Source: Clostridia bacterium
Lineage (GTDB): Bacteria > Bacillota > Clostridia > Oscillospirales > CAG-272
Length of the DNA: 64,000 nt
Direction: 5' to 3'
NCBI GenBank assembly: GCA_017456545.1
Contig: JAFTJE010000012.1
Span: 1 to 64,000 of the forward strand
In this document: positions 1 to 64,000 of the stretch, one piece after another
How positions within the stretch are numbered: the stretch's first letter is position 1
Layout: every line of letters starts with the position of its first letter
Program-made: the position numbers and the translations under genes
Notes under the pieces: generated by a model
The model's input: the letters and a program-made list of their open reading frames with translations, nothing else
What the model was told of the DNA's origin: nothing
Databases searched by the model: none

Positions 1-96
1 GAGAATCCCCATAACTACTATGTAGACCTTTCCCAGGATTTGTGGGATGAGAAAACTATGCTTCTCAGAGGCAGGGGAAAAATCGTTAAGAAATAA
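1..96 (+). CDS. C-terminal end of a probable nicotinate phosphoribosyltransferase (partial)
   Basis: An open frame runs from base 1 to a TAA at 94-96 and encodes only 31 residues, with no start inside the window. The text NPHNYYVDLSQDLWDEK resembles my memory of the C-terminus of Firmicute nicotinate phosphoribosyltransferases (NAD salvage). That is pattern memory from a short tail, so the identity is tentative. It is followed by a strong plus-strand terminator at 184-220, which supports this being the end of a real transcription unit. Confidence 0.5.
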   Translation, partial: ENPHNYYVDLSQDLWDEKTMLLRGRGKIVKK

Positions 97-113
97 TACT
101 TGACGCTTATACT

Positions 114-153
114 CCCTCAGTCACTCCGTGACAGCTCCCTCTAAGATGGAGCC
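114..153. repeat. Dispersed palindromic intergenic repeat, copy 1
   Basis: The segment starts CCCTCAGTCACT, continues with an inverted half CGTGACAGCTCCC and ends GGAGCC. A near-identical element lies at 47662-47703, so it is a dispersed repeat with self-complementary arms (GTCAC/GTGAC). Short palindromic repeats of this style are common between genes in Clostridia; no coding content is seen. Confidence 0.7.
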
Positions 154-183
154 TTAATTATCGCTTTTTATACTATAAACAGC

Positions 184-220
184 CACAGGGCGAGGAAAAT
201 TCCTCGCCCTGTGTTTTTTT
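184..220 (+). terminator. Rho-independent terminator
   Basis: A perfect 13-bp stem (184-196 with 201-213, loop AAAT) is followed directly by seven T. The orientation serves plus-strand transcripts entering from the left edge, i.e. the partial gene ending at 96. Confidence 0.9.
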
Positions 221-237
221 ATTCGGTTAATATGGGA

Positions 238-909
238 TTAAATTATTCCCTTCTTATACATAATTCTTGCAACTATAAGCGTGAATACAACTCCCACGGG
301 AACCATAATTCCAACGGTGCCCGAGTTGAGTGCGGGAATTGTGATAAAGAGTGCCAGCATAAGAATTATAGGTGCTATTGAAAGCTTTACATTCTTTGAT
401 ATAAATACCACTCCAAGACCTCCGAAAAGTGCCGGGAGCATCTGTGCGAAGGCAGGCTTAAGCACGGGAGATTCCAACACGGGAGTCAAGGGAATAATAA
501 GAATTACACCGAGAATTACAATTACAGTTGTTACAATACTGGATACAGCAATTGAAATGGTGGATATAATCTCGCCCTCCTCGGAGTTGGGCTTTACATC
601 AGCCTTTTCCATAGCGTCAAGGGCACAGGGGAGCTTAAGATTTGAAATATTACCTGTTACAAAGGAAAGGTATGCACCACCTGCACCGAGCATAGGAACA
701 TATGTAATAACCTCAATAACTCCCACAGCCCAGTACATGGGAGCAACTGCAAGAGCTCCCTTAGCCAGAGCAGCCCAGTCGGGAACTACGCTGAATACAA
801 GGGAAACAACCAAAGGAAACAGGAACAAGATTGCAAGCAGGGAAAAGCCCCAGATTCTGCCGTCACGGTGAACGGAGTCAAGATATGATACATTCTTTTT
901 ATTATCCAT
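238..909 (-). CDS. Conserved multi-pass membrane protein, partner of the DUF5058 protein
   Basis: A 223-residue hydrophobic protein with about six predicted membrane segments and a short charged central loop (KADVKPNSEEGE). It starts 16 bases downstream of the stop of the DUF5058 gene, with a good AAGGAGA site, so the two are co-transcribed and may form a two-component membrane complex or transporter. I do not recognise a catalytic or substrate-binding motif. Function is unknown; the inference of a complex rests on adjacency and similar size only. Confidence 0.7.
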   Translation of the reverse strand: MDNKKNVSYLDSVHRDGRIWGFSLLAILFLFPLVVSLVFSVVPDWAALAKGALAVAPMYWAVGVIEVITYVPMLGAGGAYLSFVTGNISNLKLPCALDAMEKADVKPNSEEGEIISTISIAVSSIVTTVIVILGVILIIPLTPVLESPVLKPAFAQMLPALFGGLGVVFISKNVKLSIAPIILMLALFITIPALNSGTVGIMVPVGVVFTLIVARIMYKKGII

Positions 910-925
910 CTTAATATCTCCTTTC

Positions 926-1660
926 TTAACCTAACCACGCAGTTACGGGTATTGCTATTGCCATACCTGCAATAAGACTGATTGGAAGTGCATAGTCATT
1001 CATCCATCTCTGCTTAAGCTTAATGGCAAGAATGCCACAAAGAGCCATTATAATGGCCGATGCGAAAAATACAACCACGGGAATAAGTCCTGTTGTATCG
1101 CCCTTAAACACATTTGCCACATCACAGAATACGAAGCCGAGGAATGCCGATATCATACCGAGGAACATAGCGTTAGTAAATATTTCACGCCATTTTTTGT
1201 CGGATTGTTCGATTTTTTTCATACCGTTCTGTATTTTCTTTGCAAAAATGGGAGTAAGAATCAAGCCTGCCGCAATTCCGAAGGTCATTACCCATACTAC
1301 TGTTACATATATCTGAGGGTCTGTTATTACCTCGGACAAATTCAGACCGAAGGCAGCAAGAGCTCTTTCGGCAGCTATGGTCTCGTAGGAGAGTGAGCCG
1401 ATAACAGAGAGCCTCAGCCACGGCAACGGGATACCCAAACTTAGGGAAAGGGCAATAACACCTGCAACTATGGAAATAGCAGGAGCTATTGTAAATATAG
1501 CAGAGGAAAGCACAGTCTTTTTAAGAACTGTCTTATCAATTCCTATTGCCTTAGCTCTTTTCAAGGCTCTTATAAGGAAATACACAGACTGTGCAATTAC
1601 CACAGCAATAATAATTCCGACCATAACAAAAATTATAGGGTGATTTACGCTGAACTCCAT
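926..1660 (-). CDS. DUF5058 family membrane protein
   Basis: A 244-residue integral membrane protein with an N-terminal anchor (residues about 8-32) and five or six further hydrophobic segments. The stretch PLPWLRLSVIGSLSYETIAAE matches the WLRLSxIG...E..AA signature I associate with DUF5058, a family of unknown function in Firmicutes. It lies 8 bases after the DUF1292 gene and just before a second membrane protein, so it probably belongs to the tail of the dnaB operon. The ribosome-binding GGAGG is rather far (about 13 bases) from the ATG. Confidence 0.75.
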   Translation of the reverse strand: MEFSVNHPIIFVMVGIIIAVVIAQSVYFLIRALKRAKAIGIDKTVLKKTVLSSAIFTIAPAISIVAGVIALSLSLGIPLPWLRLSVIGSLSYETIAAERALAAFGLNLSEVITDPQIYVTVVWVMTFGIAAGLILTPIFAKKIQNGMKKIEQSDKKWREIFTNAMFLGMISAFLGFVFCDVANVFKGDTTGLIPVVVFFASAIIMALCGILAIKLKQRWMNDYALPISLIAGMAIAIPVTAWLG

Positions 1661-1668
1661 AATCTGTA

Positions 1669-1959
1669 TTATTCCTCCTCTACCATTCTTTCATATTCTT
1701 CAAAAACGGGGACAGCCTCGTTTTCATCGGTTACCAGTATAAGCGTTCCCGATTCCTCATCAAGACGGAACACAATTACCTCGTCCTCCATAACGCCGTC
1801 TATTTTGCTTACGGGGTGAAGTATAGCGTAGCAATAATTCTCCATAGGGATAATTGCCACCTGCTCAAATTCTGTTTTGTTTCCGTTTTTGTCAAGAAGG
1901 ATTATGTTGTCATAATTCTCATCATCTGTGAGAATGTCAAATAAGCTTTTTTCGTCCAT
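1669..1959 (-). CDS. DUF1292 family protein
   Basis: A 96-residue acidic protein with the typical DUF1292 pattern: an N-terminal ILLDKNGNKTEFEQVAIIPMENYCYAIL core, then EDEVIVFRLDEESGTLILVTDENEAVPVFEEY. Family members (such as YrzB in Bacillus) are soluble, abundant in Firmicutes and of unknown function. It follows dnaB by 40 bases on the same strand, ahead of the two membrane-protein genes. Confidence 0.85.
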   Translation of the reverse strand: MDEKSLFDILTDDENYDNIILLDKNGNKTEFEQVAIIPMENYCYAILHPVSKIDGVMEDEVIVFRLDEESGTLILVTDENEAVPVFEEYERMVEEE

Positions 1960-1999
1960 ATTCTCTACCTGCCTTTATTTTTTGTAAGGGGAGTGTCTG

Positions 2000-3331
2000 T
2001 TATCTTTCGGAAATATCGTTTTCGAGAGTGGAGAACTTTGTATACTGACCGAGCCAGCTCATATGTACCGTACCTGTCTCGCCATGACGGTTCTTTGCCA
2101 CTATAACATCTACAAGGTTTGCCTTCTCGGGGTCGTCTCCGTAATAGTCTCGGGACAGGAACATAACCACATCGGCATCCTGCTCTATGGAGCCGGACTC
2201 ACGAAGGTCGGAAAGCATAGGCTTTTTATGCTCCTTCTCCGTAGTTCTGGAAAGCTGTGCACACACAATGACAGGAACATTAAGCTCCTTTGCCATAATC
2301 TTGAGTCCACGGGATATTTCACCAACCTCCTGGGCACGGTTTCCGTCCTTTCTCTTCTCTCCCTGCATAAGCTGGAGATAGTCGATTACCACAAGGCCCA
2401 GATTTTTAACACGGCGAAGCTTTGCCTTCATGGCTGTTACGGAAATATTGGGATTTGCGTCTATGAGTATATCCGTCTCCGCAAGCTCGGAGGTTGCCAT
2501 AGCTATCTTATCCCAATCGTCATTTTCTATATTACCCTGCTTTATCCTCTTGGAGTCCACAAGAGCCTCTGAGGAGACAATTCTCTGTACCAATTGCTCA
2601 GCACCCATTTCAAGCTGGAATATAGCTACTGCCTTTTTTGTTCTTTTTGCTATGTTGGTAGCAATGTTGAGAACAAAGGCTGTTTTACCGATACCGGGGC
2701 GTGCTCCCACAATAATAAGGTCGCTTTTTCCAAAGCCCACAACATATTGGTCCAAATCGGAAAATCCACTCTTAAGACCGAGGACATCCTCGCCTGCACC
2801 CTCCTTAAGAGTCTTTAATCTGTCATAAAAATCAAATATTACATCCCTTATGTGAATAAAGTCGGTTCTTTCATTATTGCCCGCTATCTCGTATATCTTC
2901 TGCTCGGCATAGTCTACTATTCTTGATACATTCTCGCCCTCTGTGTACACCTTATCCTGAATATCGTCAGTAGCCGTAATAAGCTTTCTTAATATACTTT
3001 TGTCATGTACTATCCTGGCGTAATCCTTGGCGTTTGCACTGCCGGGAACTATATCACCGATGATTCGCAGATAGGACATTGCCGCAGCCTCATCGTCGTA
3101 AATACCCTTTACCACAAGCTGATTTATCAGGGTAATCAGGTCAAGGGGTCTGTTACTCAGATTGAACTCATGCATTATAAGGAAAATATCCTTATGCTCC
3201 TCAATATAGAAGTCCTCGGCAGAAATAATCTGTGCCACCTCGTCAAATTTGTTGGGGTCTATAATGATAGAGCCTAATACCGACTGCTCTGCCTCCACAG
3301 AAAAGGGAACCTTTTTCTGAAAAGCGTCCAT
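2000..3331 (-). CDS. dnaB: Replicative DNA helicase DnaB (DnaC of Bacillus nomenclature)
   Basis: A 443-residue protein, full length for the hexameric helicase that unwinds DNA ahead of the replisome. The N-terminal helical domain (PFSVEAEQSVLGSII) is followed by the RecA-like domain with Walker A GARPGIGKTA (about residue 210), the LVVIDYLQLM Walker B, and the SDLRESGSIEQDADVVMFL and AKNRHGETG motifs. Its ATG directly abuts the stop of rplI, giving the conserved gdpP-rplI-dnaB order. Start is supported because the frame begins exactly where rplI ends. Confidence 0.97.
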   Translation of the reverse strand: MDAFQKKVPFSVEAEQSVLGSIIIDPNKFDEVAQIISAEDFYIEEHKDIFLIMHEFNLSNRPLDLITLINQLVVKGIYDDEAAAMSYLRIIGDIVPGSANAKDYARIVHDKSILRKLITATDDIQDKVYTEGENVSRIVDYAEQKIYEIAGNNERTDFIHIRDVIFDFYDRLKTLKEGAGEDVLGLKSGFSDLDQYVVGFGKSDLIIVGARPGIGKTAFVLNIATNIAKRTKKAVAIFQLEMGAEQLVQRIVSSEALVDSKRIKQGNIENDDWDKIAMATSELAETDILIDANPNISVTAMKAKLRRVKNLGLVVIDYLQLMQGEKRKDGNRAQEVGEISRGLKIMAKELNVPVIVCAQLSRTTEKEHKKPMLSDLRESGSIEQDADVVMFLSRDYYGDDPEKANLVDVIVAKNRHGETGTVHMSWLGQYTKFSTLENDISER

Positions 3332-3781
3332 TTATTTCTTCTCCGTTACCTTTACATTGAATTTTCCACTGATGTCTGCATAGAGCTTGATTTCTATTTT
3401 ATATGTGCCGTATGCCTTGATTGGGGAATCAAGAAGAATCTTACGCTTATCTGCCTCAATTCCTGTCTGCACCTTCAATGCCTCTGCAATATCCTTTGAT
3501 GTGATGGCACCGTAGAATCTGCCGTCGGCACCTGCATCGGCTGTGAGCACTACTGTTGTCTCGCCGAGCTTCCTTGCCAGTGCTCTTGCATTTTCCTTTT
3601 CTACCTCTTCTCTGTGCTTGGCAGAGGACTGCTTACTCTTTATATCATTTATAACCTTTGAATCTGCAGGAACTGCCAGCTTTTTCGGGAAGAGGAAATT
3701 TCTTGCGTATCCGTCGGATACCTCAATTATCTGGTCCTTCTTTCCCTGTGCCTTTACATCCTGTAATAATACAACCTTCAT
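3332..3781 (-). CDS. rplI: 50S ribosomal protein L9
   Basis: A 149-residue protein, the usual length. It opens with the L9 signature [36 protein letters not shown], which binds 23S rRNA, followed by a long helix rich in K/E and a C-terminal domain. It starts one base after the gdpP stop and its own stop touches the dnaB start, so the three genes are tightly coupled. Confidence 0.98.
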
Positions 3782-3782
3782 C

Positions 3783-5792
3783 TTATCTTTCCTCCGGGTC
3801 TAAGTAATTATCAATTGCCTCCTTGAGCTGGAGCAGTACCTGGTGCATAGCACTCCTTACAACGGCACCTGCCGCATCGTATCTGCCTCCACCCTGGAGA
3901 GCCTCGAGAATCAGCTGTACATTTACCGTTCCGTTTGAACGGGCAGAAATATGCACGCTGTCTCCTATCTGTACAAGAGCAAAGGATGCCATAACCTCAT
4001 CTACCATTAAGAGGTTGTCCGCTACTCTTGATGCAAGTATTTTATCTGTTGCGTCCACGCCGCTTTCATTAACGGCAATAGCCATACAGTGACGGTATAT
4101 CTCTATCTTCTGACCGAAGAGAGCCTCCTGCTTATATTCCGATATATTCGACTTGAAGAGGTCCTGTATAGCATCATATGAGGCTCCGTTATCACGAAGA
4201 TACATAGCTGCCGCAAAGGTCTTTGTTCCCGCACCCTTGGTGAAGTTTCTTGTATCAAGGGTAATTCCCGCAAGGAGCATATTTGCCTCAACGGGAGCAA
4301 GCAGGGACTCCTGTAATGTAAAGTCCAGCATCTCCGACACAAGCTCACTGGCACTGGATGCCGAGGGCTCCACAAGCTCAAATATAGGCTTTCTCGGATA
4401 TTCCGAGGTCTTTCTGTGGTGGTCAATAATAGCCACATTGTATACATTATCGTAAATATCTCTCGATTCAAACATCAAGGGGTTATTTACATCCACGAGT
4501 ATAAGGAGTGTATCCGAGGATACAAGGTCAAGCCCCGACGCAGAGTCTACAAAAAGACCCTTATAGAGCTTGTTGTCTCCGATTATCTTAAGACATTTTT
4601 TGATATTGATGTTCTTAAAATCCGTAACAATATTAACCTTTACTCCACAGTACATAGCAAGCCTTGCCATACCTACGGATGCACCGAAGGCATCGTAGTC
4701 GGGATACTTATGTGCCATAATAATAACATTTGAAGCAGAGGCAACATGTGCAAGAATCTCCGTAGAGGCAACACGGGTAAATACCTTTGTACGCTTCTGG
4801 AGAGAGTTTGTAAGTCCGCCGTAATACTCTATCTTGTTATCATACTTGACAACAGCCTGGTCACCGCCACGCTGAAGTGCAAGATCAAGGGCAGAGTGGG
4901 CAGCTCTTTCCCTATCGGAGAGGGAGCCCTTTACCTTACCTACACCGATGGACAGTGTGATAGGAATATTACCCATACCTACTCTTATTTCTCTTACTCT
5001 GTCAAGTATCTCGAATTTTTCCGATACAAATTTCTGCAGGTCCTTGTTTTTGAAGAAGAACAAATATTTGTCTCTCTCGTATTCCTTGAGAATACCGTTG
5101 ACACTCTGTGCCCATTCTCTCAGAATTTCCTCAACCCTGGAGGCACTCTCACGGTAGCTCTCCTGCTCGAACTGCATAAGCTCCTCAAGGTTGTCAATGA
5201 TGATATATGCCACAGCATTATCCTCATCGGTGATAAACTGCTTAAGGTCCACAATCTCGGTCACATCCCTGAACTTAAGGAAGTAATAGATGCTTCCGTT
5301 GCTTCTTATCTTAGTTGACTCAATAAGGTAATTCTTACCGTCGAGAACAGCCTCTGTGGGGAATTTCTTATCCTCGCTGTCGCCCGTATCCTCCAGCTCT
5401 ATAACACTGCTGAGCTTAGCTCCGAGAAGGGATGAAGCACCCACAGCCTCAAGGGAAAACCGGTTATACCAGATTATTTTGTTCTTACAGTCGCATATTA
5501 GAGCAGGCTCTCTTGCATTATTCACCGAATCGTACATAATTGTACCGAGCATAGGTCCCGAGATTTTTCCTGCCTCTTCCTTTCTTCTCCTCTTTTCAAA
5601 GATGGTAAGGACGAGAGCACAGGCACACATTGTCAGCAGGGCAATAGTGACGGACAGGATTATAAAGCTGTCGGGATACTGCTTTACCAAAAATGTCAGA
5701 AGTGCAAAGCCTCCTCCGCCGATTATGGCACAGGAGCCATACCTGAGGAAGGCAAGGCGTAGCTTTTTGATTTTTTGCTGTTTATTATACAT
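3783..5792 (-). CDS. gdpP: Cyclic-di-AMP phosphodiesterase GdpP (YybT), DHH family
   Basis: Two N-terminal membrane helices (residues about 15-65), a PAS-like domain, a degenerate GGDEF domain ([14 protein letters not shown]) and a C-terminal DHH/DHHA1 phosphoesterase with [24 protein letters not shown] and DTRNF metal-binding motifs. This architecture hydrolyses c-di-AMP. The DHHA1 loop reads [10 protein letters not shown], with Arg where His is usual. I prefer the ATG at 5792 because AGGGAG lies 9-10 bases upstream; the ATG at 5810 lacks a ribosome site. First gene of gdpP-rplI-dnaB. Confidence 0.93.
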
Positions 5793-5830
5793 AAGGATCT
5801 TCTCCCTCATAATGTGATAATATTTATATA

Positions 5831-5859
5831 ATTATAACAGATATTTAATAAAAAAGCAA
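5831..5859 (-). promoter_or_regulatory. Promoter of the gdpP-rplI-dnaB operon
   Basis: On the minus strand TTGCTT (5854-5859) and TATAAT (5831-5836) are separated by exactly 17 bases. The predicted start lies about 30 bases before the preferred gdpP ATG. Confidence 0.8.
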
Positions 5860-5994
5860 CACAAAGTTGCAAAAACCCGTGCACCGTCTGTATATAAATT
5901 GCTTTTTTCAAGAAAAGGGCGGGGGGAGTGTCTTTATTTATGGCATATACAACATTTTTTCCGTTCCCTTAACCGAAGTTTTCAAATTTTTATA

Positions 5995-6024
5995 TTGAAA
6001 AGCTTATTCAATGTATGGTATACT
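5995..6024 (+). promoter_or_regulatory. Extended -10 promoter of the glmU-like gene
   Basis: TTGAAA (5995-6000), 18-base spacer, TATACT (6019-6024) preceded by TGG. Transcription would begin after 6030, which rules out the long upstream ATG at 6015 and supports the ATG at 6093. Confidence 0.8.
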
Positions 6025-6092
6025 GTATATATGGTGTTTACCCGCTTTACAATCTGACTCTTCGGGAGTTACGCACACAGGGAGGTATATAT

Positions 6093-7250
6093 ATGTACAA
6101 AGTTCATGTGGTGGTATGCCACGGCGATGAGATTTCCTATCTCGACCTTAACAAGGAGCTTTTATTCTTTTCAAATCTATATGAGCACACCTTCAGAAAA
6201 TTCGAGGATGCTGCATTTAATCTCAAGCTGGATTGCCAGGTTATCCACGGCTCAGCCTTTGAGCTCGAGGGGGCTTCCCAGGATATCGATGCCGATGTGG
6301 ACGATATTATAATTTTCGCCACTCCCTTCGCCTTTTTGGCTCCGACGGCAGAAATTGAGAGGGCGTTGTCCTTTGTTGTAGACTCTGAGCTCGGTTATGC
6401 TACCGTTGGCTCTATGCGTAGCCTGTACGCAACCGTCGGAACAGGAAAAATGCTTACCGACAATCTTACCCTAAGTTCACCCTATGATTTTATACAGAGC
6501 ATAGGCTCCTGCGGTGCAAAATGTGACCACAAGGGCTTTTGTGAGGGCGAAAGAGCCACCTGCGACAGCTATGATATGTATCTTGACCGTGTGGAGAGAT
6601 ACCGAGGGGAGTTTTTTGTAAACCTGCGTAAAAGAGGCGTAAGGATAGAAAATCCCGGCTCTGTGGTTGTTTCTCCCAACACCGTAATCGGTAAGGACAC
6701 TGTTTTGCTCCCCAATACACAGGTTTGTGCAGGGGCAAAAATAGGTAATCACTGTGTTCTTGGCCCTTCAACCGTGGTGTCTGCCTCGTCCTTAGGCTCA
6801 GGCTGTGTTGTAAACGCATCCCAAATATATACCTCCTCCATTGAAAGCGAGGCTAATATAGGACCCTTCTCTTATGTGGAGGCGTCCACTGCTCTCCACG
6901 GAGTTAATATAGGTGCATATACAGAGCTTCGCCGTTCTGAAATCGGTGCATTTTCCAAAATAAACGCCCATTGCTTGATTGCCCATTGCAAGACAGGACC
7001 CAGAGTAATGATAGGCAGCCATGTTTCCTGTGCCAATTTTGACGGACGCAAGGACAGTGCTGTAAAAATCTCCGATGATGCCTTTATCGGTGCAGGTACA
7101 ATTCTTGTTGCTCCCGTCAGCATAGGTCAGGGTGCCTTTACTGCGGCAGGCTCCACAATTACAGACAATATCCCCGCAGGTGCCCTCGGCATTGCAAGAG
7201 AATATCAGTCCAACCACGACGGCTGGGCAAGAAGAAAGTCAAAAAGCTGA
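6093..7250 (+). CDS. GlmU-like hexapeptide-repeat protein with divergent N-terminal domain
   Basis: With the ATG at 6093 (GGAGG seven bases upstream) the protein has 385 residues. Residues from about 205 on form a left-handed beta-helix: PNTVIGKDTVLLPNTQV, IGPFSYVEAST, AFIGAGTILVAPVSIGQGAFTAAGSTIT, matching the GlmU acetyltransferase domain. The first 200 residues lack the LAAGxGTRM nucleotide motif of the uridylyltransferase. At the acetyltransferase active site the usual SKxxHLTY reads SKINAHCL, and NYDG reads NFDG. Next to pth, as glmU is in Bacillus. Probably a divergent paralogue; activity uncertain. Confidence 0.75.
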   Translation: MYKVHVVVCHGDEISYLDLNKELLFFSNLYEHTFRKFEDAAFNLKLDCQVIHGSAFELEGASQDIDADVDDIIIFATPFAFLAPTAEIERALSFVVDSELGYATVGSMRSLYATVGTGKMLTDNLTLSSPYDFIQSIGSCGAKCDHKGFCEGERATCDSYDMYLDRVERYRGEFFVNLRKRGVRIENPGSVVVSPNTVIGKDTVLLPNTQVCAGAKIGNHCVLGPSTVVSASSLGSGCVVNASQIYTSSIESEANIGPFSYVEASTALHGVNIGAYTELRRSEIGAFSKINAHCLIAHCKTGPRVMIGSHVSCANFDGRKDSAVKISDDAFIGAGTILVAPVSIGQGAFTAAGSTITDNIPAGALGIAREYQSNHDGWARRKSKS

Positions 7251-7413
7251 GTCATATTACAATCACATTTTACAGAGCAAGTGCGATATATCCTCATTTT
7301 GATATTCCTGCTCTGCCGACTGACAACCGAAAATTAACGGTTTTTTCTAAAAGTCACTGTTTTTTACTACCGTACCGGAATTTTTATGACATTTTTCTTT
7401 CGAAAGGTTTTTT

Positions 7414-8055
7414 ATGGCAAATATTTTCGACTTATTTAAGAAGATAGAAAAGAAGGAGGAATCCTCCTCTCCCATTACACATATTATCTGTGGACTCGGT
7501 AACCCGGGAGATAAATATGTATGCACAAGGCACAACGCCGGCTTTGTTGCAATGGATTATCTCACAAGAGAAATGGGCGTTTCCTGTAACAGAATTAGGT
7601 TCAAGGCCCTATGTGGGGAGGGCACCATAAACGGTGTCCGTGTCCTTTTGATGAAGCCTCAGACCTATATGAACGCATCGGGAGAGGCAGTTGCCGAGGC
7701 GTCTGCATTCTATAAGATTCCCCCCGAAAACATCATAGTTATCTCCGACGATGTTGCCCAGAATATAGGCAGAGTCCGTATCCGTAAATCGGGCAGTGCA
7801 GGAGGTCAAAGGGGACTGAAATCCATTATAGAGCACTTAAAAACAGACACATTCCCCCGTGTTCGCATAGGAGTGGGACAAAAGCCCACCCCCGAATATG
7901 ATTTGGCAGACTGGGTGCTGGGCAAGATACCTAAGGAGGATGAGCCTGCCTACTTCTCTGTTTGTCAGCAGATTTACGGCATTGCCTCCTTGCTTGTAAA
8001 GGGCGAAATTGACGAGGCTATGTGTAAATACAACGGCTTTAACGGAAAGCAATAG
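7414..8055 (+). CDS. pth: Peptidyl-tRNA hydrolase
   Basis: A 213-residue enzyme that releases peptides from stalled peptidyl-tRNA. Motifs: CGLGNPGDKYVCTRHNAGF, MKPQTYMNASGEAV, and ISDDVAQNIGRVRIRKSGSAGGQRGLKSI. The N-terminus carries about 20 extra residues before the usual start (MANIFDLFKKIEKKEESSSP). In the last motif the common GGHNG is GGQRG, replacing a conserved His-Asn. The ATG has GAAAGG about eight bases upstream. Confidence 0.95.
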   Translation: MANIFDLFKKIEKKEESSSPITHIICGLGNPGDKYVCTRHNAGFVAMDYLTREMGVSCNRIRFKALCGEGTINGVRVLLMKPQTYMNASGEAVAEASAFYKIPPENIIVISDDVAQNIGRVRIRKSGSAGGQRGLKSIIEHLKTDTFPRVRIGVGQKPTPEYDLADWVLGKIPKEDEPAYFSVCQQIYGIASLLVKGEIDEAMCKYNGFNGKQ

Positions 8056-8131
8056 CATCGGAATTTTTGCAATTATTTATGCAGAACAAGAAACCGTCAT
8101 TCTATGAATATAATTTAAGGAGAAAACGAAA

Positions 8132-10315
8132 ATGAAAAACTGTATCTGGATTTCCCCTAAGGGCTCCGGCGTATCTCACAACCGCCTGTATCACTTCAAG
8201 AAAACCTTTACTCTTGATAAAATTGCCGAGGGAGTGGTGGAAATTTCTGCTCAATCCCGTTATAGGCTTTACATAAACGGAGAATTTTGTGCCTTCGGTC
8301 CCTGTAAGGGAACAAGGGAGCAGGTGTTCTTCGATACTGTTGATGTAACAAAGCACTTAATAGTCGGCGAAAACGAAATTCTCGTTGATGTTATACAGCT
8401 TTACGGCAGAGATTCCGACGGTGGCATAATTCCTGCCGACGGTGTTCTCCGTACAGGTATCTGTGCCCTGTGCCTTGAGCTTACCTGCGGTGATACGGTA
8501 ATCAAGGCTGACGAAAGCTGGCTCTGTGGCGAGCAAAAGGGTCTTACAATAAAATCCGGTATTCACGCTGGGTCTGCCTCCTTCCTTGAGGAATATGAGA
8601 ATCTCCCGGTTGTCTACGAAAATGCAGTAAAACGCTGTGATGTACATAATAATGAAAACGACCACTTCTGGTGGGGTGGCACATCAAATCTGTTCCTTTC
8701 AAAGCGTCCTATTCCCATGCTTGATATGAAGGAGATTCCCATTTCCTACGACGGAGAATTTTTCGACGCCTCCTATCTTACCTTCGGCTTCCCCTTCTTC
8801 ACCTTGAGGGGCAAGGGCAAAATCAGAATAGAATACTTTGAGTGCTTCGGTAAGCTCTATCCCAAAAATACAAAGGCAGACAGATGCGACCGTTCTCTTG
8901 GATACGAGGATTTCTTTGCCGATGAAATTACCGTTGACGGTGAGCTGAAATACTCCCCCTTCTGGTTCCGTTGCTTCCGTTTCATGGCTGTAAAGGTTTT
9001 AGAGGGTGATGTTTCCCTTACCCTTGACAGATTCCTTGAGGTAAATTATCCCATGCCTGTCCGTAAGGATTATGATTTCGGCAGGGATGACGATAACAGG
9101 CTCTGGGAGATAAGCGTACGCACACTCCAAAGATGTATGCACGAGACCTATGAGGACTGCCCCTATTACGAGCAGCTCCAATACTGTATGGATACCTCGA
9201 CTCAGATGGTATTTAACTATCAGCTCTGCCACGACGACGCATTGGCAAGAAAGGCAATGGACGATTTTGCCGCTGCCCAGCTGGCAAACGGACTTATGCC
9301 CTCACGCTATCCCTGTGTTTACGATCAGCATATCCCCTCCTTCCAATTCTATTTTATATTTATGGTATATCAGCACTACATTCGCTTCGGTGACCTCTCC
9401 CTTGTGAGAAAGCATCTTCGTGCTATTGACGGTGTGGTTGAATGGTTTACTGCCCTTATTGACGAGGACGGTATGGTAGGTCAGAGTAAGTATTGGAACT
9501 TTGTTGACTGGGCTAAGCCCTGGGTATATGACCAGGCCCGTGGCTGTGAGGGTGGTGTTCCCCTCGGAGTATATGAGGGTAATATCGGTCTTTACAATCC
9601 TATGATGGCTTACTTCCTCCAGGTGGGTGCTAAGCTCAATGAGCTCTGCGGTCGCCGTGATGTGGCAAGAGAATATACAAAAACAGCCAACCTTCTTATA
9701 AAGAGCACCAAAAAATACTTCTACGATAAGAAAACAAAGCTCTTTGCCGATGATGTAAACCACATTTACTACTCGCAGCATATGCAGACCTGGTGTGTTC
9801 TTGCCGGCGTTGTCCGTGGAGAGCAGGCTAAGGAAATTATGACCCTTTCCCAGTCTCTTGAGGCTAAGAGCACCTATGCCTTTGCATTCTTCTATTTCCG
9901 TGCTCTTGAATCCTGCGGTCTTTATGAATATACCGAGGAAATGATGAGCTCCTACAGAAATCTCCTTAAGCTCAACTGCACCACAGTTCCCGAGACTCCC
10001 GAGGAGTCAAGAAGTGAATGTCATGCATGGGGCTCCATTGCAATATATGAATTCAGTGCAACGATCCTCGGTGTCCGTACAGAAAATGTAGCGGAAAAGT
10101 CCATTTCCATAAAGCCCTATATCAAGGGAAGAGATTATGCTAAGGGCACTGTTTCCACCATTGCGGGAGATGTATATGTAAGCTGGAGAAAGCAGGAGGG
10201 AGAGTTTACAATTGAAGTAAGCTCCGAAAACGACTGTGACAAGGTGGTTTACCTCCCCGACGGAAAAGTAACGGTAATTACAGAAAAGAAAGCAACATTA
10301 AAGTGTACTATATAA
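8132..10315 (+). CDS. Alpha-L-rhamnosidase-like glycoside hydrolase (GH78-type)
   Basis: 727 residues without a signal peptide, so probably cytoplasmic. An N-terminal beta-sandwich ([19 protein letters not shown], residues about 45-65) precedes an (alpha/alpha)6 barrel. The segment [19 protein letters not shown] matches the DCPxxExxxxxxD acid-residue motif of GH78, and [14 protein letters not shown] is the later conserved Trp-Gly motif. It would release terminal L-rhamnose or a related sugar from plant glycans. AAGGAG lies eight bases before ATG. The exact substrate is not readable. Confidence 0.8.
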
Positions 10316-10332
10316 GCAAAAAGGAGACAAAA

Positions 10333-10710
10333 ATGAAAATAGCACTTATTGCCCACGATAAGAAAAAGGATACAATGATAAAGCTGGCTATAAAGTATCA
10401 GGAGGTTTTGGCAAAGCATGAGCTTTACGCAACCGGTACAACAGGCACACTTGTAATGGGAGAAACAGGACTCAGGATAACGAGAATGAAAAGCGGTCCT
10501 CTGGGTGGAGACCAGCAGATAGGCTCCATGGTTGCAGAGGGTAAGCTGGACCTTATTATCTTCCTCCGTGACCCCCTTACCTCCCAGCCCCACGAGCCCG
10601 ATGTTTCTGCTCTCCTTCGCCTTTGCGATGTTCAGTCGATTCCCTTGGCTACCAACTACAAGAGTGCAGAAATTATGCTTGACGCATTGAAGAACGGAAT
10701 TGCCTTCTGA
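10333..10710 (+). CDS. mgsA: Methylglyoxal synthase
   Basis: The start at 10333 (AAGGAG at 10321-10326) gives 125 residues. The text [39 protein letters not shown] and PLATN are the family motifs; the Asp in GGDQQIG and His in AHDKK belong to the active site. It converts dihydroxyacetone phosphate to methylglyoxal, relieving sugar-phosphate stress. It sits 17 bases after the rhamnosidase, whose product is metabolised to dihydroxyacetone phosphate, so co-expression makes sense. Confidence 0.96.
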
Positions 10711-10788
10711 AAATAAATAAACCGAGCTCGGCTATGCCCTGCAAGGCTTTAAGCTTATGCAAATCCGAATAGCTGCGTATTATTAAGC

Positions 10789-10827
10789 AAAAAGACGCCG
10801 ATTTTCTAAGAATTTCGGCGTCTTTTA
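10789..10827 (+). terminator. Terminator downstream of mgsA
   Basis: An 11-bp stem AAAGACGCCGA / TCGGCGTCTTT with a 13-base loop and TTTTATTG tail ends the unit that contains the rhamnosidase and mgsA. Confidence 0.85.
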
Positions 10828-11131
10828 TTGTAAATATTTAGGTATGTATGTTTACAGACATACTGCTTTGTGTGAAAGTAAAATTCTTTATCCCACACAA
10901 ATTCTATCCTGTATTCCTGTGATATGCATTGTTAATAGCTTCTCTTTCTAAGGCTTTTTTGCCGTTTTCTCTTGACATTGAGCTTCTAATAATATAAAAT
11001 AATAATGTGTACATATGCGCTTTTTTTGAGAAAACTCATCTTACATAGCGTTTATACATAATATCGGATTGGGTATCCCCTATCCGCAGACTATTGCATT
11101 TGATACGAAAATCAAAAAGAAGGAGGTTGAA
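10828..11131 (+). promoter_or_regulatory. Gene-free leader with the rny promoter
   Basis: TTGACA (10972-10977), 17 bases, TAAAAT (10995-11000) forms a good promoter for rny. Upstream, TTTGTGTG and CACACAAA (about 10867-10901) can pair around a 19-base loop; its role is unknown. No gene is seen in this 300-base stretch. The leader from the promoter to the ATG is about 125 bases and has no riboswitch I recognise. Confidence 0.65.
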
Positions 11132-12673
11132 ATGGAAGTATTATGTGCGGTACTTGGTGCAATCGGTGGTATCATTGTTGGTATCATTGTCGGAATTATT
11201 ATTCGTAAAAAGATTGCCGAGAAGCAGATAGGCTCCGCTGAGGAGCAGGCGAGACGCTTGCTTGAGGATGCTATTAAGGCTGCTGAGACAAAACGCAAGG
11301 AATCCATACTTGAAGCTAAGGAAGAAATACTTGCAGCCCGTAACGAGCACGAGGCTGAGGTAAAGGAACGCAGAGCCGAGCTTAGCAGACAGGAAATGCG
11401 TTTGAACACGAGAGAAGAAAATCTCGACAAAAAGATTGATGCCATTGAGAAGAAAGACGAAGCTCTTTCCAAAAAAATCAAAGAGACCGAAGAATTAAAT
11501 CTTAAGATCTCACAGGCCCGTGATGAGCAGCTTAAGCTACTCGAAAAAATTTCGGGCTACAGTATAGAAGAAGCAAGAGCACTTCTTATTAAAAATTTAG
11601 AGGACGAAGTAAAGTACGAGCAGGCACAAAAGCTCCTTGAGCTTGAGGCTGAATTTAAGGAGGAGGCAGATAAAAAGGCTAAGAATATTATCTCCCTCGC
11701 TATTGCCCGTTGTGCATCCGACCATGTGTCGGAGGCTACTATCTCCGTTGTTGCATTGCCCAGCGATGAAATGAAGGGTAGAATTATCGGCCGTGAGGGT
11801 CGAAATGTAAGAGCTATTGAAAATCTTACAGGCGTTGAGCTTATTATCGACGACACCCCCGAGGCAATCACAATATCAGGCTTTGACCCTGTACGCAGAG
11901 AGGTTGCAAGGCTTGCCCTTGAAAAGCTTATCTCCGACGGTCGTATCCATCCCACAAGGATTGAGGACTGTGTTGAGAAGGCTAAACGGGAGGTTGAGGC
12001 TTCTATTAAGCAGGCAGGCGAAAAGGCTACCTTTGAAATCGGAATCCACAGTCTTAACTTTGAGCTTGTTAAGCTCCTTGGCAGACTTAAATACAGAACC
12101 AGCTACGGTCAGAATGTTCTTACACACTCCATGGAGGTTGCAGAGCTTGCAGGAGTTATGGCAGCAGAGCTTGGTGCCGATGTTACATTGGCTAAGCGTG
12201 CAGGTCTTCTCCACGATATCGGTAAGGCACTTACAGCAGAGGTTGAGGGCTCCCATGTTCAAATCGGCGTAGATGTGGCTAAGAAGTATAAGGAGAGCAA
12301 GGAAATTCTCCACGCTATTGAGGCTCACCACGGTGATGTAGAGGCACATTCTATTATCGCAGTTATCGTTCAGGCAGCGGATGCAATATCTGCGGCACGC
12401 CCCGGTGCAAGACGGGAAAATATCGAAAACTATATCAAGCGTCTTGAAAAGCTTGAGGAGATTGCAGGCAGCTTTGACGGGGTTGAAAAGACCTTTGCTA
12501 TCCAGGCAGGCCGTGAAATCAGAATTATGGTTAAGCCCGAGCTTATCAATGATGAAAGAATGGCTCTTGTTGCAAGAGACATTGTAAAGAAGATTGAATC
12601 CGAGCTTGAATATCCCGGTCAGATTAAGGTAAATCTTATCAGGGAAAGCCGTGTGGTTGACTACGCCAAATAA
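11132..12673 (+). CDS. rny: Ribonuclease Y
   Basis: With the ATG at 11132 (AAGGAGG at 11120-11126) the protein is 513 residues. An N-terminal membrane helix ([20 protein letters not shown]) is followed by a long charged coiled coil (about 30-185), a KH RNA-binding domain ([19 protein letters not shown]) and an HD domain with the metal pair in LLHDIGKA. It is the membrane-bound endoribonuclease that starts mRNA decay in Firmicutes. The ymdB homologue follows, as in Bacillus. Confidence 0.97.
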
Positions 12674-12756
12674 GCTCACGGCTCATAAAAATACCTGAAA
12701 TATATCTTTTGTATTATTTTAATATAAACGGATATGTTCACCTTGAAAACGGAAAT

Positions 12757-12783
12757 GGGCTGTCTACAATGTCAGCCCTTTTT
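12757..12783 (+). terminator. Probable terminator between rny and ymdB
   Basis: GGGCTG (12757-12762) pairs with CAGCCC (12773-12778) and is followed by TTTTT. The six-base stem is modest, so read-through into ymdB is likely. Confidence 0.6.
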
Positions 12784-12823
12784 CATAAAGCAGTCGGGCA
12801 CTCCCGAATAGAAAGAAAATAAA

Positions 12824-13618
12824 ATGAAGCCATTTAATATTCTTGCACTCGGTGACATATGCGGCCCCGAGGCAACAAAATTCCTTTGTAAAAGACTATG
12901 GTCTATTCGCCGTCAGTATGGCGTAAGCATGGTAGTAGCAAACGCGGAAAACTGTGCCGAGCCCAACGGAATAGATAAGGACAGTGCCATCTCTCTTTTC
13001 GAGAGTGGTGTTGATGTTATAACAACAGGAAACCATGTATACAGAAAATCATCGGTGTTTTCCTACCTCGATGACGAAAAAAACCTGCTCCGTCCCTTGA
13101 ATTTCCCGTCAACCAACCCGGGGCATGGCTCCGTAATCGCAAAAATTGACGGTGTGCGTGTCCTTTGTATGAATGTCCTCGGTGACGCATATATGGACCC
13201 GTCGGGCTGTCCCTTTGATGCAGTGGAAAGGGAGCTTGACCGTCAGGTGGGAAATTACGATTTTGCCCTTTTGGATATCCACGCAGAGGCAACGGGAGAA
13301 AAGAAGGCTATTGCCTACAATTTTTCCGACAGGATTTCCGTCTGCTTCGGTACCCATACCCATGTACAAACCTCCGACGCACAGGTCCTTGACGGAAAAT
13401 GTGCCTACCTTACCGACCTTGGCATGTGTGGAGCTGTTGATTCCGTCTTAGGAGTTAAAAAGGAGGCTGTAATACACAAGATGAAAACAAAAATGCTCTC
13501 CCGATTTGACTTTGCAGGGGGAGAAATGTGTATTGAGGGTGCAATTTTCAGCGTAAATACAGACACTTGGCACGGTATTTCGTGCAAAAATATAAGAATT
13601 ACAGGAGAGTTAAAATGA
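12824..13618 (+). CDS. ymdB: YmdB-family metallophosphoesterase
   Basis: A 264-residue dimetal phosphoesterase with the expected metal ligands in LGDICG, NAENC, TGNHVY, DIHAEATGEKKA and GTHTHVQTSD. In Bacillus YmdB hydrolyses 2',3'-cyclic nucleotides and affects biofilm and motility decisions, and its gene follows rny as here. The usual NHxWD appears as NHVYRK, a small departure. The TGA stop overlaps the ATG of the galactokinase gene (ATGA), so the two are translationally coupled. Confidence 0.93.
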   Translation: MKPFNILALGDICGPEATKFLCKRLWSIRRQYGVSMVVANAENCAEPNGIDKDSAISLFESGVDVITTGNHVYRKSSVFSYLDDEKNLLRPLNFPSTNPGHGSVIAKIDGVRVLCMNVLGDAYMDPSGCPFDAVERELDRQVGNYDFALLDIHAEATGEKKAIAYNFSDRISVCFGTHTHVQTSDAQVLDGKCAYLTDLGMCGAVDSVLGVKKEAVIHKMKTKMLSRFDFAGGEMCIEGAIFSVNTDTWHGISCKNIRITGELK

Positions 13619-14892
13619 AAACAACAGAGCTCTTAAAGTTTATTAAGGAAGGTAAGCTTGACGCAAGGCTTTCCGACATCTACGGCGAGGAGAACCTTGC
13701 CGAGCAGAGAAAAAGATATGAGGATGCCGTTTCCGAGTTTGCATCCTTTTACGGCGAGTGTGAGGCTTCCCTCTTCTCCGTTCCGGGCAGAAGTGAGATT
13801 TCCGGCAACCACACCGACCACAACCACGGAGAGGTCCTTGCAGGCTCCATAAACCTGGATATTATTGCAGTGTCCGCTATGACCGACGACGGCGTTATAA
13901 AAATCAAATCAGCAGGCTTTCCCGAGGACTGTGTGGATATAAATTCCTACACCTCCCCCGTTGAATCCGACTTTTTCAAGTCCAATGCCCTTATTGCAGG
14001 TATGGCAAAGGCATTTACCGACAACGGCTATAAGGCAGGAGGCTATGTTGCTTATACCACATCAAATGTATTCAAGGGCTCAGGTCTTTCCTCCTCTGCC
14101 GCATTCGAGGTTATGGTAGGTAATATCCTTAATCACTTCTATAACGACGGCAAGGTAGATAATGTGGAAATTGCAAAGATGGCACAGTTCTCCGAAAATG
14201 TTTTCTTCGGTAAGCCCTGCGGTCTTATGGACCAGATGGCGTGTGCAGTCGGTGGATTTGTACATATTGATTTCTTTAACCCCAAGGCTCCCTTGATTAA
14301 CAAGATTAATTTTGACCTGAGTGGAGCAGGCTACTCCCTCTGTATTATAAATACAGGCGGAAACCACGCTGACCTCAACGAGGATTATGCATCTGTTCCC
14401 GCAGAGATGAAGTCCGTTGCAAAATATTACGGAAAAACCGTTCTTGCAGAGATGGACAGAGATATCCTTATGTCCGATATTGAAAAGCTCCGTGTGGCAG
14501 TAGGCGACAGAGCTATACTTCGTGCTGCTCACTTCTTTAACGAGAATGACAGAGTTGAGGTACAGGCAAGAGCACTTTTGGAAAATGACCTGGAAAAATT
14601 CCTTCAGTATGTGCTTAAATCCGGTCAGTCCTCCTATATGTACCTCCAGAATGTATTTACAACTAAGAATGTTGCCGAGCAGGGACTTTCCCTGGCTCTC
14701 TGCATTACCGATATGACTCTTTCCGGCTCGGGTGCGGCTTGGCGTGTTCACGGTGGAGGCTTTGCAGGTACTATCCAGGCATTTGTTCCCCATAGATATG
14801 TTGAGCTTTATAAGAAAAATATTGAAAAGGCGTTTGGCGAGGGTGCTTGCCATGTGCTTCGTATCCGTCCCTACGGAGCTATAAGGGTATAA
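13615..14892 (+). CDS. galK: Galactokinase
   Basis: The ATG at 13615 overlaps the ymdB stop by four bases and gives 425 residues. GHMP-kinase motifs: PGRSEISGNHTDHNHGEVL (sugar binding, residues about 59-77), GSGLSSSAAFEV (phosphate loop) and HGGGFAGTIQAFV (motif 3). The GRxEISGNHTDHxHG form is the clostridial galactokinase type. It phosphorylates galactose in the Leloir pathway. Coupling to the RNA-decay gene ymdB rather than other gal genes is unusual; alternative GHMP substrates cannot be excluded. Confidence 0.88.
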   Translation: MKTTELLKFIKEGKLDARLSDIYGEENLAEQRKRYEDAVSEFASFYGECEASLFSVPGRSEISGNHTDHNHGEVLAGSINLDIIAVSAMTDDGVIKIKSAGFPEDCVDINSYTSPVESDFFKSNALIAGMAKAFTDNGYKAGGYVAYTTSNVFKGSGLSSSAAFEVMVGNILNHFYNDGKVDNVEIAKMAQFSENVFFGKPCGLMDQMACAVGGFVHIDFFNPKAPLINKINFDLSGAGYSLCIINTGGNHADLNEDYASVPAEMKSVAKYYGKTVLAEMDRDILMSDIEKLRVAVGDRAILRAAHFFNENDRVEVQARALLENDLEKFLQYVLKSGQSSYMYLQNVFTTKNVAEQGLSLALCITDMTLSGSGAAWRVHGGGFAGTIQAFVPHRYVELYKKNIEKAFGEGACHVLRIRPYGAIRV

Positions 14893-14936
14893 ATCTAAAT
14901 ATTTACCTATATAAAAAGCTCCTTGAGGTTTATCCG

Positions 14937-15713
14937 ATGCAAATATACACATTGTTTTCCGGCTCAAGCGGAAATTGCGTGTATATAAAGGACAGGGGTA
15001 CAGAATTACTTATAGATGCAGGTAAAAGTGCGGGGGCGATTGAAAAGTCACTTACCGCACTTAACTCTTCCCTTTCCAATATAGACGCCATATTTCTTAC
15101 CCACGAGCATGCAGACCATACCGTCGGCCTTGAAATTATATCAAAAAAGTACCGCATACCCGTACATATTACTGCTCCTTCCTATGACAGGATGGTTTCT
15201 CCCACATCCTCTCTCTGTGCCTGTGCATGGAGACGGGAGGTACATTACAGCACAAGGATAGGCTCCCTTACCGTTACCTCCTTTGAAATACCTCACGACA
15301 GTATGCAGAATGTGGGCTATATCATAGAAAACGAAGAGGGAGAAAAATTCGGTGTTGCCACGGATATGGGTCACATTACAGAGGAGATACTCTCCTATCT
15401 TTCCGGGTGCCATTATGCGATTATAGAGTCAAATCACGACACGGGAATGGTAAAATCAGGTCCCTATCCCTACTTTCTGAAGCAGAGGATACTCTCCGAC
15501 AGGGGACATCTATGTAACGAGGAATGCTCCCGTCTTGCCATATTCTTGGCAGAAAGAGGTACAAGAGCCCTTACCCTTGCCCATCTCAGTCGGGAGAACA
15601 ACACCCCCGATAAGGCTCTTTCCGTCACCAGACAGGCACTTGACACTGCAGGCTTTTTCTCTGTGGAGCTAAATGTCGCCTCCCCTATAATAACTACCTG
15701 CGTACACAAATGA
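14937..15713 (+). CDS. YycJ/WalJ-type metallo-beta-lactamase fold hydrolase
   Basis: From the ATG at 14937 (GAGG eight bases upstream) the protein has 258 residues. It opens with the beta-lactamase-fold text LFSGSSGNCVYI, then TELLIDAGKS and the metal motif THEHADH (about residue 58), later GVATDMG and ESNHD. Bacillus YycJ is a DNA exonuclease-like protein involved in repair and wall homeostasis. The gene starts 44 bases after galK and ends at the convergent terminator at 15740. Confidence 0.88.
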   Translation: MQIYTLFSGSSGNCVYIKDRGTELLIDAGKSAGAIEKSLTALNSSLSNIDAIFLTHEHADHTVGLEIISKKYRIPVHITAPSYDRMVSPTSSLCACAWRREVHYSTRIGSLTVTSFEIPHDSMQNVGYIIENEEGEKFGVATDMGHITEEILSYLSGCHYAIIESNHDTGMVKSGPYPYFLKQRILSDRGHLCNEECSRLAIFLAERGTRALTLAHLSRENNTPDKALSVTRQALDTAGFFSVELNVASPIITTCVHK

Positions 15714-15739
15714 CACCGTATATTATAAGAATATATTAA

Positions 15740-15765
15740 AAAACAGCCACAGAGTGGCTGTTTTT
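15740..15765. terminator. Bidirectional terminator between yycJ and hepT
   Basis: AAAACAGCCAC (15740-15750) pairs with GTGGCTGTTTT (15754-15764) around a three-base loop, with T runs on both strands. It separates convergent genes, and the hepT stop codon lies within it. The same CAGCCAC/GTGGCTG stem recurs at 17197 and 39219. Confidence 0.9.
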
Positions 15766-16099
15766 ATGTTTTCTTTTCAAGCTCATCTATTAACCAAGGA
15801 ACATCATCGACAAGAGTTGAATATACAACAGACAAATCCACATGACCATAATCGTGTACTATTCTGTTTCTCAATCCTGATATATCCGTCCAAGGAATAT
15901 TTCTATGCCGGTTTTTGTACTCTTCAGTCAGCTTTCTTGAATTTTCCTGTACTTGTATTAATCTGAAAAGCATAGAGTCAAAAAGTATTTCGTTCCCTTC
16001 AAGCTCTCCCTTCGAAATACCTTTTGTATGAAGAACAATGAATTTAAGATCTGTAAGCATCTTATCTATATAGTATTGATCGTTTTTAATCTTATCCAT
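15764..16099 (-). CDS. HepT-like HEPN ribonuclease toxin
   Basis: A 111-residue all-helical protein of the DUF86/HepT type. R77-NRIV-H82-D-Y84 fits the Rx4HxY motif exactly: Arg and His form the ribonuclease site and the Tyr is the residue AMPylated by the MntA antitoxin in studied pairs. It overlaps the upstream nucleotidyltransferase gene by eight bases, so the antitoxin is translated first. Known type VII systems cleave tRNA or mRNA; the target here is not readable. Confidence 0.88.
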   Translation of the reverse strand: MDKIKNDQYYIDKMLTDLKFIVLHTKGISKGELEGNEILFDSMLFRLIQVQENSRKLTEEYKNRHRNIPWTDISGLRNRIVHDYGHVDLSVVYSTLVDDVPWLIDELEKKT

Positions 16100-16565
16100 A
16101 TATCCTTATACCGTCCTTTAATATTTCTTCAATAAGCTCCTCGTTGCCCGGTAACTGATTAAAGTCAAGAAGGTCCACTTTTTTATGAAGCTCCTGTCTT
16201 AATCTTTCCGCCATTCCAAAAAATTTAAGCCCCTTTGCGTCCGTTGATATAAGAAGATCAACATCACTTGTTTCCTTTGCCTTACCCTTCGCATAGGAGC
16301 CAAAAAGAATACAGTATTTTACATTGTACTCCTGAAAAACCGTACCACAAGCTTTTTTTATCTCCTCTAAGGACAATATGCCGTGTTCCTCGTCCAGCTC
16401 AATATATTTTTCAAGCTGCTCTATCATATATTTGTATTTTATTACATTCTTTCTTTCTTCTTCGTTTTCATACATTTTATAGGAACGAAGGGAAACACCG
16501 AGATATTCGCTTGCTTCCTTTTGAGTAAGCTTTTTTTCTACTCTTATTTCTCTTAATGTTGCCAT
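16092..16565 (-). CDS. MntA-like antitoxin: XRE HTH fused to a minimal nucleotidyltransferase
   Basis: 157 residues. Residues 1-35 form an XRE-type HTH (REIRVEKKLTQKEASEYLGVSLRSYKMYE); residues about 75-157 form a minimal nucleotidyltransferase with G89-S90 and D101-V-D103 (GSYAKGKAKETSDVDL). MntA enzymes silence HepT by adding AMP to its Tyr. The fused HTH suggests the antitoxin is its own repressor, supported by four GTGCAAA half-sites at its promoter. AAGGAGG precedes the ATG. Confidence 0.88.
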   Translation of the reverse strand: MATLREIRVEKKLTQKEASEYLGVSLRSYKMYENEEERKNVIKYKYMIEQLEKYIELDEEHGILSLEEIKKACGTVFQEYNVKYCILFGSYAKGKAKETSDVDLLISTDAKGLKFFGMAERLRQELHKKVDLLDFNQLPGNEELIEEILKDGIRIYG

Positions 16566-16589
16566 ATTGTCGCCTCCTTCTGTTTATAT

Positions 16590-16665
16590 ATTATCATTTT
16601 TGCACTTTTTTGTCAATAGTAAAAGTGCAAATTTTGCACTTTTTGAAAATTTACAAAGTGCAAAA
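16590..16665 (-). promoter_or_regulatory. Promoter and multi-copy operator of the toxin-antitoxin pair
   Basis: Four copies of TTTTGCACTTT or its complement alternate in orientation at 16598-16608, 16621-16631, 16632-16643 and 16655-16665, forming two inverted pairs. On the minus strand TTGACA lies at 16611-16616 with an AT-rich -10 (GATAAT at 16590-16595, 15-base spacing, or overlapping hexamers). One half-site falls between -35 and -10, as expected for repression by the HTH of the antitoxin. Confidence 0.75.
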
Positions 16666-17178
16666 TTATTGGAGCAGACTGTAATAAAATCTGCGTCTTG
16701 ACAGGGCAAGATAGATATAATAGATAAATATATTTATTATAAAGGAAAGAAAATATCCAAGGGGTCGGCTATTTAACAGTCTTGTAAGTATAAATGCCCC
16801 CTCCCAGGCAAGGGAAACAAAGTACACGGATGTGGCTAAATGTAGGGCTGTAACGGTAAAAAGTGCCACGGTAACTGTGTATTCACCGTTTTTTATGCAG
16901 GATACAAGGTCACGCCATATTCCATTATAGCCCTCTGCCTCAAGCTGACAGATTAAGCTTTCTCTTTTTTTCCTGCTTGAAAAATGCTTTATATAAACTG
17001 ACAGCATAGGTATAAGCATCGCTACAAAAACAGCCACGGGCACGGATATTTTATCAAAAATTTCATTTTTAAGTATTATATTGCATAAAGCTCCTATAAT
17101 GTAATAAATAAAATACCCCATCACAGATGATACGGTTATAATTATTATATCGAATACGGTTCCTTCTGCTTTATTCAT
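16666..17178 (-). CDS. Hypothetical membrane protein
   Basis: 170 residues with four or five membrane helices (residues about 8-35, 42-62, 100-120, 128-165) and a charged middle loop. I recognise no family. AAGGAGAG precedes the ATG. It ends exactly at the edge of the toxin-antitoxin operator region and lies downstream of the TM2-domain gene with a hairpin in between, so it may belong to the LytTR cluster. Confidence 0.7.
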   Translation of the reverse strand: MNKAEGTVFDIIIITVSSVMGYFIYYIIGALCNIILKNEIFDKISVPVAVFVAMLIPMLSVYIKHFSSRKKRESLICQLEAEGYNGIWRDLVSCIKNGEYTVTVALFTVTALHLATSVYFVSLAWEGAFILTRLLNSRPLGYFLSFIINIFIYYIYLALSRRRFYYSLLQ

Positions 17179-17196
17179 TTTCTCTCCTTCAACACT

Positions 17197-17221
17197 AAAA
17201 CAGCCACGGAGTGGCTGTTTT
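17197..17221. terminator. Terminator-like hairpin between TM2 gene and membrane protein
   Basis: AAAACAGCCAC pairs with GTGGCTGTTTT around GGA, the same stem as at 15740. The T run is strong on the plus strand and short on the minus strand, so for the minus-strand genes it may only attenuate. Confidence 0.7.
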
Positions 17222-17611
17222 TTACTTTTCGCTTAGTATGGAGTAAATCTTTTCTGCGTTTCTTTTTCGGCTGAGGCGATAGGAGAAGAAAATATCCTCT
17301 ATCCACCACACATAAGAAAGGAGCTGTAATGCAAAGCCAACCGTTCCGAAGCCACCGAACAGATATCCTATAATTCCCAGAGCAAGCTTGCCTATACCAA
17401 GTCTAATATCTCCTGCGTAAAACCTGTCTGCTCCGAAAATTCCTAAGAAAAGTGACAAAATTACGGTTGCGTATATGTTTTTTAGCTTCAGCTCCTTTAT
17501 TTTATTACATTTTTCCTCGCTTTCGGCATCAAGCTTTATGCACAGCTCTCTGTACGCTTCCTTTGGGATGTGCTTTCTTATTTTACATATATAGTCGGAG
17601 TTATTGCTCAT
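17222..17611 (-). CDS. TM2 domain-containing membrane protein
   Basis: The ATG at 17611 (GGAG just upstream) gives 129 residues; a GTG at 17632 is an alternative. The segment LSLFLGIFGADRFYAGDIRLGIGKLALGIIGYLFGGFGTVGFALQLLSYVWWIEDIFF is a TM2 domain: two membrane helices around the GxxGxDRFYxG motif. TM2 proteins are widespread and of unknown function. It overlaps the preceding gene by about ten bases, consistent with one LytTR-controlled operon. Confidence 0.88.
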   Translation of the reverse strand: MSNNSDYICKIRKHIPKEAYRELCIKLDAESEEKCNKIKELKLKNIYATVILSLFLGIFGADRFYAGDIRLGIGKLALGIIGYLFGGFGTVGFALQLLSYVWWIEDIFFSYRLSRKRNAEKIYSILSEK

Positions 17612-18008
17612 CGTCTCCACCGTTAAGCTCACGGAGTCTTTTATTTATTCCTTCAATATGCTTCCTTTGTATTATTTCTATGGCTATTAAAAGTCCAAAA
17701 TAGATCAAAGCATATAAAACAAACATTATTACTGTCCTTAAATAATTTATTTTACTTTTATAAATTACAAGAGCAATAAATGCAATAAGCATCACTCCAA
17801 AGGCCCTTAATAAATTTTTGACTGTTTTTTGTAATGAGGTGCTACATACAAATATCTCGTAGCAGGTTACAGCAACGGAAAGAACAGCTAATAACCGTGC
17901 AAATCCTATACCGTAGATTTCGGGGTTTATTGAATTTGCTATTAAAAATAAAGCGAGCATAAGGCCCATATTTCGAAAAATTGCGTTCAAATAATTATTC
18001 AACCTCAT
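17601..18008 (-). CDS. DUF3021-like four-helix membrane protein, partner of LytTR regulator
   Basis: 135 residues with four membrane helices and a charged C-terminal tail (IIQRKHIEGINKRLRELNGGDDEQ). It begins two bases after the LytTR gene. Small four-helix DUF3021 proteins encoded next to stand-alone LytTR regulators are common in Firmicutes and are thought to hold the regulator inactive at the membrane. Family assignment rests on size, topology and context rather than a clear motif. Confidence 0.65.
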   Translation of the reverse strand: MRLNNYLNAIFRNMGLMLALFLIANSINPEIYGIGFARLLAVLSVAVTCYEIFVCSTSLQKTVKNLLRAFGVMLIAFIALVIYKSKINYLRTVIMFVLYALIYFGLLIAIEIIQRKHIEGINKRLRELNGGDDEQ

Positions 18009-18010
18009 AT

Positions 18011-18448
18011 TTACACCCCCAGCTTCTTTCTGATATCATTCACATACCCACGGGAAATTATAATTTTCTCTCCGTTTGCAAGAGTTCCCAAAAGACGGGC
18101 ATTCTTTTCCCTTTTTATGCTTTTCAGCTTTTTCAAATTTACAATAGAGGTTTTGGAGACACGGACAAAATATGTGTCCCTCAGTCCCTCCTCTAAATTA
18201 TAAAGGCGAGCCTGACATTTATACACCGTTTTATCGGTGTAAAAGAAAACACTGCCGTCCACACTCTCAAAATAGTATATCTCTCCCAAGGGAATAAAAA
18301 AGGTCTCTCCGTCTGTTTCTCCTGCAAGGTTTTTTCCTATTACGCTGACGCAGGATATAATTTCCTGTATTTCACTGTTTAGCTCAGCACATTTTATAAG
18401 AACCTCGGGCTCTCTGTACGCTTCATTTTTATCAATTGTTATCTTCAT
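18011..18448 (-). CDS. Stand-alone LytTR DNA-binding regulator
   Basis: 145 residues with no receiver domain. The C-terminal half is a LytTR domain: IPLGEIYYFESVDGSVFFYTDKTVYKCQARLYNLEEGL, then YFVRVSKTSIVNLKKLKSIK and NGEKIIISRGYVNDIRKKL. It would bind direct repeats and switch on its operon when released from the neighbouring membrane protein (the LytTR regulatory system model). GGGAGGGC lies just upstream of the ATG. Confidence 0.92.
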   Translation of the reverse strand: MKITIDKNEAYREPEVLIKCAELNSEIQEIISCVSVIGKNLAGETDGETFFIPLGEIYYFESVDGSVFFYTDKTVYKCQARLYNLEEGLRDTYFVRVSKTSIVNLKKLKSIKREKNARLLGTLANGEKIIISRGYVNDIRKKLGV

Positions 18449-18478
18449 TTCGCCCTCCCTGTTTACTTTTGTACTTTT

Positions 18479-18519
18479 AGTTTACTGCAATACAAAACCA
18501 AAATCAAGGGAATTTTGGT
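18479..18519 (-). promoter_or_regulatory. Promoter with overlapping palindrome upstream of the LytTR gene
   Basis: On the minus strand TTGATT (18502-18507) and TAAACT (18479-18484) are 17 bases apart. The palindrome ACCAAAAT-N7-ATTTTGGT (18497-18519) covers the -35, and AGTAAAC occurs twice (complement of 18461-18467 and 18480-18486). The arrangement suggests regulation of the LytTR operon, but which protein binds is unknown. Confidence 0.55.
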
Positions 18520-18579
18520 AAGTTGCATTTTTAAGACGGTAGGATGCAAAAATAACACATAATTTCCATAAAATAATTG

Positions 18580-18608
18580 TTGACAAATCTAAAACTATGT
18601 GCTAATAT
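18580..18608 (+). promoter_or_regulatory. Promoter of the 75-residue protein gene
   Basis: TTGACA (18580-18585), 17 bases, TAATAT (18603-18608). An AAGGAGG site and ATG follow about 40 bases later. Confidence 0.85.
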
Positions 18609-18649
18609 ATACGCATAAAAATAGAATGAAGATAAGGAGGCACTAAGAA

Positions 18650-18877
18650 ATGGTTAAGGTTATTTGCAAGAAGGAATACAACACAGAAACAGCTGAGCTT
18701 GTAAAGAAGGTAACAGTTGGTGAATTCGGTGATCCCACAGGATACGAGGAAACACTTTATGTAACTGCTGACGGCTACTTCTTCCTTTACACAAACGGTG
18801 GTGAGGAGTCCCTTTACCCTGTTGAGAGCATTAAGAGAATGTCCAAGAAAACAGCAGACGAATGGCTCGCAAAATAA
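18650..18877 (+). CDS. Small conserved-looking hypothetical protein
   Basis: A 75-residue soluble protein (MVKVICKKEYNTETAELVKKVTVGEFGDPTGYEETLYVTADGYFFLYTNGGEESLYPVESIKRMSKKTADEWLAK). It has a strong promoter, ribosome-binding site and terminator of its own, so it is a real monocistronic gene. The beta-rich centre and C-terminal helix recall small proteins seen in many Clostridia, but I cannot name a family. No Cys motif beyond one N-terminal Cys. Confidence 0.85.
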   Translation: MVKVICKKEYNTETAELVKKVTVGEFGDPTGYEETLYVTADGYFFLYTNGGEESLYPVESIKRMSKKTADEWLAK

Positions 18878-18887
18878 GTACATAAAA

Positions 18888-18924
18888 ATGCCGATATGGA
18901 ATCAAATCCACATCGGCTTTTTAT
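18888..18924 (+). terminator. Terminator of the small protein gene
   Basis: GCCGATATGGA (18890-18900) pairs with TCCACATCGGC (18907-18917) with one mismatch, followed by TTTTTATTTTT. It may serve mscL on the other strand as well. Confidence 0.85.
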
Positions 18925-18926
18925 TT

Positions 18927-19505
18927 TTATTTCTTTAAGCTATCTCTGATTTCGGTAAGAAGACTTTGCTGGGTTTTGAAGTATTCTATCTTCGCTTCCT
19001 CACGGGCTTTTGTCTCTGCTGCCTCGGCTTCTGCCTTAGCCTTAGCCTCTGCTTCAAGCCTTTGTGCCTCGGCTTTAGCCTCCTCCTCTGCCTTCTTTTT
19101 GGCTTCAACCTCATCACGGTTAAGCTCCTCGTAGAGCCGTCTGCTTTCCTCTTCTACACGCTTTCTTAAATGGTTATATACCTTTATTATTATAAATACA
19201 ACAAGGGCAGTAAGTAAGAAATCTATTACAGCCTGCAATATAAGACCGTAGGTTATAGCCACCTCGCCCTGTATAACCTCACCCGAGGCATCTACTATTT
19301 CATCCTTAAGTACCCATTTCCATTCCGATAGAGAAAGCCCCTGGAGAATGAGTCCTAAAAGAGGATTAATAAAGCTGCTTACAATCTGGGATACTATTTT
19401 ATTAAACGCCGCACCTATTACCACAGCAACAGCTAAATCCACTACATTGCCCTTAGCAATAAACTGTCGAAATTCGCCTGCCAGCTTTTTATTCTTGCTT
19501 GACAT
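18927..19505 (-). CDS. mscL: Large-conductance mechanosensitive channel MscL with extended C-terminus
   Basis: 192 residues. Residues 1-120 are typical MscL: EFRQFIAKGNVVDLAVAVVIGAAFNKIVSQIVSSFINPLLGL (first helix) and YGLILQAVIDFLLTALVVFIIIKVYNHLRKR (second helix). It opens as a safety valve on hypo-osmotic shock. The family is usually 130-150 residues; here an extra Ala/Glu/Lys-rich coiled coil (about 125-175) ends in YFKTQQSLLTEIRDSLKK, lengthening the cytoplasmic bundle. Confidence 0.95.
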   Translation of the reverse strand: MSSKNKKLAGEFRQFIAKGNVVDLAVAVVIGAAFNKIVSQIVSSFINPLLGLILQGLSLSEWKWVLKDEIVDASGEVIQGEVAITYGLILQAVIDFLLTALVVFIIIKVYNHLRKRVEEESRRLYEELNRDEVEAKKKAEEEAKAEAQRLEAEAKAKAEAEAAETKAREEAKIEYFKTQQSLLTEIRDSLKK

Positions 19506-19560
19506 ATTTTTCTCCTATCTCCCCCGTAAGGGCGTATTGAGAGCTTCTCTCCCTATTGGG

Positions 19561-19601
19561 CGTCAGCCATATCGAGCATCACCGTATCGGGCATCAGCCT
19601 G
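19561..19601. repeat. Short imperfect repeats downstream of ddh
   Basis: Three near-copies of a TATCGRGCATCASC-like unit follow each other between mscL and ddh. No coding potential or terminator is obvious in 19506-19647. Confidence 0.4.
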
Positions 19602-19647
19602 TTTATGTATCCAACGGACACAACCCATTGAAGTCTTTGGATTCAAA

Positions 19648-20631
19648 TTAAAGCAGGGTTTTATAAAGCTCCTCTTTAGTTGCCTGAGTAAGATATGAGG
19701 GAGCAATATCGAGAACGGTTTTACAGCCACTCTGTCCCTCGGAATTAAGTCTGTATGCTGCCCTTGCATAGGCTACAAGAACTGAGGAGGTAAACTCGGG
19801 ATTGGAATCCAGCTTCAGGCTGTATTCGATTATGTGGTTGTTTTCTCCGTTCAAGCCTGTCTTACCGCTTCTTATTACAAAGCCTCCGTGGGGAATACCA
19901 CTGTGGTCACGGTCAAGCTCCTCCTTGGAGATAAAGTGAACGGTGGTATCATAGTCGGCAAAGTAATTCTTCATTTCCTTAATTTCTTTTTCTATCCTTG
20001 CCTTATCTGCACCCTCCTTGGCTACAACAAAGCATTCACGGATATGCTTTTCTCTGACGGTGAGATTGGGATTGGCTCCACTTCTTACAGCGTCAAGGGC
20101 ACTGTCCACAGGAATAGTATACTGCTTACCGTCAAGGACTCCCTCTACTCTGCGTATGGCGTCGGAGTGTCCCTGGGATACACCCTTACCCCAGAAGGTA
20201 TAGTCCCTACCCTCGGGAAGAATAGCAAGACCGTAGGCTCTCATAAGAGAGAACATACCCGGGTCCCAGCCGACGGAAATTATTGCTATTTTACCGCTTT
20301 CCTTAGCTGATGCATTTACATTTTCAAAATGCTCGGGAATCCTTGCATGGGTGTCAAAGGAGTCTATTACATTAAAATGCTTTGCCATTTCCGGTGTCTG
20401 CACAGGAAGATCCGTTGCACTTCCTCCACAAAGAATCAAAACATCTATCTTATCCTTATAGCCTTCAATATCGTCAGCGTGGCAAACAGCCACACCCTGT
20501 GTACGGATTTTAACGCTTTCGGGACTTCTTCTTGTGAATACAGCCACAAGCTCCATATCATCATTCTGTCGGATGGCACTCTCAACACCTCTGCCGAGAT
20601 TTCCATATCCGTATATACCAACTCTTATCAT
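19648..20631 (-). CDS. ddh: Meso-diaminopimelate D-dehydrogenase
   Basis: 327 residues, normal length. The N-terminal NADPH fold begins IRVGIYGYGNLGRGVESAI; substrate-side motifs include DSFDTHARIPEHF, SVGWDPGMFSLMRAYG, FWGKGVSQGHSDAIRRVEGV and HGGFVIRSGKTG. It makes meso-diaminopimelate directly from tetrahydrodipicolinate for lysine and peptidoglycan. The gene stands alone. Confidence 0.96.
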   Translation of the reverse strand: MIRVGIYGYGNLGRGVESAIRQNDDMELVAVFTRRSPESVKIRTQGVAVCHADDIEGYKDKIDVLILCGGSATDLPVQTPEMAKHFNVIDSFDTHARIPEHFENVNASAKESGKIAIISVGWDPGMFSLMRAYGLAILPEGRDYTFWGKGVSQGHSDAIRRVEGVLDGKQYTIPVDSALDAVRSGANPNLTVREKHIRECFVVAKEGADKARIEKEIKEMKNYFADYDTTVHFISKEELDRDHSGIPHGGFVIRSGKTGLNGENNHIIEYSLKLDSNPEFTSSVLVAYARAAYRLNSEGQSGCKTVLDIAPSYLTQATKEELYKTLL

Positions 20632-20709
20632 ATTATCCTCCGTCTTACGGAAATTTATTTATAACATAAAAATTATAGCATACTCTTTTTTTATATGCAA
20701 TAATAAATT

Positions 20710-21258
20710 TTACTTTTTTGTATAGTCGAAATTGTTTTTTATTTTCTTAATATGGCGAAACGCCTCTTTTTCTCCCTGCTCGGCAAGGATTCTCAGCCAC
20801 TCCTCCAGCACATCTGCTGTGGCTCCGTTCATTTTCTTTCTTGCATTACCTCGTAGAAAATACTCCAGGGGGTGGCTGTTTTTATAGTTTTTTCCCTGGT
20901 ATATCTTACTTGCAGCAACACGGTCACAGAACATTTCCTTTAAGTATTTCATAGGCATTGGCACAGGCTCGTACATTTTGGTTACGGGATTTAAGTCCAC
21001 CCAGTATTCAAAATGATGCTTGTTTCTGCCCTTATGGTGCATCCACGCACGGGAGTAGCCGAATATTTCTCTTTCCTTTTCGTTAGGGCTTCTTGTACCC
21101 TGATAATATTTTACACTTGGGATAAGCTCCGTTGGAGACAGCTTTGATAAATCGTGGAATAGTCCCTGAAAGAAAATGCCTGCCCGTCTGCAATGCCTTA
21201 TTACCTGTCTTCTATGCTTACCTATTGTGTGTAAATGTCTGAATAGCTTGAATTTCAT
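20710..21258 (-). CDS. DUF5662 family protein
   Basis: 182 residues, His-rich and basic. Motifs include HDLSKLSPTE and WMHHKGRNKHHFEYWVDL, which I associate with DUF5662. The HD-like arrangement of His and Asp suggests a metal-binding helical fold, but no activity is established. It stands alone between ddh and a repeat-rich intergenic region. Confidence 0.65.
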   Translation of the reverse strand: MKFKLFRHLHTIGKHRRQVIRHCRRAGIFFQGLFHDLSKLSPTELIPSVKYYQGTRSPNEKEREIFGYSRAWMHHKGRNKHHFEYWVDLNPVTKMYEPVPMPMKYLKEMFCDRVAASKIYQGKNYKNSHPLEYFLRGNARKKMNGATADVLEEWLRILAEQGEKEAFRHIKKIKNNFDYTKK

Positions 21259-21275
21259 TTTACGCCTTCTCCCTC

Positions 21276-21410
21276 GTTAGCCTCCCTCCTTGAGGGAGGG
21301 GGACCGTTTTACGGTGGAAGGAGTTACCTCTCCCACCCATTATATGTAACCTCTTTGCAGAAAATTATTTTACTCTTTATCCATTGTTAGCCTCCCCCCT
21401 TGAGGGAGCC
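21276..21410. repeat. Palindromic GCCTCCCTCCTTGAGGGAGG elements, two copies
   Basis: TTAGCCTCCCTCCTTGAGGG occurs at about 21278 with a following ACCG-TTTTA-CGGT hairpin, and TTAGCCTCCCCCCTTGAGGG at about 21388. Both are self-complementary intergenic repeats of the same general class as the elements at 114 and 47662. Region 21259-21607 contains no gene. Confidence 0.65.
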
Positions 21411-21445
21411 ATACATTTACATTAATTCTGCATTCTGAATTTTGA

Positions 21446-21513
21446 ATTCTGCATTCACTTTGATTCTGCATTCACTTTGATTCTGCATTCACTTTGATTC
21501 TGCATTCACTTTG
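21446..21513. repeat. 17-bp tandem repeat, four copies
   Basis: The unit ATTCTGCATTCACTTTG is repeated four times without change, followed by a partial fifth (ATTCTGCATT). The core TTCTGCATTC is the complement of the GAATGCAGAA units on the other side of the next gene. Confidence 0.9.
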
Positions 21514-21561
21514 ATTCTGCATTTATTTTATCACTTTATTCCCACTCGGTCAAGTTTTATA

Positions 21562-21590
21562 TTGCAATACGGTAAAAAAAGTGATAAAAT
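21562..21590 (+). promoter_or_regulatory. Promoter of the EEP-family gene
   Basis: TTGCAA (21562-21567), 17 bases, TAAAAT (21585-21590); GAGGTGAT and ATG follow. Confidence 0.75.
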
Positions 21591-21607
21591 ATCCTTGAGG
21601 TGATATT

Positions 21608-22378
21608 ATGAATAATGAAATTAAAATAATGTCCTTTAATTTAAGAATGGACACAGAATATGACGGTATCAACCGTTTCAGAAACAGAATTGACAGAGTT
21701 ATGGAGGTAATTAATTCCGAGGACCCCGATATAATCGGCTTCCAGGAGGTTACCGACTATATGAGAACCGTAATGCGTGAAAGCCTTAAAAACTATACAG
21801 TTGTCGGCTGTGGAAGAAGCAGAGATTACCACGATGAGGCTATGCTCATTGCATTTAAGCACTCTGACTGTGAGCTTATTTCTCTTGATAATATATGGCT
21901 GTCAAAAACTCCCAAAATCCCCGGCACCAACTACGGCGGAGATAACAGTGGATGTCCGAGAATGTATACAATTGCCCGTTTGAAGCACAAAAACTGCCCT
22001 ACGCCCTTTAATTTTATTAACACACACCTTGACCACCAGGGAGCAAACGCCCGTTACCTTGGGGCTATGCAGCTGGTACAGGCTATTTCCGAAAGGGATG
22101 AAAAATTTATTATGACGGGTGATTTTAATGCTACACCCGACTCCCCCGAAATCAAGCTGATAACAGATGCTCTTGCATACCGTGGTGCTATTGACTGTAC
22201 TGAGGGCTTTCCCCCAACCTTCCACGCCTTTGGCAAAATTCCCGAAAGCCAATGGGTAAAAATAGACTACATATTTACAGACGGTAAATGTATTAAGTCC
22301 TACCCCGTGCCCGATATTATGGAGGACGGAAAATACTACTCCGACCATAATGCAGTTGTTTCTATTATAGAATTATAA
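21608..22378 (+). CDS. Endonuclease/exonuclease/phosphatase family hydrolase
   Basis: 256 residues, soluble, no signal peptide. Motifs of the EEP superfamily in order: MSFNLR, GFQEV (metal Glu), NTHLDHQGANARYLGAMQL, TGDFNATPDSPE, IDYIF and SDHNAVV (catalytic Asp-His). It cleaves phosphodiester or phosphomonoester bonds; the substrate could be nucleic acid, a sphingolipid or an inositol phosphate. It stands alone between tandem-repeat arrays. Confidence 0.9.
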   Translation: MNNEIKIMSFNLRMDTEYDGINRFRNRIDRVMEVINSEDPDIIGFQEVTDYMRTVMRESLKNYTVVGCGRSRDYHDEAMLIAFKHSDCELISLDNIWLSKTPKIPGTNYGGDNSGCPRMYTIARLKHKNCPTPFNFINTHLDHQGANARYLGAMQLVQAISERDEKFIMTGDFNATPDSPEIKLITDALAYRGAIDCTEGFPPTFHAFGKIPESQWVKIDYIFTDGKCIKSYPVPDIMEDGKYYSDHNAVVSIIEL

Positions 22379-22400
22379 TCAGTAAATGCAGAATCTATGT

Positions 22401-22667
22401 GAATGCAGAATGCAGAGTGCAGAATGCAGAATTGATTGATTTGATGTAATTGCAGATTGAATCGGTAACGACAACAGACAACTAATAAATGCAGAATGCA
22501 GAGTGCAGAATGCAGAATGCAGAATTGATTGATTTGATGTAATTGCAGATTGAATCGGTAACGACAACAGACAACTAATAAATGCAGAATGCAGAATGCA
22601 GAGTGCAGAATGCAGAATTGATTGATTTGATGTAATTACAGATTGAATCGGTAACGGAAACAGACAG
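22401..22667. repeat. 93-bp tandem repeat, about three copies
   Basis: The landmark ATTGATTGATTTGATGTAAT recurs at 22431, 22524 and 22617, exactly 93 bases apart. Each unit combines a block of 7-base TGCAGAA/TGCAGAG repeats, the ATTGATTG block and TGAATCGGTAACG. The order of the 7-base units differs between copies although the period is constant. Region 22379-22791 holds no gene. Confidence 0.92.
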
Positions 22668-22758
22668 GTTCATAATAAAATGAGAATTTTATGACATAGG
22701 TGGAAAATTATCCTTACCTATTCACCATTCCATTTTAGCTTTTTACTATAATATAAAA

Positions 22759-22793
22759 ACCGCCTTTGCTTAAAGCAAGGGCGGTATTTTTTT
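22759..22793. terminator. Bidirectional terminator between EEP gene and pgsA
   Basis: ACCGCCTTTGCTT pairs with AAGCAAGGGCGGT (one mismatch), with A5 before and T8 after, so it serves both convergent genes. The pgsA stop lies at its right edge. Confidence 0.85.
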
Positions 22794-23394
22794 ATTCGTT
22801 GGGGTCGAGATACTTGGAATAGGTCTTATAGTAATCTATACCCGATGCTACAGTCATAAATGTCATAACTGCGATTGCTACATAGCTTATAATGTGGTAA
22901 TCCTTAACACCGATAAGGGCGAAGAGGGCAGGCTCTATAAGGAGTGTGCAGATACATACGCACTGTGCCATTGTCTTACACTTACCGAAGAAGCTGGCAG
23001 CGATAACGCCTGCACCCGAGCCTGAGCATACAAGACGGATAGAGGTTACTGCAAGCTCACGGAAGAACACTATTGCACTTACCCAAATCATAATGGACTT
23101 AAGAGGCTCCTCTTCTATTTTTACGGTAATGGAAAGGAGGGAGGCAAATATCATAAACTTATCTGCCAGGGGGTCCATAAACTTACCGAAATTGGTTACA
23201 AGCTTATACTTTCTTGCAATCTTACCGTCTATAAAGTCGGTAGCGGCGGTAATTATAAATACGGCTGCTGATACGAAGCTTCTCACATAGAGATTGGGGA
23301 TGTAAAGCACGCAAGCCACAAATATAGGAACAAGGAGAACTCGAAGGATGGTCAGCTTGTTTGGTAAATTCATTTTCTTTTTGTTTTCTTTCAT
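22792..23394 (-). CDS. pgsA: CDP-diacylglycerol-glycerol-3-phosphate 3-phosphatidyltransferase
   Basis: 200 residues, membrane-embedded, full length. The CDP-alcohol transferase motif D-x2-D-G-x2-A-R-x8-G-x3-D-x3-D is intact: TDFIDGKIARKY, then GKFMDPLADK. It makes phosphatidylglycerol phosphate. Its ATG overlaps the rimO stop by four bases (ATGA), so it is translationally coupled to rimO. Confidence 0.95.
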   Translation of the reverse strand: MKENKKKMNLPNKLTILRVLLVPIFVACVLYIPNLYVRSFVSAAVFIITAATDFIDGKIARKYKLVTNFGKFMDPLADKFMIFASLLSITVKIEEEPLKSIMIWVSAIVFFRELAVTSIRLVCSGSGAGVIAASFFGKCKTMAQCVCICTLLIEPALFALIGVKDYHIISYVAIAVMTFMTVASGIDYYKTYSKYLDPNE

Positions 23395-24713
23395 ACTATT
23401 TCTCCTGTTAAATCATACTCGAGAGCATCCTTGATACGCACACGGACAAATGTACCCTCGGGTATTTTTATTTTTGATAAAAAGAATACATTTCCGTCAA
23501 TTTCGGGTGCATTGTCTGCTGTTCTTCCGTAATAGGTTTCACTAACAGGGTCGTATCCCTCACAAAGAACCTGTACCTCTTTTCCTATTTTACTTTTTAA
23601 TTGCCTGTCTGTTATGGAAAGCTGAGTTTTCATTATAGCCTCGTATCTTTCCTCCTTGATTTCCTCATCTATCTGGTCCTCAAAGTCATAGGCAGGAGTA
23701 TTTTCCTCTCTGGAATATGTAAAAGCACCGAAATGCTCAAATTTTGCTTCCTTTACAAACTCACAAAGCTCGTCAAACTCAATTTCACTCTCTCCCGGGA
23801 AGCCTACAATGGCTGTGGAACGGATTGAAATTCCCTTTACCCTCTTACGAAGAGTCTTTATTACATTACGGATAAGCTCCCCGTCTCCGTGACGGTTCAT
23901 TTTCTTAAGTATCTTATCGGAAATGTGCTGTATGGGAAGGTCAATATATTTTACAAGCTTTTTATTTGTTTCAAACTCGCAAATAAGCTCCTCTGTCACC
24001 TTTTCGGGATAGCAGTAAAGGACTCTTATCCAGGTTACATCCGTTTCCTCGGACAGGCGACGGATAAGCTTGTGTAAGCAATACTCACCGTAAAGGTCTA
24101 TACCGTATGAGGTGGTATCCTGTCCTACTATTACAAGCTCCTTAACTCCTAAGGAAACTATCTCCTGTGCTTCCTTTACAAGGTCGTCTATGGGTCTTGA
24201 ACGGAATCTGCCACGGAGCTTGGGAATTGCACAATAGGTACAGCAGTTATCACAGCCCTCGGAAATTTTAAGATAAGCCATAGAATCCCCTGTGGTTACA
24301 ATTCTGTCTCCACCCAGCTCTACCGTGTTTTTATCCTTAAATTCCTTAAATTTTTCACCCTTTGCAACAGCCCTTACAGCCTCTACAATACTGTGAACGC
24401 TACCAGTTCCGAGAAGAGCATCAACCTCAGGCATTTCCTCCATTACCTCTTCTCTGTATTTTTCTGCCATACAGCCTGTAACAACTATTCCCTTAAGCTT
24501 GCCGTTTTCCTTAAGCCATGCAATATCGAGAATATTGTCAATGGATTCCTGCTTGGCATCCTGAATAAAGGCACAGGTGTTTATAACCACTATATCGGCA
24601 TCCTCTGCGTCTGTTATTATATATCCCTCTGATACAAGATGTCCGAGCATAACCTCTAAATCGAGCTGATTTTTAGGGCATCCGAGAGATACAAATCCTA
24701 CTTTAATTGCCAT
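23391..24713 (-). CDS. rimO: Ribosomal protein S12 methylthiotransferase RimO
   Basis: With the ATG at 24713 (AAGGAG upstream) it has 440 residues. It shows the N-terminal MTTase domain (VGFVSLGCPKNQLDLEVMLG), a radical-SAM cluster motif CDNCCTYC (CxxxCxxC), and a C-terminal TRAM domain. It adds a methylthio group to an Asp of S12. A longer start at 24758 would lie inside recX and lacks a ribosome site. It overlaps recX by 11 bases and pgsA by four. Confidence 0.95.
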   Translation of the reverse strand: MAIKVGFVSLGCPKNQLDLEVMLGHLVSEGYIITDAEDADIVVINTCAFIQDAKQESIDNILDIAWLKENGKLKGIVVTGCMAEKYREEVMEEMPEVDALLGTGSVHSIVEAVRAVAKGEKFKEFKDKNTVELGGDRIVTTGDSMAYLKISEGCDNCCTYCAIPKLRGRFRSRPIDDLVKEAQEIVSLGVKELVIVGQDTTSYGIDLYGEYCLHKLIRRLSEETDVTWIRVLYCYPEKVTEELICEFETNKKLVKYIDLPIQHISDKILKKMNRHGDGELIRNVIKTLRKRVKGISIRSTAIVGFPGESEIEFDELCEFVKEAKFEHFGAFTYSREENTPAYDFEDQIDEEIKEERYEAIMKTQLSITDRQLKSKIGKEVQVLCEGYDPVSETYYGRTADNAPEIDGNVFFLSKIKIPEGTFVRVRIKDALEYDLTGEIV

Positions 24714-25362
24714 TTTTTTCTCCTTCAGCGAATATGCGAATACCCGCCTTGATATCATTTATGCTATAACCGTAACGCATAAGAGAAGCCATCATTTTTC
24801 CCACATCCTCTTTTTCCTTGGGGAGGGGATTGTACTTTTGTGAAATAATATAGGCACAGCTTGCCCCGAAGTCCACATCCTTAAGGGCAGATTTAAGAAA
24901 TTCCATAACCTCGTCCCTCTTAAAGCCCTTAACTATAAACTCCTCGGCAATCTTCATCTGTCCGTACTTTTTGCGTAAACAGCTCTCAAGCAGAATACCC
25001 ATCTGCTTCTTTTCATCTATATATCCTCTGTGCTCCATATAAAGAGCTACATTTTCACAAAGCTCCCTTGCATATCCTCTCTGCATTAGCTTATTTACAA
25101 GAGTTTTCTTATTATTATCTCCGTATGAAAGAATTGTAAAGGCGTGACGGCGTGCGTTATCAAAGAGCATCTCTTCTCTTATCTTAAGAAAATGCTCATC
25201 ATCGATTATCTCGCCCTCATCAATATCAAATCTCTCGTACTGATCGTTTGAAAGAAGCATCTCAAACTTAGTACCCATAGAAGATGAAATGTGTAAGGTG
25301 TAGCCTTGCTGGGATTTCTTTATTTTTTCTACGGTGTAATAAATTTCATTTTTCATAATCAT
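24703..25362 (-). CDS. recX: RecA regulator RecX
   Basis: The ATG at 25362 overlaps the recA stop in a TGATG junction, giving 219 residues. Three-helix repeats typical of RecX: ARRHAFTILSYGDNNKKTLVNKLMQRGYARELCENVALYMEHRGYIDE, later KYGQMKIAEEFIVKGFKRDEV. RecX binds RecA filaments and limits their growth. Position directly after recA supports the call. Confidence 0.9.
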   Translation of the reverse strand: MIMKNEIYYTVEKIKKSQQGYTLHISSSMGTKFEMLLSNDQYERFDIDEGEIIDDEHFLKIREEMLFDNARRHAFTILSYGDNNKKTLVNKLMQRGYARELCENVALYMEHRGYIDEKKQMGILLESCLRKKYGQMKIAEEFIVKGFKRDEVMEFLKSALKDVDFGASCAYIISQKYNPLPKEKEDVGKMMASLMRYGYSINDIKAGIRIFAEGEKNGN

Positions 25363-26459
25363 CAATCCAAATTAAGTGCGTCTAAGTCAAAATCTCCTGA
25401 GTCGATATCAAAGCTATCACCCTCAGAAACCTCTCCGTTTTCTATCTTTTTCTTGATTTTTTCTTCAAGCTCCTTCATAAGCTCAGGGTTATCCTCAAAG
25501 AATTTTCTTGCATTATCCTTACCCTGACCTATCTTTGCTCCGTCATATGAGAACCAGGAGCCACTCTTTTCCACGATATCGAGATTTACTGCCATATCAA
25601 TAATCTCGGAGGACTTGGAAATTCCCTTACCGTAAAGAATATCAAACTCCGCAATCTTAAAGGGAGGAGCAACCTTATTTTTTACTACCTTTACCTTAAC
25701 TCTGTTTCCGTAGGAGTCGGAGCCTTGTTTAAGAGTTTCTGTCTTTCTTACATCGAGACGGACAGAGGCATAGAATTTAAGTGCCTTACCACCTGTTGTA
25801 GTCTCGGGGTTACCGTATGCAACACCTATTTTATCTCTCAGCTGATTTATAAATATTACAATACAGTTGGTCTTTGATACTATTGCAGTAAGCTTTCTTA
25901 ATGCCTGGGACATAAGCCTTGCCTGTACTCCCATATGGCTCTCACCCATCTCACCCTCTATCTCCTGTCTTGGAACAAGGGCTGCAACGGAGTCTATTAC
26001 TACTATATCAACAGCACCGGAATTTATAAGTGTTTCTGTAATTTCCAGTGCCTGCTCCCCGTCATCGGGCTGGGAGAGATACAAATCATCTATATTTACT
26101 CCTATTGCCTTTGCGTACACGGGGTCCAGAGCATGCTCTGCATCTATAAAGGCAGCTGTGCCTCCCAGCTTCTGAGCCTCTGCAACGGCGTGAAGAGCTA
26201 CCGTTGTTTTACCTGAGGATTCAGGACCGTATATTTCTATGATTCTTCCCCTTGGCAAGCCACCAACACCCAGGGCAAGGTCAAGGTTAAGAGAGCCTGA
26301 TGATACTACGCTTACCTTTGATTTTTTCTGCTCTCCGAGTCTTACAATGGACTCCTCTCCGTTAGCCTTTCTTATCTGGGCAATTGCAGTCTCAAGGGCT
26401 TTTTTCTTGTCATTTACTGCTTCATTCTTTTCTGTAGCCTTTGTAGCCTTCTTCGCCAT
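25362..26459 (-). CDS. recA: Recombinase RecA
   Basis: 365 residues. It contains Walker [10 protein letters not shown], the [36 protein letters not shown] signature, loop 2 [29 protein letters not shown], and an acidic tail [20 protein letters not shown]. It catalyses strand exchange and co-protease activation of LexA. It heads recA-recX-rimO-pgsA; a lone membrane-anchored protein separates it from gyrA. No clear LexA box is visible in the 98 bases upstream. Confidence 0.98.
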
Positions 26460-26557
26460 TTATTTTCTCCTTAGCTTTATTTTTTCTTCGGGAGATAAAC
26501 CCCACTACGGTATATATTAATCAGTTGCAGTGGAGCTTTTACTCCTTTTTTAATTTT

Positions 26558-27130
26558 TCAGACAGTGGCAGAATCGAGTCTCCAGCCGTTGGACTCCTTA
26601 CGGATTATTACCTCTACCTCTTCTCCCTCAGTGCTCATAACGGTGGCAATTATTCTTTTACTTCTGATGCTCTCTATTTTTATTGTGTCGTAATTATACT
26701 GTGTAATTTCTATAGCCTTATAATCCTTATACACGGCAAGCAGTCCTGTGGAATCCTCTATATATCTGGATTTTGTAAGACCTCCCGTTCCACCGACGGA
26801 GGGATTAAGGTAATACTGTATCAGGGAATTTGAATAAGACGCTGTAAATACCTCCTTTGTCCTTGCTGAAAGAATATCTACCGTCTTATACTTTTCGTTC
26901 AGGTCCACCTGTCTGTAAACCGACTGATAAACCATACTGTCATTATACTTAAGACCCTTACCGTAGTAAATTTCATTAAGCTCACAGGAGGATTTTACAA
27001 GCTCCTCTACTATAACAATTGCCTCCTCCTCCTCGGGCCGTGTGGTAAATTCTATAATAAGCATTACAGCACCGACAATAAGGGCTATGGCTAATATAAT
27101 AAATATAATCCTCTTCTTATTCTTAATCAT
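26558..27130 (-). CDS. Membrane-anchored hypothetical protein coupled to gyrA
   Basis: 190 residues: a short basic N-terminus, one membrane helix (RIIFIILAIALIVGAVMLIIEF), then an extracytoplasmic region of about 155 residues without recognisable motifs. Its ATG overlaps the gyrA TGA (TGATG), so its expression is tied to gyrA. I do not recognise a family. Topology suggests a cell-surface or envelope role unconnected with gyrase itself. Confidence 0.75.
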   Translation of the reverse strand: MIKNKKRIIFIILAIALIVGAVMLIIEFTTRPEEEEAIVIVEELVKSSCELNEIYYGKGLKYNDSMVYQSVYRQVDLNEKYKTVDILSARTKEVFTASYSNSLIQYYLNPSVGGTGGLTKSRYIEDSTGLLAVYKDYKAIEITQYNYDTIKIESIRSKRIIATVMSTEGEEVEVIIRKESNGWRLDSATV

Positions 27131-29700
27131 CAGTTATCCGATGCCTCTGCTTCCTTTACTGAATTTTCTTCATTTACAGACACAGTATCGGAGATTTTTT
27201 CTTCTCCCTCTGTGGCATCCACACTAATTTCATTATTAATTTCAGAATTTTCCTCTTCCTTTTCGGAATCGGTAAAGGACATCTTAACTATCTTTGCATC
27301 CTTATTAAGCTTCATAACCTTGACGCCTGTTGCACTTCTGTTATATAAGGGAATTTCGGAAACGGAGGTTCTTATTACCACTCCCTCATTTGTAATGGCA
27401 ATAATATCCTTTTCCTCATCCACAACTCCTATGGATGCAAGCTTTCCTGTCTTTTCATTAATATTATGGGCACGGACACCTAATATACCTCTGTTCCTTG
27501 ACTCAAAGTCGGAGAAGCAGCTCCTCTTTCCAAAGCCATTTTCCGTTACTGTCAAGAGCTGCTTTTCATCATCAACTATTACAGCACCTATTACGGAATC
27601 CTCGTCACGGAGCTCAATACCTCTTACACCTCTTGCAGTTCTTCCTACTATGCTTACCTTGTTTTCGGAGAATCTTGCTCCCTGTCCGTTTCTTGTAGCT
27701 ATTATAATATCACTCTCTCCCTTGGTGTGACCTACAAATATAAGCTCATCACCCTCGTCAAGATTAATAGCTATCTTACCGCCCTTACGCTTATTCTCAT
27801 ATTCCTTAACCTCTGTACGCTTGATAACACCGTTTCTTGTAACCATTACAAGGTACTCGTTATCATTAAACTCAGTCAAGGAAATCATAGCTGTAACCCT
27901 TTCACCCTTTTCTATTTCTATAAGGTTAATAAGGTTATTACCCTTGGCTGTTCTTGAGGATTCGGGAATCTCGTATACCTTCTTTATGAATATCTTACCT
28001 CTGTCTGTAAACATAAGCAGGTAGGAATGGCTGTTTGCAACAAGGATATTTTCAATATTATCCTCTTCCTTTGTACCCATACCTATAATACCCTTACCAC
28101 CACGCCTTTGTGCTGAGTAGGTATCTGTTGATACTCTCTTTATATATCCCGCATCTGTAAGAGTTACCACGCACTCGTGTCTGGGAATCAAATCCTCAAG
28201 GTCTATCTCATCCTCGGAATCCACAATCTCCGTTCTTCTTTCATCTGCGTATTTTCTCTTTATTTCAAGAAGCTCTGTCTTTATTATTTCCTTAACAAGA
28301 CCCTCATCTGCAAGAATCTCGTTAAGCTCCTTTATTTTCGCATAAAGACTGTTTAATCTATCCTCTATCTTCTGTCTTTCAAGACCGGAGAGTCTGCCGA
28401 GAGTCATATCCACAATAGCCTGGGCCTGCTCATCGGTAAGCAAAAATCTCTCCTTAAGGTTTTCCTTAGCTGCCTGTGTGCTCTCGGATGCTCTGATAAT
28501 TGAAATTATCACATCAATATTATCAATAGCAGTCTTGTAGCCCTCATAAATATGAGCCTCTGCCTTAGCCTTGGCTAAGTCAAATTTTGTTCTTCTTACT
28601 ATTACTTCCTCTTGGAATTTTATATATTCTCCGAGAAGCTCACGGAGTCCGAGAGTCTTAGGCTCACCGTTTACAAGTGCAAGCATATTTACAGCACATG
28701 TATCCTGGAGCTGTGTGTTCTTATAAAGTGTATTGAGTATTACCTGAGGATTTGCATCCCTCTTATACTCAATTACTATTCTCATACCACGGCGTCCACT
28801 CTCATCACGGAGGTCAGATATTCCCTCAATTCTCTTATCCTTAACCATATCCACTATGGATTTGATCATCTGGCTCTTATTAACCATATAAGGAATCTCG
28901 GTAATTACTATTCTTCTGTGCTCCTCCTCAATAGTCGCCTTGGAACGAACCATTACTCTGCCTTTACCTGTGGTATAGGCATCTATAATACCTCTTCTGC
29001 CGTAAATTGTGGCATAGGTAGGAAAGTCGGGGCCCTTTATATACTCCATCATTTCCTCAACGGTGGCATCGGGATTCTCCATTAAATGGATGGTACCGTC
29101 AATTACCTCACCTAAGTTGTGAGGAGGAATATTGGTAGCCATACCTACGGCAATACCCACGCTTCCGTTTACCAGAAGGTTAGGAAATCTTGATGGGAGT
29201 ATACTTGGCTCCTTTCTTGTATTGTCAAAGTTGGGTACAAGGTCCACTACATCCTTTTCAATATCGGACATAAGCTCATTGGCAAGCTTGGACATTCTCG
29301 CCTCTGTATAACGGTATGCGGCAGCACCGTCTCCGTCCACATTACCGAAGTTACCGTGTCCGTCAACCAATACATATCTCAGTGAGAAGGGCTGTGCCAT
29401 TCTTACAAGTGTACCGTATACGGACTGGTCACCGTGGGGATGATATCTACCGAGAACATTACCTACTGTGGTAGCCGATTTTCTAAAGGGCTTGTCCGAG
29501 GTAAGATTATCCTCGTACATAGCGTACAGTACTCTACGCTGACCGGGCTTCATACCGTCTCTTACATCGGGAAGAGCTCGGCTTACTATAACACTCATGG
29601 AATATTCAAGGAAGGCTTCCTTTACCCTTGATTCCATTTGTCTGTTTACTATCATTTGCTCGGTATTTTCATAATCGAGCAATTCATCTCTGTCTCTCAT
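27130..29700 (-). CDS. gyrA: DNA gyrase subunit A
   Basis: 856 residues. The catalytic Tyr is Y131 in AAAYRYTEARM; the gyrase-specific GyrA box is QRRGGKG, which separates it from ParC. C-terminal beta-pinwheel repeats and an acidic tail follow. The quinolone-determining region reads HPHGDQSVYGTLV: the residues equivalent to E. coli Ser83 and Asp87 are Gln92 and Gly96. It follows gyrB by 14 bases and overlaps the next gene by one. Confidence 0.98.
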   Translation of the reverse strand: MRDRDELLDYENTEQMIVNRQMESRVKEAFLEYSMSVIVSRALPDVRDGMKPGQRRVLYAMYEDNLTSDKPFRKSATTVGNVLGRYHPHGDQSVYGTLVRMAQPFSLRYVLVDGHGNFGNVDGDGAAAYRYTEARMSKLANELMSDIEKDVVDLVPNFDNTRKEPSILPSRFPNLLVNGSVGIAVGMATNIPPHNLGEVIDGTIHLMENPDATVEEMMEYIKGPDFPTYATIYGRRGIIDAYTTGKGRVMVRSKATIEEEHRRIVITEIPYMVNKSQMIKSIVDMVKDKRIEGISDLRDESGRRGMRIVIEYKRDANPQVILNTLYKNTQLQDTCAVNMLALVNGEPKTLGLRELLGEYIKFQEEVIVRRTKFDLAKAKAEAHIYEGYKTAIDNIDVIISIIRASESTQAAKENLKERFLLTDEQAQAIVDMTLGRLSGLERQKIEDRLNSLYAKIKELNEILADEGLVKEIIKTELLEIKRKYADERRTEIVDSEDEIDLEDLIPRHECVVTLTDAGYIKRVSTDTYSAQRRGGKGIIGMGTKEEDNIENILVANSHSYLLMFTDRGKIFIKKVYEIPESSRTAKGNNLINLIEIEKGERVTAMISLTEFNDNEYLVMVTRNGVIKRTEVKEYENKRKGGKIAINLDEGDELIFVGHTKGESDIIIATRNGQGARFSENKVSIVGRTARGVRGIELRDEDSVIGAVIVDDEKQLLTVTENGFGKRSCFSDFESRNRGILGVRAHNINEKTGKLASIGVVDEEKDIIAITNEGVVIRTSVSEIPLYNRSATGVKVMKLNKDAKIVKMSFTDSEKEEENSEINNEISVDATEGEEKISDTVSVNEENSVKEAEASDN

Positions 29701-29714
29701 ATATCCGAGCCTCC

Positions 29715-31661
<1,947 letters not shown>

Positions 31662-31715
31662 TCATAATGCTTAACACATAAATAAAGTGCAAAATTTTAA
31701 TTTGATTTCTTTTAT

Positions 31716-31943
31716 CTATTTATAAATTGTTGATGAGTTAAAGGGGGATAGGTATACTGTTTCATCCCTCATTATTATAAAGGATTTGGGAAGCTCATAG
31801 CCTAAGGGAATTACTCTTTTTTCCTTTTCGGCTTCCTTGAGAAATTTTCTTGTATAAAGGGACACAGTAGATGAGTCAAGGTCAAATATAGCTACTATAT
31901 CCTCTCTTCTCACAGACTTTGAGGGTCCTATGTGAAGGTACAT
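31716..31943 (-). CDS. remB: DUF370 / RemB-like regulatory protein
   Basis: 75 residues (MYLHIGPSKSVRREDIVAIFDLD...). It belongs to the DUF370 group, which includes RemA/RemB of Bacillus, small DNA-binding proteins controlling matrix and osmoprotection genes. It lies between recF and gyrB exactly as remB (yaaB) does in Bacillus, and its ATG overlaps the recF TAA by one base. Confidence 0.88.
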   Translation of the reverse strand: MYLHIGPSKSVRREDIVAIFDLDSSTVSLYTRKFLKEAEKEKRVIPLGYELPKSFIIMRDETVYLSPFNSSTIYK

Positions 31944-33043
31944 TATATTCTTCTTCCTTCCTTGATTCTTATCATATTTTCATTATAGCTGTCAAAAACA
32001 GAGGGCTCACAGGTGGTTATAATAACCTGCTTATTATCAATGCTTGATAAAATATATTGCTTTCTTCTCTCATCAAGCTCCGATAAAACATCGTCAAGCA
32101 GAAAAACAGGATATTCCCCCGTATATTCCCTGCTTATTTCTCCCTCTGCCATTTTCATAGCCAGTGCAAGGGACCTCTGCTGTCCCTGGGAGGCATAAAG
32201 TCGGGAATCTCTACCGTTTATATCTATTTTCAAATCATCCTTGTGTATACCGTAAAGGGTGGAGCCGTATTTAATCTCCCTTTCCCTGCTTGAACAGTAA
32301 AGAGAAAGATATTTTTCCCTTATCTCCTCCTTACTCCGACTGTCCTTGAGAGAATGGTTGGCATCGTAGGTAACGGTGGGTATTTCCTTACCGTCGGTCA
32401 TATCCTTGAAAAATTCCTTTACCCAATAATCGAGCCTTCTTATATATTCATCTCTTATAATGCTTATTTCTGCCGAAAGGGAGGATAGCTCCTCGGAATA
32501 AACATCCAAAAGCTGTTTTATATTGCTTTCCTCGGATTCCTCTCTTTTAAGTACGGCATTTCTGTTCATTATATAATTGTTATACTTGGCAAGGAGCCTT
32601 ATATAATTCGGCTTAAGCTGGGATATAGCCACATCAAGAAAGCTTCTTCTTACAGAAGGGGAATCACTGATAATACCGAGATGGGACGGGCAGAATAATA
32701 CAGCACGGAATTCTCCTATTATCTCAGAGGTCCTTGACACCCTTACATTATTTCTGTAAAAGGCTTTTGGCTTACTTTGGGATATTTCTACACCTAAGGT
32801 AACAGGACCCGAGGAATTTTCAAATTTAAGTAGGGAATAGGCAGATTGGGAGCCGAATTTTATAAGCTCCTTATCCTTTGAGGCACGAAAGCTTCTGCCC
32901 CTTGCAAAAATATAAATTCCTTCAAGAATATTGGTTTTTCCCTGGGCATTGTCTCCGTAAATCACATTGACCCCGTCGGAAAACTCAATAGCTTCACTTT
33001 CTATATTGCGAAAGCTTATCAGCTCTGTGCTTTTTATTTTCAT
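31943..33043 (-). CDS. recF: DNA replication/repair protein RecF
   Basis: 366 residues with Walker A YGDNAQGKTN, an SMC-like signature region (YASQGQQRSLALAMKMAE) and Walker B VFLLDDVLSELDERR. RecF loads RecA at gaps. Its ATG overlaps the dnaN TGA (TGATG). The small S4-domain gene (yaaA) that often sits between dnaN and recF is absent. Confidence 0.97.
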   Translation of the reverse strand: MKIKSTELISFRNIESEAIEFSDGVNVIYGDNAQGKTNILEGIYIFARGRSFRASKDKELIKFGSQSAYSLLKFENSSGPVTLGVEISQSKPKAFYRNNVRVSRTSEIIGEFRAVLFCPSHLGIISDSPSVRRSFLDVAISQLKPNYIRLLAKYNNYIMNRNAVLKREESEESNIKQLLDVYSEELSSLSAEISIIRDEYIRRLDYWVKEFFKDMTDGKEIPTVTYDANHSLKDSRSKEEIREKYLSLYCSSREREIKYGSTLYGIHKDDLKIDINGRDSRLYASQGQQRSLALAMKMAEGEISREYTGEYPVFLLDDVLSELDERRKQYILSSIDNKQVIITTCEPSVFDSYNENMIRIKEGRRI

Positions 33044-34188
33044 CAGCTATTCATTCTTATGGGCATTACAAAGTACTTGTAGGTGCCCTCCTCTTTATTT
33101 TGGGGCTCTATAAGAACTCCCGAAAAGGGATTGGAGTAGGACATCTTTATTTCACCGTCATCACATACTCTTATAGCCTCCAAAAGGAATTTACAGTTGA
33201 ATGCAATTGTAATAGAGCCATCATTTTCCTTTCTTATATCCAATTCATCATAAACATTACCGTTAGCAGAATTGGTGGAAATGGAAAGAACCTCATCTAT
33301 TGTAAACTTAACAAAGGAACGGATAGAGCCGTTTAATCTGTCCTCTACTATAAGGGAGGATCTTTCAAGGGCGTTTCTCAAATCCTCTGCCTTAAGGTAA
33401 GTAACTATCTTGTGCTCCTTAGGTAAAAGTCTTTCATAATTTATATAATCGGAATCTATGGTTTTTGAGAAGAGTGTAAATTCTCCTATTTTGAACACCA
33501 TATATCTTCTTGTAACCTTGATTTCCATGGTATCCTCGGAATCCTTTATCATCTTTATAGCATCCGATAAGGTTTTACCGGGAACTATAAATTTAAGGTT
33601 CAAGGAGGAGCCGTCTCTGTTTCTGCTTTCAAGAGCAACCCTTTTCTCACAGAAGGCAAGACGGTTGGAATCACAGGAAACGATAGTAACAGAATCCTCA
33701 TCTATCTGGAAATAAGCTCCTGAGAAAACAGGTCTTGAATCATTCTGGGCAATGGCAAAGGATATCTTATTAACAAGCTTCTTAAAGAGATACTGGGGTA
33801 TTACAAAGCCTTTTTCACCCAAAACATCGGGAATGGAGGGAAAATCTCCACCGGGGAGAGCCTTGATATCAAAGTGGGAAAGACCGGACTCAATAACTGT
33901 TTTATAATTGGAGTCTACTGAAACCTTTATTTCCCCGTCGGGAAGAGTTTTGATAATCTGCAAGAATTTCTGTGCTTCTATTACACAGTTGCCCTCCTCC
34001 AATACTTGGCACTCAAACTGTGTTTTAATACCCTTTTCATTATCAAAGGTCTCAGCCTTACATATATTATCAGAGGTACAGTTTAAGTGGAAGCCCTCAA
34101 GGGCGGGAATTGCGGTTCTTGAGGATACGGTATAAGTAAGAGGGGAAAGATAATTTAATATTGTCTGCTTGTCAAAAATTACGATCAT
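33043..34188 (-). CDS. dnaN: DNA polymerase III sliding clamp (beta subunit)
   Basis: 381 residues, the usual three-domain clamp. Recognisable text: SSRTAIPALEGFHLNC, ALPGGDFPSIPD, NDSRPVFSGAYFQID, SCDSNRLAF, IKMSYSNPFSGVLIEP and the C-terminal VMPIRMNS. It starts after the 421-base dnaA-dnaN intergenic region that carries DnaA boxes. Confidence 0.97.
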   Translation of the reverse strand: MIVIFDKQTILNYLSPLTYTVSSRTAIPALEGFHLNCTSDNICKAETFDNEKGIKTQFECQVLEEGNCVIEAQKFLQIIKTLPDGEIKVSVDSNYKTVIESGLSHFDIKALPGGDFPSIPDVLGEKGFVIPQYLFKKLVNKISFAIAQNDSRPVFSGAYFQIDEDSVTIVSCDSNRLAFCEKRVALESRNRDGSSLNLKFIVPGKTLSDAIKMIKDSEDTMEIKVTRRYMVFKIGEFTLFSKTIDSDYINYERLLPKEHKIVTYLKAEDLRNALERSSLIVEDRLNGSIRSFVKFTIDEVLSISTNSANGNVYDELDIRKENDGSITIAFNCKFLLEAIRVCDDGEIKMSYSNPFSGVLIEPQNKEEGTYKYFVMPIRMNS

Positions 34189-34609
34189 AATATAATTCCT
34201 CCAAAATAAGGTTAAGGTCTATTAATTTGCCTTTGATTTGAAATTAATTTTCGGTGCTTTTCGAAAAATCTTTTTTTCTTGTTTTTTTTATTTAATAAAT
34301 AATTAATATTGGCAGTAGCAGGAGTAAAAGTATTAGGGGTATGGGAAAGAGTTGAAAACTCCGAATTTCCTTACAAATCAAGGGAAAACCTTTTATTTTT
34401 ATCAACTTTTTAAGGTTGTAAGGTGTGGAAAAGTATTGACCCTTTTCGACATAAAATTTCTCTTGTTTTCCACAAAATCCCGTTGGTTGATTAAAAGGGT
34501 GTGGAAAACTTTTTATTTTTATTTGTAAAAAACCGTAAAAAGCCTTGATTTATAAGGGTATTTGATAATTTTGAGTAAATGTGAGTTTTCCACAGTTATC
34601 AACACTCAG
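34189..34609. other. oriC: Candidate replication origin (dnaA-dnaN intergenic region)
   Basis: This 421-base AT-rich gap contains four exact TTTTCCACA boxes (34424-34432 and 34500-34508 on the minus strand; 34466-34474 and 34586-34594 on the plus strand) and TTATCAACA at 34596-34604. The canonical TTATCCACA is absent. T-rich stretches (TTTTATTTTTAT at 34390 and 34510, TTAATAAATAATTAATATT near 34291) are possible unwinding sites. Location between dnaA and dnaN is the classical Firmicute origin position. A second cluster lies at 45736-45910. Confidence 0.75.
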
Positions 34610-35989
34610 TTAAATTCCCGAGGTTATGGTTCTTATAAGCTCACGAATTTCCATAGAGAGCTCTCCGTTGTGCTCCATTTCCTCCTTTATCACCTTTTCC
34701 GAGGATATTACAGTGGTTCTGTCTCTGTTAAGAGCCTTACCTATCTGTCCCTGGGATAGGGAGGTTATGGTCCTTGCTATGTATACACAGATGTGTCTTG
34801 CCATAGCTATTTCCATATTTCTCTTGGAGGAAAGTATATCCTCTCTTGAAATATCGTATTTCTTAGATACGGCAAGGATAATTTCATCCATTCTCTTCTC
34901 GTCATTTTCCTTGGTGCTGATAAAATCCTTGATAGCATTCTTTACTCTTTCTATATCCATCTCACCACCCTCAAGCAGAGAGATAGCACCCAGCTTTTTA
35001 ATAACTCCCTCCAGCTGTCTTATGGAAGAGGTTACATTCTCGGCAAGATAATTAAGAGTCTCGGGACTGAGTGTAAGATTGCTCTGCTTAGCCTTCTGCT
35101 TAAGAATAGCTACACGGAGGTCAAAGTCGGGTAGGGAGATATCTGCCATAATTCCGGACATAAATCTTGACTGTAATCTTTCCTCCAGGGTCTTTATTTC
35201 CTTGGGAGGTCGGTCGGAGGTCAGAATTATCTGCTTGTGCTCCTCGTGGATGGCATTAAAGGTATTGAAAAGCTCCTCCTGAGTAGATATTCTTCCGGCT
35301 ACAAATTGAATATCGTCTATAAGAAGAACATCTGCATTTCTGTACTTGTCCCTGAACTGTATGGTAGTTTTTTTCTGAATGGCATCTATGAGCTGATTTG
35401 TAAATTCCTCACCCTTTACATATATTATTTTTTTGGTGGGGAAATTCTTTGATATACGGTTTGTAATGGCGTAGAGCAAATGAGTCTTTCCCACTCCCGA
35501 GGGACCGTATATAAAAAGAGGATTGTAAAGATTGTGTATATCCACCGTGTCATAGTCCTTATCGGCTACGGCAAGGGAGGCTGCATTGGCAAATTTATTG
35601 GATGAGCCGACCACAAAATTATCAAAGGTATATTCCAGCTTATAGTTATCGGGAACCGTAGCTGTCTTACCCTCGGTATCCTCTCCTCTCTTCATCTTTT
35701 TGAATATTTCTATATTTTCACGGGAGAGGTCTGCCTCACCGTTTTCACGGGAGGTAATGGATATATCCGGCTTGAAGCCCACTATCTGGAAAAGAGCTCC
35801 TGCCAGCTCCTCGGAAAACTGCTTTGCAATAATATCTCTTTTAATATTTGTGGGAGTGGTAAATATTACCTCATCGGGAGTTAAGGATATCATTTTAAGG
35901 TCACTGAACCACAGCTTTACCACCGTGTCTGTATGATTGGATTTAAGTATTTGCAAAACATATTCCCATATATTTTCAAGATCTGTCAT
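34610..35989 (-). CDS. dnaA: Chromosomal replication initiator DnaA
   Basis: The ATG at 35989 (AAAGGA upstream) gives 459 residues. Domain III has Walker A YGPSGVGKTHL, Walker B VLLIDDIQFVAGR and sensor LTSDRPP; domain IV has ARHICVYIARTITSLSQGQIGKALNRDRTTV. The usual DHTTV signature is D423-R424-TTV, so the DNA-contacting His is Arg. Domain I and a short linker precede. A perfect promoter lies upstream. Confidence 0.97.
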   Translation of the reverse strand: MTDLENIWEYVLQILKSNHTDTVVKLWFSDLKMISLTPDEVIFTTPTNIKRDIIAKQFSEELAGALFQIVGFKPDISITSRENGEADLSRENIEIFKKMKRGEDTEGKTATVPDNYKLEYTFDNFVVGSSNKFANAASLAVADKDYDTVDIHNLYNPLFIYGPSGVGKTHLLYAITNRISKNFPTKKIIYVKGEEFTNQLIDAIQKKTTIQFRDKYRNADVLLIDDIQFVAGRISTQEELFNTFNAIHEEHKQIILTSDRPPKEIKTLEERLQSRFMSGIMADISLPDFDLRVAILKQKAKQSNLTLSPETLNYLAENVTSSIRQLEGVIKKLGAISLLEGGEMDIERVKNAIKDFISTKENDEKRMDEIILAVSKKYDISREDILSSKRNMEIAMARHICVYIARTITSLSQGQIGKALNRDRTTVISSEKVIKEEMEHNGELSMEIRELIRTITSGI

Positions 35990-36094
35990 AATTTGTCCTT
36001 TCTTAAGAGCTGTAAAGGAAGAGCACTCCAAAAGATAATATTAACAGCTAAGCCCTTAAAGTTAGATTAAGAATATTATATTTATACATATATA

Positions 36095-36123
36095 ATTATA
36101 ATATATATCCAAAATATTGTCAA
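36095..36123 (-). promoter_or_regulatory. dnaA promoter
   Basis: On the minus strand TTGACA (36118-36123) and TATAAT (36095-36100) are 17 bases apart, the consensus arrangement. The leader to the dnaA ATG is about 100 bases. No TTTTCCACA or TTATCCACA box is seen between the promoter and dnaA. Confidence 0.9.
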
Positions 36124-36195
36124 GGTGGAAAGGGAGATTTTTTCTAAAATAATAACCCGATTTTGGGACAATTTAAGCATATTTTTATTTGCACC

Positions 36196-36267
36196 TTGAA
36201 AATGAGGAAAAAAAAGTATATAATTATCATACATAAAAAATCAGAGGGCAGATAAGATAATCTGCCC
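36196..36267 (+). promoter_or_regulatory. trkA promoter and leader hairpin
   Basis: TTGAAA (36196-36201), 17 bases, TATAAT (36219-36224). The leader contains a perfect 8-bp hairpin GGGCAGAT-AAGATA-ATCTGCCC (36246-36267) before the AGGGAGAG ribosome site. There is no T run, so it is not a terminator; it may stabilise the mRNA or bind a regulator. Confidence 0.8.
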
Positions 36268-36299
36268 GATGAATAAAAATACAAGAAGGGAGAGAAGAT

Positions 36300-37664
36300 A
36301 TGAAGATATTTATAGTAGGCGGAGGACAGGTAGGAAGTAACCTTGCCACCTCCCTCGTTGCCGAAATGCATGACATCACGGTTATAGACCCTGACGAAAG
36401 GGTGCTGGAATCCATAGGAAGCCGTAACGATGTAATATGCTATGTGGGAAACGGAGCCTCCTTCTCCGTACTTCAGTCTGCCGGTATCGAGGAATGTGAC
36501 CTTATGATTGCCGTAACTCTTTCCGATGAGGTAAATATGCTTGCCTGCCTCTGTGCCCATAAGCTGGGTGTAAGGCATACGGTAGCCAGAGTGAGAAACG
36601 GGGACTATACCTCCCAGCTATATGAGCTTAAAAAGGATTTGGGACTTACAATGGCTATAAATCCTGAAAAGGCAGCAGCCGAGGAAATAGCGAGAATAAT
36701 ACGCTTTCCATCTGCCTCCCGTATTGAGCTTTTTGCCAAAGGCAGGATGGAAATGGTTTCCTTTAAGATACCTAAGGATAACCCTCTTGAAAACATGATG
36801 CTTAAAAATCTGACAGCCACCCTTAATATCAAGGTGCTTGTATGTGCTGTTGACCGTAGAGGAGAGCTTATAATCCCGGGTGGAGATTTTGTAATCAAGG
36901 CAGGGGATGAGCTCTATATAACCGGCTCCCCAAAGGAAATTGAAAGAGCATTGAGAAGAGCAAAGCTCTATGTAAACCCCGTAAAGAATCTTGTTATAAG
37001 TGGCGGAGGAAGAATTACTCATCATCTTTGCGAGGCACTCTCCAAGAAAAACATATCCCTAAAAATTATAGAAAGGGATAATGATAAGGCAGAGGAAATG
37101 GCAGCTCTTATTCCTTCTGCTGTGGTCATCAACGGAGATTCCACAGATGAGGAGCTCCTTATTGAGGAGGGTATAAAAAATGCAGATGCCTATGTGGCTC
37201 TGGGAGAAACGGAGGAGGGAAATATACTCAGCTCCCTTTTCGCCAAGAGAAACGGAGTCAAAAAGGTAATAGCAAAAACAGACAGTGAAAGAATGGGAGC
37301 TATTACAAGAGAGCTTGGTCTTGAGACCTCTGTGTCACCGAAAACCGTTACCGTTAACAGTATTTTGCGTTATGTCAGGGCTATGGCAGAGAGTGAATCC
37401 TGCGAAAACATAACATCCCTTTATAAGATTCTTGACGGTCGTGCCGAAATATTGGAGTTTACTGTTGATGAGGCAATTGACGGACTTACGGGAATCACAC
37501 TAAAGGAGCTTTCATTAAAAAAGAATCTTCTTATAGCAGGAATAGTTCGTAAAAACGAGGCAATAATCCCGGGTGGTAGCGATTTTATCAGCGTGGGAGA
37601 TTCTGTTCTTGTTCTGACATCAGGTCACTCCTTTACAAGGCTTAGTGACATTATAGAGGGCTGA
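36300..37664 (+). CDS. trkA: Potassium uptake regulatory subunit TrkA
   Basis: 454 residues with two RCK modules. Each has a Rossmann nucleotide site (KIFIVGGGQVGSNLA at the N-terminus; KNLVISGGGRITHHL at about residue 228) and a TrkA-C domain. It gates TrkH in response to ATP/NAD; in many Firmicutes TrkA-C also binds c-di-AMP, whose hydrolase GdpP is encoded at 3.8-5.8 kb. It ends one base before trkH. Confidence 0.95.
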   Translation: MKIFIVGGGQVGSNLATSLVAEMHDITVIDPDERVLESIGSRNDVICYVGNGASFSVLQSAGIEECDLMIAVTLSDEVNMLACLCAHKLGVRHTVARVRNGDYTSQLYELKKDLGLTMAINPEKAAAEEIARIIRFPSASRIELFAKGRMEMVSFKIPKDNPLENMMLKNLTATLNIKVLVCAVDRRGELIIPGGDFVIKAGDELYITGSPKEIERALRRAKLYVNPVKNLVISGGGRITHHLCEALSKKNISLKIIERDNDKAEEMAALIPSAVVINGDSTDEELLIEEGIKNADAYVALGETEEGNILSSLFAKRNGVKKVIAKTDSERMGAITRELGLETSVSPKTVTVNSILRYVRAMAESESCENITSLYKILDGRAEILEFTVDEAIDGLTGITLKELSLKKNLLIAGIVRKNEAIIPGGSDFISVGDSVLVLTSGHSFTRLSDIIEG

Positions 37665-37665
37665 T

Positions 37666-39108
37666 ATGAACAGAAGAATGATATTTCACATACTCGGTAA
37701 GATACTTCTTGTGGAGGCTGCACTTATGCTCCCCTCCATGGCTGTGGGTCTTATCTATGGGGAAAAGGCAACTCTTTCCTTTATCCTGCCCATGGGGCTT
37801 CTGTGCTTGATAGGCTTTCTGCTCACTGCAAAAAAGCCACAGAACAAGGATATTTATGAGAGAGACGGATTCTTTATAGTGGCGAGTGCCTGGGTGCTCA
37901 TGTCCCTGTTCGGTGCCCTTCCCTTCTATTTCAGTGGCTCCTTTAACTCCTTTATAGATTGCTTTTTCGAGGTGGTTTCCGGTTTTACCACCACAGGGTC
38001 GTCGATTTTATCCGATATTGAGGCACTGCCCTACTGTATATTATTCTGGCGTAGCTTTACCCACTGGGTGGGTGGTATGGGAGTTCTTGTGTTTGTAATG
38101 GCTATACTTCCTCTCTCCGAGGAGAGGTCTATGTACCTTATGCGTGCAGAGGCACCGGGACCCATAGTCGGTAAGCTCGTGCCTAAAATGAAAAGCACAG
38201 CAAGAAGACTCTACGGAATTTATATAGTACTTACCGTAATTTGCGTTATTTTCCTCTTGGCGGGAGGTATGCCCCTTTTTGATTCTCTATGCCACGCCTT
38301 CGGAACCGCAGGTACGGGAGGCTTCAGTATAAAGAATAACGGAATAGCCTTTTACGACAGTGCATATATTGAGATGGTGCTGGCTGTGTTTATGCTTATC
38401 TTCGGCATAAATTTCAACTTATATTACCTTATACTTCTGGGTAATATCAAGGAGGTAATTAAAAGCGAGGAGCTTCGCTGGTATCTGGGAATTGTTGGGG
38501 TGTCCACTCTTGCCGTTTCCCTTAATATTATGAAAACCTTTAAGGGACAATCCTTCAGATATGCGTTTTTCCAGGTGTCATCCATAATTACAACCACGGG
38601 CTTTGCCACAACGGATTTTAATGTTAACTTCCCGGAATTTTCGAAATCCATTCTTGTGCTTCTTATGTTTATAGGTGCCTGTGCAGGCTCCACGGGAGGT
38701 GGCTTTAAGGTGAGCAGGCTTATTATTCTTATAAAAAGCTTCAAAAAGGAGATAAGAAAGCTCCTCCACCCCAGGTCTGTGACCGTTATAAAGCTGGAGG
38801 GAAAGCCGATTAACTCCACTCTTTCCCATAACACCTTAGCCTACTTTATGATGTATATAATCATAATGATAGTGTCGGTAATTGCCATATCTGTGGACAA
38901 TTTTGACTTTACCACCAACTCCACGGCAGTAATATCCTGCTTCAATAATATAGGCCCCGGTCTTGGCGTAGTAGGTCCTATGGGCAATTTCGGAGGCTTC
39001 TCCTGGTTTTCCAAGCTTATTCTGTCATTTAATATGCTCTTTGGCAGACTTGAGATACTTCCTATGCTCGTTCTCTTTAATCCCATGGCGTGGAAAAAGA
39101 AAAGCTGA
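37666..39108 (+). CDS. trkH: Potassium uptake protein TrkH
   Basis: 480 residues, a polytopic K+ translocating subunit with four pore-loop repeats: VSGFTTTGSSI, FGTAGTGGFS, SSIITTTGFATTD, and ISCFNNIGPGLG. C-terminal GRLEILPMLVLFNP is typical. Co-transcribed with trkA; the pair imports K+ and supports osmotic balance. Confidence 0.95.
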   Translation: MNRRMIFHILGKILLVEAALMLPSMAVGLIYGEKATLSFILPMGLLCLIGFLLTAKKPQNKDIYERDGFFIVASAWVLMSLFGALPFYFSGSFNSFIDCFFEVVSGFTTTGSSILSDIEALPYCILFWRSFTHWVGGMGVLVFVMAILPLSEERSMYLMRAEAPGPIVGKLVPKMKSTARRLYGIYIVLTVICVIFLLAGGMPLFDSLCHAFGTAGTGGFSIKNNGIAFYDSAYIEMVLAVFMLIFGINFNLYYLILLGNIKEVIKSEELRWYLGIVGVSTLAVSLNIMKTFKGQSFRYAFFQVSSIITTTGFATTDFNVNFPEFSKSILVLLMFIGACAGSTGGGFKVSRLIILIKSFKKEIRKLLHPRSVTVIKLEGKPINSTLSHNTLAYFMMYIIIMIVSVIAISVDNFDFTTNSTAVISCFNNIGPGLGVVGPMGNFGGFSWFSKLILSFNMLFGRLEILPMLVLFNPMAWKKKS

Positions 39109-39218
39109 TAATAAAGATTCTCTTTTTCTTCGGGCACAAAAGCCTTACATTAGTCAAAGGTACGGAAAAGCTGTACATTATAAGCCTTCGCCTTAAGGTA
39201 AAGAAAAAGCACACATAA

Positions 39219-39248
39219 AACAGCCACAGGGTCTGCCCTGTGGCTGTT
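39219..39248 (+). terminator. Terminator-like hairpin after trkH
   Basis: A 13-bp stem AACAGCCACAGGG / CCCTGTGGCTGTT with loop TCTG. The T run is weak (TTACTGTT), but the stem is strong and position fits the end of trkAH. The stem shares CAGCCAC/GTGGCTG with the hairpins at 15740 and 17197. Confidence 0.7.
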
Positions 39249-39276
39249 ACTGTTAATTGTAAAATAAAATTATATG

Positions 39277-39305
39277 TTGAAATTTACCTTTGATTGTGAT
39301 AGAAT
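39277..39305 (+). promoter_or_regulatory. azlC promoter
   Basis: TTGAAA (39277-39282), 17 bases, TAGAAT (39300-39305). The leader is only about 25 bases, too short for a T-box or leucine attenuator. Confidence 0.75.
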
Positions 39306-39335
39306 AGCTACATCATTTTGTAAGGGGGTGTGTCT

Positions 39336-40052
39336 ATGAATAAAGAGAAAAACAAAGGGGGCGTTAAAATAAGGGCACTAAAGCATGCCTTCCCGAAAAC
39401 TCTCCCCATACTTGCAGGCTTTTTGTTTCTCGGCATGTCCTACGGATTCTATATGAGAGCCGAGGGCTTTCCCTTCTATTTCCCCATACTTATGAGCATT
39501 GTTATTTTCGGTGGCTCCCTGGAGTTTGTGGCTGTGAGCATGCTCCTTTCCCTATTCTCCCCCGTAACAGCCTTTTTTATGGCTCTTGTAATACAGGCAA
39601 GGCACTTATTTTACGGAATTGCCCTTCTTGACAAATATAAGGGCACAGGAAAAAAGAAGCCGTATCTTATTTTCGGTATGTGCGATGAGAGCTTTTCCAT
39701 AAACTGCTCGGCAGAAATTCCCGAGGATGTGGATAAGGGATGGTTCTACTTCTTTGTAACCCTGCTTAATCAGTCCTATTGGGTCCTCGGTGCATCTCTC
39801 GGCTCCCTGGTTGGCAGCCTTGTAGCCTTTAACACTGAGGGCATAGAGTTTGTTATGACAGCTATGTTCATTGTCATATTCCTGGAAAATTGGCTTAAAG
39901 AAAAGCAACACATATCCTCCCTTATTGGCGTTATTGCCTCTGTTATTTGCCTCCTGCTCTTCGGTAAGGATTCCTTCCTCATTCCTGCTATGGTGTGCAT
40001 TGTTCTTCTTCTCTTTGCCTTCAAGAGACCTATTGGGAGGTGTGAAAAATGA
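39336..40052 (+). CDS. azlC: Branched-chain amino acid exporter subunit AzlC
   Basis: The ATG at 39336 (AAGGGGGTG upstream) gives 238 residues; a GTG two codons earlier is less likely. Motifs: [50 protein letters not shown] and DESFS, all typical of AzlC. With AzlD it exports leucine-like amino acids. It overlaps azlD by four bases (ATGA). Confidence 0.93.
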
Positions 40053-40375
40053 CACTTACCCAGCAATTTATAACAATTGGCTTGTGTGCCGTGGCAACAA
40101 TGCTGACAAGATTCCTCCCCTTTCTTGTGTTCTCGGGAGACAGGGAGGCACCTAAGCTTGTGCAGTACATAGGAAAGGCTCTGCCCGGTGCTATTTTCGG
40201 TATGCTTGTGGTATATTGCCTGAAGGGAGTGTCTGTTATTTCCTTCAGCTACGGTCTTCCGGAGCTTATTGCCATATGCGTGGTTGTTCTTATCCACCTG
40301 TGGCAGAGGAAAATGCTTCTCTCCATCGCCACAGGCACCGTCGTCTATATGCTCCTTGTACAGCTTGTATTTTAG
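40049..40375 (+). CDS. azlD: Branched-chain amino acid exporter subunit AzlD
   Basis: 108 residues with four membrane helices. [11 protein letters not shown] and [19 protein letters not shown] match the AzlD family. Translationally coupled to azlC through an ATGA overlap, and followed by a terminator. Confidence 0.92.
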
Positions 40376-40404
40376 CTCCCGTATAATAATTTCAGCGACA
40401 AAAG

Positions 40405-40454
40405 GCTCCCTTAAGACTCCTGCTCTTGTGCAGGGTCCCTGTGGGAGCTTTTTT
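40405..40454 (+). terminator. Terminator after azlCD
   Basis: GCTCCC (40405-40410) pairs with GGGAGC (40443-40448) around an inner CCTGC..GTGCAGG hairpin, followed by TTTTTT. Confidence 0.75.
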
Positions 40455-40469
40455 ATTGGTTTCCGGGTA

Positions 40470-40684
40470 TAATACCATGCGACAGTCGCATGGTACGGAG
40501 AAGGATATGCGTTTTTAAGCCTTCACCTTGAGGTGAAGGCAGAGTTAAAAACCCGTTTGTGGGTAGCAAGTAGCAAATGTGTGGCTGGCAGGCCAATTCT
40601 TAACGCACTTGTGCGTACCCGGTAATGTCTAGGGGCTATGCCCGAAAATGAAATACCCCCCGTTTTACGGGGGGATATTTATTT
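40470..40684. mobile_element. IS200-derived miniature element (no transposase)
   Basis: Both ends match the IS200-like element at 49.9-50.6 kb: a left hairpin ACCATGCGACAGTCGCATGGT (ACCACGCGATAGTCGCGTGGT there) and a right end sharing about 120 bases of near-identical sequence, including GGCTGGCAGGCCAATTCTTA, ACGCACTTGTGCGT and the ACCCCCCGTTTTACGGGGGG hairpin. Only about 70 bases lie between the ends, with no transposase. It is therefore a non-autonomous (PATE/MITE-type) derivative. Region 40376-40689 has no gene. Confidence 0.85.
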
Positions 40685-40689
40685 TGTGA

Positions 40690-41145
40690 TTATATTCTGT
40701 GCTCTGCACCGATAAGACGGTCACCCATATAGGTGAGCTTCAGCGTAAAAAATTCCTGCTCTGTGTCTAAAAGGTCGAGGAAAACCTTATCGCCCTCCCA
40801 CAGGGGAAGCTCCTTGACCCTCGGCTTATCAACCCAGCACAGCTCCCCTTCGGGACAGGAGGAAAGCTCCCCTGTAAATTCCGTGCAGGTGAAAAGATGC
40901 ATAAGCTCAGTTTCGTATTTGTCCGACACAAAGGTCACAAGACCTCTGTATTTTGGCTTTATAAGGGTAAGCCCCGTCTCCTCGTAAGCCTCTCGGATTA
41001 CGCAATCAAAAGGGCTCTCCTTCTCCTCAAAATGACCTCCGACACCCAACCACTTGCCGTCGTTACCGTCGTTTTTACGGCTTGCCTTACGGAGCATAAG
41101 ATAGGCTCCGTCCTTTTCTATATAACAAAGAGTTGTGTTCTTCAA
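40690..41145 (-). CDS. NUDIX hydrolase (8-oxo-dGTP diphosphatase type)
   Basis: 151 residues starting at a TTG that overlaps the stop of the lipoprotein gene; GGAGG lies ten bases upstream. The NUDIX box GGHFEEKESPFDCVIREAYEETGL matches Gx5Ex7REUxEExGU exactly. Such MutT-like enzymes sanitise oxidised nucleotides; other nucleotide diphosphates are possible substrates. Coupling to a surface lipoprotein gene looks incidental. Confidence 0.88.
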   Translation of the reverse strand: MKNTTLCYIEKDGAYLMLRKASRKNDGNDGKWLGVGGHFEEKESPFDCVIREAYEETGLTLIKPKYRGLVTFVSDKYETELMHLFTCTEFTGELSSCPEGELCWVDKPRVKELPLWEGDKVFLDLLDTEQEFFTLKLTYMGDRLIGAEHRI

Positions 41146-42845
41146 TTGGCAATTTTCCTCCAGACTGAGGCGTTCTCTTTTGTAAGACTTTTTGCATTTG
41201 CTTCCGGGTCTGTAACATCAACCTTAATTGTATCCTGGCTGTATCGACCTTCAAAGTATTTCCACTGAGTGCTTGTGTCCTCGAAGTGTATTTTGGTAAG
41301 ACTGTCACAGCCTTCAAAGGCACTGCTTGAAATAGTATGAACATCGGAGGGAACGGTAAACTCCTTATCGGTCCTTCCTGAGGGGTAAACCACAAGGACT
41401 GTTCCGTGCATTGAGTATACTACTCCGTCAACCGATTTGAATGTGTGATTGAGAGGGGAAACATTTATTGACTTTACCCGACAGTATTCAAAGGATGATT
41501 GATTCAGTGTTTCCAAAGAAGCAGGTAATGTTACAGTATCCAGATTTATACAACCGGAGAGCATATCATGGGGTAAGGACTTAACTCCCTCCGGAACGGT
41601 AATGCTTTTTATTTTGCAGGAGTGAGTGTTTATATAGTCAAATGAGGGTAGGGATAGATTACCGCTGAAAAATACATTTTTGCCGATTGCATATTTGCAC
41701 CCTGCCTCCTCGAAGGTTGGCAGAGTGATTTCTGTTTCGCTTCCTATGTAGTTAAACAGCTCACCGTTATAAATCTGAAAGCCCTTTACTGTGGTTATAA
41801 CACCGGGAGAATCAAGACTTGTATGCACAACGGGTGCAAGGTCCGTCATATCCACAGAGGACAGATTATATATCTCCTTGAGCTTCGAGGAGCCAAGAAA
41901 CGGACTGTCAACCGATATAACCGAGGAGGGGATTACTACCGAAGCCAGAGCAGATTCTCCTCCAAAGGCTCTGATTCCCAAGGATTCCACTCCCTTTTCG
42001 AGGGTCAGGCTTTTAAGAGATACACAGCCTTCAAAAGCACCGTCCTCCACTGTCTTTATGTTGGAGGGTACCGTAACGGAGGTTAGGCTGTAGCAGTGAT
42101 AAAAGGCACGGGTGGAAATTTTACTTAACCCCGAGGGGACAGTAATATTTTCAAGGGAATAGCAACAGAAGAAGGCTGAATCCTCCAAGGTATTTAAGCC
42201 CGAGGGCAGATTTATGCTTTTTAGTGAATAGCAGTTTGCAAATGCTTTGCTTCCGATACCGGTCAGGCTCGAGGGTAGATTTATGCTCTCCAATGAATAA
42301 CAGCCGTCAAATGCGTGTGCTCCTATATCAATTACGCCGGAGGGCACACTGAATTCCTTTAGGCTTCCGCATTCTGCAAAGGCGTATTCTTCTATTGTAA
42401 GCAGACTTGATTGCTGATCAATACGAACACTTGTAAGAGAGTTACAGCCATAGAAGGCGTTGGACGGAATGGTGATTACCTTGGAGGGGATATTTACGGA
42501 TTTAAGCTTTTGACATCTTGAAAAGGTGTCGGGAGCAATTGTGGTCACCGATTCGGGAATTGTAACCTCTGTAAGGTTTTCAAGGGGCAAAAAGGATATC
42601 GCTGTTACAGGCTTTCCCTTATATTCGGCAGGTATATTCAAATTAGTTATCCTTGAAGCAATCTTGCTGTCCAAATCGGCAGCAACCGTGTACGATGCAT
42701 CATCATCATTTAGTATAAAATCAAGGACATCCATAGAGCTGTCATCATCCTCATCGTCATCCTTGTCCGAATTACAGGAAATTAAGGCAAGCGAGCAGGA
42801 GACAGCCATCAATATTAAAAGTAAAAGGGTAAGTAGCTTTTTCAT
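41142..42845 (-). CDS. BspA-like leucine-rich repeat lipoprotein
   Basis: The ATG at 42845 (AAGGAGAG upstream) gives 567 residues. A lipoprotein signal (KKLLTLLLLILMAVSCSLALISC) puts the lipidated Cys at about residue 24, followed by an Asp-rich linker. At least ten LRR_5 repeats of the form AFxxCxSLxSVxxPSxxxxIxxxA run through residues 80-310, with more near the C-terminus. Such proteins are surface adhesins or host-binding proteins in gut bacteria. A predicted binding partner cannot be named. Confidence 0.92.
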   Translation of the reverse strand: MKKLLTLLLLILMAVSCSLALISCNSDKDDDEDDDSSMDVLDFILNDDDASYTVAADLDSKIASRITNLNIPAEYKGKPVTAISFLPLENLTEVTIPESVTTIAPDTFSRCQKLKSVNIPSKVITIPSNAFYGCNSLTSVRIDQQSSLLTIEEYAFAECGSLKEFSVPSGVIDIGAHAFDGCYSLESINLPSSLTGIGSKAFANCYSLKSINLPSGLNTLEDSAFFCCYSLENITVPSGLSKISTRAFYHCYSLTSVTVPSNIKTVEDGAFEGCVSLKSLTLEKGVESLGIRAFGGESALASVVIPSSVISVDSPFLGSSKLKEIYNLSSVDMTDLAPVVHTSLDSPGVITTVKGFQIYNGELFNYIGSETEITLPTFEEAGCKYAIGKNVFFSGNLSLPSFDYINTHSCKIKSITVPEGVKSLPHDMLSGCINLDTVTLPASLETLNQSSFEYCRVKSINVSPLNHTFKSVDGVVYSMHGTVLVVYPSGRTDKEFTVPSDVHTISSSAFEGCDSLTKIHFEDTSTQWKYFEGRYSQDTIKVDVTDPEANAKSLTKENASVWRKIAN

Positions 42846-42952
42846 TTTTGCTCTCCTTCTATTATTTCTATATTTATATTTTATCATTGTGTTGCAGCTT
42901 TGTCAACATATCACTTCTCTGAGGAGAGCATATCTGTAAAATATGAGAAAAT

Positions 42953-42985
42953 AGCAAAAAGCGACCTGCAATAAAGCAGGTCGCT
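42953..42985 (-). terminator. Terminator after the parB-membrane protein unit
   Basis: AGCGACCTGC (42960-42969) pairs with GCAGGTCGCT (42976-42985); on the minus strand it is followed by TTTTTGC. Confidence 0.85.
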
Positions 42986-43029
42986 AAACAAGATTATGCC
43001 TCGGACAGGAAAAGCCTGTCTGGAGAGGG

Positions 43030-43593
43030 TTATCCTCTGATGAAGTCCATTATTATGGGCATCAAGAAGGTCATGCCAAAGGCTATGGCTGCACAGAGAA
43101 CAAATATAACCGGGAGCCACAGGGTCTTAAAGCTCTTTGAATATCTTGCCTCTGCCTTCTCTATTCCCTCCTCGGGGATGTAGAATTTGGCATTTGAGTA
43201 GTCGTATTTTGTTCTTGTGAACTTATTTTTTATTTTCTCCCAAAGCCTTTTGAAAAAGCCCTTCTCTGTCTTTTCCTCCTCACTGCTCTTTTTACCATCA
43301 ATAACGGGAAGAGAGCCTCCGACACAGGCAATAGTATTTCTTAATACCTTACCCTCACGGAGCATATGACGGTAGATAGCCTTGTTTTTGCCCAATTCAT
43401 CAAGGGAGAGAGCACTGCTTTCATCCTTTGCCTTGTTAAGGAGCTCCCTTACAATTGAGCCGCTGATATTCTGCACAAACCAGAAGGCTACAAAGGATAG
43501 GAATACGCCAAGTGCAATAGCATAAATTACAATATCTGATGTTACGACCCAGCCAAGAAAGGGTGCATCGTCTGTTGCTGAAAATAAAAACAT
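43030..43593 (-). CDS. Hypothetical membrane protein coupled to parB
   Basis: 187 residues with an N-terminal membrane helix (VIYAIALGVFLSFVAFWFVQN), a long basic cytoplasmic middle (KGFFKRLWEKIKNKFTRTKYDYSNAKFYIPEEGIEKAEARYSKSFK) and a C-terminal helix. Its ribosome site overlaps the parB stop and the gap is two bases, so it is co-expressed with parAB. No family is recognised; a membrane role linked to segregation is only a guess. Confidence 0.75.
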   Translation of the reverse strand: MFLFSATDDAPFLGWVVTSDIVIYAIALGVFLSFVAFWFVQNISGSIVRELLNKAKDESSALSLDELGKNKAIYRHMLREGKVLRNTIACVGGSLPVIDGKKSSEEEKTEKGFFKRLWEKIKNKFTRTKYDYSNAKFYIPEEGIEKAEARYSKSFKTLWLPVIFVLCAAIAFGMTFLMPIIMDFIRG

Positions 43594-43595
43594 AA

Positions 43596-44513
43596 TTACT
43601 CCTCGGTTATTTTGTTACCGCAGAGCTTAACCAGAATGTCCTCAAGATCCTCGTTGTCAATAAACTCGATCTGAACTACACGGCACTTACCTTTATTTTG
43701 TATTTTAATTTGTTTACCTGTCAGGGACATGGCTTTTCTCTCTAAGTCCTTGATATAATCAACTACTAAATCGTCGTCGTCGTCGTCGATTTCGTCGGCT
43801 GTATTCTGTGCAGACTCGTATATTTTGTTGAGCTTCTTAACAAGAGCCTCAGTGTCACGAACGGAAAGGGAACGGATGAGTATTTTTTTCGCTGTATCCT
43901 CTATAATGCTCTTGTCCTTAAGTCCCAATAATGCCCTTGCGTGGCCGGCTGAGATATCTCCCTCCTTAAGAAGCTCCAATACCTCATCGGGAAGGTCCAA
44001 CAAACGCATAGTGTTGGCAATTGCAGGCCTGCTCTTGCCTACCTTTACAGATACCTCCTCCTGAGTAAGATTAAACTCCTTCATAAGCGAAGCATAAGCC
44101 ACAGCCTCCTCATAAGGGTTCAAGTTTTCACGCTGTACATTCTCGATAATAGCAACCTCAGCCGATTTCATTGCATCTGCTTCCATAACAATAGCGGGAA
44201 TTTCTGTGAGATTTGCCATCTTTGATGCTCTCCAACGGCGTTCTCCGGCGATAATCTGGTAAAAACCACCCTCACTCATACGAACAATAATAGGTTGGAG
44301 CAATCCGTACTGTGAAATTGAGCTTGCGAGAGCCTCCAGACTTTCTGTATCAAAATACTTTCTGGGCTGGTCCTCCTTGGGCTCTATTTCTGATATTCTG
44401 ATTGTTTGAACGCCGTCCTTCTTTGCAGAAACGGCAACAGCCTTCTCTATAGGGCTATAATTATCGGCAAAAATTGATTCAAGTCCTCTGCCAAGACCTC
44501 TTTTTGTAGCCAT
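43596..44513 (-). CDS. parB: Chromosome partitioning protein ParB (Spo0J)
   Basis: 305 residues. CTP-binding motifs EDQPRKYFD, GERRWRASKMA and ENVQRENLNPYEEA, then the HTH (LTQEEVSVKVGKSRPAIANTMRLLDLP) and a C-terminal dimer domain. An acidic DEIDDDDDDL linker sits before the C-terminus. ParB loads at parS and spreads as a clamp. It follows parA by 14 bases. Confidence 0.95.
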   Translation of the reverse strand: MATKRGLGRGLESIFADNYSPIEKAVAVSAKKDGVQTIRISEIEPKEDQPRKYFDTESLEALASSISQYGLLQPIIVRMSEGGFYQIIAGERRWRASKMANLTEIPAIVMEADAMKSAEVAIIENVQRENLNPYEEAVAYASLMKEFNLTQEEVSVKVGKSRPAIANTMRLLDLPDEVLELLKEGDISAGHARALLGLKDKSIIEDTAKKILIRSLSVRDTEALVKKLNKIYESAQNTADEIDDDDDDLVVDYIKDLERKAMSLTGKQIKIQNKGKCRVVQIEFIDNEDLEDILVKLCGNKITEE

Positions 44514-44527
44514 ATTTGCTTCTCCTC

Positions 44528-45304
44528 TTAAAATAATTCCGTTCTTTCGAGTATTTCCTTCGCAACATCCTCGTATTCCAGACTTCCCTTTGAATATCTG
44601 GAGTAATAGTATATTGGCTCTCCATAGCTCGGTGCCTCGCTTAAGGCGACACTGCGAGATATTTTTGTCTTAAAAATCTTTTCGCAGTAGTATTTATTAA
44701 GCTCCTCAAACACCTGTGAAGATAGTTTAAGGCGTGAATTGTACATAGTTATCAGTATACCTACTACTCTCAATCTGGAATTGTAGCTGTTTTTAACTCT
44801 TTTTATGGTAGACATAAGCTGAGATAATCCTTCAAGAGCATAATATTCGCACTGTATGGGCAAAATTATTCCGTTGCTTGCGGTAAGTGCGTTAATTGTG
44901 GTAATACCTAACGACGGTGGACAATCTATAATAATGTAGTCAAAATCTCCTCGTCTTTTAAGCTTGTCTATCTGATTTTTCAAGAAATATTCTCTTTCCT
45001 TTTCGGACACAAGCTCAAAATCTCCGGCTGCAAGTGATACATTTGATGCTATAACGGATAAATTATTGTATTTAGTTGGGATAATTGCGTCAAAAATATC
45101 GCATTCACCTATTAAAACCTCGTAAGAAGTCCATTTTGCCGTGCTTTTCATTACTCCGACACCACTCGTAGCACTTCCCTGAGGGTCTAAATCAATTAAT
45201 AATACTTTTTTCTTTAATACAGCAAGATATGTAGCAATATTTACAGCAGAGGTGGTTTTTCCTACTCCGCCTTTTTGGTTGGCGAACGATATAACATATG
45301 CCAT
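44528..45304 (-). CDS. parA: Chromosome partitioning ATPase ParA (Soj)
   Basis: 258 residues with the deviant Walker [19 protein letters not shown], Walker A' [14 protein letters not shown] and Walker [18 protein letters not shown]. It is a dynamic ATPase that moves ParB-parS complexes and, as Soj, regulates DnaA. The gene starts from a strong extended -10 promoter, downstream of the parS-rich region. Confidence 0.96.
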
Positions 45305-45344
45305 GTAAATTTACCAACCTTTTAATATATTTTTAGTTATAAAA

Positions 45345-45373
45345 AGTATACCATAAGATTTATAATAAATCAA
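45345..45373 (-). promoter_or_regulatory. parA promoter
   Basis: Minus strand: TTGATT (45368-45373), 17 bases ending TGG, TATACT (45345-45350). Confidence 0.8.
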
Positions 45374-45425
45374 TAGTAATTTATGTAAATTCTAATATTT
45401 TTGCAAATTCGCCATTTGCGTTTTA

Positions 45426-45441
45426 TGTTTCATGTGAAACA
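45426..45441. promoter_or_regulatory. parS site 1
   Basis: TGTTTCATGTGAAACA differs from the consensus parS TGTTTCACGTGAAACA at one position. It lies 120 bases upstream of parA. Confidence 0.9.
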
Positions 45442-45471
45442 AATACTTTTTGTGTAAATAGGAATTTATAA

Positions 45472-45487
45472 TGTTTCCCGTGAAACA
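45472..45487. promoter_or_regulatory. parS-like site 2 (CCC variant)
   Basis: TGTTTCCCGTGAAACA: one change from parS, and its core TTTCCCGTGAAA is also close to the Noc-binding sequence ATTTCCCGGGAAAT. Confidence 0.8.
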
Positions 45488-45533
45488 AAAACTACCTGTG
45501 CCGGGAGAGAGTTACTCTCCTTGCTGTATATTT

Positions 45534-45549
45534 TGTTTCCCGTGAAACA
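45534..45549. promoter_or_regulatory. parS-like site 3 (CCC variant)
   Basis: A second exact copy of TGTTTCCCGTGAAACA, 62 bases from site 2. A small GGAGAG-AGTTA-CTCTCC hairpin lies between the two. Confidence 0.8.
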
Positions 45550-45600
45550 AATAATAATATGCTATTAAAATATTGTTTAATGCTTGAATTGTTAAATGCA

Positions 45601-45651
45601 AAAATTATTAAGCTAATTAATTGGCTAAAAAATTATTAAGCTAATTAATTG
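45601..45651. repeat. AT-rich direct repeat, two copies
   Basis: AAAATTATTAAGCTAATTAA (followed by TTG) occurs at 45601 and 45629, 28 bases apart. The block is almost pure A/T and lies between the parS cluster and DnaA boxes; it could be a duplex-unwinding element. Confidence 0.75.
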
Positions 45652-45735
45652 CTATAGCAAAAGGGAAGAGCTTTGAAACAGCAAAAATGCTGCATTGACG
45701 AATAATGTCAAATAATGTAATAAAAAAACAAAAAG

Positions 45736-45910
45736 TTTTCCACACCCCCTGTCTTCCTTCATAATTAGTTTGCAGTGGATATAATAGATAAATCAACATT
45801 TTTGACCTTAAACGGCAAAATAACGCTTAAAAACAGCTATTTTGGTTGACTATATCTTAAATATCCTTTAATTATCCGGTTGATGAGGGTGTGGAAAACT
45901 TTGTTGATAA
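45736..45910. other. Second DnaA-box cluster between parA and noc
   Basis: TTTTCCACA at 45736-45744, its complement TGTGGAAAA at 45890-45898, and TGTTGATAA (complement of TTATCAACA) at 45902-45910. The paired TTTTCCACA plus TTATCAACA arrangement repeats that at 34586-34604. The surrounding 769-base region 45305-46073 has no credible gene. It may be the functional origin or a DnaA-titrating site. Confidence 0.65.
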
Positions 45911-46055
45911 CTCAATGAGTTTATTTTTGAAAATGAAGTTATTGGCTTGCAGATGCTCGTTAAACGGAAAATAAAAGAGTAGAGAAGCTTTGGATGGAAA
46001 TGTATAAGAGAAGGAAAAGAGTGATATGTGGTGTTGCCTTTTGTGCTTACCACTG

Positions 46056-46071
46056 TGTTTCACATGAAACA
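46056..46071. promoter_or_regulatory. parS site 4
   Basis: TGTTTCACATGAAACA, one change from consensus, ending two bases before the stop codon of noc. Confidence 0.9.
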
Positions 46072-46073
46072 TT

Positions 46074-46970
46074 TTATGCTGTTGTTTCGTCTTTATTTAC
46101 TGAACCGTCATTCTTTTGGTTTATTAATAAGGAATAATTATTGTCTATCGATTTGTCGCTTGATTTGGGAATCAATATGGTTAGCTCTACAAAATCATCG
46201 CTTTCTATTCTTCGCGTTTTAATGTTGATGCCGGAGCCCTTTACATTGTTTACAGCTCTGTCTACTGCAATATAAAAGGACTTTATGCTTTTGTAGTGAT
46301 TTTTTTGCCTTGTTTCCTTGCTTTGCATACCTGAATCCACGGTGCTGTCTATTAATAACTCGCTTTTACTTACATTTAATCCTTGCTCTATAATTGTATT
46401 CAGTAGTTTTTCACGCATTGTATGGTCAAAAACCTTTAGCAATGCTCTTGCATGGCGTTCTGTAAGGTTGTTTTTGAGTATCAGCTCTCTCTCCGAGGGC
46501 GTAAGACGGAGAAGACGGAGCTTGTTCGCTACAAAGGACTGACTATTGCTTAACCTTCTTGCAATTTCCTCTTGCGTCAGATTATATGTATCAATTAGTG
46601 TCTCGATTGCCTGTGCTTGCTCAAAAATGTTCAAGTCCTCTCGTATCAGATTCTCAATAATTGATATTTCAGCAGATTTTTCTTCATTTATATTCATTAT
46701 AATACAGGGTACACGGTCCATTCTAAGCTCTTTAGCTGCTCGTAACCGTCTCTCCCCCGATATAATCTCGTATCCGTCTCCAATCTTACGGACAGTGATA
46801 GGCTGTATCATTCCGTATTGTCTTATACTGTCTGCCAGCTTTATAATAGCATCGTCAGTAAAAATTCTTCTTGGCTGATTGGGGTTAGGACTTATTTTGC
46901 TCACCTCGATGGAGTGGACCTGCTCTCCCTCCTCCTCTTGGGCTAATGGCTTTTGGTAGTAAATCCTCAT
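46074..46970 (-). CDS. noc: Noc-like nucleoid occlusion protein (second ParB paralogue)
   Basis: 298 residues. ParB-family core with NPNQPRRIFTDD, GERRLRAAKELRM and ENLIREDLNIFEQAQAIETLID, then the HTH LTQEEIARRLSNSQSFVANKLRLLRLT. GERRLRAAK is the Noc-type form, compared with GERRWRAS in the ParB here. Noc binds its sites around the origin and blocks septum formation over DNA. The short N-terminus (MRIYYQKPLAQEEEG) might be the membrane-targeting segment. Separate from parAB. Confidence 0.88.
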   Translation of the reverse strand: MRIYYQKPLAQEEEGEQVHSIEVSKISPNPNQPRRIFTDDAIIKLADSIRQYGMIQPITVRKIGDGYEIISGERRLRAAKELRMDRVPCIIMNINEEKSAEISIIENLIREDLNIFEQAQAIETLIDTYNLTQEEIARRLSNSQSFVANKLRLLRLTPSERELILKNNLTERHARALLKVFDHTMREKLLNTIIEQGLNVSKSELLIDSTVDSGMQSKETRQKNHYKSIKSFYIAVDRAVNNVKGSGINIKTRRIESDDFVELTILIPKSSDKSIDNNYSLLINQKNDGSVNKDETTA

Positions 46971-47169
46971 TTTTATTCCTCCTTTTTGTATTTACACCCT
47001 TATTTTATCATTTCCCGACTGCATTTTCTGTCCTTTATCGCTGAAGAATAATGGTAAAATATGGTAAAAATGTAATTTACATGTCAATATTGCTTATATA
47101 TACTTGTATTTAAGGTTACGATGTCGCTAAAAATATATATATAAAAAAAGAAAAACAGAGGAAAAAAGA

Positions 47170-47442
47170 ATGCTGGATTGTATAAATAGCTACAGAAATG
47201 CCCCGGGGCGAAAATACGCTGTTTTTGGCTTCAAATCCTTCTTGAAGCTAACTGACGGAGTAAATAGAAAAAGTCACACGGGAGGTGCCGTAACGACCCT
47301 GAAAACAATAAAAAACGGGACCCTTACATGCCAAAAGGTAATGTCGGTTCGACTGTGTGATTTGTGTATAGCAGGTGTTGCAGTGGGTATTATCTTAATT
47401 GGATGTAAATGGCTTAAAGGAAAAAAGAAGGAAAACCGTTAA
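47170..47442 (+). CDS. Small hypothetical protein with C-terminal membrane helix
   Basis: 90 residues; residues 62-80 (LCDLCIAGVAVGIILIGCKWL) form a probable membrane anchor ending in a Lys-rich tail (KGKKKENR). GAGG lies eight bases upstream and a terminator follows, which argues it is translated. It has no recognised family and could be a small lineage-specific gene. Confidence 0.5.
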   Translation: MLDCINSYRNAPGRKYAVFGFKSFLKLTDGVNRKSHTGGAVTTLKTIKNGTLTCQKVMSVRLCDLCIAGVAVGIILIGCKWLKGKKKENR

Positions 47443-47459
47443 ATCCCACATCTATTATA

Positions 47460-47485
47460 AGGCTCCAATTTACGGAGCCTTTTTC
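47460..47485 (+). terminator. Terminator after the 90-residue gene
   Basis: AGGCTCC (47460-47466) pairs with GGAGCCT (47474-47480), followed by TTTTT. Confidence 0.8.
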
Positions 47486-47917
47486 ATTAGTGCCTTTCAC
47501 GGCATGAAAATAAACCCTTAGTTCTGCTTAGAGAAAAAGGTGCGAGGAAATACATAAATAAAATCGGATAAGCACCATGCAAGTCCTACAAAAGCCTCAC
47601 CTGTGTAAGTGGAGGAGGCACCCTTGCGTGACGGAAGTAGTGTAAGCTTATAAGAAGCAATCCCTCAGTCGCTTTGCGACAGCTCCCTTTACACAAAGGA
47701 GCCTTAGATTGGTCCGTTTACTGAAGACTGTGCGTGTATGCTATGATAGTTTTTCAGTGCCTCTTGAAAGATTAAGCCTGTAATAATACCTTTTGGGGAT
47801 GTACATATTACCCTTGCACCGGGCAGTTACGATTCTATAATAATAAGGAAGAAAGGAAGCAGATTTTTCTGTAAAACAAAAAAGTTGAAAAATTTTTGAA
47901 AAAAATTAAAAAAGGTA
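47486..47917. other. Gene-free stretch with hairpins, content unknown
   Basis: No coding frame is credible here. Features seen: GGTGC..GCACC pairing at about 47540-47575, a GCCTCAC/GTGGAGGAGGC hairpin near 47607-47633, the words CACCCTTGC (47629) and ACCCTTGCAC (47810), and a palindromic repeat at 47662-47703. I do not recognise a named RNA family, but a structured transcript is possible. Confidence 0.4.
47662..47703. repeat. Dispersed palindromic intergenic repeat, copy 2
   Basis: CCCTCAGTCGCTTTGCGACA followed by GCTCCC and ending GGAGCC: the same element as 114-153, with compensatory changes in the stem (GTCGC/GCGAC for GTCAC/GTGAC), meaning the hairpin shape is preserved. Confidence 0.75.
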
Positions 47918-47965
47918 TTGACAAACAGGAATTCTTCTGCTAATATAGTAATAGGAATTATTACT
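47918..47965 (+). promoter_or_regulatory. perR promoter with overlapping palindromic operator
   Basis: TTGACA (47918-47923), 17 bases, TAATAT (47941-47946). The palindrome AGTAATA-GGAAT-TATTACT (47947-47965) begins right after the -10, the position expected for self-repression by the Fur/PerR protein encoded 16 bases further on. Confidence 0.8.
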
Positions 47966-47980
47966 GATAAGGAGAAGCGT

Positions 47981-48352
47981 ATGAGATTAACCCATCAAAG
48001 AGAAGAAATCCTTTCATTCCTTCGGTCTAAAAGAGCTCATTATAATGCGGTTGAAATCTACGATGCCGTAAGGGAGAGGATTCCGAACATCAGCCTGGGC
48101 ACAGTTTACAGAAATCTTGGTAAGCTTGTTGAGGACGGTGAAATTATAACTGTGGAAACCGATAACCGAAGCATATATTATGACGGTTATATAGCTCCAC
48201 ACACCCACTTTGTATGTAAATGCTGCAGTCAGATATTCGATTTTGAGGAAGAGGGACAAAGCTTCAAATCGATTAGTGACAAGGGCTTTACAATAGATAA
48301 GCACCGTACAGTTTTATACGGAACATGTACGGAGTGCAATGAAAAAAATTAA
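47981..48352 (+). CDS. perR: Fur-family peroxide-sensing regulator (PerR-like)
   Basis: The ATG at 47981 (AAGGAGAAG upstream) gives 123 residues; a start at 47918 would precede the promoter. It has a winged helix (HYNAVEIYDAVRERIPNISLGTVYRNLGKLVEDGEI), the metal-binding PHTHFVCKCCSQIFDF and a second structural pair CTECNEKN, giving the CxxC...CxxC zinc site. It is followed by reverse rubrerythrin, a peroxide-removing enzyme, which supports a PerR rather than iron-Fur role. Confidence 0.87.
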   Translation: MRLTHQREEILSFLRSKRAHYNAVEIYDAVRERIPNISLGTVYRNLGKLVEDGEIITVETDNRSIYYDGYIAPHTHFVCKCCSQIFDFEEEGQSFKSISDKGFTIDKHRTVLYGTCTECNEKN

Positions 48353-48381
48353 AATTTTAATTACATAAAGGAGAAACTATT

Positions 48382-48927
48382 ATGGCAAAATTTGTATGTT
48401 CAGTATGTGGATATGTTCACGAAGGAGACAGTGCACCTGAAAGATGCCCTCAGTGCAAGGTTCCCGCTGAAAAGTTTAACAAGCAGGCAGAGGATAAGGT
48501 ATGGGCTGCAGAGCATGTTGTTGGTGTAGCTCAGGGCTCCCCCGAGGATATTATGGAGGATCTCCGTGCTAACTACATGGGTGAGTGCACAGAGGTTGGT
48601 ATGTATCTTGCAATGGCAAGAGTAGCTCACAGAGAGGGCTATCCCGAGATCGGTCTCTACTGGGAGAAGGCAGCTTGGGAAGAGGCAGAGCACGCAGCTA
48701 AGTTTGCAGAGCTCCTCGGTGAGGTAGTAACAGACTCCACAAAGAAGAATCTTGAAATGAGAGTTGACGCCGAAAACGGTGCGACAGCAGGTAAGTTTGA
48801 CCTTGCAAAGAGAGCAAAGGCTCTTAACCTTGATGCTATCCATGACACAGTTCACGAAATGGCTCGCGACGAGGCACGCCACGGAAAAGCTTTCGAGGGA
48901 CTTCTTAAGAGATACTTCAATAAATAA
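48382..48927 (+). CDS. Reverse rubrerythrin
   Basis: 181 residues with a rubredoxin-like domain at the N-terminus ([25 protein letters not shown]; two CxxC) and a ferritin-like diiron domain after it ([64 protein letters not shown]). The order is the reverse of classical rubrerythrin. It reduces hydrogen peroxide in anaerobes. It follows the PerR-like gene by 29 bases. Confidence 0.95.
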
Positions 48928-48968
48928 TCAGGACAAAGCCCCCTTCCACGAAAGGAGCCTTCAGACAA

Positions 48969-49002
48969 GGCATTCGAGGGACTATACTTCAATAAATAAT
49001 TA
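48969..49002 (+). repeat. Partial duplication of the rubrerythrin 3' end
   Basis: TTCGAGGGAC followed by ATACTTCAATAAATAA repeats the last codons of the rubrerythrin gene (48896-48928) with an internal deletion of ten bases. It is not translated from its own start and is best read as a short tandem-duplication scar. Confidence 0.8.
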
Positions 49003-49078
49003 GTTAATAATATAGCGAAATCTATAATCAGAAACTTCCAAGGCTAAATATAGTCTTTTCATGAAAAATCTCCAAAAA

Positions 49079-49116
49079 AAGCACCCCAACGGTGAAAAAC
49101 CGTTGGAGTGTTTTTT
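49079..49116 (+). terminator. Terminator downstream of rubrerythrin
   Basis: CAACGGT pairs with ACCGTTG, extended by CAC/GTG across a small internal loop, with a GAAAA loop and TTTTTT tail. Confidence 0.85.
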
Positions 49117-49250
49117 ATTTTTTGTCTTTCCATATAAAATGGAAAATAACGAATGCTATACCATAATTCAAAAAAGCTCAAATTGTGGAATTTGTGATTA
49201 TGGAAAATGTTTATAATGTCAAAACGAAAATCCAAATAAATATTCCTACC

Positions 49251-49278
49251 TTGACTTTTCTACAAAATGTGATATAAT
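49251..49278 (+). promoter_or_regulatory. Promoter of the PBECR3-like gene
   Basis: TTGACT (49251-49256), 16 bases, TATAAT (49273-49278). Confidence 0.8.
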
Positions 49279-49303
49279 TAGTTTATAACAAATAAAAAGA
49301 GGA

Positions 49304-49675
49304 ATGGCTTTGGACAATTTAACAAAAGTTGGAACGTACAACGATAAGTTTAACAAAATTTTAAATATAAATATAAGTCAAAAAGATATTTTTGTTTCAG
49401 ATGGACTAAAAACTCATTTGATTAAAAGAAATCATTTAGATTGTTTGAAATATATAAACAAACTCCAGGAAATCATAAAAAATCCCGATTATATTGGGGT
49501 GAATCCAAATGAATCGGGAGATTCAGTTGAACTTGTGAAAAAATATTCTGACAATGTTTTAATCGGAATTAAGGTAGATTTATCGTCAAATATTCTATAT
49601 GTTTCCACAATGTATAATCTGCAAGAGCAAAAATTACAAAGAAGAATTCATAGTGGAAGACTTGTTAAATTTTAA
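49304..49675 (+). CDS. PBECR3-like domain protein (putative RNase-toxin fold)
   Basis: 123 residues, distinctly AT-rich. The pattern KVGTYNDKFNKILNINISQKDIFVSDGLKTHLIKRNHLDCLKYINKLQEIIKNPDYIGVNPNE...SVELVKKYSDNVLIGIKVDLSSNILYVSTMYNLQEQKLQRRIHSGRL recalls the PBECR3 domain (phage-Barnase-EndoU-ColicinE5/D-RelE-like nuclease). His/Arg-rich KTHLIKRNH and the final SGRL would be active-site candidates. Such domains usually occur in phage polyvalent proteins or toxins. A TTG at 49310 has better ribosome-site spacing than the ATG. Confidence 0.7.
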   Translation: MALDNLTKVGTYNDKFNKILNINISQKDIFVSDGLKTHLIKRNHLDCLKYINKLQEIIKNPDYIGVNPNESGDSVELVKKYSDNVLIGIKVDLSSNILYVSTMYNLQEQKLQRRIHSGRLVKF

Positions 49676-49703
49676 CCATTTTCCAAAAAGTACACAAATA
49701 TGG

Positions 49704-49732
49704 TTGACAAATGTTTAAATGTGTGGTATACT
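49704..49732 (+). promoter_or_regulatory. Strong orphan promoter driving an RNA without ORF
   Basis: TTGACA (49704-49709), 17 bases ending TGG, TATACT (49727-49732). It is one of the best promoters in the window, yet no ribosome site and frame follow before the terminator at 49852. Confidence 0.88.
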
Positions 49733-49738
49733 ATACAT

Positions 49739-49880
49739 GCAGTAAGAGTATACTGAATAGTGAGTTTGAATGAGGTCGGAAATGGTTCCCGACACACTTC
49801 GAAAGAAGTACCTGAGATGATGGATACACCGCCCATCCGTTTGAACTTAATAAAAAGCCCTCGTTAGGGCTTTTTATTTT
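49739..49880 (+). ncRNA. Candidate small RNA, about 140 nt
   Basis: Between the strong promoter and a perfect terminator (AAAAAGCCCT-CGTT-AGGGCTTTTT, 49852-49875) lie three hairpins: GTCGG/CCGAC (49775-49793), ACTTC-GAAA-GAAGT (49796-49809) and GATGG/CCATC (49819-49837). TTTGAA occurs before and after this hairpin set. No ORF is credible. I do not recognise a named RNA family. The RNA ends just before the IS200 left end. Confidence 0.75.
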
Positions 49881-49891
49881 TTGTCTAAAAG

Positions 49892-50594
49892 AATACCACG
49901 CGATAGTCGCGTGGTTCAATAGAGGTTAACCGGTGAGAAAGGAATCCTCCGATATGATATAATGAAAGAGACCTGCCAGTCAAATTCAAAAAACATATCG
50001 GAGGATTTATCTATGAAAAAAGAGACCATAGACACAAATAGTTTAGCACATACAAAATGGAATTGCAAGTATCACATAGTGTTTGCACCAAAATATAGAC
50101 GAAAAGTATTTTACGAAGAAAAAAGGTTAGAAATAAGAGAAATACTACGAAAACTATGCCAATGGAAAGGTGTAGAAATAGTAGAAGGGGAAGTGTGCCC
50201 AGATCACATACATATGCTGGTAAGCATCCCGCCCAAAATGAGCGTTTCGGGATTCATGGGATAGTTTGAAAGGAAAAAGCTCATTGTTGATATTTCAAAA
50301 ATGGGGGAACATGAAATTTGCATACAGAAATCGCGAATTTTGGTGTAAGGGATATTACGTAGATACCGTGGGTAAAAACACAAAGGCAATAAAGGAATAT
50401 ATAGCAGATCAAATAACGAAAGATAAGGAAAGCGACCAGTTAAGTATGTTCGACCCACGGGACCCATTTATGGGTAGTAAGTAGCATATGCATGGCTGGC
50501 AGGCCAATTCTTAACGCACTTGTGCGTAGCCAGTAATGTCTAGGGCTATGCCCGAAACTGAAATACCCCCCGTTTTACGGGGGGATATTTATTA
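49892..50594 (+). mobile_element. IS200/IS605-group element with broken tnpA
   Basis: About 700 bases. The left end has the hairpin ACCACGCGATAGTCGCGTGGT (49895-49915); the right end has the ACGCAC-TT-GTGCGT hairpin (about 50513-50526) and an ACCCCCCGTTTTACGGGGGG hairpin. The only gene is a Y1 transposase (tnpA) with a frameshift. The same ends occur in the miniature element at 40470-40684. Exact boundaries are inferred from shared sequence. Confidence 0.88.
50013..50484 (+). pseudogene. tnpA: Frameshifted IS200 transposase TnpA
   Basis: From ATG 50013 (GGAGG at 50000-50004) the frame reads through KWNCKYHIVFAPKYRRKVFYEE and the HUH motif CPDHIHMLVSIPPKMSVSGFMG, then stops at a TAG. The continuation KGKSSLLIFQKWGNMKFAYRNREFWCKGYYVDTVGKNTKAIKEYI, with the catalytic Tyr, is in another frame from 50266. 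A single extra G in GGATAGTTTGAAAGG explains both; without it the text would read MGYLKGKSS as in intact relatives. Y1 transposases cut single strands at the hairpin ends; this copy cannot be active alone. Confidence 0.9.
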
Positions 50595-50663
50595 TGCTAT
50601 TTTTCAAGGCGATATTCAAAAGATATCATTTCCCCAAAACGCCCTTTGGGGAGGACTTGAACT
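50593..50663. repeat. 71-bp module repeat, copy A (upstream of XRE gene)
   Basis: This stretch matches 52562-52632 at about 63 of 71 positions. Core words: ATTCAAAAGATATCATTTCC and CTTTGGGGAGGACTTGAACT; CCCCAAA/TTTGGGG form a hairpin. It directly abuts the IS200 right end and precedes the XRE-type regulator. Confidence 0.88.
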
Positions 50664-50768
50664 AAAAAAGCGGTTTTGCAAGTGCTACTTGACAAAATCA
50701 AGTGATATATTCTTTATTTTTGCAAGGATTTCTGTTATAATCAAATTAAGCAAAAGGAGGCGACTTTT

Positions 50769-50868
50769 ATGACAGTTGGTGAAAAAATACAAGCATATAG
50801 AAAGCGACTTGGATGTCGCAAGAAGAGCTCGGGCAAAAGTTGCTTGTAAGCCGACAGACAATTACTAT
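50769..50868 (+). pseudogene. Frameshifted N-terminal fragment of an XRE regulator
   Basis: After a perfect AAAGGAGG, ATG 50769 encodes MTVGEKIQAYRKRLG; a one-base loss then shifts the frame. In the shifted frame the text continues SQEELGQKLLVSRQTI, exactly the expected rest of an XRE helix-turn-helix, before a TGA at 50870. It is thus a truncated, broken HTH gene whose ribosome site is now upstream of the intact XRE gene. Confidence 0.75.
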
Positions 50869-51975
50869 ATGACAATCGGTCAGAATATCAAACGACTTCG
50901 CAGAAATGCGGATATGACACAGGAAGAACTCGCCGAAATGCTGTCGATATCCTCTCAGGCAGTCAGCCGTTGGGAAACAGATTCCGCTATGCCGGATATT
51001 TCGTTGTTACCCATGATTGCCAATATTTTTGATGTCACCACAGATTCTCTTCTAGGAGTGGATATATCAAACAAAGAAGCACACATCAAATCAATTATTG
51101 AAGAAGCTCGTGAAACAGGAAAAAGCGGACGCATAAGCGAAGCTGCTGAAATCATTCGTAATGGAATTGCGAGATATCCAAACAGCTATGAATTGTTATC
51201 TGAGCTTCAAGAATATTTGTATATTTTAAGTAAGCATTCACCTGACAAAGAGAAAGCTGTAATACGGAAAGAGATTATTTCACTTGGCGAAAAAGTTATT
51301 GCCAACTGCATGGATAACCAAATAAGAAACCGTGTTATGACTACTCTGTGTTACACTTATAATAAAGTCGGAGAAAAGGAAAAAGCTGAAAAAATCGCAT
51401 TGTCTATGCCAAACATTTATGAATCGGGAAGTGTTTTGCGCACTCACATCGAAACGGGTGATCGTCAATATGAAGCAAAGCGAGACTTGATCGTTACATT
51501 AATATCGATGGCAGTTACAGAGTTATCCAAACTTAATACAAAATTGGATAACGGTGATTGGGCTTTGTCGGATGACGAACAAATTATCATTTATCAAAAA
51601 GCATTATCACTGATTGATGTGTTATGTGAAGATAATGATTATGGTGAGTATATATTGAATGTTTCTGACTTGTATAGAAATATTGCAGCGGTATTCAGCA
51701 GAAAAAACGATATTGCGAAATCATTGGAATATCTTAAGAAAGCGGTAACAATTAATGTGTCGTTTGATAATTCCTATAAACCAACACAAGTACACACATC
51801 TCTTCTTCTTCGCAATGATATTTACGACGACTTTTTCTGGACGGATACAAATAATGCCTCTTTGTCGCTTTTAATTGATATCAACAACAATGAAGATTTC
51901 AACGCTGTTAAAAAAGAAGCAGGTTTTGCCGATTTGTGCAACGAATTAAAAAAAGCAGCCGGAAACCGAAACTGA
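50869..51975 (+). CDS. XRE-family regulator with C-terminal TPR-like region
   Basis: The ATG at 50869 starts MTIGQNIKRLRRNADMTQEELAEMLSISSQAVSRWETDSAMPDISLLPMIANIFDVTTDSLLG, a clear XRE HTH; 368 residues in total. The remaining 300 residues are helical repeats (AAEIIRNGIARYPNSYELLSELQEYLY, NIAAVFSRKNDIAKSLEYLKKAVT) resembling TPR units, as in peptide-sensing or cytosolic regulators. Its own ribosome site is weak, so translation may be coupled to the broken fragment upstream. The stop lies inside a TGATATCTTTTT motif shared with the MerR module. Confidence 0.9.
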   Translation: MTIGQNIKRLRRNADMTQEELAEMLSISSQAVSRWETDSAMPDISLLPMIANIFDVTTDSLLGVDISNKEAHIKSIIEEARETGKSGRISEAAEIIRNGIARYPNSYELLSELQEYLYILSKHSPDKEKAVIRKEIISLGEKVIANCMDNQIRNRVMTTLCYTYNKVGEKEKAEKIALSMPNIYESGSVLRTHIETGDRQYEAKRDLIVTLISMAVTELSKLNTKLDNGDWALSDDEQIIIYQKALSLIDVLCEDNDYGEYILNVSDLYRNIAAVFSRKNDIAKSLEYLKKAVTINVSFDNSYKPTQVHTSLLLRNDIYDDFFWTDTNNASLSLLIDINNNEDFNAVKKEAGFADLCNELKKAAGNRN

Positions 51976-52000
51976 TATCTTTTTTGGTCTGACTTGCCAA
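51973..52000 (+). repeat. TGATATCTTTTT module-end motif, copy A
   Basis: TGATATCTTTTTTGGT followed by TGACTTGCCAA begins with the stop codon of the XRE gene. The MerR gene ends in TGATATCTTTTTCGGT followed by AACGTGCCAA (53937-53964). AAAAGATATCA, its complement, is found in the 71-bp repeats. Confidence 0.8.
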
Positions 52001-52561
52001 AAAGAAAAGTCGCGCGAGCGGCTTTTTCTTTTTGTACTTTTCACTATTCTCTTTTCACTCTTCACTTTTCTCTGACTCTCCCGCACGACTTTTCCAGAGA
52101 AGAGATAAGAGAGAAGAGAGAAAAGGTAGCCTTTCTCCCTTTGGTCGAAAAGCATTTTTATTATAAAATCGTGTGCATCTTTTTCGGCACCTCTACTCAA
52201 AAAGGAAACCGTCCAAAAGGACGGTTTTTCTTTTTGGTTGTGTGGCAAGCGTCGGCTTGCCACATTCGGTTATAAGTCCGACGAGCGTAGCTCGTTGGGG
52301 AAGCACACCGCGCGCATCCTGTGGATGAAACAGCGCGGCGTGCTTCCCGCAGCGGTCGGATTTTTACGCCGAAGCGACCAGCGTAGGCGAATAAAAATTC
52401 GGGTTACCGCAAGGCGGCACAGCGACACAGTATAGGAAAACCCAATTAAATTTCGACAATTATATAATTAAATTCAAATCTCGTCTCCACAACCAACAAT
52501 GCGAACCGAAAAAGATATCGGTTCGGAAAACCCCGAAACCACATCGGTTTCGGGGTTTTGT
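52000..52561. other. Gene-free stretch rich in hairpins between regulator modules
   Basis: Contents: a terminator hairpin AAAGAAAAGTCGC/GCGGCTTTTTCTTT (52001-52032), a T/C-rich block near 52030-52080 partly complementary to the GAGAAGAGATAAGAGAGAAG block near 52097, a terminator AAACCGTCC-AAAA-GGACGGTTT (52206-52226), a GC-richer palindromic stretch 52240-52430, a tRNA 3'-end-like fragment (52473-52495), and two hairpins CGAACCGA/TCGGTTCG and AAAACCCCGAAACC/GGTTTCGGGGTTTT (52527-52559). No gene is seen. Confidence 0.7.
52473..52495 (+). other. tRNA 3'-end-like fragment
   Basis: The 23 bases have tRNA 3'-end geometry: T-loop TTCAAAT, five-base stem strand CTCGT, seven-base acceptor strand CTCCACA, discriminator A and CCA. 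No matching 5' half is present, so it is not a tRNA gene. It may be an integration scar. Confidence 0.6.
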
Positions 52562-52632
52562 TATGCCATTTTTTAAGGTGGAATTCAAAAGATATCATTT
52601 CCCAAAAACGACCTTTGGGGAGGACTTGAACT
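52562..52632. repeat. 71-bp module repeat, copy B (upstream of MerR gene)
   Basis: Second copy of the repeat at 50593-50663, about 89 percent identical, same orientation, 1969 bases apart. It lies 105 bases before the MerR-type gene, a similar position to copy A relative to the XRE fragment start. Confidence 0.88.
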
Positions 52633-52681
52633 ACTTATCTTGATAAAAACGTAAAATTCTGTTACAATTTATAAAAAGGTA

Positions 52682-52712
52682 TTGACTTTTACCCAACGTA
52701 AAAAACTATAAT
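52682..52712 (+). promoter_or_regulatory. MerR-type promoter with 19-bp spacer and dyad operator
   Basis: TTGACT (52682-52687) and TATAAT (52707-52712) are separated by 19 bases, the long spacer typical of promoters activated by MerR proteins. The inverted repeat TTTTAC-CCAAC-GTAAAA (52687-52703) lies in the spacer. The MerR gene starts 25 bases later, so it probably controls itself. Confidence 0.85.
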
Positions 52713-52736
52713 TTCGGTGTAAATGGAGGTGTTTCT

Positions 52737-53939
52737 ATGAAAATAAAGTCTGTATGCGAATTAACCGGTCTTACCGATCGCACGATTCGTTACTATATTG
52801 AAGAAAAACTGATATCTCCCTTGTACACCGAGAATTATTTGGGTCGTAAAACCTATAACTTTTCCGAAAAAGACATTAAAGACTTAAACGATATTGCCGT
52901 TTTGCGAAAATTTGATTTCACTTTGGAGGAGATAAAATCGGTAATCAATGACGCGGAAGCAAGTAAAGAAATTCTTTCCAATGTAAAAGATAGAACGGCA
53001 CAAACTGTTTTGGATGGTCAAAACAAACTCTTTGTGTTATCACAGATCAGTACCGAAAAAACTTATACAGTCGCAGAGCTTGCTGAGGCGTTATCAAAGG
53101 TCTCTTTGGATATGCCTGAGCATAAGGAAACAATTAAAACCAATATTCTAAAAACGGCATTGTCTGTTTTAAAAACAATAATAATCTTTGCGGTTGTTTG
53201 GCTGCCGATAGCGTTAAGCATATTTGTAGTCACCATTAGTATCAATGATTATCATTATCCCGTTTTTGAACCTATAATGATTGGATTGACAATTACTTCT
53301 TTTCTACCGTCCATAACGGTATTGATTGTGTCAAAAACAAAACTGAAATGGAAAAAGATTGCGCAACGAATTTTGCTCGTTTTTTGTATTTTGAGCATCC
53401 CCGTTAGCTTTTTTATGTCATTTGGAATTGTGTCAAAATCCCAAACAACAGATATTAGAAATTACCGTGACTTTGATGCTGATTGCCTTGCCAATAGAAA
53501 TGTGGTGTTCCAAGAGTTGTTCCCAAACTGGCCGAATTATTTTGAAAACGTGAAACAAGCAGACGGCAGTTATAAAACAGTTTATTTAGATTCACATTAT
53601 TATTATCACTACCACCAAGGATTTGACTACACCTACGATATATATGCCGAGTGGCCATTGAGTGAAGATGAATACGTCAAAGAGGTAAAACGAGCAACTG
53701 CTGTATTTACAAAAAACATTGAAAACAAAACGTACAATTATAAGTTTGCAGAAATTATAAAAGGTGACTATAATTGTCTGGTGCTGTACAACGGTGATGC
53801 GCCTTTCACCAAGGCGACCGATAATTATGATTATATTATTTTTGCTTATAATGATGAAAATAACACCGTTCGGTACATCTACTGTGACAGTCTTGAAAAC
53901 GGCGCCGATCAGCCGTATTATTTAGAACTTGATTGGTGA
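52737..53939 (+). CDS. Membrane-spanning MerR-family regulator
   Basis: 400 residues. Residues 1-70 form a MerR HTH and wing (KSVCELTGLTDRTIRYYIEEKLISPLYTENYLGRKTYNFSEKDIKDLNDI), followed by a helical linker. Three membrane helices follow (about 143-170, 176-200, 207-236), then about 165 extracytoplasmic residues containing DSHYYYHYHQGFDYTYDIYAEW. The odd number of helices puts the C-terminal domain outside. This is a one-protein transmembrane sensor-regulator; the His/Tyr-rich segment may bind a metal or ligand. GGAGGTG precedes the ATG. Confidence 0.88.
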   Translation: MKIKSVCELTGLTDRTIRYYIEEKLISPLYTENYLGRKTYNFSEKDIKDLNDIAVLRKFDFTLEEIKSVINDAEASKEILSNVKDRTAQTVLDGQNKLFVLSQISTEKTYTVAELAEALSKVSLDMPEHKETIKTNILKTALSVLKTIIIFAVVWLPIALSIFVVTISINDYHYPVFEPIMIGLTITSFLPSITVLIVSKTKLKWKKIAQRILLVFCILSIPVSFFMSFGIVSKSQTTDIRNYRDFDADCLANRNVVFQELFPNWPNYFENVKQADGSYKTVYLDSHYYYHYHQGFDYTYDIYAEWPLSEDEYVKEVKRATAVFTKNIENKTYNYKFAEIIKGDYNCLVLYNGDAPFTKATDNYDYIIFAYNDENNTVRYIYCDSLENGADQPYYLELDW

Positions 53940-53964
53940 TATCTTTTTCGGTGCAACGTGCCAA
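53937..53964 (+). repeat. TGATATCTTTTT module-end motif, copy B
   Basis: TGATATCTTTTTCGGT, then AACGTGCCAA, starting at the MerR stop codon, as in the XRE module at 51973-52000. Confidence 0.8.
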
Positions 53965-53965
53965 T

Positions 53966-54003
53966 AAAAGAAAAACACATCCACACGGATGTGTTTTTCT
54001 TTT
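53966..54003 (+). terminator. Terminator of the MerR gene
   Basis: A perfect 17-bp stem AAAAGAAAAACACATCC / GGATGTGTTTTTCTTTT with loop ACAC. Confidence 0.92.
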
Positions 54004-54568
54004 ATTCGCTACGGAATGAGGCTTGAGCCATATGGTCAAGGGATTATGAGCCCGAGGGCGAATAACTTGTTTGCCAGTGAAAACGATTGAGTATCGTTTT
54101 CATGCCTGCAAATCGCCACAAAGCAAAGAGTTTTCCGAGCCGAGTGTAAACAAAGTGTCGAGGTGAGAGAAAACGACTATGCGACTGGTGCGGTGGTTAT
54201 ATTAAAACAACTGTGTGTTGTTTTCTTGCCAGCGTTTCTCCGTCGAACAAGGAGTATGCCAAGTTGAGTGTAAACGAAGTGTCGAAACGCGGCAGACGAC
54301 TATGTGAACGGAGAGAAAGGTCATGTGGTTCAAATCCCTTCCCCACACCTAAAACAAACCTAAATTGAACCATCGGTTCGGTTTAGGTTTTTTCTTTTGT
54401 GTGGTGGAGTTTGAATCCTTTGCGACTCCGTGTTATACACGACGAGCGTGGCTTGATGGGAATTGAGAGAAAAAACGCTCAGTGAGTCGATTAGTGAGTC
54501 GATTAAGTTACAAGCACTTGACAATTTATGCGCTTTGCGCTATAATTTTTAATTAGTGAGGTGTGTAT
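54004..54568. other. Gene-free stretch with degenerate direct repeats and MTase promoter
   Basis: GAGTGTAAACAAAGTGTCGA (54142-54161) and GAGTGTAAACGAAGTGTCGA (54266-54285) are 124 bases apart, and ACGACTATG follows each at the same distance (54173 and 54296), indicating a degenerate 124-base duplication. CATGTGGTTCAAATCCC near 54323 begins a tRNA 3'-like fragment, then CCTAAA..TTTAGG forms a terminator-like hairpin. TTGACA (54518-54523), 17 bases, TATAAT (54541-54546) is the promoter of the methyltransferase; GCGC-TTT-GCGC sits in its spacer. No gene seen. Confidence 0.75.
54327..54351 (+). other. Second tRNA 3'-end-like fragment
   Basis: GGTTCAAATCCC, then TTCCCCACACCTA, fits T-loop TTCAAAT, T-stem strand CCCTT, acceptor strand CCCCACA, discriminator C and CTA in place of CCA. 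No 5' half is present. Confidence 0.55.
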
Positions 54569-55546
54569 ATGATTGAGATTACTGATAAAAAATTAAATGG
54601 ATATAAATTCATAGATTTGTTTGCTGGTATGGGTGGATTTAGAATAGCATTGGAATCACTTGGTGCCGAATGTGTTTATTCAAATGAATGGGATGTTCCT
54701 GTGCAAAAAGTATATGCTGATAATTTTGGGGATGTTCCAGAAGGTGATATAACAAAAATTGATGAATATTCTATTCCTTATCACGATATTCTTTGTGCTG
54801 GGTTTCCTTGTCAGGCATTCTCGATTAGTGGAAAGCAACGAGGGTTTGAAGATAGTAGGGGCACATTGTTTTTTGATGTAGCTAGAATTGTTAGGGCTAA
54901 AAAGCCTAAAATTGTATTTATGGAAAATGTTAAAAATTTTGCCACGCATGACAACGGTAGAACCTTACAAATTGTAAAAAATATAATGGAAGAATTAGGA
55001 TATGTTTTTTACCAAAAAATATTGAATTCGGTAGACTACGGTATACCGCAAAAACGAGAAAGAATTTATATGGTTTGCTTTAGAAAAGATTTACAAATAA
55101 ACGACTTTGTATATCCAAAAAAAATCAAGCTTATACGACATGTTGAGGATTATTTATTACGAGATGAAGATCAGGTTAAACATTTGTATGTCAACAGATC
55201 AGATACGCAATTTAATAAAACAAAGGATGATACTTACAGCAATAAGACAATTAGACTTGGAATAGTAAATAAAGGTGGACAAGGAGAGCGTATTTATAGC
55301 ACAAAGGGAATAGCTATAACTCTTTCTGCTTGTGGAGGGGGAGTATTTGCTAGAACAGGTGGATATCTAATTAACGGAAAAACTCGTCGTTTGCATCCTA
55401 GGGAATGTGCAAGAATTATGGGTTATCCGGATTCCTATAGGCTAGCAAAAAATGCAAATCAAGCATACAAGCAACTTGGTAATTCTGTTGTAATTGATGT
55501 TTTACAGTATATTGCTTGTCAAATTGCAAATGTGGTGGAACGATGA
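54569..55546 (+). CDS. DNA (cytosine-5) methyltransferase 1
   Basis: 325 residues from the ATG at 54569 (GAGG seven bases upstream). C5-methylase motifs: I FIDLFAGMGGFRIAL, IV AGFPCQAFS with the catalytic Cys, VI FMENVKNF, VIII QKRERIYMV, IX RRLHPRECARIMGYPDSY, X YKQLGNSVV. The target-recognition region lies at about 190-250. Its stop overlaps the next small gene (ATGA). It is part of a restriction-modification locus with a second methylase on the opposite strand. Confidence 0.93.
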   Translation: MIEITDKKLNGYKFIDLFAGMGGFRIALESLGAECVYSNEWDVPVQKVYADNFGDVPEGDITKIDEYSIPYHDILCAGFPCQAFSISGKQRGFEDSRGTLFFDVARIVRAKKPKIVFMENVKNFATHDNGRTLQIVKNIMEELGYVFYQKILNSVDYGIPQKRERIYMVCFRKDLQINDFVYPKKIKLIRHVEDYLLRDEDQVKHLYVNRSDTQFNKTKDDTYSNKTIRLGIVNKGGQGERIYSTKGIAITLSACGGGVFARTGGYLINGKTRRLHPRECARIMGYPDSYRLAKNANQAYKQLGNSVVIDVLQYIACQIANVVER

Positions 55547-55839
55547 ACGAAATAGATTTTAAGGCTTGGTTACGATCACAAAATACAATAAAAAAAGTTC
55601 AAGGCGATTTAATTTCAAGAATTAAACGCCTTGAACGTGTATTCGGTAATATTGACTTAGACGAAGAATATCAAAAAGATAAGTGCTGTTTTTTACTCTC
55701 TCTATTTAAAAACAAAGGAGTAAATTCCGAAATGAACAAATTTGAAATAGCGGAACTTCCAATAGGTCAATATCAATTAAGCACTTATAAGTATGCTTTG
55801 AAAAAGTACATATCATTTATCGAGTCAGAATGTCTATAA
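55543..55839 (+). CDS. Small helical protein coupled to methyltransferase 1
   Basis: 98 residues from the ATG at 55543, inside the stop of the methylase gene (ATGA). Highly charged and helical (MNEIDFKAWLRSQNTIKKVQGDLISRIKRLERVFGNIDLDEEYQKDKCCFLLSLF...), vaguely like the N-terminal core-binding domain of tyrosine recombinases. No family is assigned. Its 3' end overlaps the 3' end of the opposite-strand nuclease gene by 23 bases. A role in the restriction system is inferred only from coupling. Confidence 0.7.
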   Translation: MNEIDFKAWLRSQNTIKKVQGDLISRIKRLERVFGNIDLDEEYQKDKCCFLLSLFKNKGVNSEMNKFEIAELPIGQYQLSTYKYALKKYISFIESECL

Positions 55840-56611
55840 ATCCAACATTTGAAATTGAATCTATTTGTGGTTCAAACTCCACAGAAAATATAACATTAGC
55901 ATTAAGCGTATTTGAAAGTTTTCTAATTTCATATACGTTTTCTCTTTTTGAAAACATATATTCTGTTCCATCTAATTTAAACCTTATATTGTGAAGTTCG
56001 CTATTAGAAATAGCCATCATTCTATCGCCTTTTACACCAATGGCAATAATAGGATAATTGTTTTCAATATAATTTTTCATCTTTGCAACATTATTTTTTC
56101 CAACATATCCCGAACCACTTCTTTTAACCCTATATGTAGCAGATATATTAAAAACATTTTCAATGTCTTCTATTGAAAAAATTTCAAAGTTATTCGTAAT
56201 AATATATTTCGTTTCTTTTCTTTTGTAATAATTTTTTATCCATGCTGCAAAAACATCAGTACCATTTTCCATTTCTATAAGTTTTCCCCTAGTTCCTGCA
56301 TTTTTAAATGATTCAAAATCTTGATTCATATATTCAATTATTGCGTGGGAGTATGGATTGATTGGTGTTGCGTTCAAATGACTATAATCAAACATTTCTA
56401 TCCCTATATTAGGTAATAAAACAAACTGTCCACATTGAGCAGGGCAATGCTTCGCTTCAATGTAAAAAGATTTTCCACTATTAGTCACCACTTCAATGTC
56501 GGATTTTGTGGAATCGCTTTTTCCTTTCCAAGTAAAATGTGCATATTGACCGAAATGTCTTTCTAAATAGTCAACACAAGACTTTTCAAAATCTTCCCAA
56601 ACTTTAGCCAT
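55817..56611 (-). CDS. Putative type II restriction endonuclease (PD-(D/E)xK fold)
   Basis: 264 residues. STKSDIEVVTNSGKSFYIEAKHCPAQCGQF shows the D-(x)n-E-x-K arrangement of PD-(D/E)xK nucleases at residues about 37-55. The rest is unfamiliar, as usual for fast-evolving restriction enzymes. The gene starts eight bases inside the end of methyltransferase 2, so the modification enzyme is made first. Recognition sequence cannot be predicted. Confidence 0.82.
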   Translation of the reverse strand: MAKVWEDFEKSCVDYLERHFGQYAHFTWKGKSDSTKSDIEVVTNSGKSFYIEAKHCPAQCGQFVLLPNIGIEMFDYSHLNATPINPYSHAIIEYMNQDFESFKNAGTRGKLIEMENGTDVFAAWIKNYYKRKETKYIITNNFEIFSIEDIENVFNISATYRVKRSGSGYVGKNNVAKMKNYIENNYPIIAIGVKGDRMMAISNSELHNIRFKLDGTEYMFSKRENVYEIRKLSNTLNANVIFSVEFEPQIDSISNVGFIDILTR

Positions 56612-57587
56612 TGTTATTGCCTCCTTGCTTTTTTATAAATTCAAGTATTGATGTACCTATTGCCTTAATTACATTTACAGTCATTGCATTTCCTGCTTGC
56701 ATAAGCAAGTGCCTATCTTTAACAAAATTTTTAACCCTCATAGCATATTCTTTTGGAAAACCTTGTAACAGCAAAGCTTCAAATCCGGTTAGTTGAAAAA
56801 TAGTATTATTTTTAACATATAGAATACCATCTCTTTGTGCTCGTAAAGTTGGGCATTTGCCGTCATATATTCTCAAATCGCTCATTCGAGTGTCTATGAT
56901 TTTCCCTTCCATTTGAGTGATATCTGCAACAGAATATTTGCCGTTGTTAGTTGGGTTATTCAAATAATAATGCAATATTTCGAGCCTTTCTGGAGTAGCT
57001 AAATTGTCATCAATTAAAAAATCCATTAAATTCGGTTTTATGATTTTTGGCGGCCATTCAAACTTAGAAAAATCAAAGTTCAAATCAGTTCTAAAACCAA
57101 CAAAATAAACCCTTTGACGCATTTGTGGGACACCATAATCTAGGCTTGTCAAAACTCTGTACGATGTTGTATATCCACAATTTGTCAGTTCGTTTATAAT
57201 CGTTTTGATTGTTTTCCCATTATCATGAGTTACCAATCCTTTTACATTTTCCAAGATAAAAACTTTTGGTGATTTCTCTTTTATAATTCTTGATAGATGG
57301 AATATGATTTGTCCCCTATCATCAGAGAAACCCTCTTGTCTACCGATAACAGAAAAAGTTTGGCAAGGGAATCCTGCAATCAAAACATCAAAATCAGGTA
57401 AATTTTCTTTTCCCAATTTTTTCAAATTTCCAAAATTTTTGTCCTCAGTTTGATGCATTAGTATATATGTTCTGTCGGCTAAACGACTCGTGTCGGAATG
57501 TCCTACACATCTTAGTCCACATTGTTCTAACCCTAGCCTTCCACCACCGATTCCTGAACAAAAATCAAAGAATGTATTAATCATCAT
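56604..57587 (-). CDS. DNA (cytosine-5) methyltransferase 2
   Basis: 327 residues. Motifs: I FFDFCSGIGGGRLGLE, IV AGFPCQTFS, VI ILENVKGLVTHDNG, VIII QMRQRVYFVGF, IX GFEALLLQGFP, X LLMQAGNAMTVNVI. Motif I departs from the usual DLFAG. It overlaps the controller gene by 11 bases and the nuclease gene by eight, giving a compact C-M-R operon. Confidence 0.93.
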   Translation of the reverse strand: MMINTFFDFCSGIGGGRLGLEQCGLRCVGHSDTSRLADRTYILMHQTEDKNFGNLKKLGKENLPDFDVLIAGFPCQTFSVIGRQEGFSDDRGQIIFHLSRIIKEKSPKVFILENVKGLVTHDNGKTIKTIINELTNCGYTTSYRVLTSLDYGVPQMRQRVYFVGFRTDLNFDFSKFEWPPKIIKPNLMDFLIDDNLATPERLEILHYYLNNPTNNGKYSVADITQMEGKIIDTRMSDLRIYDGKCPTLRAQRDGILYVKNNTIFQLTGFEALLLQGFPKEYAMRVKNFVKDRHLLMQAGNAMTVNVIKAIGTSILEFIKKQGGNNNG

Positions 57588-57795
57588 TTTGCTCTACAAA
57601 CAATTTATAAGTTTTAATTTCTAATGCATCGGCAATTTTTTGAATATTGTCAAGAGAAATGCTTCTTCTAAAACATTCGATATCACTTATATATGTTCTG
57701 TGTAAACCTGAAAGCTCAGCTAATTTTTCTTGAGAAATATTCTTTTCCTTGCGATAATTACGCACATTTGTTCCGAAAACTCTAATAATATCCAT
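57577..57795 (-). CDS. Restriction-modification controller protein (XRE HTH)
   Basis: 72 residues, a bare XRE HTH (GTNVRNYRKEKNISQEKLAELSGLHRTYISDIECFRRSISLDNIQKIADALEI). Size, position ahead of the methylase and nuclease genes, and the operator at its promoter fit controller (C) proteins that delay nuclease expression after entry into a new host. GAGGTG precedes the ATG. Confidence 0.9.
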   Translation of the reverse strand: MDIIRVFGTNVRNYRKEKNISQEKLAELSGLHRTYISDIECFRRSISLDNIQKIADALEIKTYKLFVEQNDD

Positions 57796-57819
57796 GTTTC
57801 ACCTCAAAAAAATCTTACA

Positions 57820-57854
57820 ATTATATTTTAATTCTTGGTAGACAATAAGTCTAC
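57820..57854 (-). promoter_or_regulatory. Promoter and C-box of the restriction operon
   Basis: The palindrome GTAGAC-AATAA-GTCTAC (57838-57854) is centred on the -35 TTATTG (57843-57848, minus strand), 17 bases from TATAAT (57820-57825). A controller protein bound here would either recruit or block polymerase. Confidence 0.8.
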
Positions 57855-57955
57855 ACACGATAAGTGGCATAAGGATTTGACTCTTTTATAAAAACCGAGT
57901 GTTGTTCTCCTGCCTATGTTCGCTTTTCCACGGCAAAAAGCATTTTTATTTTAGG

Positions 57956-57984
57956 TTGAAAAGCTATGGGATTTATGGTATTAT
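57956..57984 (+). promoter_or_regulatory. Promoter of the GDPD gene
   Basis: TTGAAA (57956-57961), 17 bases ending TGG, TATTAT (57979-57984). The start would fall near 57991, which disfavors the first ATG at 57995. Confidence 0.7.
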
Positions 57985-58009
57985 TATTGTATAAATGAAA
58001 AATGGTGGT

Positions 58010-58774
58010 ATGGCTAAAATGAGTATTAAGAAAAACTGGATAACCTCTGCACACAGAGGATTTGTAGACGGCACATTGAAGGAAAACAGCCTTGCGGCGT
58101 ATTACAACGCTTACTTAAACGGGGCAGATATGATAGAAACCGATGCCAGATTCACCTGTGACGGCGTGTTGGTAGTAAATCATGATGCAACTGTGACAGG
58201 CTTTAACGAAAGAGGAGAAAGGGTAACCTACATCGTTGCCGAAACTCCTGCAAAAACCGTATGCTCGGTAATTCTGTCAAAGGATGATGTGTGGGGAACA
58301 CAGCGTGTTCCGACATTGGAGCAGGTTTTGAATTTAGCCTATCACACAGGGTTACATGTAAACATAGATTTGAAAAACGGTTATGAAAGTGCAGAGCCCG
58401 TAGCTAAAGCAGTGCTGAAATGCGGTATGCAGGGAAAGATTGTTTATGCACTCAACGGCTCCGGGATGAAAGGAATAGAAGCCATTTTAGCTATTGACCC
58501 CGATGCACGGTTTATCGATAGGGGAGTTGGCTTTGCAAATACCGTAAGTGGCTTTTCCGAACGGGGAAAAAGATGCTTCTGCTATACAGACGATGTAAGT
58601 GAGGAAAATATAAACGCTATCCGTAACGCAGGATGCCTTCTTGCACTTATCAGCCTTAACCCTGACAATTTCGAGTCAGCCATTTGTCGAAAGCCCGATA
58701 TGTGTGAGTTCTTACATAGCTCGGATTTCAAGGCAATAGAGGAAAATTACCTGAAGAAAATAAGACTGTATTGA
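58010..58774 (+). CDS. Glycerophosphodiester phosphodiesterase family protein
   Basis: 254 residues from the ATG at 58010 (58019 is equally possible; 57995 would leave almost no leader). GDPD motifs: SAHRGFVDGTLKENSLAAYYNAY (HRG and EN), ADMIETDARFTCDGVLVVNHDATV (ExD and HD). LHVNIDLK is the later strand. It would hydrolyse glycerophosphodiesters or a related lipid head group in the cytoplasm; no signal peptide is present. Confidence 0.9.
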   Translation: MAKMSIKKNWITSAHRGFVDGTLKENSLAAYYNAYLNGADMIETDARFTCDGVLVVNHDATVTGFNERGERVTYIVAETPAKTVCSVILSKDDVWGTQRVPTLEQVLNLAYHTGLHVNIDLKNGYESAEPVAKAVLKCGMQGKIVYALNGSGMKGIEAILAIDPDARFIDRGVGFANTVSGFSERGKRCFCYTDDVSEENINAIRNAGCLLALISLNPDNFESAICRKPDMCEFLHSSDFKAIEENYLKKIRLY

Positions 58775-58791
58775 AAACCAATTAAAAAAGC

Positions 58792-58822
58792 CTTGAAAAC
58801 AATGAGTTTTCAAGTTTTTTTT
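58792..58822 (+). terminator. Terminator of the GDPD gene
   Basis: CTTGAAAAC (58792-58800) pairs with GTTTTCAAG (58806-58814), followed by eight T. Confidence 0.92.
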
Positions 58823-58858
58823 GGTCTGAGTAGTGAAATTTAATTCACAGCCCCTACT
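58821..58858 (-). other. Degenerate copy of the tRNA-Pro 3' end
   Basis: TTGGTCTGAGTAG matches the last bases of the functional tRNA-Pro at 60905-60917 exactly; the next 25 bases are a decayed match (about 17 of 25). Orientation is the same as the functional gene. It looks like a tRNA fragment left by integration or duplication. Confidence 0.75.
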
Positions 58859-59007
58859 ATCCAAAAGATAATGGCGATTATGAATTGTTTTATTGCATAC
58901 AAGCATTAGACAAACATTATTTATCAATATATGAAGGTGATTTTGTGAGCTTGCTTGCCTGAAATGTATTTGTGATTTATATTAAGCATTTATTTGCACT
59001 TATTTAA

Positions 59008-59036
59008 TTGAATTTTGTTTAATTATATGGTAAAAT
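59008..59036 (+). promoter_or_regulatory. Promoter of the (alpha/alpha)6 glycosidase gene
   Basis: TTGAAT (59008-59013), 17 bases ending TGG, TAAAAT (59031-59036). Confidence 0.75.
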
Positions 59037-59069
59037 GGGCTTGTAATAAAAAATAGATTGGAGAACAAT

Positions 59070-60686
59070 ATGTTAAGCTTTGATAAATTTCATTTTAGTT
59101 CAAGAAATTCCTTGATATCTGTTACAAAGGTTAATGAAAATTTAATTTTACATTCGCTTCATAACGGTGGAATGGTTCCACTTATGGAGCTTGAATACTC
59201 TAATTCAATAACCGAAACCTTTTTGCCTTGGGAGCTTCAGGTAACTGCGAATGATGAAATGCACAAAATGTGCTTGTTTGGTAAGGATGGGATTTGTTTC
59301 TTTGGAAAAGGAAGCTCACCCTGTTTTAGCTATATTTATATGAAGGGAGTGTATAATGCAAATTATATTTATGAGGGAAAGAACATTTTGAAGCTTTGCG
59401 ATTGCTTTACTAATACATTCCATACCTTCAAAATTCATAAAGGAACTGTCTCTCTTGATACAAAGGACAGTGAAAGAAGAATATACAAGGATTACATAAA
59501 AATAAGAGTTTTACCGGATGAAAACGGAGAATATGAGTTTACCCTTCGTCTTAGCACAAGTGAGCATTCTGTTTATACTGATTTGACATATAATGAATAT
59601 TCGGAATGCAAAAAAAATGAATATCTTGCCTGGGAAGAAAAAATGAAATGTCAAAACGAATGTGATAAAGCATGTGCATATATTTTGTGGAGTAATATTA
59701 TATCCGGCGAGGGTAATTACGACAGAGACGCAATTGTAATGAGTAAGTCCGGTATGTGTAAGCTTTGGTCCTGGGATAATACCTTTAATGCCCTTGATTT
59801 GGCTGATAAGGATTTTGAGCTTTCGTATAATCAGTTTATTTATCCTTATAGATTTATGGACAATCATGGCAGAACACCGGATACTGTTACTACTGTAAAT
59901 ATGGAAAAGGCATTTGTAAAGCCTCCAATCCAGGGCTGGATTTATAAACAGCTCGTAAAACGGAATAAAAAATATGAGGATATTGAGGTCTTAGATGAGC
60001 TATATTATTTTATGAAAAAGAACACGGACTGGTGGCTCAACTATCGTGGAAATACTCCCTGTTATTATCATGGAAATGACTCGGGCAACGATAATGCGAC
60101 ATGCTTTGATAATACGGAGATTATTCAGTCTCCGGATTTAATTGCGTATTTGTCGGTTCAATGTGATGTCCTGTCACAGATGGCAGAGAAGCTTAATTTA
60201 TGTAATGATACCAGAATATACAAAATGCTGTCAAGTGAGCTTTTGCAAAAGTGCGTAACGCATTTTTGGGATGGAGAAATTTTTATCCGTAACGGTATGA
60301 CAGAGGAAATATACAGACCCCAAAGCTTAATGCCACTAAGAATGATTGTTTTAGAGAATAAGCTTCCCACTGATATAAGAGAGTACATACTTAATAAGCT
60401 TAAAAATGATTTCTTATGTCCGTACGGTCTTGCAAGCGAATCTATACACAGTCCGTTCTATACACAAAACGGCTATTGGAGAGGACCTGCCTGGGGACCT
60501 GACCAAATTATATTTACCTTAGCCCTAAGAAATATGGGAGAGACCGAAATAAGCGAGACAATCGCAGCGGGCTACAAAAAAGCAATAGAAAAATCGGGAT
60601 TTTCGGAGAATCACGACCCATTAACAGGTGATTCGTTAAAATGTAAGGCGTACAGCTGGACTGCAAACGCTTATAGATTATTATGA
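59070..60686 (+). CDS. GH63/trehalase-like (alpha/alpha)6-barrel glycoside hydrolase
   Basis: 538 residues from the ATG at 59070 (GGAG seven bases upstream). An N-terminal beta domain is followed by a six-hairpin barrel with KLWSWDNTFNALDLADKD, RTPDTV, NDSGNDNATCFDN, QSPDLIAYL and YWRGPAWGPDQIIF. These match the mannosylglycerate hydrolase/GH63 clan, where Asp in WDNT and later acids are catalytic. No signal peptide, so it acts on an imported or internal saccharide. Substrate unknown. Confidence 0.8.
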   Translation: MLSFDKFHFSSRNSLISVTKVNENLILHSLHNGGMVPLMELEYSNSITETFLPWELQVTANDEMHKMCLFGKDGICFFGKGSSPCFSYIYMKGVYNANYIYEGKNILKLCDCFTNTFHTFKIHKGTVSLDTKDSERRIYKDYIKIRVLPDENGEYEFTLRLSTSEHSVYTDLTYNEYSECKKNEYLAWEEKMKCQNECDKACAYILWSNIISGEGNYDRDAIVMSKSGMCKLWSWDNTFNALDLADKDFELSYNQFIYPYRFMDNHGRTPDTVTTVNMEKAFVKPPIQGWIYKQLVKRNKKYEDIEVLDELYYFMKKNTDWWLNYRGNTPCYYHGNDSGNDNATCFDNTEIIQSPDLIAYLSVQCDVLSQMAEKLNLCNDTRIYKMLSSELLQKCVTHFWDGEIFIRNGMTEEIYRPQSLMPLRMIVLENKLPTDIREYILNKLKNDFLCPYGLASESIHSPFYTQNGYWRGPAWGPDQIIFTLALRNMGETEISETIAAGYKKAIEKSGFSENHDPLTGDSLKCKAYSWTANAYRLL

Positions 60687-60693
60687 CAAGAAA

Positions 60694-60724
60694 AAAGCCT
60701 TATCGGTTCCGATAGGGCTTTTGA
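60694..60724 (+). terminator. Terminator of the GH63-like gene
   Basis: AAGCCTTATCGG pairs with CCGATAGGGCTT around TT, with one mismatch, followed by TTG and T-rich sequence. Confidence 0.85.
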
Positions 60725-60855
60725 TATTTTAGTAATATGAACAAAAAGACAAGCCATGTTTTATGAAAGAATCTTGAAAAATAAGAACACATTTAATATA
60801 AAAAATTCTAAAAGTATTGCACTGTCAGACCTCTGAAATTATCAATTTTCAAATA

Positions 60856-60905
60856 AAAAAGCAAGACCTTGTCCGTCCCAATAAAGTGTTCGGATAGGTC
60901 TTGCT
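60856..60905 (-). terminator. Terminator of the tRNA-Pro gene
   Basis: On the minus strand AGCAAGACCTATCCG pairs with CGGACAAGGTCTTGCT, followed by TTTTTTATTTG. It begins directly after the encoded CCA. Confidence 0.9.
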
Positions 60906-60981
60906 TGGTCTGAGTAGCGGGATTTGAACCCACGGCCTCTACCACCCCAAGGTAGCGCGCTACCATCTGCGCTATACCCAG
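60906..60981 (-). tRNA. tRNA-Pro (anticodon GGG)
   Basis: 76 bases with a full cloverleaf: acceptor CTGGGTA/TACTCAG, anticodon arm CTACC-TTGGGGT-GGTAG (anticodon GGG), T-arm GTGGG-TTCAAAT-CCCGC, discriminator A and encoded CCA. It has its own promoter and terminator. Confidence 0.97.
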
Positions 60982-61011
60982 ATTTTTGCTGCTTCGTTTA
61001 TGTGCTTGTAC

Positions 61012-61040
61012 ATTATAGCACATGTTTTTCAGTTCGTCAA
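61012..61040 (-). promoter_or_regulatory. tRNA-Pro promoter
   Basis: Minus strand TTGACG (61035-61040), 17 bases, TATAAT (61012-61017), 31 bases before the mature 5' end. Confidence 0.9.
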
Positions 61041-61174
61041 GATGTTTTTTGATTTTTATAAAAAAATTTTTTCGGTGGAGAAAAATATATAAAAATCCTA
61101 TGTGAGCTGTCGAAATTTTATATAAAACAGAGCAGATTTCAGGGTGGACGGAAATGCTGCAAACTAAAAAATGC

Positions 61175-61233
61175 AGAAAGCAGAGAATTTTTGCGAACTG
61201 AATCGGGTTCGCTTTGTTAATTCTCTGCTTTTA
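61175..61233 (-). terminator. Terminator of the flippase-like gene
   Basis: AAAGCAGAGAATT pairs with AATTCTCTGCTTT, with an inner GCGAAC/GTTCGC stem; on the minus strand a T run (TGCATTTTTTAG) follows. The upstream side also carries an ATGCAGAAAGCAGAG sequence recalling the TGCAGAA units at 22.4 kb. Confidence 0.75.
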
Positions 61234-61236
61234 GCT

Positions 61237-62415
61237 TTATTCTGTTCGCTGTGTGTCCTGAGTGTCGGAAAAGTCCATTGTATCGGCAAACTCCTCAGAG
61301 TCGGGGAACTGTGCCCTTAACGCTTTTCGTTTTTTTGCCCGTCTTTTATGGTATATTTCCAAGCCTATATAGAACATAAGGGAAATAAACATTACAACAT
61401 AGTAGCTGATAAGTCTCCATATAAGCATTACACCGTTTGCAACAGCAGATACCGTGGCTAAAATGGACTCACCTGCTATAAATACGATTATAGACTTGAA
61501 TACCTGACCTGCCGAGCCCTCAACACCGCCGGATGCACCGGGAGTAGGGATGAAGCCTACTGCAGTAACTGCAAAGGAGGTACCTGCAAGAGTAAGGAAA
61601 TGATGGGATGCAGTGGCGGGAATATCCATAGAGAGAAGGATAAAGAAGGATGAGGAATACAAAAATGTAAAGGAAATAATTTTTGTAATTACGGCAATAA
61701 CAAACTGCTTTTTCTTCTTAAGAAGGTCGTCAAAGGCAGCCTGAACCTGCTCAAAATAGGTTTTAATTCCATCAACCTTAGGTCTAACCCACTTGAATAT
61801 TCTGAACTTACAAAGAAAGCAGATAAATCTTACCAATCCGTTACGAATCCTGCTGCTTGCACCAAGGGAGGCAATAAACAAACACATAAGGAAGTTAAGA
61901 ACATAGCCTGCTATAATAATGGGAATCCACCATGGGTCAGCCGAGGCTGTTAATGTATCAAAGAAAAACAGTCCGAGGAAGGAGAAGCCCGTTGTTACAA
62001 ACATATAGATAATGAGGTTTGTAAGGAGTAATCCCGTAGACTCTGAAATTTTAATTTTTGATTTGGAAAATGCGTGAGCCTGGAAGGGCTGTCCACCTGT
62101 TGCCAAGGGAGTTATTCCGTTAAAGAAATGCTCAGTCATGGCAATTGTATAGGTTGTTGACATTTTGATATTGCATTTTCTTGCCTTGGTAAGAATACAG
62201 AGTGAGAGAGGATAGGTGGCAAGATATAAAAGCACCATTAATACAGCAAGTAAAACATATCGGAAATCAACGCTTTGGAGTTGTTTACCGATAGCAGGCA
62301 AATCGTTCATGGAAAGAACAGTAAAGAATAAAAGCAATGCTATTGTGATATACAAAATAAACAATGCAATTTTTTTACCGTTAAGTGGGTTTTTCGGTGG
62401 CTCGTTATTTTTCAT
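61237..62415 (-). CDS. Lysylphosphatidylglycerol synthase TM-domain (UPF0104/YbhN-type) membrane protein
   Basis: 392 residues with about eight membrane helices. MTEHFFNGITPLATGGQPFQAHAF and GFIPTPGASGGVEGSAG are the two conserved motifs of the LPG_synthase_TM family, whose members include the flippase half of MprF. The synthetase half is absent, so this is a stand-alone transporter or flippase of lipids or glycolipids. A charged C-terminal tail (KRRAKKRKALRAQF, then acidic) is cytoplasmic. AAGGAGAG lies before ATG. Confidence 0.88.
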   Translation of the reverse strand: MKNNEPPKNPLNGKKIALFILYITIALLLFFTVLSMNDLPAIGKQLQSVDFRYVLLAVLMVLLYLATYPLSLCILTKARKCNIKMSTTYTIAMTEHFFNGITPLATGGQPFQAHAFSKSKIKISESTGLLLTNLIIYMFVTTGFSFLGLFFFDTLTASADPWWIPIIIAGYVLNFLMCLFIASLGASSRIRNGLVRFICFLCKFRIFKWVRPKVDGIKTYFEQVQAAFDDLLKKKKQFVIAVITKIISFTFLYSSSFFILLSMDIPATASHHFLTLAGTSFAVTAVGFIPTPGASGGVEGSAGQVFKSIIVFIAGESILATVSAVANGVMLIWRLISYYVVMFISLMFYIGLEIYHKRRAKKRKALRAQFPDSEEFADTMDFSDTQDTQRTE

Positions 62416-62588
62416 CTTATCTCTCCTTTCTTATTACTGTATCCAAAATTTGAAAACACAATTGATTTATTCTAACATATAATTTATATTTTTGCAATAC
62501 AAAAACAAAAGATTTAACATAAAAAATATTATAATGTAATTTATGATATTTAATGTGAATATTGTGTGTCGAAATTTTGATATTTTAG

Positions 62589-62617
62589 TTGCAAAAAGCA
62601 TTTTCATGTGGTAGAAT
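62589..62617 (+). promoter_or_regulatory. Promoter of the NCS2 permease gene
   Basis: TTGCAA (62589-62594), 17 bases ending TGG, TAGAAT (62612-62617). The leader is about 25 bases, too short for a purine riboswitch. Confidence 0.8.
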
Positions 62618-62649
62618 ATAGTTAGTTTAATATTAAGGAGGTTATTTTC

Positions 62650-64000
62650 ATGAACAAGTTTTCTAAGCTTCTCGGTTATGATGCAATCGAGAAGAAAACA
62701 AGTGTCAAAACTGAGATCGTTGCAGGTATAGTTACATTCCTTGCAATGGCTTATATTTTGACAGTTAACCCGAACCAGATTTCAGGCGGTGCGGGTAAGG
62801 AATATTGGTCTTCAATATTCATAGCTACTGCCCTCGGTGCTGTTATAGGTACACTCCTGATGGCGTTCTTGGCTAAAATGCCCCTTGCACAGGCTTCCGG
62901 TATGGGTCTTAACTCCATGCTTGCAGGTCTTCTCGGAGGCTGGAGCTACGGTGAAAATTTCACACCCGGACAGGCATTTATGCTCGTTCTTATTTCAGGT
63001 CTTGTTTTCCTTGCACTGTCTTTGGTTACCTTTAAGGGTAAGACATTCCGTGAGCTTGTATTTGACGGTATGCCCGTTGCAGTAAGAAGTGCTATTTCCG
63101 TTGGTATCGGTCTCTTCATTGCTTATATCGGATTCCAGAATGCAGGTATTATCATTACAAACGACTATACTCAGGTTGGCTTTATCAACCTTGCTGATTG
63201 GGGCAATCAGATAGTTAATAACGGTGATACAAATTTCGATTATATCCAATTTGGCAAGATGTTTTCCAGTCCCATTACAACAACAGCATGCACAGCTGTA
63301 GTTGCACTTGTAGGTCTTTTCCTTATTACTATTCTTGACAAGCTTCAGGTTAAAGGCTCCATCATCTTCGGTATCCTCGGTGCTACAATTGTTGGTATTC
63401 CCCTCGGCGTTACAAATCTTTCTATTCTCGCAGGAGACGAGACAACAGGTATTTCCTGGAAGTTCTGGGATAACTTTGCTAACTTCTTCGGTGGAGAAAA
63501 CAGTGTATTCGGCTCCTTTGTAGATGTATTCTCAGAGGGTCTTATCCCCGAAGGCATATCCGTATTTACTGTTATTATGATCGTTATTACCATGTGTATG
63601 ATCGATATGTTCGACACAATGGGTACAATCGTAGGCTGCTGTGGCGGTAACAGAATCCTCTCTGATGAGAATAATAAGCCCCACAACTACGGTAAGATTA
63701 TGATATGTGATGCTGTGGCTACATGCTCCGGTGCTATGCTCGGTACATCCACAGTAACAACCTTCGTTGAGTCCGGTGCAGGCGTATCTGCAGGTGGTAG
63801 AACAGGTCTTACAGCGTTTACAACAGCATGCCTCTTCTTCCTCTCCATGTTTATGCTTCCCGTATTTGCAGCTATCCCCGGTGCTGCTGCTGCCTCTGCA
63901 CTTATTTATGTTGGCGTTCTTATGATGAAGAACAATGTAAAGGATGTAGATTTCAGTACAGCTATTAATGCTACATCAGCATTCCTTACTATCGTTGTAA
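62650..64000 (+). CDS. NCS2-family purine permease (AzgA/PbuG type), 3' end beyond window
   Basis: ATG 62650 follows AAGGAGG at nine bases and the frame stays open for 450 codons to the edge. It begins MNKFSKLLGYDAIEKKTSVKTEIVAGIVTFLAMAYILTVNP, typical of the AzgA-like group; GMGLNSMLAG, VGIGLFIAYIGFQNAG and the FDTMGT motif in helix 8-9 are family hallmarks. It is a proton symporter for adenine, guanine or hypoxanthine. Members are about 430-480 residues, so only the last part is missing. Confidence 0.93.
   Translation, partial: MNKFSKLLGYDAIEKKTSVKTEIVAGIVTFLAMAYILTVNPNQISGGAGKEYWSSIFIATALGAVIGTLLMAFLAKMPLAQASGMGLNSMLAGLLGGWSYGENFTPGQAFMLVLISGLVFLALSLVTFKGKTFRELVFDGMPVAVRSAISVGIGLFIAYIGFQNAGIIITNDYTQVGFINLADWGNQIVNNGDTNFDYIQFGKMFSSPITTTACTAVVALVGLFLITILDKLQVKGSIIFGILGATIVGIPLGVTNLSILAGDETTGISWKFWDNFANFFGGENSVFGSFVDVFSEGLIPEGISVFTVIMIVITMCMIDMFDTMGTIVGCCGGNRILSDENNKPHNYGKIMICDAVATCSGAMLGTSTVTTFVESGAGVSAGGRTGLTAFTTACLFFLSMFMLPVFAAIPGAAAASALIYVGVLMMKNNVKDVDFSTAINATSAFLTIVV

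Follow-up and report, generated by a model that had tools for sequence, protein, structure and literature searches.

Small, probably mobile gene cassettes arranged in tandem behind tRNA-Met in Clostridia

The window, a 64,000-nucleotide stretch of DNA from a Clostridia bacterium, carries members of what is, with a probability of roughly 0.7, a family of small mobile gene cassettes. They would insert in a single orientation after the CCA of tRNA-Met(CAT) or after the terminal CCA of the previous cassette, which leads to tandem arrays. The initial annotation had proposed exchangeable cassettes around two regulator genes, and this idea is upheld by shared ends, unrelated cargo and an identity limited to the cassette. 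The "71-bp repeat" and the TGATATCTTTTT words that it had singled out are parts of a mobile gene cassette's left and right ends. Judged from the sequences, the units have defined ends and sharp borders around unrelated cargo, favour a particular target, join in tandem, and have sites seen both filled and empty. They are best read as non-autonomous, integron-like cassettes mobilised in trans by a putative site-specific recombinase. How these gut bacteria exchange single genes is poorly known. A search of titles and abstract openings, largely outside subscription papers and outside bioRxiv preprints, returned no description of such arrays among the matches listed.

The window contains both copies of the 71-bp repeat (90% identity over 77 bp), the word TGATATCTTTTT(T/C)GGT at 51973 and 53937, terminator hairpins at 52004-52027 and 53960-54009, and tRNA 3'-end-like stretches at 52473-52495 and 54327-54351. 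The parts named for two parallel modules are thus in place, but the phasing is off and the left end is absent from module 1. The tRNA end, hairpin, terminator and 71-bp repeat together form the junction between a tRNA and the left end of the next cassette. A hairpin with CGGTTCGG indeed follows the first tRNA-like end (52502-52525); the second hairpin, at 54356-54390, is not a cassette left end. The window's complete cassette is therefore 52496-53963 (cassette 2, MerR). The features are as follows.

49998-50484, + strand: gene for an IS200-like Y1 transposase, broken into two frames (ORFs; first fragment matches PF01797, E 4.2e-24)
50582-50862, + strand: left portion of another XRE cassette, with 71-bp repeat, promoter region and first codons, fused to the XRE-TPR gene (92.9% over 282 columns to L154:5906-6186)
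50588-50664, + strand: 71-bp repeat (S element) of cassette 1 (repeat family within the window)
50869-51975, + strand: XRE-TPR regulator gene, cargo of cassette 1 (HTH_3, E 7.6e-13)
51974-51999, + strand: right end of cassette 1, overlapping the stop codon (5 mismatches to the TTTTT consensus)
52000-52174, + strand: flank with terminator and palindrome, resembling L169 sequence right after the tRNA-Met CCA (95.0% over 120; 169/185 columns)
52175-52199, + strand: second kind of right end (R2), GCATCTTTTTCGGCACCTCTACTCA (exact copies in L079 and L169)
52473-52495, + strand: tRNA-Met 3'-end-like fragment, CCA-terminated, immediately 5' of cassette 2 (from the sequence)
52496-52526, + strand: left end (L) of cassette 2, hairpin CGAACCGA/TCGGTTCG (1 mismatch to consensus; fold z -5.8)
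52527-52559, + strand: terminator hairpin after the left end of cassette 2 (from the sequence)
52557-52633, + strand: 71-bp repeat (S element) of cassette 2 (repeat family within the window)
52737-53939, + strand: membrane MerR-type regulator gene, cargo of cassette 2 (MerR_1, E 4.9e-12)
53938-53963, + strand: right end of cassette 2, overlapping the stop codon (0 mismatches to consensus)
53964-54345, + strand: right flank, diverged copy of the region after the genome's own tRNA-Met (98.1% over 108 versus G000:C8)

The same order of parts recurs in other genomes: a left end (hairpin, terminator, 71-bp repeat), a gene, and the right end GATATCTNNNTCGGTGCAACNTGCCA at or just past the stop codon. 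Complete cassettes measure 0.9-5.2 kb and mostly hold one gene, and 26 of the 28 have a terminator-like structure after the left end. In all delimited cassettes (37/37) the last gene is oriented toward the right end, which rules out that the repeats lie at random relative to genes. A known RNA family as the source of the repeats was rejected: only a skipping-rope RNA scored above its family cut-off, outside the modules.

The ends are widespread. When related genomes were searched for the repeats, ends recurred in many of them around unrelated genes. Their occurrence is not due to chance: of 394 genomes from the order, 30 carry the right-end pattern (up to 2 mismatches), and a reversed control pattern gave none among the matches listed for the same genomes. 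The exact pattern matched 72 stretches in genome_contigs (84,980 species genomes); 69 of their titles name Clostridia and 47 ruminant samples. Confinement of the repeats to the window is thus ruled out. A viral origin was rejected, as viral_contigs gave no match to the exact pattern. The cargo is diverse: 85 proteins fell into 54 clusters, and a Pfam scan of representatives from 32 of these revealed many kinds of protein. Protein clustering and Pfam also showed the XRE-TPR and MerR genes to be unrelated. With unrelated cargo and differing module histories, simple tandem duplication of one module is ruled out.

Copies of a cassette from different genomes are similar inside and dissimilar outside. 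The MerR cassette is also carried by G421:C17 (87.7% over 1496 bp), and in this alignment identity rises abruptly at the left end and drops at the right end. Cassettes of 1072 and 1071 bp in L127 and L178 are 97.8% identical over 1076 columns, and those of 1132 and 1131 bp in L086 and L175 95.7% over 1138. The same cassette can be found across different families, and L072 and L073 have two consecutive cassettes in common. Ordinary homologous recombination, in which homology of the left ends and of tRNA-Met would suffice for swaps between neighbours without a dedicated enzyme, could account for that shared pair, for the fusion that makes up the window's first cassette, and for exchange through the first 120 bases of the left ends, which are 70-100% identical between arrays. 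We nevertheless regard it as quite unlikely as the general explanation, because the common right border is just 26 bp long and is followed by terminators that differ between genomes, and because the alignment of filled with empty sites begins at the very first base past the CCA.

Such filled and empty sites speak for dedicated insertion of mobile cassettes, and the serial insertion at one site that had been suspected can now be placed at the tRNA-Met CCA. The target is the 3' CCA of a tRNA-Met(CAT) with initiator features, or the end of the preceding cassette; CCA precedes 25 of 28 left ends. Of 84 right ends, 22 have a tRNA-Met upstream on their own strand and 2 have one on the opposite strand; for most right ends the locus is too short to show any tRNA. 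Where at least 5 kb of upstream sequence or a tRNA was available, ten of 32 right ends had no upstream tRNA-Met, the window's two included. For each of the window's two right flanks there is a matching sequence located immediately after a tRNA-Met CCA, one in the same genome (98%) and one in another MAG (95%). Three filled/empty pairs were aligned from the first base past the CCA: position 53964 with the genome's own tRNA-Met, position 52000 with L169, and L079 with L180. The far part of the 53964 flank agrees with G000:C8 in 140 of 141 positions, with an extra, partly similar stretch between.

The borders of the cassettes lie at CCA|A, close to the tip of a palindrome. Eleven of 83 right ends lead directly into a left end, and the six right|left junctions observed are palindromic and fold with z of -3.0 to -8.1. 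The arm triplets within one cassette are complementary in 22 of 28 cases (Fisher p 0.006); the 6 non-complementary cases count against the cassette reading. In their inner arms, the left and right ends are inverted repeats of each other, and CCA flanks both sides, readable as a target duplication. These features would also suit non-autonomous DDE transposons of the MITE type, with terminal inverted repeats and duplicated CCA. This origin is very improbable, however, since the outermost 9-11 bases differ between left and right end and since insertion takes place chiefly at tRNA-Met ends or behind an earlier cassette, with tandem joins.

For site-specific cassettes, these data suggest the following mechanism. 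A cassette would move as a circle whose joined ends form the palindromic site. This site would recombine with the tRNA-Met CCA through a putative recombinase supplied in trans, most likely of the tyrosine type and perhaps encoded by larger elements bearing similar left ends. The terminator at the front of the cassette would substitute for the tRNA's own, which, displaced to the end of the array, would then serve the last gene. A more far-reaching view, which we hold tentatively and at somewhat less than even odds, is that of a second, independent integron-like system with fold-shape recognition by co-varying arms, docking at the initiator tRNA and a cassette pool that crosses families of gut Clostridia. 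In such a system, insertions would be transcriptionally neutral because of the leading terminator of the cassette and the displaced terminator of the tRNA.

The array in the window is decayed, with a chimeric and truncated left cassette, a complete right one and a remnant between them. Cassette 1 is bordered on the left by the IS200-like insertion and misses its own left end. Since positions 50582-50862 derive from another XRE cassette, the XRE-TPR frame most likely starts at the ATG at 50869. The stretch 52000-52199 is a remnant of a further unit, closed by the R2 right end. Its palindrome is of a type that in L169 stands before a four-helix-bundle-protein gene; this gene is absent here. R2 has exact copies in L169 and in L079, whose DNA is the same as that of L110 and L174, and near copies with 2-4 mismatches in L185, L165 and L183. 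In four arrays (L177, L180, L141 and L079), one unit has a right end but, in place of a recognised left end, a four-helix-bundle gene, which counts against the cassette reading. The assembly has a single tRNA-Met match, and the window array lies elsewhere. Nearly all titled sources are metagenome assemblies, in which arrays break at contig ends, and an assembly join may be present in the window's array. In seven of seven compared stretches from the genus, homology stops just past the rubrerythrin gene, except that L267 shares a further 122 bp and L270 a further 106 bp; thus, the island site is variable in the genus. Its empty form was not seen in these seven stretches. Among 4 genomes of the genus of G130, a search for the empty site matched only G130 itself, plus two short extra matches.

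We then consider candidates for the recombinase. With a tyrosine recombinase HMM, only L088 was matched among 123 partly overlapping records, outside any delimited cassette. A recombinase common to the carriers was rejected as a candidate: PF00589 (18 genomes, E <= 1e-8; usable protein from about half of 30 loci) yielded several kinds, the recurrent ones being XerC/XerD-like chromosomal enzymes. On array contigs, PF00589 matches lay 72 kb (G130:C7) and 40 kb (G158:C3) away. Larger elements with related left ends do exist. TrbL (7.7e-149) lies behind such an end in L088, and in L043 the same left end is followed by DUF4314. G290 combines a related left end with conjugation genes; the integrases found there lie roughly 13 kb and 63 kb away from the tRNA, the more distant one adjoining a gene that by eye resembles a restriction specificity subunit. 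Within 120 kb of sequence, G290 showed no right end, and with its integrases distant from the tRNA, it was rejected as a cassette source. The four-helix-bundle protein is the commonest neighbour of the arrays (7 loci); it is not claimed as a mobiliser, such genes occurring in many other places.

If correct, this reading means that one short end pattern would list accessory genes that are mobile in the herbivore gut. The cassette pool would also tell where to look, behind the initiator tRNA, and would raise a clear question: which enzyme does the moving.

Among known systems, IS200/IS605 elements resemble the cassettes in their left-end hairpin, fixed left flank and lack of a long target duplication. 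An IS200-like gene adjoins the window array and the cassettes have one orientation, so that single-strand (HUH) mobilisation, with a Y1 transposase reading the ends as hairpins and inserting 3' of a short target, must be weighed. We consider it unlikely. The target of IS200/IS605 is usually 4-5 bases, whereas that of the cassettes seems longer, the TTT-type right end has by eye no clear hairpin of its own, and the first fragment of the window's Y1 gene has no relative in the other array records scanned.

Integron cassettes, including decayed integrons that have lost their integrase (CALIN), are likewise small, mostly one-gene units with the gene directed toward a palindromic site near its stop codon and with unrelated cargo in tandem behind an anchor, and no recombinase was found within the cassettes described here. 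That the arrays are simply CALIN with attC sites is nonetheless the least probable explanation. Their anchor is the tRNA-Met CCA instead of attI, the border lies at the palindrome tip, and the cassettes have a leading terminator. In attC, R boxes (RYYYAAC/GTTRRRY) are present and recombination occurs at the hairpin foot; by eye, no R-box pair was seen in these cassettes. IntI (TIGR02249) stayed below the cut-off in all 18 carriers and also in 14 control genomes, a comparison without a positive control. According to PMC9024848, integrons are very rare in Firmicutes.

Insertion beside a stable RNA gene is shared with the 23S rRNA intervening sequences that encode four-helix-bundle proteins (PF05635), and PF05635 is found in some cassette arrays; a difference is that PF05635 genes occur elsewhere in the same genomes, at many places and in other short-repeat surroundings. 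With tRNA-targeting integrative elements the cassettes share a fixed tRNA site in empty and filled forms, differing in that a tyrosine recombinase was not found inside them. Tycheposons and other helper-moved, tRNA-anchored islands (hitcher elements) likewise insert serially at a tRNA 3' end, and their cargo elements may rely on a recombinase in trans. Unlike these islands, the cassettes measure about 1.3 kb and are lined up head to tail; they enter just past the final base of the tRNA, so that no part of it need travel with them.

The initial annotation placed the XRE-TPR gene and the membrane MerR gene in two parallel repeat-bounded modules, possibly gene cassettes. The parts common to both modules were confirmed: a 77-bp repeat is 90% identical between them, and the right-hand words recur at 51973 and 53937. 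The phasing proposed for the modules was not. The tRNA end, hairpin, terminator, and 71-bp repeat form one junction between a tRNA and a cassette left end, as indicated by matches to this block in other genomes and by the presence of tRNA-Met in 20 of 27 loci scanned for tRNAs (taken from 30 loci matching the block of genome G078). When the window block, which spans the tRNA fragment through the 71-bp repeat, was used as query, matches were obtained in other families of the order Oscillospirales (best, 90% over 161 bp); within the genus, G027 was the single one of 28 other genomes to give a match at E < 0.01, over 38 bases. The G078 block matched 44 of 394 genomes at E <= 1e-5, as a whole in some (best four, 94-99%; window, 93%) and by its terminator part alone in others.

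Cassette anatomy was determined from 90 distinct units cut from fetched loci L071-L090 and L121-L192 and the window. A left side was recognized in 37 (28 with the left end L, 9 with the 71-bp repeat S only); the other 53 were excluded. The order of parts is L, with the consensus ACA(A/T)TGCGAACCGANNNAGATATCGG, a terminator, S, which terminates in GGGGAGGACTTGAACTA, the gene or genes, and the right end R, with the consensus GATATCTNNNTCGGYGCRACNTGCCA. Cassettes with L are 909-5244 bp long (median, 1271), and 26 of the 28 have a terminator-like structure in their first 95 bp. The last gene was oriented toward R in all 37 units; its stop codon lies <=64 bp from the cassette end in 34 and inside the final 26 bp in 15.

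Searching genomes with the repeat and right-end words, as the initial annotation had proposed, revealed that the ends are widespread in the order, around genes of 54 protein clusters. R was present with <=2 mismatches in 30 of 394 genomes of the order, and its exact pattern occurred in 72 stretches among 84,980 species genomes, 69 of them titled as Clostridia or Clostridia families and 47 as ruminant samples (our count). A match in Alistipes (L186), where no other cassette feature is present, was taken as chance and excluded from right-end counts. The 54 clusters comprise 85 cargo proteins. A Pfam scan of representatives of 32 clusters detected regulators (XRE, MerR, AraC), glycoside hydrolases (GH10, GH32, GH43), transporters (ABC, MFS, EamA), nucleotidyltransferases, a methyltransferase, a C-N hydrolase, a nucleoside phosphorylase, a cytidine deaminase, a TIR-decarboxylase fusion, and some proteins with no Pfam family; no recombinase was found among these 32. 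The window XRE-TPR gene resembles its relatives in L079 and L179 at the protein level only.

The bases before the left end were CCA in 25 of 28 cases, TCA in 2, and ACA in 1, and the usual dock is directly after the 3' CCA of tRNA-Met(CAT). Among 84 right ends (71 loci and the window), tRNA-Met lies 0.6-4.6 kb upstream on the same strand in 22 and on the opposite strand in 2; most other loci are too short to tell. Where at least 5 kb upstream was available or a tRNA was detected, tRNA-Met was present on the same strand at 22 of 32 right ends and absent at ten, both window ones included. The docking tRNA-Met reads as having a GGG/CCC anticodon stem and a C1-A72 mismatch, which we take to be initiator marks. 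A right end leads directly into a left end in 11 of the 83 cases with 26 bases behind R.

One cassette in different genomes was similar inside and dissimilar outside. Cassette identity was 97.8% for L127/L178, 95.7% for L086/L175, 92.7% for L155/L176 (similarity extending ~45 bases into the tRNA side), and 87.7% for the MerR cassette of the window and genome G421. In L072/L073, similarity continues past one cassette because both carry the same two successive cassettes. The identity drop sought by the initial annotation was seen between window and G421 at both borders of the MerR cassette, with 72-100% inside versus 22-43% outside (50-base bins: 25-43% before 52494, 60% at the right border, 22-38% beyond). 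Right flanks are for the most part terminators differing between genomes. Aligned from the first base, some occur elsewhere directly behind the tRNA-Met CCA; besides weaker cases, three were strong: the flank at window 53964 matched the genome's own tRNA-Met region (98.1% of 108), the one at window 52000 matched L169 (95.0% of 120), and that of L079 matched L180 (100% of 51). The remaining, numerous flank matches were right/left against tRNA/left junctions, as expected if cassettes form arrays. The window array contains:

49998-50484: split IS200-like gene
50582-50862: left part of a different XRE cassette, forming a fusion with the XRE-TPR gene
50869-51975: XRE-TPR gene; its right end reaches 51999
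behind 51999: terminator and palindrome resembling those that follow tRNA-Met in L169
52175-52199: right end of a second kind, R2
between R2 and the MerR cassette: gene-free stretch with tRNA-Met-like pieces
52496-53963: complete MerR cassette
53964-54345: diverged copy of the region behind the genome's own tRNA-Met

The only tRNA-Met match in the window's assembly is on contig C8, which stops 260 bp past it; the window array is therefore away from the usual dock. It may have moved to its present place or may have been built up by successive events at a fragment resembling a tRNA. It may also be an assembly join, but the two copies of the region behind tRNA-Met differ in sequence. By eye, two kinds of feature were seen at 52260-52300, 54010-54075, and 54430-54460 and in L083: decayed inverted tRNA-Met pieces, and short non-coding segments terminating in the 3' half of a tRNA-Met. 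They look as though units of a further kind also accumulate behind tRNA-Met. Left of the IS200-like gene are a skipping-rope RNA (49765-49845; RF02924, 66.3 bits, E 8.6e-15) and the gene of a small protein in which a PBECR3 nuclease-like domain was detected (49304-49675; E 1.9e-23). Right of the array, 54563-57795 encodes two C-5 cytosine methyltransferases, between them a protein with no Pfam family, and an XRE regulator, likely a restriction-modification island.

Palindromes of the CTCTTCACTCTTCAC type occur at window 52047-52122, in L169, L180, and others. In L169 and L180 they precede genes for four-helix-bundle proteins (PF05635); the window flank from 52000 lacks the gene that comes next in L169. 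PF05635 genes were present in 92 of 197 genomes of the order (maximum, 9 per genome), with a tRNA gene nearby in 8 of 20 loci, and short direct repeats flanked all four copies read elsewhere. In L177, L180, L141, and L079, a four-helix-bundle gene lies shortly upstream of the cargo gene, in a unit that has a right end and no recognized left end.

A tyrosine-recombinase HMM (hmmsearch) matched only L088 among 123 records that overlap in part (the window and L071-L192), and matched in no cassette. PF00589 proteins from 18 carriers were diverse, the recurring ones being Xer-like, and an integron integrase scored above cut-off in none of the 18 (search without positive control). L043 has a DUF4314 gene behind the same left end as the cassettes, and L088 has TrbL, a secretion ATPase, and further genes behind a related one. 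DUF4314 is frequent among conjugative elements. Larger elements of this kind are possible helpers. Multi-gene content behind similar left ends, at tRNA-Met or its 3' end, was of conjugation type in L088 (genome G290), of DUF4314 type in L043 (G257), and of other types in L084 and L085. No right end was found behind the left ends of L088 and L085; the L043 and L084 sequences end early. G290 also encodes a tyrosine recombinase (L276:12676-13821, minus strand; contig C1 near 319 kb), perhaps a phase-variation recombinase; the adjoining gene resembles, by eye, a type I restriction specificity subunit.

Folded as single strands, the six observed right/left junctions form palindromes (z -3.0 to -8.1); in four, two bases bulge out on the side of the left end, and the other two have a symmetric mismatch. 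Variable arm triplets were complementary within the cassette in 22 of 28 cases and non-complementary in 6 (Fisher p 0.006). Despite differing letters and register, 20 of 22 distinct left-end sequences can form a hairpin; the two that cannot (L056, L068) have L directly joined to S. Seven left ends folded against shuffles gave z -0.5 to -5.8. Where right ends of another subfamily were detected (L083, L087, L089), the right-end arm matches the left end of the same unit. These hairpins, palindromes, and matching arms suggest, without proving it, that the ends are recognized by shape.

Compared with integrons, the cassettes share the tandem array, whereas the other integron features that could be checked were not found. 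The cassettes work like an integron cassette system and are best filed as integron-like.
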